Shown piece after piece: positions 1 to 28,170 of a DNA stretch of 28,170 nt. The stretch is taken from the IMG/VR virus record IMGVR_UViG_3300037245_000263, positions 1 to 28,170 of that record; one strand, written 5' to 3'. The DNA is from a virus. The notes below the pieces were generated by a model. It did not search any database. It saw only the letters and a program-made list of their open reading frames with translations, and had not been told where the DNA came from. The translations under genes were made by a program, and so were the position numbers. Each line of letters begins with the position of its first letter. Position 1 is the stretch's first letter.

Positions 1-1397
1 ATGTAGGGCAAACTATAACATTAACTCAAGAAGATACATTAGGAGTTACAACTCAAGTTGTTTGGGATTATGTGAGTATATTCCCACAATCTTTTGAAAT
101 ACCAATAGTTTTATTTTTACCACAAGATATAACAAATGCAGAATCTTTTGAGTTTGTAGCTAATAGAGATTTAAACCCAGCTTTGTATTCAGTTAGTAGA
201 ATAAACAATGTTGTAACTATAACGGCTTTAAATGAAAGTATAGCATTTAGTAGTGGAGTATCTACATTTACAGGGATAACTTTTGAGGTGGAGTTTGATT
301 TAAGTGTTACAGTTAGACGTATAAATGTTAGAAGTCCATTTTTTATATCTTCACCAATATTTGATGGCACTAATTTAGTTAGTAGTATAAGTACAGAATA
401 TAAAGTATTTATTTATGAGGGAGTTTTAAATGTTAGTAAACCAAGTACACCAACTTACACCTATACAAAAAAACCAAGATTTTTAAATGATAATAATATT
501 TACATAGATATTAGTAGGCAAGTAAATGATTTTATAAATAACACTTATAACGGTACTTTAGTTACTAAAAGTGTATTTGTAGATATAGAAGTAAATAACA
601 CTTATAACGGTGGTGTATTAACCTCTAATAATGTTTATTTAGCCGTTAACGGGTTTAATTTACATAGTGAAAACGTAAACCATTTACCTAGTAATGATGT
701 ATTAATTAGTAACAGAAGTATTACAGTTTTAAAAGGTAAAGAATTAAACATACCTTTTTACAGAAGTGGCGGGAGTTATAGTATAGAGTTTAGAAATAAT
801 ACAAGTGTTTTAGATACTCAGACGATTACTGCTATACCTTTATTAAGCACAAATAATATAGTTCAAAATATAACGTACTTAAATTCGGACTTAGTTAATA
901 ATGTTAGGATATTAAATACAGATACACAAGAGGAAACTTTTATAGATGTTGAAGTAGTAACTGAGTGTATTTATGACCCCGTTAAAATAACATTTGTTAA
1001 TAGACATGGAGTGCTACAAGACTTTTATAGTTATAAAGTAAGTAAAGAACAGATTAAAAGTACATCAGATAGTTACAACAGAAGTATATTAAACGAAGAT
1101 GTAATTAGTGGATTACCAATATTAAGTTATAGCACAACAGAACACAGGAAAAGAGAGTACAACAAACAAGCAACAAAAAGTATTGAATTAAATACGGGTT
1201 ATTTGCCAGAAGATAACAACATTTTAATAGAGGAAATGTTAGAGAGTGAGTATATTTGGTTAACATTAGATAACGAGATTAAACCCGTTAACCTAACTAG
1301 TAAAAGTGTATCTTTATTAACCAAAACAAACGACCAATTAATTAAATATAAACTTAACTTTGATTTTAGTTACAACGAAGTGCAAAACATAAGATAA
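1..1397 (+). CDS. Phage tail protein, 5' end cut by window edge
   Basis: The reading frame is open from base 3 with no stop, so the gene starts outside the window; a GTG at 72 is internal rather than a start. The first visible residues, VGQTITLTQED, resemble the closing strand of a BACON-like beta-sandwich (hydrophobic-T-hydrophobic-x-Q-E). The rest is beta-rich. The C-terminal half (CIYDPVKITFVNRHG, then a long segment ending LNFDFSYNEVQNIR) resembles tail-associated proteins of Bacteroidota phages. The gene ends in TAA directly abutting the ATG of the tail-tip gene, so the two are probably co-translated and act together at the tail end. The assignment is by resemblance and neighbourhood; no catalytic motif is seen. 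Confidence 0.7.
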   Translation, partial: VGQTITLTQEDTLGVTTQVVWDYVSIFPQSFEIPIVLFLPQDITNAESFEFVANRDLNPALYSVSRINNVVTITALNESIAFSSGVSTFTGITFEVEFDLSVTVRRINVRSPFFISSPIFDGTNLVSSISTEYKVFIYEGVLNVSKPSTPTYTYTKKPRFLNDNNIYIDISRQVNDFINNTYNGTLVTKSVFVDIEVNNTYNGGVLTSNNVYLAVNGFNLHSENVNHLPSNDVLISNRSITVLKGKELNIPFYRSGGSYSIEFRNNTSVLDTQTITAIPLLSTNNIVQNITYLNSDLVNNVRILNTDTQEETFIDVEVVTECIYDPVKITFVNRHGVLQDFYSYKVSKEQIKSTSDSYNRSILNEDVISGLPILSYSTTEHRKREYNKQATKSIELNTGYLPEDNNILIEEMLESEYIWLTLDNEIKPVNLTSKSVSLLTKTNDQLIKYKLNFDFSYNEVQNIR

Positions 1398-3812
1398 ATG
1401 AGCGGAGTAAGTTTATACATTGAGGGTTTAAAAATAGATTTATCAGATAAAGAGGGTATTAATATCAAACTTAATACCCAAGATATAAACGATATAAGCA
1501 AGGTTAATGCGGGTTACTCTAAAGATTTTAGCGTACAAGCAACACCAAGTAATAATAAGTTTTTTAAACACTATTATAACGCAGATATAACAGGTGGTTT
1601 TGATGCTCGAACAAAGAAACAAGCAACCATTTATTTAGATGAATTATTTTTTATTAGTGGTAGAATAAGATTAACAAGTACAAGTTTAAAAAATAATTTA
1701 ATTGTAAGTTATAGAATACAGTTCGAGGGTGATGTTGTAAATGTTAAGGACGTTTTAGGGGATAAAAAATTAAGTGATTTAGATTTAAGCCAATTTAACC
1801 ACGACTACACAAGCGCAAAAGTAAAAGAGGGTTTAACAGATAGTTTATTTAATGGTTCGGTTGTGTATCCTTTAATAAGTCCTGTAAATAGGTTTTTATT
1901 TGATAGTTCAAATAATTATGTTGCAACTGAAAATAGTAAAAACATTAATTTTAATAGTGCTGACTTAGACCAATCAATTAATTACAACGAGTTAAAACCC
2001 GCTTTAAGAATAGCAGATATAATATTTTTAATAGAAGAGCAAAACAACATAAATTTTATAGGTGATTTTTTTACAAGAGATTACTATAATAATTTATTTA
2101 TGTGGTTTAGTAATGATGAGGGATTAATGAATGTTACTGCAACAAATGAAAACAGTATAATAACATTTACAAACCCATCACCATTTTTTTCAAGTGCCAA
2201 TACATTAGATTTAGATTTAGTAGATAATGAAAGTCTTTTGCAATTTAGAAACTTAAGACTAACAAACACTATAAACGTACCTACACAATTTAACAGTGTA
2301 CAATATAGTTATGTTATTACTTTAGACAATAACGAAATTTACAGGCAAGATAATTTAACAGGAACTAATAGTTATATTTATACCACACCTTTAAGTTTAT
2401 CAGAAGAAAGTGGTGTAATAAGATTTTATATTATTTCTGAAAGTGTTTTTAGTTATGATTCAGATTTAGAACAAAAAGCATTTTATAGTTCATTTTTAAG
2501 TAATGAAACTATAACATACTCATCACAATCAAATTTAATTAATGTAAGTGGTCAAGTTGTGTTAGAAGACCAAGCGCCAGACATAAAGCAAATAGATTTA
2601 ATTACTGGTATAATTAAAATGTTTAATATTGCTTTGACTGCTAACTCAAACGGTGATATTATTTGGCAAACTTTACCCGATTGGTATAGTGAGGGAAGAG
2701 AGTTTAAAAACTTTGAGAAATATATTGATTTAGATAAAACATTAATTAGTAGGGGTAAGTTAAATAATGAATTTGATTTTAAATATGAAGACCCAAGCAC
2801 AATTCTAGCAATACAATATGAGAAAAATAATATTGATGCTTATGGAGATTTAGAGCAAAGATTAACAGAAGACCCAAACGACCCAGATAGCGAGTTATTA
2901 GACGGTTCTAAATTAGAAATAAGTTTGCCATTTGAGAATATGGTAAATGAGAGGTTAAGAGATTTAGCAGATAACACTAATACAAGTTTTCAATATGGGT
3001 ATTCAGTAGATGAATCACTAAACCCAACAGTACCAAAGCCAGTATTATTTTACAACCTAAAAAATCAAAGTCCGATAATAGGTTTTAAAGAAGATGACGG
3101 AACTGTAACGGCATTATTGAATCAATTAAACACACCTAATAATACAAACAGTTTAGAAGATAACACAAAGCAAAGCATTAATTTTAGTGTTGAATTAAGT
3201 ACTTATAATTTTGGTGCAATGCCTAACACTTTGTATAATTCTTTTTATAGTGATTATATTACTGATATGTTTAATAATCAAAGGAGGGTTTATGTGTTTG
3301 ACGCAATTATACCAAACTTTATATTAGCAGATATAAAATTAAACGACAGGTTAATAATTGCTAATAAACGTTATATTATAAACTCAATAAATAGTAATTT
3401 AACAACTGGTAAAACTAAGTTAGAATTATTAAATGATATTTACGAGTCCGGGGAATTAATAGGAGAGCAATTTTATGCAGTACCTAATTTCTTTAATGTT
3501 GTTGTAGATGGTGGAGAAATACAAAGTACTATTTATAATAATGGTGAAACTGTTTTATCTTTAGTAGATGAGGGGGATGGTATATTTGCAAGTATTGTAG
3601 GTGCTACAACATTTAGCGGTGTAACTACCAAAACTTTTAACATACAAACTAATTCAACAGGATTACAAAGAGTAATGAGTATTTTGTGTACAAAAGGTAC
3701 TGAGAGTTTTAAAATAACTATTTTACAAGAGGGAACAAGTACGGGAAGTATAACATTTGACAATAATAATATAACATTTGATAATACTAATATAACATTT
3801 GATAATCAGTAA
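1398..3812 (+). CDS. Large tail-tip/baseplate protein with C-terminal BACON-like domain
   Basis: This 804-residue protein begins right after the previous stop. Its N-terminal part (about 1-150: KDFSVQATPSNNKFF, then YLDELFFISGRIRLTS, then IQFEGDVVNVKDVL) follows the pattern of the large tail-tip proteins of Bacteroidota siphophages, probably a Dit/Tal-type hub. The middle is beta-rich without recognisable enzymatic motifs. Residues about 695-777 read as a BACON-like domain: a strand, NIQTNSTGLQRVMSILCT, then SFKITILQEG, matching the family pattern N-x-[ST]-x-x-x-R followed by I-x-I-x-Q. BACON domains are thought to bind glycans or mucin in Bacteroidota and in crAss-like phage proteins. The protein ends with three 7-residue repeats (ITFDNNN type). 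Role in host contact is inferred. Confidence 0.75.
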   Translation: MSGVSLYIEGLKIDLSDKEGINIKLNTQDINDISKVNAGYSKDFSVQATPSNNKFFKHYYNADITGGFDARTKKQATIYLDELFFISGRIRLTSTSLKNNLIVSYRIQFEGDVVNVKDVLGDKKLSDLDLSQFNHDYTSAKVKEGLTDSLFNGSVVYPLISPVNRFLFDSSNNYVATENSKNINFNSADLDQSINYNELKPALRIADIIFLIEEQNNINFIGDFFTRDYYNNLFMWFSNDEGLMNVTATNENSIITFTNPSPFFSSANTLDLDLVDNESLLQFRNLRLTNTINVPTQFNSVQYSYVITLDNNEIYRQDNLTGTNSYIYTTPLSLSEESGVIRFYIISESVFSYDSDLEQKAFYSSFLSNETITYSSQSNLINVSGQVVLEDQAPDIKQIDLITGIIKMFNIALTANSNGDIIWQTLPDWYSEGREFKNFEKYIDLDKTLISRGKLNNEFDFKYEDPSTILAIQYEKNNIDAYGDLEQRLTEDPNDPDSELLDGSKLEISLPFENMVNERLRDLADNTNTSFQYGYSVDESLNPTVPKPVLFYNLKNQSPIIGFKEDDGTVTALLNQLNTPNNTNSLEDNTKQSINFSVELSTYNFGAMPNTLYNSFYSDYITDMFNNQRRVYVFDAIIPNFILADIKLNDRLIIANKRYIINSINSNLTTGKTKLELLNDIYESGELIGEQFYAVPNFFNVVVDGGEIQSTIYNNGETVLSLVDEGDGIFASIVGATTFSGVTTKTFNIQTNSTGLQRVMSILCTKGTESFKITILQEGTSTGSITFDNNNITFDNTNITFDNQ
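3750..3812 (+). repeat. 21-bp tandem repeat, three units, end of tail-tip gene
   Basis: Three 21-bp units start at 3750, 3771 and 3792, each beginning ATAACATTTGA and encoding ITFDN plus two residues. The third unit includes the stop codon. Short C-terminal repeats like this are common at the ends of phage tail-fibre and spike proteins. The unit is a multiple of three, so the repeat can be explained at the protein level. Confidence 0.85.
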
Positions 3813-3814
3813 TT

Positions 3815-4516
3815 ATGGCAATACAAGATATTAATATAGGGACAGTACCCAACGACGGTACAGGTGATACATTAAGAGATGGGGGAATTAAAATAAATAA
3901 TAATAATTTAGAGTTTACACAACAAATAGACTTAAACGATAGTGCAATTACTACACTTGCAAATTCTAAAGTAGATAGTGTTACGGGTTCTGCAGTTGAT
4001 AATACAGACCCTTTAAACCCTATTATTAATGTAAGAGAGTATAAAAGCGCACAATCATCTTTATCTCGAACAAATCAGACTACAATAGCATTAGCAAATA
4101 CACAAGCAAATGTATTTGAAGAGTATTTTGAAGATAGTTTCACACCAACAACAACAGATAATTTTACAGTTTCATGCCGTTGGAAATGGTCAAGTGATGT
4201 AACACAAAGTTCTGCGTTTTTTAGAGTTACTTTTAGTGATGGGATTAATCCAGATATTGTGTTACTTACAGTAGTAGAACCAAAAGATTCAAGCGGTACG
4301 GGTGAAGTTGTCAATGTTTTAACTGGTGGTGTAATTACTGGAAACGTAAACACAGGAACGGCAGAAAGATTGAACGGTTTTGAAGTTGCAGATGCAGTTT
4401 TAACACAAGGTGTTACTTATAATATAAAATTAGAATGGGCAAATGAAACTGGTAACGCAGATTTAACGATTTACAGTAGTACAATAAGATTTGAACAAAA
4501 CACAATAACTCAATAA
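3815..4516 (+). CDS. Tail fibre protein with conserved N-terminal anchor
   Basis: This is a 233-residue protein. The N-terminus (MAIQDINIGTVPNDGTGDTL, then IKINNNNLEF) is the well-known anchor of many phage tail-fibre and spike proteins, which usually reads NIGTxPNDGTGDTLRxAxxKINxNF. The C-terminal part (about 75-233) is predicted beta-rich and jelly-roll-like (SCRWKWSSD, RVTFSDG, YNIKLEWANETGNADLTIYSS), consistent with a binding head. It follows the tail-tip gene after only two bases (TAATTATG). I see no enzymatic motif, so it is more likely a receptor-binding or decoration fibre than a depolymerase. Confidence 0.75.
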   Translation: MAIQDINIGTVPNDGTGDTLRDGGIKINNNNLEFTQQIDLNDSAITTLANSKVDSVTGSAVDNTDPLNPIINVREYKSAQSSLSRTNQTTIALANTQANVFEEYFEDSFTPTTTDNFTVSCRWKWSSDVTQSSAFFRVTFSDGINPDIVLLTVVEPKDSSGTGEVVNVLTGGVITGNVNTGTAERLNGFEVADAVLTQGVTYNIKLEWANETGNADLTIYSSTIRFEQNTITQ

Positions 4517-4517
4517 T

Positions 4518-4961
4518 ATGAATATTTACAAGTACAAAAACGCAAATTTAGACAATCAAACAGTAGATATTGAGTTTCAATATAAAGAACCAATAGTTTT
4601 TGGATTAGTTGCACCAGATGAAGATTATGAGTTGTTTGAAGACCAAAATTATTTAGATAAATTTGTAGCGGAGAAATACGCAGTTAATCAAACAGAGGGA
4701 CAATTATACAAACATTTAATTAGTGCTAAAATTACCAACATGGTAACTAACGAAATGTTAACCGCTGAACAATCACAAATATATTCTGCACAAACTAAAG
4801 AGGCTCGAAACTTTTTAAGTGAGGGCTACTGGCATAGTGCTTATTTTGCTCATTTATCACAAACACCAGACGCAGTATTTCAAGATATACATTTAGAAGT
4901 GTTAAATTACATTAAAGATTATGTAAATAGCAAATACCCTCCTAATTTTTCAATAGTGTAA
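4518..4961 (+). CDS. Hypothetical protein in tail region
   Basis: The gene encodes 147 residues and starts one base after the fibre stop codon; its own stop overlaps the next ATG by one base (TAATG). The N-terminal 40 residues look beta-rich and acidic, and the C-terminal half is helical with many aromatic residues (SEGYWHSAYFAHL, LNYIKDYVNSKYPP). I do not recognise the family. The position between a fibre and the tape measure suggests a small tail-assembly or fibre-associated protein, but nothing in the sequence proves it. Confidence 0.6.
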   Translation: MNIYKYKNANLDNQTVDIEFQYKEPIVFGLVAPDEDYELFEDQNYLDKFVAEKYAVNQTEGQLYKHLISAKITNMVTNEMLTAEQSQIYSAQTKEARNFLSEGYWHSAYFAHLSQTPDAVFQDIHLEVLNYIKDYVNSKYPPNFSIV

Positions 4962-5188
4962 TGGAAGAAAATAAAGAGCCATTTAAGGACGTTAAAACAA
5001 GATTTTTAAATCTTATATTAGACAATGGTGTAAGTTTGTCTATTACGGTGGCTTTTTGCTTTGCTTTGTATTATATTTTGCATGAGCATAATAAACTATT
5101 GTTAGAACAACTGTACAAAGTTATAGAGGATAAAAGACAATTAACAGAGCGTTTATTAGAATGTTATAAATACCAAAAGAATGATTAA
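4961..5188 (+). CDS. Small membrane protein, possible BhlA/UviB-like holin
   Basis: This 75-residue protein has a charged N-terminus, one hydrophobic helix (about residues 24-41, SLSITVAFCFALYYIL), then a charged helical tail (HEHNKLLLEQLYKVIEDKRQ). The same topology is found in BhlA/UviB-type small holins, which have one membrane segment followed by a K/E-rich helix. There is no clear sequence match, and the separate lysis cassette at 15.8-17.7 kb has its own holin, so this could equally be another phage membrane protein. It shares a base with the preceding stop and overlaps the next small gene by 8 nt. Confidence 0.55.
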   Translation: MEENKEPFKDVKTRFLNLILDNGVSLSITVAFCFALYYILHEHNKLLLEQLYKVIEDKRQLTERLLECYKYQKND

Positions 5189-5330
5189 AAATATACTATC
5201 GTTACTAAGTTTAAAGGAGTATTACGGAGTTTCAGAGGTTGTAGAGGTTGCAAAAGGCAAACATAAAACACCCGAAACAGTAATAGAGGCATATAAACAA
5301 TTTAAAAGAGCGTTGAAATGGCAGAAGTAA
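5181..5330 (+). CDS. 49-residue protein overlapping the tape measure start
   Basis: An ATG at 5181 opens a 49-residue frame (MIKNILSLLSLKEYYGV to RALKWQK). It overlaps the preceding membrane-protein gene by 8 nt and the tape measure start by 13 nt, exactly filling an otherwise unexplained 130-nt gap. Such tight overlaps are typical of real phage genes. The product is basic and helical. Its place directly before the tape measure is where tail-assembly chaperones often sit, but the protein is too short to match the usual G/GT pair and I see no slippery frameshift site. Function unknown. Confidence 0.6.
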   Translation: MIKNILSLLSLKEYYGVSEVVEVAKGKHKTPETVIEAYKQFKRALKWQK

Positions 5331-7240
5331 AAACAATAATTGTAAACGTAGACACAGGCAACTCCGAAAAAGAATTAAATAAAGTTGTAGATAGTGCCGA
5401 AAACCTAAAAACCGCATTAAAAGAGGGTGAAACTCAAGCAGATAAGACGGCAAAAGGGGTTAAAGACGTCGGTAAATCTGGAGCAGATGCAAAGAAAGGA
5501 TTAAAAGCCGTTTCAAATGGTTTCAAAGCAATAGGAACTGCAATAAAAGCGGCGGGTATTGGTTTAATTATAGGGGTTTTTTTAACACTTAAAGAAGTTT
5601 TGGGACAGAATCAGAAAGTTGTAGATGCTTTAAGTTCTGTCATGGGTACTTTTTCAATCGTTATTAATCAAGTATTTGATGCAATTAGTAACACTTTTAC
5701 GGCAGTTAGTAAAGCAACAGGTGGTTTTGATGCGTTAGGTAAAGTTTTAAAAGGTGTTTTAACTTTGGGTATAGAGCCGTTAAAAATTGCTTTTAATGCT
5801 ATAAGATTGAGTTTACTTAATACTCAATTAGCATGGGAAAAATCATTTTTCGGAGATAATGACCCAAAAAGTTTAAAGGCATTAAACGAGTCTATAAAAG
5901 AAGTTTCTGGTAGTATTGGAACATCTGCGGGTAAAATAATAAATGCGGGTAAAGATATAGCAAACAATTTTACTGAGGCAGTTGGTGAAGTCGGCGCTCT
6001 TGGTAGTTCATTAATAGAGGAAGTCGGTAAGGTAAGTATTAAAGCAAGTTTTGAACAAAGTAAATTAACTCAACAACTTGCAAATAATGCTAAATTAGCA
6101 GAGGCAGAACAAAGAAAATTAGTAGAACAATATGACAGACAAGCCGAGAAATTAAGACAAGTTAGGGATAATGATTTGTCTAGTATTGAAGACAGAAAAA
6201 AAGCAAATGATGAGTTAGGTTTAGTTTTAGATAAACAAGAAAAAGCATTATTAAAACAAGCAGACGCAATTTTAGCAAGTGCAAACGCAGAACTTAAAAA
6301 AAGTAACAACATAGAAAACCAAACTGCTTTAATAGACGCACAAGCAAATAGGTTAGGAGTATTAGCACAAATAGAGGGTTTTAGAAGTGAACAAGATGTA
6401 AATAAAAACGCATTAATAAAAGAGGGTAATGAGTTAGTACAAAGCGGAATTGAGGCAGACACAACACGAGCATTAAACCAACAAAAATTTAACACGTCTT
6501 TAGAAGAAGACGCTATAAAAAGATTAGAGCAACAAAAAACTGATTTAGAGGCGGAAAGAGAAATTGAGGCGGAAAGGCTGCAATTAAAAATCGATAGTTT
6601 TGCATTAGGTACACAGGCAAGGTTAGACGCAGAAAATGAGTTAAAAGATAGGTTACAAGAAATTGACCAACAAATTACAATTAACGAAGATGAGCAAAAC
6701 AATAAAAGAGTTGCAAATGATAAAATTGCGGCAGATGCTAAATCAAAAATACAAAGTTCTGTATTAGATGTTGCCCAACAAGGTATAAATGTATTAAAAC
6801 AAGTATTTGAAAAAAACAAAGAAATACAAGCGGGTTTAGTTGTAGCAGAAAATGCGGCGGGTATTGCTAAAATATTAACTAATACCGCAGTAGCAAATGC
6901 GGCGGCAGTAGCAGCCTCACCATTAACAGGTGGTCAGCCATTTGTAGCGTTAAATAGTGTTAGTGCGGGTTTAGGTATTGCCTCAACAGTTGCAGCAACA
7001 GCAAAAGCATTAAGTACATTAGGTAAAAGCGGTGGTAGTGGAGGAGGTTCTTCTGCTCCAAGTGGCGGTGGAGGTTCTACACCTCCCGCATTTAATTTAG
7101 TTGGTGGTAGTGGTGTAAATCAAATACAAGATAGTTTACAGGAAGAACAAGCACCAATACAAGCATTTGTTGTAGGTAGTCAAGTAAATAATCAATTAGA
7201 ATTAGATAACGCACAAGCGAGTAGCGCAAGTTTAGGGTAA
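5318..7240 (+). CDS. Tape measure protein
   Basis: This 640-residue protein is very rich in Ala, Lys, Gln and Glu, the usual make-up of a siphovirus tape measure. A hydrophobic helix near residues 71-92 (AIGTAIKAAGIGLIIGVFL) and further amphipathic segments to about 220 could insert into the host membrane. Residues about 245-490 are a long coiled coil (KLAEAEQRKLVEQYDRQAEK, REIEAERLQLK). The C-terminal third contains an Ala-rich hydrophobic stretch (NAAGIAKILTNTAVANAAA) and a Gly/Ser-rich linker (GGSGGGSSAPSGGGGS). The established rule of about 0.15 nm of tail per residue predicts a tail near 95 nm. The gene ends at a terminator and lies upstream of the head genes, which is unusual. Confidence 0.88.
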   Translation: MAEVKTIIVNVDTGNSEKELNKVVDSAENLKTALKEGETQADKTAKGVKDVGKSGADAKKGLKAVSNGFKAIGTAIKAAGIGLIIGVFLTLKEVLGQNQKVVDALSSVMGTFSIVINQVFDAISNTFTAVSKATGGFDALGKVLKGVLTLGIEPLKIAFNAIRLSLLNTQLAWEKSFFGDNDPKSLKALNESIKEVSGSIGTSAGKIINAGKDIANNFTEAVGEVGALGSSLIEEVGKVSIKASFEQSKLTQQLANNAKLAEAEQRKLVEQYDRQAEKLRQVRDNDLSSIEDRKKANDELGLVLDKQEKALLKQADAILASANAELKKSNNIENQTALIDAQANRLGVLAQIEGFRSEQDVNKNALIKEGNELVQSGIEADTTRALNQQKFNTSLEEDAIKRLEQQKTDLEAEREIEAERLQLKIDSFALGTQARLDAENELKDRLQEIDQQITINEDEQNNKRVANDKIAADAKSKIQSSVLDVAQQGINVLKQVFEKNKEIQAGLVVAENAAGIAKILTNTAVANAAAVAASPLTGGQPFVALNSVSAGLGIASTVAATAKALSTLGKSGGSGGGSSAPSGGGGSTPPAFNLVGGSGVNQIQDSLQEEQAPIQAFVVGSQVNNQLELDNAQASSASLG

Positions 7241-7244
7241 TAAA

Positions 7245-7272
7245 AAAAGGGTGCTAATCACAACACCCTTTT
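7245..7272 (+). terminator. Intrinsic terminator after tape measure
   Basis: A perfect 9-bp stem, AAAAGGGTG (7245-7253) with CACCCTTTT (7264-7272), carries a 10-nt loop and starts 4 nt after the tape measure stop. The A-run and T-run on opposite sides make it potentially bidirectional. Confidence 0.85.
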
Positions 7273-7345
7273 AGAACAAACCAAATCAATAAAAACAAAC
7301 CAATTATTAATATCAAATATAAAGATAATTTATTAAATATCAATT

Positions 7346-7380
7346 AACTATAAGAAAAAGTTATTTTATAGTTTTTTTTT
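7346..7380 (+). terminator. Second terminator-like hairpin before head genes
   Basis: A perfect 8-bp stem, AACTATAA (7346-7353) with TTATAGTT (7366-7373), is followed by seven T residues. It lies in the 171-nt gap between tape measure and protease genes, so the tail and head blocks are separated by two terminators. A TATTTTTA box at 7383-7390, just before the protease ATG at 7412, could be the -7 element restarting transcription, but no convincing -33 box is present. Confidence 0.65.
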
Positions 7381-7411
7381 ATTATTTTTACTAATGTAAT
7401 AACAAATATTT

Positions 7412-8524
7412 ATGATTACTTACAATGTAGTGTTTAATAAAGGTACTGATAAAGGTGTATATGCCATATCAGTAGTAGAAGACCCAGCCATGCAAAGTTC
7501 TTTTATAGCTTTAAACAAACAAGAAGAAATAAAACTTGCACAAGTTGACGATGTTAAGTTTTTATTAGCGGGTGTTGTATTAATTCCAGATAAGGATGTT
7601 TACAGAAACCAAGGCGGTAAAGAATTTAATATTAGATTCTCAAAAGAAACAATAGAAGAAGTTGCTAATAACTTTATTTTAGAGGGTTACCAAGGTAATA
7701 GTTCGCTAGAGCATGAAGAAAAATTAAACGGTGTTTCAATAGTACAAAGTTGGGTAGTTAAAGACCCTAAAAACGACACTGCAAACGCATACGGACTACC
7801 AAAGGAAGATATAAAGGAAGGTAGTTGGGTAGTGTTATATAAATGTGATAACAAAGAAGTTTATAACAAAGCCTTAAATGGAGAAATAAAGGGTTTCTCT
7901 ATTGATGGTTTATTTAGTTTAGAAAAAGTTAATTTAAAAAGTGAAACAATGACAAAAGAAGAAGTAAAAAAGTTCATAGATGAACAATTTACTGATTTTA
8001 AAGCAGTTTTTACCAAAGAAAAAGCCGTAGAGGTTAAGCTTGGTATGGCAACTTTAAAAGATGGTGAAACGCAAATTGAATACATGGGTGAAATAATGGA
8101 AGTCGGCGCTGATGTGTTTGTAGTGAACGGAGAAGACCGAGCACCGTTACCAGTAGGAGAATATCCTTTAGAAGATGGTACAATTCTAGTTGTAGCAGAA
8201 GAGGGTAAAATTGCTGAGGTAAAAGAAATGGTAGCCGAAGAAGTTGTTGAGGAATTAAACAACGATGAAACTGCTAAAGCTATGACTGAGGACTTTAAGC
8301 AAGTAATGAAGTCTTTAACTATTAAATATGCTGAGGAATCTCAGAAAATGGTTGCTGAATTAAAAGCGTCTTTCGATGTAAAACTTTCAGAACAAAACGC
8401 AATTATTGAGGAGTTAAAAAAGACACCCGCAACAACTGCTATTAAAAGCGCACCAACTCAATTAAGTAAAACGCCAAAAACGGCAAAAGAAAGAATTTTT
8501 AACGCAATACAAAAACAAAAATAA
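7412..8524 (+). CDS. XkdF-like prohead protease fused to scaffold
   Basis: This 370-residue protein joins an N-terminal serine protease domain of the XkdF type to a scaffold-like tail. Residues about 45-170 carry the family landmarks: the His at 101 in NSSLEHEEKLNGVSIVQSWV, then VKDPKNDTANAYG, then the Ser at 163 in EIKGFSIDGLFSLEK. His101 and Ser163 are the likely catalytic residues. Residues about 210-275 form a small beta-rich insert (EIMEVGADVFVVNGEDR, VGEYPLEDGTILVV). The remainder is an acidic/basic coiled coil ending in a Lys-rich helix, as expected for a delta/scaffold domain that is removed during head maturation. It sits 2 nt before the major capsid gene, the standard protease-capsid pairing. 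Confidence 0.82.
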   Translation: MITYNVVFNKGTDKGVYAISVVEDPAMQSSFIALNKQEEIKLAQVDDVKFLLAGVVLIPDKDVYRNQGGKEFNIRFSKETIEEVANNFILEGYQGNSSLEHEEKLNGVSIVQSWVVKDPKNDTANAYGLPKEDIKEGSWVVLYKCDNKEVYNKALNGEIKGFSIDGLFSLEKVNLKSETMTKEEVKKFIDEQFTDFKAVFTKEKAVEVKLGMATLKDGETQIEYMGEIMEVGADVFVVNGEDRAPLPVGEYPLEDGTILVVAEEGKIAEVKEMVAEEVVEELNNDETAKAMTEDFKQVMKSLTIKYAEESQKMVAELKASFDVKLSEQNAIIEELKKTPATTAIKSAPTQLSKTPKTAKERIFNAIQKQK

Positions 8525-8526
8525 AT

Positions 8527-9444
8527 ATGGCAACTAACGTAACAGTAGCAAGTAATTATGCGGGTCGTGCCGCTGGTGAAATTATCGGAGCATCTTTTAA
8601 AGAGGCTGATACATTAAGATTAAATTTGCTTACAATAGCAGAAAATGTAAATTACAAATACAATCTTAGAAAAATAGCATACACAGATGGAACAGTAGAT
8701 TACACATGTGGTTTTACTCCAGAGGGTGCTATCGATTTATCAGAAAAAATCATAGAGCCAAAAAAGTTTAAAACACCTATACAAGTTTGTAAGGAAGATT
8801 TTAGACAAACTTGGTCGGAAGAATTAGAGGGTGCGTCTGCACATAATGTTACAATGGCATCAGATATTGAATCTGCTATTATGACTGAAATGTTAGCAGA
8901 ACATGCTGAGAAAATTGACAATCAAATTTGGAACGGTGACAGTGCTAATGCGGGGGAATTTGATGGATTAGTAAAACAATTTACGGCAGATGCTAATATA
9001 ATTAAACCAGCGGGAACAGGAAACCCAGTTTCAGAGATTACAATTTTAGCAGATATAAAAACGGCATTAGCAGCAATACCAGTATCTTTAAGACGTAAAG
9101 ATTTAGTAGTTGCAGTTTCACCAGATGTATTCCAATTATTAGGTTTTAAAATCTATGATAGTGCAATTAATAACGGACAAACTGCTGAGGATAAGCAAAT
9201 AAGATACGGACGTTATACAATTACAGAAGTTAATGGATTAGCAGATAATACAATTTGTATTTTTGAGCGTAAAAACATAGTATTTACTACTGGTTTATTA
9301 GGTGACCATAACGAGGTTAAGATGGTAGATGAAGACGAGGTTGGTTTATTAACAGGATTCGTTAGAGGTATTATGGTTTATAATGCTGGAATCGGTTATT
9401 ACAACTCAGAAGAAATTGTATATTACGTTTCAACAGAAGTATAA
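8527..9444 (+). CDS. Major capsid protein, HK97-fold
   Basis: This 305-residue protein sits directly after the protease/scaffold gene. Family-like landmarks are an N-arm-like start, the segment EPKKFKTPIQVCKEDF (P-domain/E-loop side), the long spine helix region ending AEHAEKIDNQIWNGDS, then GEFDGLV, and a C-terminal A-domain with RYGRYTITEVNGL and FVRGIMVYNAGIGYYN. The pattern 'NQIWNGD...FDGL' is typical of HK97-type capsid proteins of Bacteroidota phages. A strong terminator follows, which fits a gene expressed at high level as its own unit. Confidence 0.85.
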   Translation: MATNVTVASNYAGRAAGEIIGASFKEADTLRLNLLTIAENVNYKYNLRKIAYTDGTVDYTCGFTPEGAIDLSEKIIEPKKFKTPIQVCKEDFRQTWSEELEGASAHNVTMASDIESAIMTEMLAEHAEKIDNQIWNGDSANAGEFDGLVKQFTADANIIKPAGTGNPVSEITILADIKTALAAIPVSLRRKDLVVAVSPDVFQLLGFKIYDSAINNGQTAEDKQIRYGRYTITEVNGLADNTICIFERKNIVFTTGLLGDHNEVKMVDEDEVGLLTGFVRGIMVYNAGIGYYNSEEIVYYVSTEV

Positions 9445-9453
9445 TATTAATCT

Positions 9454-9482
9454 AAAGGGGAGTTTAAAACCTCCCTTTTTTT
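9454..9482 (+). terminator. Intrinsic terminator after capsid gene
   Basis: AAAGGGGAG (9454-9462) can pair with CCTCCC (9470-9475) and the following seven T residues, with one bulged base, starting 9 nt after the capsid stop. It probably limits read-through into the next gene. Confidence 0.8.
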
Positions 9483-9496
9483 AAAACTTATAAATT

Positions 9497-10039
9497 ATGG
9501 CAAATTGTCCAATAACTAGCGGACGTACTGAGGCTTGTAATGATTCCATTGGTGGATTAGATGCTTTTTTCGCAGTTCCTTATATTAGTAATGGTTTTAC
9601 AATAGACCCAGCCTTGGGAGAGGTTACTGAGATTTCTGTAGCAATTACGGAGGCTTTTAAGTACGAATTAAGAGCAGACGCAAACATTCAGACTAGCGAC
9701 GGTGTAAGTGATGAAAATACAGGAGTATCTTTATTTACTGAAACTTTAGTAGTTGCATTGAAAAAACAAGATGCAGAAACTAATGTACAGGTAAACTTAT
9801 TACAACAAGGTTTACACTACATTATAGGAGTATCTAAAAACGGAGATTATCAGTTAATGGGTTCTTTAGATGGTTGTAGAGTAACGGCATCAAGTATAAC
9901 AAGCGGAGGAAATCGTTCAGATTTTAACGGTTACAATTTGACTTTTGGCTCATTTTCGAGAATACCTAGCCCATTTTTAGACCAAGCAACTGTAACGGCA
10001 TTATTAGCTATTGAAAGTGCAACAAATATTAACCCGTAA
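9497..10039 (+). CDS. Tail-tube-like structural protein, copy 1
   Basis: This 180-residue protein is clearly related to the protein at 12632. The two share CxxxSGR[TS]ExC near the start, IGGL, [FY]KYxLRADxN near residue 60, a Y-Q-x-M-G-x-L/Y-x-G-x-R-V segment, and DFNGYNLTF or its equivalent near the end. The length, the beta-rich pattern, the position after the capsid gene and the late segment 'D-x-x-G-Y-N-L' suggest a tail tube or tube-like neck protein. The terminators on both sides point to individually controlled, abundant expression. The tube role is inferred; family identity with the second copy is seen directly. Confidence 0.6.
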   Translation: MANCPITSGRTEACNDSIGGLDAFFAVPYISNGFTIDPALGEVTEISVAITEAFKYELRADANIQTSDGVSDENTGVSLFTETLVVALKKQDAETNVQVNLLQQGLHYIIGVSKNGDYQLMGSLDGCRVTASSITSGGNRSDFNGYNLTFGSFSRIPSPFLDQATVTALLAIESATNINP

Positions 10040-10064
10040 AAGGTTAAATATAACTTATTAAATT

Positions 10065-10099
10065 TGCGTATCTTTACTTAATAGATACGCATTTTTTTT
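10065..10099 (+). terminator. Strong intrinsic terminator
   Basis: A perfect 9-bp stem TGCGTATCT (10065-10073) with AGATACGCA (10083-10091) is followed by eight T residues, only 3 nt before the next ATG. A TATCTTTA-C box (10069-10076), similar to -7 elements elsewhere in the window, lies inside the stem, but no -33 partner is evident. Confidence 0.9.
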
Positions 10100-10102
10100 G
10101 AT

Positions 10103-10399
10103 ATGGAAATTATAAAAACACTTACTACTGAACAAGAAATTAAAATAATTCCTAGAGAGTTACTAAATTCAGTACGTTTATATTTAGTCGATAAAGAACA
10201 AGAAAGTAATGTAATAGATGAGGTTATAAATGTTACTAATGTAAATGAGTTTATGGTGGTACCTTTTACTGCTAACTTTTTCAAAGAGGGTAGAAAGTAT
10301 TTTATTAAAATATACAACGATTTAAACGAGCGTATTTGGCAAGGAGAGGCTTTTTGTACAGATGCCACAGATTTACAAAACTATAAAATTAACGGATAA
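10103..10399 (+). CDS. Hypothetical small structural-region protein
   Basis: The gene encodes 98 residues, predicted mostly beta-strand (SVRLYLVDKEQES, FMVVPFTANFFKEGRKYFIK, ERIWQGEAFCTD), and ends ATDLQNYKING. Its stop directly abuts the portal ATG. I think similar small proteins with a terminal 'T-x-x-x-Y-K-[IL]-N' occur beside structural genes of Bacteroidota phages, but I cannot name a family. A head-completion or neck role is possible from context only. Confidence 0.6.
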   Translation: MEIIKTLTTEQEIKIIPRELLNSVRLYLVDKEQESNVIDEVINVTNVNEFMVVPFTANFFKEGRKYFIKIYNDLNERIWQGEAFCTDATDLQNYKING

Positions 10400-12088
10400 A
10401 TGAGCAACTTAAAATTAATACAACTTAACAATTATGTTAAGCCAATTATAAGAGAGAATAAAGGTAAAAATTATGTAACTAACGGGGTACATAATTCTTA
10501 CTTTAAATACGTTAATGATAGATATATTGGAAGTCCTACAAACTCCGCAATTATAAACGGTTATATAAGTTGGATATATGGAAAGGGTTTAGCTTGTAAA
10601 GACCAAGCACAAAAAACTAATCAATACGCACGTTTATATTCAATTTTAAAAAAGAAAGATATTAAAAGGGTTGTTGCTGATTATGAAACTCAAGGAATGG
10701 CATACATACAAATTATTAGAAATAGAGATAAAACCATTTCTAGTATAGAGCATATAGCCGTTGACAAAATTGCTCCAGAGATAGCCAATGAAGATAATGT
10801 AATAGAGGCTTATTACTATTCACATGATTTTAAAGATAACAAAATAGAACCAACAAGAATAAAAGCGTTTGGTGTTGGTAATGTTTACGACGCAATAGAA
10901 ATATATTGTATTAGACCCTACCAATTAGGAATGGACTACTTTGCTTTGCCTAGTTATCAATCGTGTTTACAATATGCAGAATTAGAAGAAGAAATAAGTA
11001 ATTACTCAATAAATCATATGCGTAACGGATTAAGTACCGGATATATTATTAATATTCCCGATTCTTATAATTTAGACGATGAGGCAAAATCTGAAATAGA
11101 AAAAAACATAAAACGTAAATTAACCGGTTCAAGTCGTGCGGGTACATTTATGATTAATTTTGCTAATGGTGAAAACTCAGAAATTACAGTTACTAACTTA
11201 GAAATTAACGATGCTCATAAACAGTGGGAGTCATTAAATGAAATTTCACAAAGTAAGATTTTAACGGCTCACGAAGTTGTAAGTCCAATGTTGTTTGGTG
11301 TAAAAGATGCAAGCGGTTTTAGTTCAAATGCTGATGAATTAGCAGAATCAGAAAGGCAAACTATTGAAAGAGTAGTACAACCAAAACAAGACACAATTAC
11401 AGACGCATTTGAAGAGATATTACAAACAGACGATATAACTTTAGATTTATATTTTAAACCTCTTTCTGAGCGTACCGAAGTGGTAGAGAAAACAGAATTA
11501 AAAAAGCAAGGTAAAAACGCACCAGATAAAGAGGTTGCAGACGCTTTAATTAGTTTGGGTCAAGATATAGATTTAAACGCTTATGAATTAATAGATGATA
11601 TTGTTGCTGATAATTTTGATTTAAAAGAAACACAATTAAACAACTTAGTAGAATTAGCAAAAGCACCAAGAGCAAACAATGTTGCAAAAAGTGAACAAGA
11701 TACAAGTTTGTTTTTAATTAGATATGCTTATGCGGGAAACCCAAAAGGGCAAAGAGAATTTTGTAATAAGGTAATACAAGCAAATAAGTTTTACAGATAT
11801 GAGGACCTAGAGAATGCAAGTAAAAACGCAAATGTTAATCCTGGTTTTGGTCCTAAAGGAACAGATACATATAATATAGCGCTTTATAAAGGCGGAGTAA
11901 ACTGTAAGCATTTTTGGGAAAGAAAAATATTTTTGAAAAAGGATAGGTCAAGTTTAACTGTAAATAGTGCTAGAAAAATGATTTTAGCCTTAGACCCAGC
12001 GGACCGTAAAGAGGCAATGTGGCAAACTAATGATAAAAAGGTTGCGCAAGTTGCAGAGGAACAAAATAACTTTTGGAAACTTAAATAA
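10400..12088 (+). CDS. Portal protein with extra C-terminal Cys/His domain
   Basis: This 562-residue protein forms the dodecameric DNA gate of the head. The portal core covers about residues 30-385: TNSAIINGYISWIYGKG (N-terminal wing), the AYIQIIRN strand, MDYFALPSYQSCLQYAELEE (helix), and EISQSKILTAHEVVSPMLFG followed by SNADELAESERQTIERVVQP, which matches the clip/stem region of HK97-like portals. Beyond about residue 430 is an extra domain with GNPKGQREFC (Cys454), NPGFGPKGTDTYNI and GVNCKHFWERK (Cys502, His504). Its spaced Cys/His residues recall the C-terminal part of MuF-type minor head proteins. No separate MuF gene is seen, so a fusion is plausible. Confidence 0.85.
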   Translation: MSNLKLIQLNNYVKPIIRENKGKNYVTNGVHNSYFKYVNDRYIGSPTNSAIINGYISWIYGKGLACKDQAQKTNQYARLYSILKKKDIKRVVADYETQGMAYIQIIRNRDKTISSIEHIAVDKIAPEIANEDNVIEAYYYSHDFKDNKIEPTRIKAFGVGNVYDAIEIYCIRPYQLGMDYFALPSYQSCLQYAELEEEISNYSINHMRNGLSTGYIINIPDSYNLDDEAKSEIEKNIKRKLTGSSRAGTFMINFANGENSEITVTNLEINDAHKQWESLNEISQSKILTAHEVVSPMLFGVKDASGFSSNADELAESERQTIERVVQPKQDTITDAFEEILQTDDITLDLYFKPLSERTEVVEKTELKKQGKNAPDKEVADALISLGQDIDLNAYELIDDIVADNFDLKETQLNNLVELAKAPRANNVAKSEQDTSLFLIRYAYAGNPKGQREFCNKVIQANKFYRYEDLENASKNANVNPGFGPKGTDTYNIALYKGGVNCKHFWERKIFLKKDRSSLTVNSARKMILALDPADRKEAMWQTNDKKVAQVAEEQNNFWKLK

Positions 12089-12090
12089 TT

Positions 12091-12639
12091 ATGGCAGAAA
12101 TAAGACTCACAGACACACAAAGCATTGTTAAAAGTACTCCAATGGGGGGTAATGTTGGTACAGATAGGTATGTATTTTTAATTGACATAGTACAAAAAAT
12201 GGTATTAGAGCCAGTTTTAGGTACTAAGTTATATGAGAAGATTAAAGAAGATTATAATACAAATGCTTTAAGCGGTTTATACTTGCAGATGCACGAAGAT
12301 TATATAAAACCATTTTTAAACTATTCAGTATATGCGAGATATACCCATAGCGGTTCTAACAGAATAAGGAATAACGGAAACTTAAAAACTAATCCGAACA
12401 ATTCCGAACAAATGACTAATCAAGATAATATATCTAGTGAAAACGAGTATAGGAATGTAGCCAACTTATTTTTAAGTGGTTTAGAGGACTTTTTATGTTA
12501 TGAGGGTGTAAATATACCCGAGTATAAAACACAAGACGAGAAGTACGACAAAGACGCAAAAAACAATAAAGGTTATTCTGTTACTTGGTGGTTAGGTGGT
12601 GACGGTGGTGGTTGTTGCGGAGGGGGTAATCATGTGTAA
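12091..12639 (+). CDS. Head-tail adaptor-like protein
   Basis: This 182-residue protein starts 2 nt after the portal stop. The N-terminal half is helical and contains FLIDIVQKMVLEPVLGTKLY, a pattern seen in head-completion/adaptor proteins of Bacteroidota phages, followed by helices and a YARYTHSGS segment. The last 14 residues (GGDGGGCCGGGNHV) are Gly/Cys-rich; the G-rich DNA that encodes them also supplies the Shine-Dalgarno sequence for the next gene, whose ATG at 12632 lies inside this frame. Position next to the portal and the length fit an adaptor; this is not proven. Confidence 0.6.
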   Translation: MAEIRLTDTQSIVKSTPMGGNVGTDRYVFLIDIVQKMVLEPVLGTKLYEKIKEDYNTNALSGLYLQMHEDYIKPFLNYSVYARYTHSGSNRIRNNGNLKTNPNNSEQMTNQDNISSENEYRNVANLFLSGLEDFLCYEGVNIPEYKTQDEKYDKDAKNNKGYSVTWWLGGDGGGCCGGGNHV

Positions 12640-13210
12640 TGTAAGTTCTGGACGTAGTGAACCATGCTATAATAATATAGGTGGTTTACTTAACATTTAT
12701 TTATTTACTTATGTACCATATAGAAAATATGAGATAGAAGTAAATGAGGGTAAATTAATAAGTTATCCAAGTACGGAAATTTATAAATATGCTTTAAGAG
12801 CAGATAGTAATACTTTTAATAGTGATTTAGAAGAGCAACCCGACGGAATAGCATACAATCAAACTGCTAATTTTATATTAAAAGGTTTGAGAAGTGATGC
12901 CGTAGAGATTAACGGATTACTAAATAAAAGAATAGGTGTAATTGTAGAAACACGTTTAGGGCATTATCAAATAATGGGTCTTTATAATGGTGTAAGGGTT
13001 AAAAGTGTAAAAGGTGATACTGGTTCAAGCAGGGATAGTTTTAGCGGATATAATATTAGTTTAGAGGCTAAAGAGTTAAACCAACCTTTTTTTATTGACG
13101 ATTTAGAAGATGCTGGCTTTATACCTATGATACCAACTATTGATAGTTATTTATTGCAAGAAAATGGAGATTATTTATTACAAGAAAACGCATTTAAAAT
13201 TATATTATAA
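12632..13210 (+). CDS. Tail-tube-like structural protein, copy 2
   Basis: This 192-residue protein is a paralogue of the one at 9497 (shared CxxSSGRSExC, IGGL, YKYALRADSN, YQIMGLYNGVRV and SFSGYNIS segments). I place the start at 12632 rather than an in-frame GTG... region upstream because it is preceded by GGAGGGGGT at optimal distance, and because the homology with copy 1 begins there. The protein adds a C-terminal tail with two YLLQEN repeats, a motif seen at the ends of many phage tail and fibre proteins. It overlaps the adaptor gene by 8 nt and shares one base with the next gene. A neck or alternative tube subunit is the best guess. Confidence 0.65.
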   Translation: MCNVSSGRSEPCYNNIGGLLNIYLFTYVPYRKYEIEVNEGKLISYPSTEIYKYALRADSNTFNSDLEEQPDGIAYNQTANFILKGLRSDAVEINGLLNKRIGVIVETRLGHYQIMGLYNGVRVKSVKGDTGSSRDSFSGYNISLEAKELNQPFFIDDLEDAGFIPMIPTIDSYLLQENGDYLLQENAFKIIL

Positions 13211-13629
13211 TGGCAGATAAAAAGATTAGTGAGTTAAATGTGGTTATTTTGCCGTTATCGGGAACAGAAGAAATACCAATAGTTCAAAACGGAGAAACAA
13301 AAAAAGTTTTATCTAGTGAATTTTTAAGTTCAGAAGATAATAACAGTTTAACACAAAGTATTAGCGGGACTTTTAATATAGATTGGGATGCTTACTCTAA
13401 TTGGGACTTGACCATAACAGGAAACACAACATTAACACAAACTAACATATCGACAACAGGTAAAGAAAAAACAATTACTATTTATTGTATTGGTGATTTT
13501 GCTTTAACATTGCCTACTGAATGGGAAATTAAAAACGGCGGTACTTATGACGGTGTAAATGGTAGTCAGATAGTTGTACAAAGTTGGAATAACGGACAAT
13601 ATTATACGGTTATAAATAATGAGCAGTAA
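13210..13629 (+). CDS. Tail fibre / adaptor protein
   Basis: The gene encodes 139 residues. The N-terminus (MADKKISELNVVILPLSGTE, then IPIVQNGETKKV) follows the widespread fibre-anchor pattern ADxKISEL...L..IVQ.G.TK. The remainder is a beta-rich domain (TLTQTNISTTGKEKTITIYC, DFALTLPTEWEIKNGG) ending in a segment rich in Asn. The gene overlaps the following receptor-binding candidate by 11 nt. It probably links the fibre to the virion or trimerises with the next product. Confidence 0.65.
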   Translation: MADKKISELNVVILPLSGTEEIPIVQNGETKKVLSSEFLSSEDNNSLTQSISGTFNIDWDAYSNWDLTITGNTTLTQTNISTTGKEKTITIYCIGDFALTLPTEWEIKNGGTYDGVNGSQIVVQSWNNGQYYTVINNEQ

Positions 13630-15187
13630 ATCACATTTTTTTAGACAGTCAAACAGTGAGTATCTTCTTAATTTTAATAAGGCTAATTTAGACCGTATTT
13701 TAACAGATGTAAATGTTGTAATACCTGGAGATTTTAATTGGGAAATAAAATTTTCATTTAGTGCAGAAGAAAGTAGTTATGCAGCTTTATTTGGAAATGT
13801 AGACCAAAGTAGAGTAATTGTATCATCATCTTTAAGTAGATTAATAGTTAATTTAGGTAATAATTCTATTTTATTAGCATCTTATCCTTTTTTATTTAAT
13901 ACAGATTATGTTTTAAAAATAAGAAGAGATATTAATAATGATGTTTATTATTCTGTAAATGGTAGTAACGATGTTTTGTTAGGTAATAATTCTGGTCAAT
14001 TTGGAGATACTGTACCTAATCAAGTTTTAAATATTGGAAAGGTAGGCAACAGGTATTTAACAGGAAAAATTTACTATTTAAAGATGTTTAATTATGGTAA
14101 TTGGAACATGAATGATGGCAGTGGTTTTAATGTTAAAGGCTCAGATGGTAATAATGGTACAATAAACACAACTCAAAATATAAATTATGTTAATAATGTA
14201 ATGTGGAAGAATGTGTTGCAACTATCTTTTATAGCAACATTTAGAACAACAACTGCAAATGAAACTTTAACTTTACCTTATGATATATCAGGTACATTTA
14301 GCGGTACAATAGACTGGGGAGATGGTACTGTGGTAGCTAATAATTATGCAAATAGAATGCATACGTACATTAATAGTGGAGATTATGATGTTACTGTAAA
14401 TGGTGAAATAAGTGGATTTCGTTATGCTGGTAGTGGTGATAGATTGAAAATTATTAACATTAAACAATGGGGGATTTATTTTATTGTAGGAAACAGACAG
14501 TTTGAAAGGTGTGAAAATTTAAACATAACTGCAACTGATACACCAATAATAACATCTAGTGTTTTACAAAGAACGTTTCAAAGTACTGATTTAATTTTTA
14601 ATGATAGTATAAACAACTGGGACGTTTCAAGTGTAAATCAGTATATACAAACTTTTAACAATACATCCTTATTTAATCAACCTTTAAATAATTGGGACGT
14701 TTCAAGTGCTACAAGTTTTAATAATATGTTTAGTAATAGCTTTAATAATGGTATATTTAATCAACCCTTAAATAATTGGAACGTTGGAAATGTAACATTA
14801 TTTAATAATATGTTTCAAGGGCAAGTTCTTTTTAATCAAGACATTGGTAATTGGAATACGCAAAGTGCTACTAATATGATTAATATGTTTCTTAATTGTT
14901 ATGCTTTTAATCAAGATATTAGTAATTGGGATTTTAGTAGTTTAAATACTGCAAATTCACTATTACAATTTATGCTTAATAAAACTTTTAACGATTACGA
15001 CGCAGCCTATTATGATAATTTATTAATCAAATGGGCATCAAGTCCAAGTATAGGAGGTTTGCCAGTTGGTGTAATTAGCACAATAGATATGGGAACAATT
15101 AAATATACATCAAATGGAGCAAGTGCAAGAGCAAGTATTTTATCGAATAATAAAGCATTAACAATAAACGACGGAGGGCAGATATGA
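13619..15187 (+). CDS. Candidate receptor-binding protein: lectin-like, PKD-like and DUF285 repeats
   Basis: This 522-residue protein has three visible parts. Residues about 1-165 resemble a LamG/concanavalin-like lectin fold (FNWEIKFSFSAEESSYAALF, DYVLKIRRDINNDVYYSVNG, LTGKIYYLKMFN). Around 225-265 there is a PKD-like segment (GTIDWGDGTVV, then H-x-Y-x-x-x-G-D-Y-D-V-T-V). Residues about 327-450 hold five repeats of about 25 residues (FNQPLNNWDVSS type, with NNMF between), the DUF285 or BspA-like surface repeat. Such repeats occur on bacterial adhesins, so a phage copy suggests binding to surface structures. It lies between a fibre-anchor gene and a chaperone-like gene. Confidence 0.75.
   Translation: MSSKSHFFRQSNSEYLLNFNKANLDRILTDVNVVIPGDFNWEIKFSFSAEESSYAALFGNVDQSRVIVSSSLSRLIVNLGNNSILLASYPFLFNTDYVLKIRRDINNDVYYSVNGSNDVLLGNNSGQFGDTVPNQVLNIGKVGNRYLTGKIYYLKMFNYGNWNMNDGSGFNVKGSDGNNGTINTTQNINYVNNVMWKNVLQLSFIATFRTTTANETLTLPYDISGTFSGTIDWGDGTVVANNYANRMHTYINSGDYDVTVNGEISGFRYAGSGDRLKIINIKQWGIYFIVGNRQFERCENLNITATDTPIITSSVLQRTFQSTDLIFNDSINNWDVSSVNQYIQTFNNTSLFNQPLNNWDVSSATSFNNMFSNSFNNGIFNQPLNNWNVGNVTLFNNMFQGQVLFNQDIGNWNTQSATNMINMFLNCYAFNQDISNWDFSSLNTANSLLQFMLNKTFNDYDAAYYDNLLIKWASSPSIGGLPVGVISTIDMGTIKYTSNGASARASILSNNKALTINDGGQI
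14597..14943 (+). repeat. DUF285-type coding repeats, five units
   Basis: Units start at 14597, 14672, 14756, 14831 and 14906 (75, 84, 75 and 75 bp apart), each opening with TTTAATSANN-like bases encoding F-N-[DQ]-x-[IL]-x-N-W. All spacings are multiples of three, so the periodicity is at protein level. Near-identical stretches (units 2 and 3) offer substrate for recombination that changes repeat number. Confidence 0.85.
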
Positions 15188-15726
15188 TAGCAAATAATAT
15201 AAACGGAACAATACGAGTATTTAATTCAATACCTAAAGTATTTGAGTTAAAACCAAACGTGCAAAACTATAACAAGTTAGAATCTAGTGTACATTATAAA
15301 GATGGTTTTAGAGATTTAGTTAAGCCTAAATTAGAAGTTAACCAATACTTAACTAATATTTATTTTGATGCTGACAACGATATTTTTACTTATAATATTG
15401 AAACTTACACACCAGAACAAATAAAAGAAAACGAAGTTAATAATGAGTTTAATTTATACCAACAAAGGCAAAACGAAGGTATGAATTTATATTTAAAACA
15501 TGAGGCAGAATGGCGCACAATGTTTATAAATGAAGAGATTACAAAAGACCAATTTAATATTATTGAAGATTCGTTTAAACCCGTTAGATTAGAGTTAGGT
15601 TTTGGTCAATTAAAAAGTGCCTTAACATTATTAAAAGATATTAACCCGACTAGAGTTACGGATAGAGTTTATAATAAATTTTATTCAGATTTAGAAACGT
15701 TAATAAGTGAATTATATGTAAATTAG
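15184..15726 (+). CDS. Fibre-associated protein, possible tail-fibre chaperone
   Basis: The gene encodes 180 residues and overlaps the receptor-binding gene by 4 nt (ATGA). The N-terminal part carries the segment SSVHYKDGFRDLVKPKLEVN followed by YFDADNDIFTYNIETYTPEQ, a pattern that recurs in small proteins downstream of fibre genes in Bacteroidota phages and resembles the layout of fibre-assembly proteins. The rest is helical and highly charged. I infer a chaperone or small fibre component from position and overlap. Confidence 0.55.
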   Translation: MIANNINGTIRVFNSIPKVFELKPNVQNYNKLESSVHYKDGFRDLVKPKLEVNQYLTNIYFDADNDIFTYNIETYTPEQIKENEVNNEFNLYQQRQNEGMNLYLKHEAEWRTMFINEEITKDQFNIIEDSFKPVRLELGFGQLKSALTLLKDINPTRVTDRVYNKFYSDLETLISELYVN

Positions 15727-15738
15727 TAAATAAAAAAT

Positions 15739-15837
15739 ATGAAAAAGAAAGTAACACCTAAAGCAAAAGTTAAAACAGTACAAAGAGTAGACAAAGGTAT
15801 TTCTGGAGGGACTAAAAACCAAAAACCCAAAAAATGA
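15739..15837 (+). CDS. 32-residue basic protein
   Basis: The ATG at 15739 opens a 32-residue frame that ends in a TGA overlapping the ATG of the next gene (ATGA, 15834-15837), a signature of translational coupling. The product is strongly basic (MKKKVTPKAKVKTVQRVDKG start, ending KPKK), with a central GISGG. No function can be assigned. A preceding AAAAAATATG start context fits the other genes here. Confidence 0.55.
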   Translation: MKKKVTPKAKVKTVQRVDKGISGGTKNQKPKK

Positions 15838-16175
15838 TAACTAAAAAAAAGTTATTTAGAGTATTCCCTACCATTGTGATTTATTTCGCAGTGGTAGTTT
15901 CTTTTTTAGCAAATTTCATAGAAATAGGTGGAGATTTTGCTAGAAATTCAATGGGATATTCTATACTTTTTAATTTAGTTATAATATACTTTTTAAAACA
16001 ATTAAAGTACTGTATTCATACTAGAATAGCAATGTGTAATTTAATAGTCTTAAATGTGTTTAATATACTCAATGCATGGGGTATTATTGATTACGACACT
16101 TATTATTTAATATATGACTGCTTAACCCTAGCAATTATGTTTTTAACTATGTTGTTTTACAGTGCAAAAAAATAG
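15834..16175 (+). CDS. Multi-pass membrane protein of the lysis region
   Basis: This 113-residue protein has about four hydrophobic helices: TIVIYFAVVVSFLANFI, SILFNLVIIYFLKQ, IAMCNLIVLNVFNILNAW and LIYDCLTLAIMFLTMLFY, with a basic N-terminus. It overlaps the 32-residue gene by 4 nt and lies just upstream of the holin. It may be an antiholin or second holin, but the family is not recognised. Confidence 0.6.
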   Translation: MITKKKLFRVFPTIVIYFAVVVSFLANFIEIGGDFARNSMGYSILFNLVIIYFLKQLKYCIHTRIAMCNLIVLNVFNILNAWGIIDYDTYYLIYDCLTLAIMFLTMLFYSAKK

Positions 16176-16202
16176 TATTAATTTGTCCCAAGCGGATTAA
16201 TA
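16176..16202 (+). other. Hairpin upstream of the holin
   Basis: TATTAAT (16176-16182) and ATTAATA (16196-16202) form a perfect 7-bp inverted repeat around a 13-nt loop (TTGTCCCAAGCGG), directly after the stop of the membrane protein and 22 nt before the holin ATG. No T-run follows, so it is not a terminator. It could affect the timing of holin translation; this is inference and the stem is entirely A/T. Confidence 0.35.
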
Positions 16203-16224
16203 TTAACTCAGAAGAATTACGAAA

Positions 16225-16713
16225 ATGGAAATATTAAATAATAAGATAATGAAGTTAATAATGGAGGCAACTAAAATAGGTTTATACGGTGCGTTTGCCT
16301 ACTTAGATATTCCGATTGAAATATTTACAATACTAATAACTTTTATAGGTTTAGATACGTTTCTAGGTGCTTTGAGTTCTGTGAGAATGGGAAACCAATT
16401 TAGATTTAAGTTGTTATTATGGGGTTTTTGTCTAAAAATAGGTATTTTAATCTTACCTTTAATAGTGGCATTACTTGCAAAGGGTTTGGAATATGATTTT
16501 AAATTCTTAGTAGTGTTAACAATTAAAATATTAACGGTTGCGGAATTTTATAGTTGTGCTGGTAATATCTACACAATTAAAAACAAAAAAAGAGTCAACA
16601 AAATAGATGTTATTTCTATGATGTTAATTAGTTTCAGAAAGTTTGCGAGAAAGTTTATACAATCGGGTTTAGATAAAATAGAAAAAGCGGGGGACTGCGA
16701 AAACAATAAATAA
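16225..16713 (+). CDS. Holin, phage holin family 4 type
   Basis: This 162-residue protein makes the membrane hole that starts lysis. It matches the layout of the toxin-secretion/phage-lysis holin family: a first hydrophobic segment (IPIEIFTILITFIGLDTFLG), where the acidic D and following G are family landmarks, a basic link (SSVRMGNQFRFK), a second helix pair (LWGFCLKIGILILPLIVALL), then VLTIKILTVAEFYSCAGN, equivalent to the family's 'E-x-x-S-x-x-E-N/G' region. The C-terminus is basic and soluble. It sits 2 nt before the amidase gene. Confidence 0.75.
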   Translation: MEILNNKIMKLIMEATKIGLYGAFAYLDIPIEIFTILITFIGLDTFLGALSSVRMGNQFRFKLLLWGFCLKIGILILPLIVALLAKGLEYDFKFLVVLTIKILTVAEFYSCAGNIYTIKNKKRVNKIDVISMMLISFRKFARKFIQSGLDKIEKAGDCENNK

Positions 16714-16715
16714 TT

Positions 16716-17228
16716 ATGGGGATAGCATTTGTAATAGGTCACACACCTTACAGTAAAGGAGCATTTAGTAAATATTTCAACAGTTCAGAATGGGATTTAT
16801 ACAACTCCTATTTTGATAAATTTAATAGCATTGGTAATGTATTTATCCATGATAATGATTATGGATATACAACCAGACAAAAAGAAATGGCTAAAAAAAC
16901 TAGAGAGTTTGACATAGTCTTTGAGATTCATTTTAATGCGGCTAATGGTTCGGCGCATGGTTGCGAGGCTTTATACTATAACCTTAATGAAACTGCTAAA
17001 AAAATTAGTGAGGCTTTTTGTGAAGATTACACAAGGCAAACAGGCGCAAAGAATAGAGGTGCAAAAAGATTAAAAAATAGTAATGAGAGAGGTTATGGTT
17101 TTGTTTCATATCAGAAACCAACTGCCATAATACTAGAGCCGTTTTTTGGTGATAATATAGAAGACTGTAAAAGGTTTGATATTGATATATTTATAAGTAG
17201 TATTAAACACGCTATAAATAACTTTTAA
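16716..17228 (+). CDS. Endolysin, N-acetylmuramoyl-L-alanine amidase (Amidase_3)
   Basis: This 170-residue zinc amidase cleaves the bond between MurNAc and L-Ala in peptidoglycan. Predicted zinc ligands are His9 (VIGHTP), Glu25 (NSSEWDLYN) and His72 (FEIHFNAANG), and the catalytic Glu is Glu141 (IILEPFFGDN). Conserved Arg54 (TTRQKE) and GCEALYY also fit. The length is that of a bare catalytic domain without a cell-wall-binding module, as usual for phages of Gram-negative hosts. It has no signal peptide, so it depends on the holin just upstream. Its stop abuts the spanin ATG. Confidence 0.9.
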   Translation: MGIAFVIGHTPYSKGAFSKYFNSSEWDLYNSYFDKFNSIGNVFIHDNDYGYTTRQKEMAKKTREFDIVFEIHFNAANGSAHGCEALYYNLNETAKKISEAFCEDYTRQTGAKNRGAKRLKNSNERGYGFVSYQKPTAIILEPFFGDNIEDCKRFDIDIFISSIKHAINNF

Positions 17229-17651
17229 ATGAAGTATTTAATAATTGTTTTTTTGTTTATTTCTTGCACAAGTACTAAAAGTATTTTAAGAGATAAAACA
17301 AAGGTAGAGAAAGAGCAAATTAATAGCGGTGAGCAAACTATTAAACGTGCCTCAGATACTATTTTAATGACTATCCCAACTATTAAGTATAAAGATACTA
17401 TAATATATAAAAGAGGGCGCAAATCTACTGTTTACATTAACTATGATAAACAAGGTACTGCCACAATAAAAAGTGTTTGTGATAGTATTGCTATATTTAA
17501 AAAGTGGTACAACCAAATTAACGTTAATCAAAAGAATGATGTAAGAGATAAAGACAAAAAGACTGAGATAAACGGCTCATTTATATTATACATATTTCTA
17601 GGTTTAGCATTTTTAATAGTAATTTTTAAGTTAAGTAATAGGTATCTATAA
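17229..17651 (+). CDS. Unimolecular spanin (u-spanin) candidate
   Basis: This 140-residue protein has a lipoprotein signal at its start (YLIIVFLFISC, lipid-attachment Cys13) and a single membrane helix at its C-terminus (about 117-135, SFILYIFLGLAFLIVIFKL). The middle is hydrophilic with predicted beta-strands (TIPTIKYKDTIIY, STVYINYDKQGTATI). An outer-membrane lipid anchor plus an inner-membrane C-terminal helix in one chain is the defining layout of a u-spanin, as in phage T1 gp11, which fuses the two membranes at lysis. Its position right after holin and amidase strongly supports this. No overlapping Rz1-type frame is needed. Confidence 0.8.
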   Translation: MKYLIIVFLFISCTSTKSILRDKTKVEKEQINSGEQTIKRASDTILMTIPTIKYKDTIIYKRGRKSTVYINYDKQGTATIKSVCDSIAIFKKWYNQINVNQKNDVRDKDKKTEINGSFILYIFLGLAFLIVIFKLSNRYL

Positions 17652-17713
17652 AAAAGTGTTATATTTACAAATGTAATGCGTTGCTAAGTATTTACAACTT
17701 TCATAATATATTT

Positions 17714-17747
17714 AAAAACCTTATAATTAACGTTATAGGGTTTTTTT
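17714..17747 (+). terminator. Strong terminator ending the late region
   Basis: AAAAACCTTATAA (17714-17726) pairs with TTATAGGGTTTTT (17733-17745) as a 13-bp stem with one G-U pair and a 6-nt loop, followed by further T residues. It lies 62 nt after the spanin stop and separates late genes from the early operon. A TATATTTA box at 17660-17667 lies upstream without a clear -33 partner, so a short separate transcript is possible but weakly supported. Confidence 0.88.
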
Positions 17748-17779
17748 ATGCAAAATAAATAAAATAAATATTATAATAA

Positions 17780-17812
17780 TTAGGTTTATATCTAAAATAA
17801 ATATTATATTTA
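17780..17812 (+). promoter_or_regulatory. Bacteroidota-type promoter for early genes
   Basis: TTAG at 17780-17783 (one mismatch to TTTG) is followed after 21 nt by TATATTTA at 17805-17812, with the extension CACCAT shared with the promoter at 21546. The first early gene starts 22 nt downstream of the -7 box. The preceding 50 nt are almost purely A/T. Confidence 0.6.
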
Positions 17813-17834
17813 CACCATCAAACAAATTGAAACT

Positions 17835-18101
17835 ATGGGAACTATTAAAATATCATCAGAAGAGTATAAGGAATTATTAACTATTAAAAGCAATGCGTTT
17901 TTATTGTCTTTGTCTATGAATGTGGAATTTAAAGACATTGTTTATAATTTATGTAAAGAGCATACTAAAAATAGTAGTAAAAGACATAAGGAACAAATGA
18001 AAAAGTTAGATGAGGAAATGGAACAACTGCAAAAAGATATAGCAGAAAGAGAAAAAGAGATTAATATTGCAAAACAAAAAATAAATGAAAATAGACATTA
18101 A
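17835..18101 (+). CDS. Coiled-coil protein, first early gene
   Basis: The gene encodes 88 residues. The N-terminal 50 residues are mixed (ISSEEYKELLTIKSNAFLLS), and residues about 52-85 are a strongly charged coiled coil (EQMKKLDEEMEQLQKDIAER). The 3' end overlaps the HTH regulator by 17 nt, so the two are translationally linked. Function unknown; a regulator partner or host-takeover protein is conceivable from its first position after the promoter. Confidence 0.6.
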   Translation: MGTIKISSEEYKELLTIKSNAFLLSLSMNVEFKDIVYNLCKEHTKNSSKRHKEQMKKLDEEMEQLQKDIAEREKEINIAKQKINENRH

Positions 18102-18276
18102 AAGAATTACAGAGGTTACAGGTTTAACTCAAACAGAATTAGCCGAAAAAGTAGGGTGTACACCTCAATATATTAGTAATTTAAAAAAAGGTTATGAGAT
18201 TAGTAAGCCTTATAAGATACTAATACAATTATCAAAACTGAGTAAAATATCAATCGACAAATTAATTAAGAAATGA
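18085..18276 (+). CDS. Cro/CI-type helix-turn-helix regulator
   Basis: This 63-residue protein is a single XRE-family HTH domain: GLTQTELAEKVGCTPQYISN with the recognition helix CTPQYISNLKKG at about residues 26-37. It is of Cro size and has no C-terminal dimerisation or protease domain as in CI/LexA. It lies second in the early operon, so it could tune its own promoter. No divergent repressor gene is seen, which gives no support for lysogeny in this window. Confidence 0.8.
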   Translation: MKIDIKRITEVTGLTQTELAEKVGCTPQYISNLKKGYEISKPYKILIQLSKLSKISIDKLIKK

Positions 18277-18767
18277 GCATTTATAAAAAATTATTCGAAG
18301 CAAAAAAAGAAATTGGTAAAATATCTAAAGATAGTACAAACCCTTTTTTTAAAAGTAAATACTTTGATATTAACGGTTTATTAGAACACGTTGAGCCAAT
18401 ACTACAAAAACATGATTTACTTTTATTACAACCAATTACAGATGGTAAAGTAAGTACTGTTATAGTAGATATTGAAACTGGAGAAAAAGTAATAAGTGAG
18501 ATGGCATTACCACAATTAAATGACCCTCAAAAATTAGGTTCTTGTGTTTCTTATTACAGAAGATATACGGCTCAAAGTTTAATAGGTTTACAAGCAACTG
18601 ATGACGATGCAAATTTAGCAAGTAGACCGCCTAAAAAAGTAACTGCTAAGGTTTATACTGATTGTAAGACTAAAGAAGAATTAAGAACGTTCTATGCAAG
18701 TTTGCCAGAAGACCAACAAAAAGGATTAAAAGACTTGATAACAGAATTTGCATTAAAACTTAAATAA
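18273..18767 (+). CDS. erf: ERF-family single-strand annealing recombinase
   Basis: This 164-residue protein promotes annealing of complementary single strands in phage recombination. It shows the ERF landmarks: NPFFKSKYFDINGLLEHVEP, then LLLLQPITDGKVSTVIVD, then QKLGSCVSYYRRYTAQSLIG and the acidic LQATDDDAN. The length is a little shorter than typical ERF proteins. It overlaps the HTH gene by 4 nt and belongs with the DUF3127 and RusA-type genes in a recombination set. Confidence 0.85.
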   Translation: MSIYKKLFEAKKEIGKISKDSTNPFFKSKYFDINGLLEHVEPILQKHDLLLLQPITDGKVSTVIVDIETGEKVISEMALPQLNDPQKLGSCVSYYRRYTAQSLIGLQATDDDANLASRPPKKVTAKVYTDCKTKEELRTFYASLPEDQQKGLKDLITEFALKLK

Positions 18768-18871
18768 TGAAAAAATTAACAAACGAAGAGATGTGTTTAA
18801 TATTTATATTTTTTATTGGTGTTCTATCGGGTTTTTTATTATTTATTGTTATTACAGAAATTTTAAATTAG
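18767..18871 (+). CDS. 34-residue membrane peptide
   Basis: The ATG at 18767 shares its A with the erf stop (TAATG) and opens a 34-residue frame. After a charged start (MKKLTNEEM) nearly all of the rest is one hydrophobic helix (CLIFIFFIGVLSGFLLFIVI). The overlap and fit to an otherwise empty gap support it. Single-helix phage peptides can act in exclusion or in host inhibition, but no family is recognised. Confidence 0.55.
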   Translation: MKKLTNEEMCLIFIFFIGVLSGFLLFIVITEILN

Positions 18872-18878
18872 ATAAATA

Positions 18879-19091
18879 ATGAACAGATTAGTAGAAGACG
18901 AAATTAACACTCCGAAACATTACGACAATACAAACGGCTCACTTTACAAAGTAGCACAGGAAAGAGGTTGGAACAGTTATTTATTTGACATTGTAAAAAG
19001 ACTTGAAAGAGCAGAAAAAAAAGGAGAATTTAAACAAGACTTAGAAAAAAGTATTAACGTTATTAAATTGTGGTTAAATGAAACAAAATAA
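18879..19091 (+). CDS. DUF3310-like protein
   Basis: This 70-residue protein resembles the DUF3310 (SaV-like) phage family: NTPKHYDN near the start, a helical middle, and the second half IVKRLERAEKKGEFKQDLEK followed by SINVIKLWL, equivalent to the family's 'KYxxRxxxKxxxxxDLxKAxxYL'. Members are common in phage early regions and are thought to be linked to nucleotide metabolism, without firm biochemistry. It overlaps the next gene by 14 nt. Confidence 0.65.
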   Translation: MNRLVEDEINTPKHYDNTNGSLYKVAQERGWNSYLFDIVKRLERAEKKGEFKQDLEKSINVIKLWLNETK

Positions 19092-19293
19092 AGAAAAACA
19101 AGTAGCAGAAATAAACCCAGTTTACAGGGTTGAGTACTATAATGAAATGGTTAAATTTGCACAAATAGTAACGCAAAGCAACACAAGAACAGTTTTACCC
19201 GCTATTGATAAATTAGGAGGTATAGTATTTAGAAGAGAATTTAAAAAGTATTACAATGCAAGAAATATTACACAAAATAACCAACTTAATTGA
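19078..19293 (+). CDS. Hypothetical early protein
   Basis: The gene encodes 71 residues, mostly helical and basic (NPVYRVEYYNEMVKFAQIV, KLGGIVFRREFKKYYNARN). It overlaps its upstream neighbour by 14 nt and its downstream neighbour by 38 nt. I do not recognise a family. The long 3' overlap might mean the next gene starts later, but both frames remain open and plausible. Confidence 0.5.
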   Translation: MKQNKEKQVAEINPVYRVEYYNEMVKFAQIVTQSNTRTVLPAIDKLGGIVFRREFKKYYNARNITQNNQLN

Positions 19294-19570
19294 AACGTAT
19301 GAGAGTGGTGTTTGGGTATCTGCTGAGAATTTACGAGTAATGCTAAGAGAATTAACTGCAAATAACTATTACTTAACTAAGCATAATATAGAGTATTTTC
19401 AGAAATATAACGCAATACAATACAAACACAAAGGTAGTGTTTCAAGTGGCAAAGTATTAGCAGAAGAGCAAGTGCCAGAGTTAAGAATGATTAGAAAAAT
19501 AATGGAGGCTACTGAAAATGTAATGTGGTCTATGAAAAGTGAATTATCAATAATTAAAAAAGAAAGTTAA
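19256..19570 (+). CDS. Hypothetical early protein
   Basis: This 104-residue helical protein has an opening segment MQEILHKITNLIETYESGVW followed by a charged region (LRVMLRELTANNYYL) and a C-terminal helix with ELRMIRKIMEATENVMW. The ATG at 19256 overlaps the previous gene by 38 nt. No motif or family is recognised. The neighbours place it in the recombination operon. Confidence 0.55.
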   Translation: MQEILHKITNLIETYESGVWVSAENLRVMLRELTANNYYLTKHNIEYFQKYNAIQYKHKGSVSSGKVLAEEQVPELRMIRKIMEATENVMWSMKSELSIIKKES

Positions 19571-19572
19571 AA

Positions 19573-19833
19573 ATGGAAAAAGAATTAATTTACAACGGTA
19601 GAAAATTAAACACAGGAAATGTATGGTTAATGTTTATGTTTTTGGGTTGGTCTTATGGGGCAATGGATAAAATAGGTAAACAAATATTATTTTACTGTAC
19701 GATAGGCGGTTTTGGTTTGTGGACTTTGTATGTAATGTTTACATTAAATAAAAAGATTAAAGAACATAATAAAAAAATAGCTTTACAATGTGGTTTTGAG
19801 GTTACAGACTTATTAAAACATGGTTTAGTATAA
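19573..19833 (+). CDS. Membrane protein, TM2-domain-like
   Basis: The 86-residue product has two membrane helices (NVWLMFMFLGWSYGAMD and QILFYCTIGGFGLWTLYVMF) separated by DKIGK, then a charged tail. The 'LxFLGWxYGxxxxxxGxxxxxxxxxGGxGLWxLY' pattern resembles the TM2 domain, a two-helix membrane module of unknown function. It begins 2 nt after the previous stop and its own stop abuts the next ATG. Confidence 0.6.
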   Translation: MEKELIYNGRKLNTGNVWLMFMFLGWSYGAMDKIGKQILFYCTIGGFGLWTLYVMFTLNKKIKEHNKKIALQCGFEVTDLLKHGLV

Positions 19834-19935
19834 ATGCTTACTTTAGCAGAATATTGTAGGAGGCTTGGCTACGATTATGAAGATTTAACACCAGAGCAAC
19901 AAAACAAATTAATAATAAAACTAATACAGAATTAA
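19834..19935 (+). CDS. 33-residue protein
   Basis: The ATG at 19834 directly follows a stop codon, and the frame runs 33 residues (MLTLAEYCRRLGYDYEDL to KLIIKLIQN), ending one base before the next ATG. It exactly fills the gap between two genes, which supports it. The predicted form is two short helices. No function is recognised. Confidence 0.5.
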   Translation: MLTLAEYCRRLGYDYEDLTPEQQNKLIIKLIQN

Positions 19936-19936
19936 G

Positions 19937-20293
19937 ATGGAAGTACAAGGAACAATAAAAGTAATAGGAGAAACACAAACTTTTGGAGCAAAAGGGTTTA
20001 GAAAACGAGAGTTAGTAATTACAACAGACGAACAATATCCGCAAAGTATATTAATAGAGTTTGTACAAGACAAAACAGAATTATTAGACAAGTTCCAAGT
20101 AGGTAAAGGTGTTAAAATAGGTGTTAATTTAAGGGGTCGTGAATGGGTTAACCCACAAGGCGAAACAAAATATTTTAATTCCATTCAAGGTTGGAATATA
20201 AACAGTTTTGTTACAGAAGATGCTAAAGATAAACTACACGCACCTTTAATGAATGAGGCAAAAAAGGAGGCATTAGATGACTTGCCGTTTTAA
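19937..20293 (+). CDS. SSB-like OB-fold protein (DUF3127)
   Basis: This 118-residue protein matches the Bacteroidota DUF3127 family: MEVQGTIKVIGETQTFGAKG, then RKRELVITTDEQYPQSILIE, FQVGKGVKIGVNLRGREW and a closing YFNSIQGWNI strand. The family is predicted to form an OB fold. The C-terminus ends in the acidic tip DDLPF, the classic SSB tail that recruits repair and replication proteins, so I infer single-stranded DNA binding. It sits between the ERF gene and the RusA-type gene in the recombination set. Confidence 0.8.
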   Translation: MEVQGTIKVIGETQTFGAKGFRKRELVITTDEQYPQSILIEFVQDKTELLDKFQVGKGVKIGVNLRGREWVNPQGETKYFNSIQGWNINSFVTEDAKDKLHAPLMNEAKKEALDDLPF

Positions 20294-20295
20294 TT

Positions 20296-20595
20296 ATGGT
20301 AAAGTATAAACAAATATATTTAAAGTCGTTAGGATATACTCTTAACGACTTTATTTGTTGTGAGGTAAGCGGTAAACCTGCGTCAGATTTACACCACATA
20401 GTAGGTAGAGGTAGAGGTGGTACAGATAGGATTGAAAATTTAATGGCTTTAACAAGGGAACTACACATAAAGCTAGGGGATAAACAACAATATATGTTTA
20501 AATTGCTAATAACACATAGACAATTTTTAGAAGATAACGGAGTAAAATTTGATAATAACTATTTTAACGAACTATTAAAAAAGTATGAAATATAA
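20296..20595 (+). CDS. HNH-nuclease-like protein
   Basis: This 99-residue protein contains the HNH-like core CEVSGKPASDLHHIVGRGRG followed by GTDRIENLMALTRELHIKLG. His residues at the first strand (LHHI), Asn in IENL and His in ELHIK give an H-N-H pattern. There is no second CxxC pair. Small HNH proteins of this kind occur beside SSB and RusA-type genes in phages, where they may act in recombination or packaging. It is distinct from the longer homing-type endonuclease downstream. Confidence 0.7.
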   Translation: MVKYKQIYLKSLGYTLNDFICCEVSGKPASDLHHIVGRGRGGTDRIENLMALTRELHIKLGDKQQYMFKLLITHRQFLEDNGVKFDNNYFNELLKKYEI

Positions 20596-20687
20596 TCGTA
20601 TATTGTTGGAGTAATTCCGCCAAGAATACGACATTAATTTTAAAACCTTTCTTTGCAATACTTGGCGGTGGCATTGAAAGGTTTTTT
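20596..20687 (+). ncRNA. Structured RNA with predicted kissing loops, element X
   Basis: Hairpin 1 pairs TCGTAT (20596-20601) with ATACGA (20626-20631). Hairpin 2 pairs AAAACCTTTC (20642-20651) with GAAAGGTTTT (20676-20685) and ends in a T-run. The hairpin 1 loop holds CCGCCAAG (20617-20624), perfectly complementary to CTTGGCGG (20661-20668) in the hairpin 2 loop. The same architecture with unrelated sequence recurs at 22869-22963. The endonuclease ATG follows 8 nt after hairpin 2, so it could be a leader, a conditional terminator or an independent RNA. No upstream promoter is clear. Confidence 0.6.
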
Positions 20688-20693
20688 ATTATT

Positions 20694-21182
20694 ATGAAAG
20701 AAGTTTTTAAAAATGTAAAAGGTTATGAGGGCCTTTATCAAATAAGTAATTTAGGCCGAGTAAAAAGTTTTGTAAAATGGAGAGGTAATCCGGAAAGAAT
20801 ATTAAAAGGTCGGCCAGATGGTAAAGGTTATTTAAATGTAATTCTTTATAAGAATAAAAAAAGTAAAAATTTCAGAATACATAAATTAGTAGCTTTAAGT
20901 TTTTTAAAAAATGGACCATCTAATTTAGTTGTGGACCACATAAACAATATTAAAACAGATAACCGGATAAACAATTTGCAGTTAATAACAAACCGATTAA
21001 ACATATCTAAAGACGTAAAAAACAAAACAAGTAAATATACCGGTGTTTCTTATGATAAAAAAAATAAAAAATGGAGGGCCTCAATATCTATAAATAAAAA
21101 ACAAATTAATCTTGGCCGGTATAATACACAAGAAATGGCCAGAGATAAATATATTAAAGCTTTAAATAAATTAAATGAATAA
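20694..21182 (+). CDS. NUMOD4-HNH-AP2 homing-type endonuclease
   Basis: This 162-residue free-standing endonuclease has three modules: NUMOD4 (1-28, EVFKNVKGYEGLYQISNLGR), HNH (about 60-105, IHKLVALSFL, VVDHINNIKTDNRINNLQLI) and an AP2-like DNA-binding region (about 113-158, YTGVSYDKKNKKWRASISIN). The nuclease His/Asn residues appear intact. Such genes spread by cutting phage genomes that lack them. Base use is foreign: six GGCC sites lie in this gene and I find none elsewhere in the window. It ends inside the start of the RusA-type gene (8-nt overlap). Confidence 0.9.
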   Translation: MKEVFKNVKGYEGLYQISNLGRVKSFVKWRGNPERILKGRPDGKGYLNVILYKNKKSKNFRIHKLVALSFLKNGPSNLVVDHINNIKTDNRINNLQLITNRLNISKDVKNKTSKYTGVSYDKKNKKWRASISINKKQINLGRYNTQEMARDKYIKALNKLNE

Positions 21183-21504
21183 AATAATATTAACCGGTTT
21201 ACCTAAAGTAAGTTTAAATTTATTTTATGCTGGTGTTCATTGGAGCAAAAGAAAGAAACTAAAAGACAAATATAAACTATTAATCAAAAGCCAATTTAAG
21301 CAAGTTTTAAGCAAGGATAAAACATACGAGGTCGAATATACTTTTAATTTTAAAACACGTCCTTTAGATGCGTCTAACTGTGTAGCAATGGTTAAACTAA
21401 TAGAAGACGTTATTTTTCAAGATGACAATTATAAAATAGTTGAATCTATTACAATTAAAAGCAGAAAAGCAAAGTTTGACAATGTAGAAATAGAAATAAT
21501 TTAA
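21175..21504 (+). CDS. rusA: RusA-type Holliday junction resolvase
   Basis: This 109-residue protein fits the RusA family, which resolves recombination junctions: start GLPKVSLNLFYAGVHWSKRK, then TRPLDASNCVAMVKLIEDV, then QDDNYKIVESITIKSRKA. The aspartates in LDASN, LIED and QDDN correspond to the metal-binding acidic triad. It works naturally with the ERF annealing protein and the SSB-like protein upstream. Its ATG lies within the end of the homing endonuclease gene, so insertion of that gene has kept the RusA start intact. Confidence 0.8.
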   Translation: MNKIILTGLPKVSLNLFYAGVHWSKRKKLKDKYKLLIKSQFKQVLSKDKTYEVEYTFNFKTRPLDASNCVAMVKLIEDVIFQDDNYKIVESITIKSRKAKFDNVEIEII

Positions 21505-21520
21505 AATATTTATTATATTA

Positions 21521-21553
21521 TTTGCTTTATAACTATAATATTTATTATATTTA
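21521..21553 (+). promoter_or_regulatory. Bacteroidota-type promoter
   Basis: TTTG at 21521-21524, then 21 nt, then TATATTTA at 21546-21553 followed by CACCAT. The 19-nt segment leading into the -7 box, TATAATATTTATTATATTT, occurs again exactly in the promoter at 25745-25763. The related string AATATTTATTATATT is also present just upstream at 21505-21519. The next ATG is at 21578. Confidence 0.75.
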
Positions 21554-21577
21554 CACCATAATCAAAAACCAATTATT

Positions 21578-21712
21578 ATGAGATACCAAATATTTAAAGA
21601 TTCAGTTTTAGTAAAAGTTGTAAAAGGTAGTAAAGATAAATTATTAACTAAGTTGTTAGAAGTAGAAAAAGCAAACCCTAACTCTAAAATACGTTTTGTA
21701 AAATGTTTATAG
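21578..21712 (+). CDS. 44-residue basic protein
   Basis: The ATG at 21578 lies 24 nt downstream of a good promoter, in the usual ATTATTATG context. The 44-residue product (MRYQIFKDSVLVKVVKGSKD start, ending IRFVKCL) looks like a strand-helix-strand mini-domain and is basic. It overlaps the next gene by 10 nt. No family is recognised. Confidence 0.6.
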   Translation: MRYQIFKDSVLVKVVKGSKDKLLTKLLEVEKANPNSKIRFVKCL

Positions 21713-21900
21713 TGGATAGCTTAATTGACCAAAACGAGTTCTACATATTCAGAGAGGACTTAACAGAGGTAAAATGTAGAATTACAACGGACAAAAAAAT
21801 TAAGCCGTTTAAATACAAATTAACACCTTTAGAAATGAAAGCAATAAGTAACAGGTATTTTAATAAATCAATTACTAAAAAATCAAATATACATGAGTAA
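21703..21900 (+). CDS. Hypothetical protein
   Basis: The gene encodes 65 residues, beginning MFIVDSLIDQNEFYIFREDL and continuing with a basic stretch (KKIKPFKYKLTPLEMKAISN). It overlaps both neighbours (10 nt and 8 nt). The pattern suggests beta-strands followed by a helix. Not recognised. Confidence 0.55.
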   Translation: MFIVDSLIDQNEFYIFREDLTEVKCRITTDKKIKPFKYKLTPLEMKAISNRYFNKSITKKSNIHE

Positions 21901-22105
21901 GCGACAAGCATTTTTACCAGTAAACAATTTTATTAATAGTAGTAAAAAAGGTAAGTTTTCAGATGAGAAATTAAAAGAGGGTTTATTTATATTTAAAAAT
22001 CAAATGAATGAATTTATTGATTATAAATATTCTTGTACTCTTACTGCTAGAATGAATTTAGAAATACTAAAGGATATAGAAACAGAATTAAACAGTAAGT
22101 TATGA
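21893..22105 (+). CDS. Hypothetical protein
   Basis: The gene encodes 70 residues: a basic, Ser-rich start (SKRQAFLPVNNFINSSKKGK) followed by an amphipathic helix region (LKEGLFIFKNQMNEFIDYKY and ARMNLEILKDIETEL). It overlaps the next small membrane-peptide gene by ATGA. Not recognised. Confidence 0.55.
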   Translation: MSKRQAFLPVNNFINSSKKGKFSDEKLKEGLFIFKNQMNEFIDYKYSCTLTARMNLEILKDIETELNSKL

Positions 22106-22212
22106 AAGGAATTAAAAAAGCAACCAAGTACGCAATGTTTTTTTTAATCACTTGTGTTATAATCTGGATAATATTAATGATAATTAGTTTAATTTATATT
22201 TTATTTATATGA
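22102..22212 (+). CDS. 36-residue membrane peptide
   Basis: The ATG at 22102 overlaps the preceding stop as ATGA, and the TGA at 22210-22212 overlaps the next ATG in the same way, so the three genes are translationally coupled. After MKGIKKATKYAM the rest is one hydrophobic helix (FFLITCVIIWIILMIISLIY). It is the second single-helix peptide in the early region, with 18767-18871. Confidence 0.6.
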   Translation: MKGIKKATKYAMFFLITCVIIWIILMIISLIYILFI

Positions 22213-22487
22213 AAACATTTAAACAATACCATAACGATAACCCACAAATATACAAGGCATTTGTAAGGTATGCGTTACAAGCAAAGCAAAAAGGTTTTGA
22301 TAATTATTCTGCTAAATCTTTATTCGAGATTATAAGATGGCATACACCAATAAAAGGCGGTGATGTATTTAAAATAGATAACAATTACGCACCAGACTAT
22401 GCAAGAAAAATGATGCAAGAATATGAAAGTTTTAAAGGTTTTTTTAGGGTGCGAACATTAAAAGCTAAAAGGCATGAAACAGTATAA
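22209..22487 (+). CDS. Hypothetical protein of a common phage type
   Basis: This 92-residue helical protein has a pattern I recognise from early regions of many phages (NPQIYKAFVRYALQAKQKGF, SAKSLFEIIRWHTPI, FKIDNNYAPDYARKMMQEYE, FFRVRTL) without a known function. It overlaps the small membrane-peptide gene by ATGA and the MazG-like gene by 14 nt. Confidence 0.65.
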   Translation: MKTFKQYHNDNPQIYKAFVRYALQAKQKGFDNYSAKSLFEIIRWHTPIKGGDVFKIDNNYAPDYARKMMQEYESFKGFFRVRTLKAKRHETV

Positions 22488-22830
22488 TATTTTAGGCGGA
22501 ATAGATAATTTAACAGAAAAAAAGAAAATGAAAAACTACAAGGAATTAGAAAAAGAAGTAATTAAATGGGCAGATAATAAAGGTATATTAACAAACGGCA
22601 CACCAGAAGCACAAGCAAACAAAACTATTGAAGAGGCATTGGAAATATACCAAGCTATTAAAGTAAATGACAAAGCCGAAATTATTGATGGTTTAGGTGA
22701 TGTTTTAGTGACTATTATAATACAAGCTAAGTTACAGAATGTTGATTTATTAGAATGCTTACAAACTGCATTAAATGTAATTACTAAGCGTACCGGTAAA
22801 ATGGTTAACGGTGAGTTTATAAAAGATTAA
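22474..22830 (+). CDS. MazG-like nucleotide pyrophosphohydrolase
   Basis: This 118-residue protein resembles MazG-type all-alpha NTP pyrophosphohydrolases. The metal-binding motif is visible: KTIEEALEIYQAI (E-E-x-x-E), then KAEIIDGLGDVLVTIIIQA (E-x-x-D). These enzymes hydrolyse nucleoside triphosphates, possibly lowering ppGpp signalling or cleaning the nucleotide pool during infection. The start is uncertain: the ATG at 22474 overlaps the previous gene and adds a segment with YNILGGIDNLTEKKK, while the ATG at 22528 would begin at MKNYKELEKEV. I keep the longer form. Confidence 0.75.
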   Translation: MKQYNILGGIDNLTEKKKMKNYKELEKEVIKWADNKGILTNGTPEAQANKTIEEALEIYQAIKVNDKAEIIDGLGDVLVTIIIQAKLQNVDLLECLQTALNVITKRTGKMVNGEFIKD

Positions 22831-22863
22831 TTTGATTAGATTAAATAATTATTTGTATATTTG
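22831..22863 (+). promoter_or_regulatory. Bacteroidota-type promoter with perfect -7 box
   Basis: TTTG at 22831-22834, immediately after the MazG-like stop, is followed by 21 nt and TATATTTG at 22856-22863, a full match to TAnnTTTG. Transcription would start near 22869-22871, exactly where the structured RNA (element Y) begins. Confidence 0.8.
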
Positions 22864-22868
22864 CTTTA

Positions 22869-22963
22869 TAGTTATTGAGAACCACATTAGATAACTAAAT
22901 AAAAAAAATATTAAAAGCCTTATAGCTGATGAGAAGTGGTTCTCTCTGAAGTTATAAGGCTTT
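22869..22963 (+). ncRNA. Structured leader RNA with predicted kissing loops, element Y
   Basis: Hairpin 1 pairs TAGTTAT (22869-22875) with ATAACTA (22891-22897). Hairpin 2 pairs 22914-22927 with 22950-22963, 14 bp with one G-U, centred on AAAGCCTTATA and TATAAGGCTTT. The hairpin 1 loop holds GAGAACCAC (22877-22885), perfectly complementary to GTGGTTCTC (22936-22944) in the hairpin 2 loop. It repeats the architecture of element X at 20596 with different bases in every helix, as expected for an RNA under structural selection. It has its own promoter and ends 23 nt before the next ATG. Confidence 0.65.
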
Positions 22964-22986
22964 ATTAATTTAATAACTTTTATACT

Positions 22987-23187
22987 ATGATTACTAAATT
23001 TGAATGCCAAAAGAACTTAAATAATATTGAGTTTAAGAGAGAATTAAACAATGTTTTTGTAAATATTTCTTGTTGGGAAACAGGAGAATACAAAAGTGTT
23101 AGACTTACAGAGAGTAACTTATTTGATTTAATAGGGCAACTATTAAGAATGCAAGCAGAAATAAGAAAGGAGGCTCAAAATGGCTAA
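22987..23187 (+). CDS. Hypothetical protein downstream of structured leader
   Basis: This 66-residue protein has predicted beta-strands (FKRELNNVFVNISCWETGEY) and a C-terminal helix (LFDLIGQLLRMQAEIRKEAQ). It overlaps the replication initiator by 8 nt and supplies that gene's AGGAGG-like sequence (GAAAGGAGGC at 23165-23174). Any control by the leader RNA would act first on this gene and then on replication. Not recognised. Confidence 0.55.
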   Translation: MITKFECQKNLNNIEFKRELNNVFVNISCWETGEYKSVRLTESNLFDLIGQLLRMQAEIRKEAQNG

Positions 23188-23917
23188 GGATTTACCATAT
23201 TTTAAATTTTTTGTTTCTGAATGGAATGATGGGGATATAACATTAGAGGATTTTGAAACTCAAGGTTTGTTTATAAATTTATGCGCTTACTATTGGTCTA
23301 ATGAATGTGAGATAACATTATCAAAAGCAATTAAAAAGTTTAGACATATTAGCAAAGATTGTTTTGATAACTTAATTAGTGCCGAAATTATAAAGGTTGT
23401 TGACGATTTAATAATAATAAATTTTCTTGACGAACAAAAAGAAGAGAGAATACAAAATTCTAAGAGTAAAAGCAAGGGTGGTAGGGCTTCAGCTGAAGCG
23501 AGAAGACTTAAAAAGTTAGCAGAGAATCAACAGAAACTCAACACAAGTTCAACAGATGTTCAACAAGTGTTAAATTCTTGTTCAACAGAAACTCAAGTAT
23601 TAAGAGAAGAAGAGAGAAGAGAAGAGAAGAAGAGAGAAGAAAATAAAATAAACAAAAAAAAGATTGATTTAGATATTATTGATTTAGATGTAAAATGTAA
23701 AGAATTGTTATTGTATTGGATTAGTTACAGAAGAGATATAAATAAACCAATTAAAGCACAAGTAACTTTATTAGCTTTGGCAAAAAAAATAAAAAACAAA
23801 GGTTTTGATATTAGCAGTAAAGTTATTAATAATTCAATAGAAAACAATTACCAAGGTTTATTTTGGGATAACGTAAAAGAAACAAAAACTAAACCAAACA
23901 GAAACATAGCATTTTAA
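23180..23917 (+). CDS. Replication initiator / helicase loader (DUF1376-like N-terminus)
   Basis: The gene encodes 245 residues. The N-terminal domain (1-85: LPYFKFFVSEWNDGDITLED, FINLCAYYWSNECEIT) matches the DUF1376/Lin1244-type winged-helix domain of phage replisome organisers. Residues about 95-160 are a low-complexity linker rich in Gln, Ser, Glu and Arg. The C-terminal domain (about 170-245: LLLYWISYRRDINKPIKAQV, NSIENNYQGLFWDN) matches the helicase-interaction module of such proteins. As in lambda O, the linker-coding DNA carries an iteron array, the candidate origin. It is preceded by GGAGGC at good distance and sits 2 nt before the primase-helicase gene. Confidence 0.8.
   Translation: MAKDLPYFKFFVSEWNDGDITLEDFETQGLFINLCAYYWSNECEITLSKAIKKFRHISKDCFDNLISAEIIKVVDDLIIINFLDEQKEERIQNSKSKSKGGRASAEARRLKKLAENQQKLNTSSTDVQQVLNSCSTETQVLREEERREEKKREENKINKKKIDLDIIDLDVKCKELLLYWISYRRDINKPIKAQVTLLALAKKIKNKGFDISSKVINNSIENNYQGLFWDNVKETKTKPNRNIAF
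23527..23603 (+). repeat. Helically phased 11-bp iterons, candidate replication origin
   Basis: TCAACA occurs at 23527, 23538, 23549, 23560 and 23582, each exactly 11 bp (or 22 bp) apart; the positions at 23571 (TAAATT) and 23593 (TCAAGT) are degenerate copies in register. Because 11 is not a multiple of three, the period cannot come from a repeated peptide. One box per helical turn is the layout of initiator-binding iterons. A purine tract (about 23600-23640) and an A/T-rich stretch (23640-23690) follow, resembling the order in the lambda origin. Confidence 0.7.
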
Positions 23918-23919
23918 TT

Positions 23920-25713
23920 ATGAAAAATTTTATTGAATGGCTTGATATTGACCTAAGAGGTAAAACAAGCGGACAAACTAAAACTAAATGCCCTAATTGC
24001 GTTCATACATCAAAAGACAAAAGTAGTAGAGATTTATCTGTTAACATTTCTAAAGGCTTGGCAAACTGTCATAGGTGCGAAAGTGTAAGCGTTAGAGATA
24101 ACATACAAGCGGAAACAAAAAAAGAATATAAATTACCAGTACAGGAATGGAGAAACTATACAAATCTGTCTGATAACCTTGTTAAATATTTAGAAAGCAG
24201 AAATATAAAACAAAGTACTGCAATAGAATTAGGTTGGACTGAGGAGTTATATTGGCAACCATCAAAAAACAAAAAAGTAACTAATTTAGTTTTTAATACT
24301 TTTGAGGGTGATACACTTGTAAATAAAAAATACAGGAGTGGAGATAAAAAGTTTACACAGTCTGCTGGTACTAAATCTATTTTTTACAATATCAATTCTG
24401 CAATAGGGCAAAAAGAAATTTACATAGTAGAGGGTGAAATGGACGTGGCAAGCCTTTACGAAGTAGGAATTAAAAACGTAGTAAGTGTTCCAAACGGCGC
24501 AAATGATAATGACGATTTTTGGATTAATTCAGAAAAATATATTAAAGACATTGAAAGTTTTGTTATTGCAGTTGATAACGATGAGAAAGGAAACGAACTT
24601 AAAAACGCTATTGCGCACCGTTTAGGACGTCATAGATGTACTTTTATAGAGTTCGAGGGTAAAGATGCAAACGACGATTTAAACTCACTTAAACTTGATA
24701 AAACAGCTTTTAATAAAAAGAGATTCCCAGTAAGCGGAACATTTAGAATTTCAGATTTGTATGATGGTGTTTTAGATTTGTACGATAACGGACTACCAAA
24801 AACAATATATCCAAAATCAAAATATTTCGGAAACCTTAAAGACATATACTCCGAAATGTTAGGTCAATTAGTAGTTGCAACAGGTATGCCATCACATGGT
24901 AAAAGTACATTTACAGACTGGAAAGTTTTAAATTTAATAAAGGATTATAATTATAAAGCTAGTTGGTTTAGCCCAGAACACTCACCAATGGAATTATATC
25001 ATAGTTCACTAGCTGAAAAAGTTATAGGTAAAAACTTTTGGAAACAAAAAGGTAATGTAGGTAGAATGACTAAGGACGATTTAGATAAATACCATGAATG
25101 GTCAAATGATAAAATTTACTTAACTGATTGTGATGGTGGACAATTGCCAACTTGGGACTGGTTATTAGATAAATTCAAGGAACAAATGTACTCTTTTGGT
25201 ATTAATATTTTTGTTATAGATGCTTTTAATAAAGTACTATTGCCAAAGGGTAATAAGTTAGAGCAAATAAACATTGTACTAACTAAACTAACTCACTTTG
25301 CACAAGCTAATAATGTTTTAATTTACTTAGTTGCACACCCTACAAAGATGAAAAAAAGTGATGATGGTATTTATGATGTGCCAACTTTGTATGATGTTTC
25401 TGGTTCGGCTGATTTTAGAAACCAAACGCATTGCGGTTATACTATTTATAGAACTTTCGCAACAGATACAACAGACGATTATACAAGTTTTTACAATATG
25501 AAAACAAAATTTAGTTTTCAAGGTGAAATAGGTGCAAAGGTAGATTTTAAATATTGTGATATTAATGGACGTTACTATACAGAAGATAGTGGAATACCTA
25601 CACACAGTTTAATAGATGATGAAAAACCAGAGTTTCTATTGCCAATGGGTACAACCGAACAAGCATTTAAAAAACAACAAGATGATGAGTTTGACAATGA
25701 TTGCCCTTTTTAA
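23920..25713 (+). CDS. TOPRIM primase-DnaB-like helicase fusion
   Basis: This 597-residue bifunctional replication protein of T7 gp4 layout has a zinc finger (Cys24, Cys27, Cys50, Cys53), a TOPRIM primase domain (EGEMD at 171-175, DND at 219-221), and a RecA-like helicase domain with Walker A GMPSHGKST at 322-330, Walker B INIFVIDAFN and motif LIYLVAHPTK, then a DFRNQTH segment. It primes and unwinds DNA at the phage fork, presumably loaded by the product of the gene 2 nt upstream. The C-terminus DDEFDNDCPF resembles the acidic SSB-type tip of the DUF3127 protein. Confidence 0.88.
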   Translation: MKNFIEWLDIDLRGKTSGQTKTKCPNCVHTSKDKSSRDLSVNISKGLANCHRCESVSVRDNIQAETKKEYKLPVQEWRNYTNLSDNLVKYLESRNIKQSTAIELGWTEELYWQPSKNKKVTNLVFNTFEGDTLVNKKYRSGDKKFTQSAGTKSIFYNINSAIGQKEIYIVEGEMDVASLYEVGIKNVVSVPNGANDNDDFWINSEKYIKDIESFVIAVDNDEKGNELKNAIAHRLGRHRCTFIEFEGKDANDDLNSLKLDKTAFNKKRFPVSGTFRISDLYDGVLDLYDNGLPKTIYPKSKYFGNLKDIYSEMLGQLVVATGMPSHGKSTFTDWKVLNLIKDYNYKASWFSPEHSPMELYHSSLAEKVIGKNFWKQKGNVGRMTKDDLDKYHEWSNDKIYLTDCDGGQLPTWDWLLDKFKEQMYSFGINIFVIDAFNKVLLPKGNKLEQINIVLTKLTHFAQANNVLIYLVAHPTKMKKSDDGIYDVPTLYDVSGSADFRNQTHCGYTIYRTFATDTTDDYTSFYNMKTKFSFQGEIGAKVDFKYCDINGRYYTEDSGIPTHSLIDDEKPEFLLPMGTTEQAFKKQQDDEFDNDCPF

Positions 25714-25731
25714 ATAAAAAGAATATAATTA

Positions 25732-25764
25732 TTTGTATATTAATTATAATATTTATTATATTTG
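25732..25764 (+). promoter_or_regulatory. Bacteroidota-type promoter
   Basis: TTTG at 25732-25735, 21 nt, then TATATTTG at 25757-25764, a perfect -7 box. It shares a 19-bp segment with the promoter at 21534-21553. The next gene starts at 25789, 24 nt after the -7 box; a TTG at 25762 is inside the -7 box and cannot be a translation start. Confidence 0.8.
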
Positions 25765-25788
25765 ACAAACAAACTAAAAAGCAATAAA

Positions 25789-26148
25789 ATGACAAAGCAA
25801 GAAAAATATTTAGACTCATTAACTGGAGCAGTAATACTAAATCAATTAGCATTAAATTTTAACGAAGACTTAAAATACACTAAGTTTTATAAGCATGAGT
25901 TAAAAAAATCTTTAAACATGACTATTAAACATTTAATTAAGGCAGAGCAAAACGAGTTTGACTTAGTATTTGACGCAGAAGAAGAACGCACCGATTACAT
26001 AAGTAAAAATGTACTTACAATAATAGAAACAATAAGCAAGGGAGGTTTTACAGATATGGTTGTTATTGGTAATATATTATTAGCACACCAAAAAGACCCT
26101 AAAGCAATAGAGGGAATTGTAAAAAAGGTTTTGACTAATAAAAACTAA
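25789..26148 (+). CDS. Hypothetical helical protein
   Basis: The gene encodes 119 residues from the ATG at 25789, in AATAAAATG context downstream of a strong promoter. It is helical and charged (KQEKYLDSLTGAVILNQLAL, FYKHELKKSLNMTIKHLIKA) with a C-terminal helix (VVIGNILLAHQKDPKAIEG). I do not recognise the family. It opens the right-hand region of small, loosely spaced genes. Confidence 0.65.
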   Translation: MTKQEKYLDSLTGAVILNQLALNFNEDLKYTKFYKHELKKSLNMTIKHLIKAEQNEFDLVFDAEEERTDYISKNVLTIIETISKGGFTDMVVIGNILLAHQKDPKAIEGIVKKVLTNKN

Positions 26149-26223
26149 CTCATTTTATAAGGTGCGTGGCGACCTAAACAGCACAGACAATCTAATAATA
26201 ATTAAACTTTAAAAATATAACAG

Positions 26224-26457
26224 ATGAAAAATTTAATAACAAAATTAAGCTATTCATTTTATACATTTTTAGTTGCTTTTTTGGTTGGTTGCCAAGGAGG
26301 AACAAGTGGAGACAGCACAAAGAAAGCAAACAATGATTATAGTGATATAGTAGTTACTGAAATAGATGGGTGTGAATACGTTGTTTATAGAGGGTTTGAA
26401 AAGGGTGGTATAATACACAAAGCTAATTGCAAGAACTCCAACCACAATTGCAACTAA
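26224..26457 (+). CDS. Small lipoprotein
   Basis: This 77-residue protein has a lipoprotein signal with Cys23 as lipid attachment site (FYTFLVAFLVGCQGG). The mature part is about 55 residues and contains IDGCEYVVYRGFEKGGIIHK and ANCKNSNHNC; I think a C-x-Y with H-K-x-N-C arrangement occurs in other small Bacteroidota mobile-element lipoproteins. No acidic export signal follows Cys, so it may stay in the inner membrane. A superinfection-exclusion role is a reasonable guess from other phage lipoproteins, not shown here. The 75-nt gap before it holds a relatively GC-rich segment (26161-26185). Confidence 0.6.
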   Translation: MKNLITKLSYSFYTFLVAFLVGCQGGTSGDSTKKANNDYSDIVVTEIDGCEYVVYRGFEKGGIIHKANCKNSNHNCN

Positions 26458-26498
26458 CGGATGGTAATATGATTAGTACGATTTTAAAATATAAAATT

Positions 26499-26654
26499 AT
26501 GAATGAAGAACAGACTTTAATTTATTGGGAAAAGTGGTTAAAAGGAAAAGAATCTTTAATTAGACAATGCTGTGAGGAAATAGGTAATGCTGATACAAGT
26601 GAAGAAAGAAACTTTTACCACAGAGTTTATGGTTTAATACAAAGTAAGTATTAA
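26499..26654 (+). CDS. Hypothetical 51-residue protein
   Basis: I choose the ATG at 26499 (context ATAAAATTATG, shared with neighbouring genes) although the frame opens earlier at 26427 inside the lipoprotein gene. The product is helical (MNEEQTLIYWEKWLKGKES, IRQCCEEIGNADTSEERNFY). Not recognised. Helical peptides of this type, with 'LxxWExWLKxKE', are found among short phage early proteins. Confidence 0.5.
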   Translation: MNEEQTLIYWEKWLKGKESLIRQCCEEIGNADTSEERNFYHRVYGLIQSKY

Positions 26655-26731
26655 TTAATGCTAACGGTTAGTGTATGTACCGTTTGAGGTACGAAAATGG
26701 AATATAAACAATGTTATAAAATGTTTTAATT

Positions 26732-26920
26732 ATGGATGATGAAAATTATAATAAATTAATAGTTGATATGTTAGAAAAAAAAGAACTTGAAATGTGTGAG
26801 TTTCTTAACAAATATATGTCACAAGATGAAAGGAATAGGATAGGTGAAGATATCGTTAGGATAATGCCTAACTGTGCTGATATAGCTAAAATAAAAATTA
26901 AATTAATATCAAATATGTAA
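26732..26920 (+). CDS. Hypothetical 62-residue protein
   Basis: The gene starts in TTTTAATTATG context and encodes an acidic, helical protein (NYNKLIVDMLEKKELEMCEF, DERNRIGEDIVRIM). The 77-nt spacer before it has a small hairpin, GTACC (26683-26687) with GGTAC about 6 nt later. Not recognised. Confidence 0.5.
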   Translation: MDDENYNKLIVDMLEKKELEMCEFLNKYMSQDERNRIGEDIVRIMPNCADIAKIKIKLISNM

Positions 26921-26976
26921 TTGATATTTTACAACGTTTTGGATAAGTTTATTTACGTATTAAAAAACATAAAATT

Positions 26977-27294
26977 ATGATTACACGACAAAAATATTTA
27001 GAAGCATTAACCATTGTAGAAGCCTATCACGAGCAATTAAATTTATCTATTGTTATGCACTGCGTTGACAATAAATACAATATAGATGTTTCTGAAAAAG
27101 GATCGTATTTGTTATGTGAGGGTAAGGAATCGAATACAAAGTATTTAACCATAGGTAAAAAATATAAAATAACAGGAAAAAAAATAGGATGGTATGTAGG
27201 TGATAAAGAACACGTATGTATTCAGATAATTAATGATGTAGGTAAGTATTTTTGGATAAAACAAAACATTAAGAATCATTGGAGTTGTACCTAA
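26977..27294 (+). CDS. Hypothetical protein with SH3-like C-terminal part
   Basis: This 105-residue protein starts with a helix (ITRQKYLEALTIVEAYHEQL) of a kind I recognise from many short Bacteroidota phage proteins. Residues about 50-105 look like a small SH3-like beta-barrel (YLLCEGKESNTKYLTIGKKY, VCIQIINDVGKYFWI). The gene carries the only GATC site I find in the window (27101-27104). Function unknown. Confidence 0.55.
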   Translation: MITRQKYLEALTIVEAYHEQLNLSIVMHCVDNKYNIDVSEKGSYLLCEGKESNTKYLTIGKKYKITGKKIGWYVGDKEHVCIQIINDVGKYFWIKQNIKNHWSCT

Positions 27295-27321
27295 TGACCA
27301 AAAATAAGAAACGTAACGATT

Positions 27322-27582
27322 ATGAAAGATAAACTTAGGAAATTAGTAGAAGACTATACAGTAAGCAATGAAGCTGGACAGGAGCTATATGACGAGTTAT
27401 GTATTTTATTTGATGTTAGCAAATGTTTGCCGACTGAAAAGGAATACCTTGAAATTAGAAATGAATTAGCAAAAGAGCATATAGATAGACTTAGTAAACA
27501 ACCATTGTATTTTATACTTAGAGCAGGGATAGAGAAAGGAATGGACGCTATTATTAATAGAATTAAGGCAAATGATTGCTAA
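27322..27582 (+). CDS. Hypothetical protein
   Basis: The 86-residue product is helical and acidic (KLRKLVEDYTVSNEAGQELY, LEIRNELAKEHIDRLSKQPL) and ends in Cys. It starts 27 nt after the previous stop, preceded by GAAACGTAACGATTATG. Not recognised. Confidence 0.55.
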   Translation: MKDKLRKLVEDYTVSNEAGQELYDELCILFDVSKCLPTEKEYLEIRNELAKEHIDRLSKQPLYFILRAGIEKGMDAIINRIKANDC

Positions 27583-27639
27583 TGCCGAGAATAAAATTTG
27601 TTTTAATAAAATTTATTATTTGTTATTAACTGAAAAATT

Positions 27640-27813
27640 ATGAATGAAGTAGTACAAACTTGGATTGTTAACCACGCAAACGGAATAACGCAAATGTATA
27701 AAACTAAGGAAGGTTTTTATTATTTAGTTATACCCACATCAACAGGTAGTTGTTGGACTGACGTTTGCAAGAGTATAGATGAATACGAAGCTAAAAAGTA
27801 TATTGAAAAATAA
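27640..27813 (+). CDS. Hypothetical 57-residue protein
   Basis: The ATG at 27640 (context GAAAAATTATG) opens a 57-residue frame, beta-rich at first (MNEVVQTWIVNHANGITQMY, GFYYLVIPTSTGSCW) with a C-terminal helix (SIDEYEAKKYIEK). Its start context matches the other right-end genes. Not recognised. Confidence 0.5.
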   Translation: MNEVVQTWIVNHANGITQMYKTKEGFYYLVIPTSTGSCWTDVCKSIDEYEAKKYIEK

Positions 27814-27873
27814 TTTTATTGTTTATAACGTATGGTTATATGGTTAGATTTTTAACGGATTAAATACTATAAA

Positions 27874-28014
27874 ATGACAGAGGTAGAAAAAGAATTATTA
27901 GAGTGCTTAAAAGATTATATTAAGCAAACAGAAACAGCCCATTTACAAGAAGGTATTTGGTTCAACAAAGTTTATAAAGATGCAAAACAATTAGTTAAAA
28001 AATTAACTATATAA
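27874..28014 (+). CDS. Hypothetical 46-residue protein
   Basis: The ATG at 27874 opens a 46-residue helical frame (MTEVEKELLECLKDYIKQTE, FNKVYKDAKQLVKKLTI). The upstream 60 nt contain TTATAACG and TTAACGG strings similar to other spacers in the right-end array. Not recognised. Confidence 0.45.
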   Translation: MTEVEKELLECLKDYIKQTETAHLQEGIWFNKVYKDAKQLVKKLTI

Positions 28015-28017
28015 CGT

Positions 28018-28104
28018 GTTGTATGTCTTTTTTAATTGCATACAACTAAAGAGTAAACAACGTTTTAATGTTGTTTAATATTAGTTGTGAGCCGTTTTAA
28101 TGGC
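28018..28104 (+). repeat. Cluster of overlapping inverted repeats before the last gene
   Basis: Four inverted repeats lie within 87 nt: GTTGTATG (28018-28025) with CATACAAC (28039-28046); ACAACTAA (28042-28049) with TTAGTTGT (28081-28088); TAAACAAC (28054-28061) with GTTGTTTA (28070-28077), loop GTTTTAAT; and GCC (28091-28093) with GGC (28102-28104), again around the loop GTTTTAAT. The second and third nest into one long hairpin, which excludes the first. It could be an operator, an attenuator-like switch or a structured DNA site. Confidence 0.6.
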
Positions 28105-28120
28105 GTATTTTTAAATTTTG

Positions 28121-28128
28121 TATATTTA
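28121..28128 (+). promoter_or_regulatory. -7 promoter box before the last gene
   Basis: TATATTTA followed by CACTATG places the -7 element only 4 nt before the ATG at 28133, so the transcript would be leaderless or nearly so. The -33 position (TTTA at 28096-28099, 21 nt upstream) falls inside the last hairpin of the repeat cluster. Confidence 0.5.
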
Positions 28129-28132
28129 CACT

Positions 28133-28170
28133 ATGGCAAGAAAAAGAAAAACAAAAAAAGGATTAGGGGA
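28133..28170 (+). CDS. Start of a basic protein, cut by window edge
   Basis: The ATG at 28133 opens a frame reading MARKRKTKKGLG up to the edge. The strongly basic start suggests a nucleic-acid-binding protein, but only 12 residues are visible and no identity can be given. Confidence 0.4.
   Translation, partial: MARKRKTKKGLG

Follow-up and report, generated by a model that had tools for sequence, protein, structure and literature searches.

Two intergenic elements of the window (the whole 28,170-nucleotide stretch of viral DNA that we analysed) belong, on sequence evidence, to a flavobacterial phage family of structured leader RNAs, ~75–110 nt long and located at the 5' end of transcripts. 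We are all but certain that this family of kissing-loop leaders is real. Each leader is predicted to form two hairpins: S1, with the segment K1 in its loop, and S2, in which a long outer stem, a non-canonical internal loop and a short inner stem lead to a loop carrying K2. The predicted kiss between K1 and K2 is 7–10 bp long, and comparison of the copies indicates that it is free to vary in sequence provided that complementarity persists. Many flavobacterial phages appear to begin the transcripts of their replication and mobile-endonuclease genes with this two-hairpin kissing shape of ~95 nt.

With this finding, phages of an environmentally major bacterial group, one whose transcription control has received little study, gain a widespread RNA family that covaries strongly and has a genuine tertiary contact. 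The family also bears on the timing of replication and endonuclease genes in phages that use Bacteroidota sigma factor promoters, and the many mutually distinct kisses could serve as orthogonal RNA parts.

Covariation and kissing across the family

Copies were collected by a descriptor scan and from related contigs, yielding 59 confident copies with 49 distinct kiss sequences. An exact-pattern scan for CCGCCAAG..CTTGGCGG also drew many GC-rich chance matches, which composition and promoter filters excluded. Among isolates, the element is found in Flavobacterium phages elemo, filifjonk and FCL-2, Cellulophaga phi19:1 and Olleya Harreka. A genome scan for bacterial or prophage copies yielded a single contig, from a MAG labelled Campylobacterales, and that contig carries the element.

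The original prediction had likened the differences between the two window elements to compensatory change. Indeed, the stem covariation score is 0.767 (0.206 when shuffled, at most 0.146 in slid frames), with two-sided changes at 20 of 20 modelled pairs. The same prediction would have fallen had a covariance search recovered no further copies with covarying helices; dozens were found. The kiss holds up in a permutation test that does not select for it: 50 of 116 candidates picked without the kiss criterion can kiss in cis, against 2.4 expected and 5.1 in the largest permutation, and it is therefore not a product of chance. Copies within one contig bear different kisses, invariant positions are few across the family, and the S2 loop has a median length of 25 nt. 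Because the shape is kept while nearly every copy differs in its letters, it appears to be a real and widespread RNA element.

On the gene strand, G-U exceeds A-C by 61 to 10 (p = 5e-10), which argues that it is the gene-strand RNA that is under selection. This already disfavours a function at the DNA level, as a repressor operator or as a homing or replication site. As DNA, K1/K2 and the stems read as inverted repeats, and the elements adjoin endonuclease and replication genes. However, kisses vary among copies of one genome, unlike operators, the spacing to promoter and U-tract is fixed, and the elements are not marked by GC-skew minima, so that we consider a DNA-level role highly improbable. 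A replication origin was rejected because the GC-skew minima lie away from the elements.

The two elements of the window

Both window elements show the family's parts in their fixed order, S1 followed by S2, joined by an intramolecular kiss of 7 bp or more; a U-tract stands 3' of S2 and an ORF begins within ~60 nt. Their nested folds beat dinucleotide shuffles (z of -3.4 and -3.9). When the full architecture was scored, none of 1,000 shuffled windows equalled element 2, whereas 2 of 1,000 equalled element 1, or 10 of 1,000 without the U-tract demand. In isolation, element 1 is therefore only moderately unlikely, and this is the one point in favour of chance folds in an A/T-rich genome. Judged by sequence comparison, the homologs settle the question for element 1. 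Together with covariation and the permutation tests they refute chance for the family, and we give that explanation practically no credence.

All features below lie on the plus strand. In element 1, a degenerate -7 box, TATTGTTG (20601–20608, one mismatch), stands 16 nt upstream of K1. Hairpin 1 had been drawn at 20596–20631, from TCGTAT (20596–20601) and ATACGA (20626–20631). That pairing can form in read-through RNA but is without conservation, and it is doubtful because it overlaps the position of the homologs' -7 box. The counterpart of the homologs' hairpin 1 is probably that at 20611–20629, in which GTAATT (20611–20616) and AATAC (20625–20629) form five pairs with one bulge and K1, CCGCCAAG (20617–20624), is the 8-nt loop; in homologs such as phage elemo, hairpin 1 is AAAT-CCGCCAAG-ATTT. 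Hairpin 2 (20642–20685) has a stem at 20642–20651/20676–20685, an inner stem TGC/GCA and K2, CTTGGCGG, at 20661–20668. A strong U-tract (20682–20692) lies immediately 5' of the ATG at 20694, which begins a gene for a NUMOD4-HNH-AP2 homing-type endonuclease (20694–21182); the gap from element to HNH gene is 8 nt.

Element 2 has a candidate -33 promoter element, TTTG (22831–22834), corresponding to a family-wide TTG peak. The Bacteroidota -7 box TATATTTG follows at 22856–22863, predicting an RNA start at ~22868; its distance to K1 is 21 nt, within the 16–22 nt required for membership of the family. Hairpin 1 (22869–22897) has eight pairs (22869–22876/22890–22897) and K1, GAGAACCAC, at 22877–22885. 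After an A/U-rich linker (22898–22913), hairpin 2 (22914–22963) comprises an outer stem (22914–22927/22950–22963), a GAU/UGA non-canonical internal loop and an inner stem GAG/CUC, with K2, GTGGTTCTC, at 22936–22944. The U-tract TTTATTAATTT (22961–22971) is weak by the standard of the family, yet it has at least 5 T in 8. Model R1 matches element 2 at 22871–22969 (E = 0.015), although this element was outside the training set.

Downstream of element 2 is a 66-aa ORF (22987–23187, start codon at 22987), whose homologs sit 3' of a kissing-loop element in many other phages. Its predicted beta-beta-beta-beta-alpha fold is a confident model (pLDDT 90). Comparison with PDB structures gave no significant match and the ORF has no Pfam family; its identification as a known nucleic-acid binder was rejected on these grounds.

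The architecture first proposed for the two elements holds in its helices, linker and perfect loop complementarity, and the one drawing to revise is the 6-bp hairpin 1 of element 1. The placement of both just 5' of a start codon was also correct, the starts being at 20694 and 22987. The promoter box and the U-tract had not been recognised.

Promoter, U-tract and possible function

The confident copies sit 3' of the flavobacterial promoter box TAnnTTTG. The median distance from box to K1 is 19 nt (IQR 18–21), and a TTG peak lies 21–24 nt 5' of the box (58 copies). In F. johnsoniae the -7 element covers -12 to -5 (PMC6847099). The near-fixed spacing of the box before the copies places the predicted RNA start at hairpin 1. 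At the other end, T has a frequency of 0.78–0.97 at positions +1 to +5 counted from the final G-C pair of S2, and S2 is A-rich on its 5' side. At least 5 T in 8 are present in 63 of 73 promoter-linked matches, compared with 51 of 146 others, although the longest T-run is only 3–4 in 17 of the 59 copies, window element 2 among these. A stable stem with a U-tract directly 3' meets the criterion for an intrinsic terminator; a simple terminator scan misses S2 because of its loop limit. Promoter box and U-tract together characterise the element as a leader at the 5' end of the transcript that finishes like a terminator.

Such a full promoter-to-terminator unit of ~95 nt might yield a stable, independent small RNA that acts in trans, the downstream genes being incidental. 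Yet the loops, where seed regions usually lie, are occupied in cis and free to vary, and the copies found are in sense orientation directly 5' of a gene, mostly in one module. We regard this possibility as improbable. Of 68 primase loci, 44 have the element 5' of replication genes, against 4 of 62 controls, and the genes 3' of the element include homing endonucleases, ERF, helicase and primase.

The best mechanism that we can offer, inferred without transcript data and held a little short of even confidence, is a promoter-proximal attenuator in which the kiss shapes the terminator hairpin. Transcription would start at the element's own TAnnTTTG promoter, S1 and then S2 would fold, and the kiss would join them, forming upon exit of K2 from the polymerase. 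If S2 and its U-tract act as an intrinsic terminator, then the leader would be such an attenuator. Part of the polymerases would halt and release a short RNA, and the remainder would continue into a gene of the replication module or for a homing endonuclease, starting 7–55 nt on. The kiss would govern the folding rate and stability of S2, hence the fraction reading through, and copy-specific kisses would prevent cross-pairing among the leaders of one genome. The element may in this way set the output of the downstream gene; a regulatory role is plausible but not shown. Natural compensatory variants exist in every phage, making the proposal directly testable with reporters. Counted against an attenuator are the short U-tracts of some copies, S2 loops that are unusually long for terminators, and a signal, ligand or protein that, if there is one, remains unidentified.

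A search for an alternative antiterminator helix found none conserved: pairings with the linker, the S2 arms and the downstream region did not surpass permuted ones. The leader is therefore not a classical on/off attenuator, and a switching attenuator or riboswitch was rejected for want of a mutually exclusive antiterminator pairing. For the same reason, two other readings stay serious rivals: an RNA that modifies the polymerase, to which we return below, and a 5' stabiliser. As a stabiliser, the 5' knot would shield the mRNA from 5'-dependent decay; alternatively, S2 by the start codon would restrict ribosomes, as do hairpins before T4 homing-endonuclease genes. The structure does start at the RNA 5' end, and in the CCGCCAAG class S2 ends 7–19 nt 5' of the ATG. 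In F. johnsoniae, start-codon-proximal structure reduces initiation, and phage endonuclease genes are repressed by RNA structures (PMC3014915). But the ATG is ~25 nt downstream of S2 in most other copies, K1, K2 and S2 have no conserved pairing to the start region, and the U-tract is left unexplained. We think this unlikely.

Taking leader family and attenuator together as one explanation, we are evenly divided on whether it is right. The broadest proposal, possible though we lean against it, is that the leaders make up an RNA class of an altogether new kind that controls phage transcription: a two-hairpin promoter-proximal knot with a freely evolving, self-specific kissing helix, acting in cis on flavobacterial RNA polymerase as a conditional terminator or a put-like modifier, and serving as a leader that can be placed before replication genes and homing endonucleases alike.

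Comparison with known RNAs

As far as the Rfam models and the papers searched go, the claim that the family is undescribed still stands. None of 4,227 Rfam models gave a gathering-score match in the window or related loci, except DUF805b elsewhere in the related locus L062, and at the elements themselves only weak, chance-like matches appeared. Rfam covariance models omit pseudoknots, so absence of the architecture was judged by sequence and nested structure only. No description of a kissing-loop leader was found in the papers searched. Two specific identities suggested by element 2 were rejected. A hammerhead ribozyme (CUGAUGA and GAAA cores, three-way junction) was suggested by CUGAUGAG, but the motif is missing from most copies and no Rfam hammerhead matches. 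Weak Rfam matches pointed to a C/D-box kink-turn RNA, but by eye the internal loop is symmetric, the S2 outer stem is flush and there is no 3-nt bulge by tandem G-A.

Hairpins that silence phage homing endonucleases (I-TevI, Aeh1 mobE and, by implication, segB) are likewise structured RNAs directly 5' of an endonuclease start codon. The kissing-loop element differs in having no start-region pairing and in that most copies precede replication genes. A T4-type RBS-sequestering hairpin was rejected, the ATG being outside S2 in both window elements and no downstream pairing being conserved. Intrinsic (Rho-independent) leader-attenuator terminators share with the element an A-tract, a GC-containing stem and a U-tract between promoter and gene. 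They differ in that the ~25-nt loop of the kissing-loop S2 pairs with the hairpin upstream and S2 also contains an internal loop and an inner stem, without a competing antiterminator helix.

The remaining rival is modelled on HK022 putRNA: the folded leader would bind the transcribing host polymerase in cis and make it resist pausing and termination across long phage operons. There are no binding or antitermination data, and we consider this rather unlikely, if far from negligible. putRNA is a ~70-nt two-hairpin RNA with inter-stem contacts and non-canonical pairs in stem II, and putL lies just 3' of an early phage promoter; the word 'pseudoknot' is absent from the paper (PMC9378689). The kissing-loop leaders similarly have two linked stem-loops, with predicted contacts between the stems and non-canonical pairs in the second, directly 3' of a phage promoter, heading operons, and a single conserved fold with no competing helix; in position they match put as regards the promoter, though not one established as early. 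For put, a U-tract beneath stem II would be superfluous, yet it is enriched, and conserved contact nucleotides would be expected, but few positions are invariant. HK022 put is not known to have a kiss or a U-tract. Moreover, putL and putR share sequence, whereas what the kissing-loop copies have in common is their shape, with next to no sequence.

Two elements in a flavobacterial phage

The window is a linear virus record of 28,170 bases with genes for portal, head, endolysin, ERF, RusA-like resolvase, MazG and TOPRIM/DnaB primase-helicase, and 122 of the 156 records with similar DNA are Flavobacterium phages. Because of this gene content and DNA similarity, we assign it to a flavobacterial tailed phage. 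Short ORFs with intergenic gaps run from 25700 to 28100.

The original prediction placed two intergenic RNAs here, element 1 (20596–20685) and element 2 (22869–22963), each comprising two hairpins (S1 and S2) whose loop segments (K1 and K2) pair as a kiss. Element 1 lies upstream of a NUMOD4-HNH-AP2 endonuclease gene. Save for one hairpin, both are present as described, and both fold better than shuffles. Our descriptor scan, written for this analysis, scores S1, S2, the K1–K2 helix and a U-tract. Element 2 scored −48.6, which none of 1,000 dinucleotide shuffles reached. Element 1 scored −39.4, reached by 2/1,000 shuffles (10/1,000 if the U-tract demand is dropped), and for that reason would be only modest evidence alone. 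Its S1 as originally drawn is doubtful: in alignment with the Flavobacterium phages elemo, the TCGTAT arm coincides with the promoter box, which is degenerate in the window (TATTGTTG, one mismatch). From sequence, the homologous hairpin is inferred to be GTAATT/AATAC enclosing CCGCCAAG; the hairpin first drawn could still arise in read-through transcripts that begin further upstream.

Relatives and genomic setting

Element 2 precedes a 66-aa ORF (22987–23187) with homologs in contigs L008, L024, L026, L076 and others; the L008 relative (53% identity) has an element of the same shape, in other letters, at the same place. Phages elemo carry 72%-identical relatives of element 1 upstream of a different endonuclease type. 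In elemoB there is a second copy, with a TGAGAGC kiss; it is followed by a small ORF of its own and a replication protein, an arrangement shared with the window. A copy is likewise present in Olleya phage Harreka, Cellulophaga phi19:1, Flavobacterium filifjonk and FCL-2. In the examined parts of crAss001, B124-14, Leef, P12024L, TCUEAP1 and phi14:2, the same scan found nothing promoter-linked of similar quality; a few weaker or coding-region matches there, and one overlapping candidate in Cellulophaga phage Nekkels, were set aside. A promoter-linked structure in Nekkels (L220, 10192–10291), with 9-nt loop complementarity and an extra long repeat, may be a divergent relative.

With 80 contigs fetched by primase and others fetched by the CCGCCAAG pattern added, our confident set holds 59 copies with 49 different kisses; where a contig has two or three copies, each has a different kiss. 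A 4.8-kb phage-like contig (L216) in a MAG labelled Campylobacterales carries the leader with a GCGTGAGA kiss; its primase shares 50% identity with the query alignment, and the contig is probably phage DNA placed in the wrong bin. Contigs L151, L154, L158, L179 and L101 have ACCGCCAAG/CTTGGCGGT elements in less A/T-rich DNA; these look like the endonuclease class, and with them the family may reach further than these phages.

An element lies within 1.7 kb upstream of primase in 44/68 non-redundant loci, against 4/62 control windows. The 66-aa ORF belongs to a family of 58–86 aa encoded directly after the leader, ahead of a replisome organiser-like gene and primase. Its predicted fold is β4-α (pLDDT 90); PDB and Pfam searches gave no match, and some members match only unnamed PHROGs (33177, 7002). 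Its product is a candidate partner of the leader RNA or of replication. Other copies directly precede the replisome organiser-like gene; in other cases the downstream gene encodes ERF, BT4734-type primase, DEAD-box helicase or homing endonucleases (NUMOD4-HNH, endonuclease-VII-like, GIY-YIG), and the remainder include unassigned genes and one PAPS-reductase-like gene. Within the endonuclease-linked class the CCGCCAAG kiss is found repeatedly; its frequency is biased, since that class was partly fetched by this pattern, although elemo, L004, L052 and the window were obtained without it.

Selection on the kiss and stems

Candidates for a permutation test had to have a Bacteroidota TAnnTTTG box and, after it, a hairpin with a long loop and a U-tract; neither S1 nor the kiss was demanded. 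Of these 116, 50 had loops complementary at −12 kcal/mol or better, compared with a mean of 2.4 (maximum 5.1) when loops were swapped between loci. A covariance model (R1) trained on 14 copies, excluding element 2, recovered element 2 (E 0.015) and several other copies. The compensatory change originally suspected is borne out in the derived alignment, with two-sided changes in 20/20 modelled pairs, 89.4% of cells paired (55.7% shuffled) and a covariation score of 0.767 (0.206 shuffled, ≤0.146 in slid frames). Since this alignment was made to fit the structure, the permutation test counts as the more independent of the two. In S2, G-U pairs outnumber A-C pairs 61 to 10 (p 5e-10, were the two treated alike); selection therefore acts on the gene-strand RNA.

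Box start to K1 spans 13–29 nt (median 19, IQR 18–21), and TTG peaks 21–24 nt upstream of the box. Since the box was required for entry to the confident set, it is this spacing and the −33 peak, not box presence, that argue for real promoters. The F. johnsoniae −7 element covers −12 to −5 (PMC6847099), so the RNA would start at the 5′ arm of S1, with K1 from about +8. A mainly A/U gap of ~26 nt separates K1 from S2; kisses are GC islands (58% GC against 16% in the linker). By eye, the outer stem of S2 is mostly 11–13 bp long; next come a non-canonical internal loop rich in purines (often AAUGA/GAUU with tandem G-A; AGUA/GAA in another subclass) and an inner stem of 3–5 bp leading to K2. T reaches 0.78–0.97 across five positions 3′ of the last S2 G-C pair, and an ATG follows within 7–55 nt in nearly all copies.

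Possible function and known systems

Comparison among copies establishes a predicted 5′-terminal leader RNA in which a loop-loop helix is conserved and the last hairpin is terminator-like; it does not establish function. Because of the U-tract we favour, tentatively and short of an even chance, a terminator formed by S2 and the U-tract, whose strength the kiss would set. We disfavour a switch that relies on a competing helix, since linker and downstream pairings with S2 arms, like those of K1 or K2 with the flanks, were no better than permuted. The leader might instead act as a 5′ stabiliser or translation gate, which we rank third and consider improbable; its best support comes from the CCGCCAAG class, with S2 ending 7–19 nt before the ATG, and it has T4-type precedents (PMC3014915).

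Neither the window nor the leader elements of loci tested gave an Rfam match at the gathering score, and permissive searches at the elements gave weak, mutually inconsistent matches. A contig of like phage type has a DUF805b RNA (RF02914, E 7e-8) at L062 8283–8314. Open-access literature yielded no description of the family (subscription papers lay outside the search). On these negative searches, and only as far as they reach, we regard the family as undescribed. Its kind, a cis-acting phage leader RNA with a terminator-like end, is already known. The closest functional analogue is the put RNA (PMC9378689); that the leader, like put, modifies polymerase is a less likely reading than the terminator, and one we hold doubtful.
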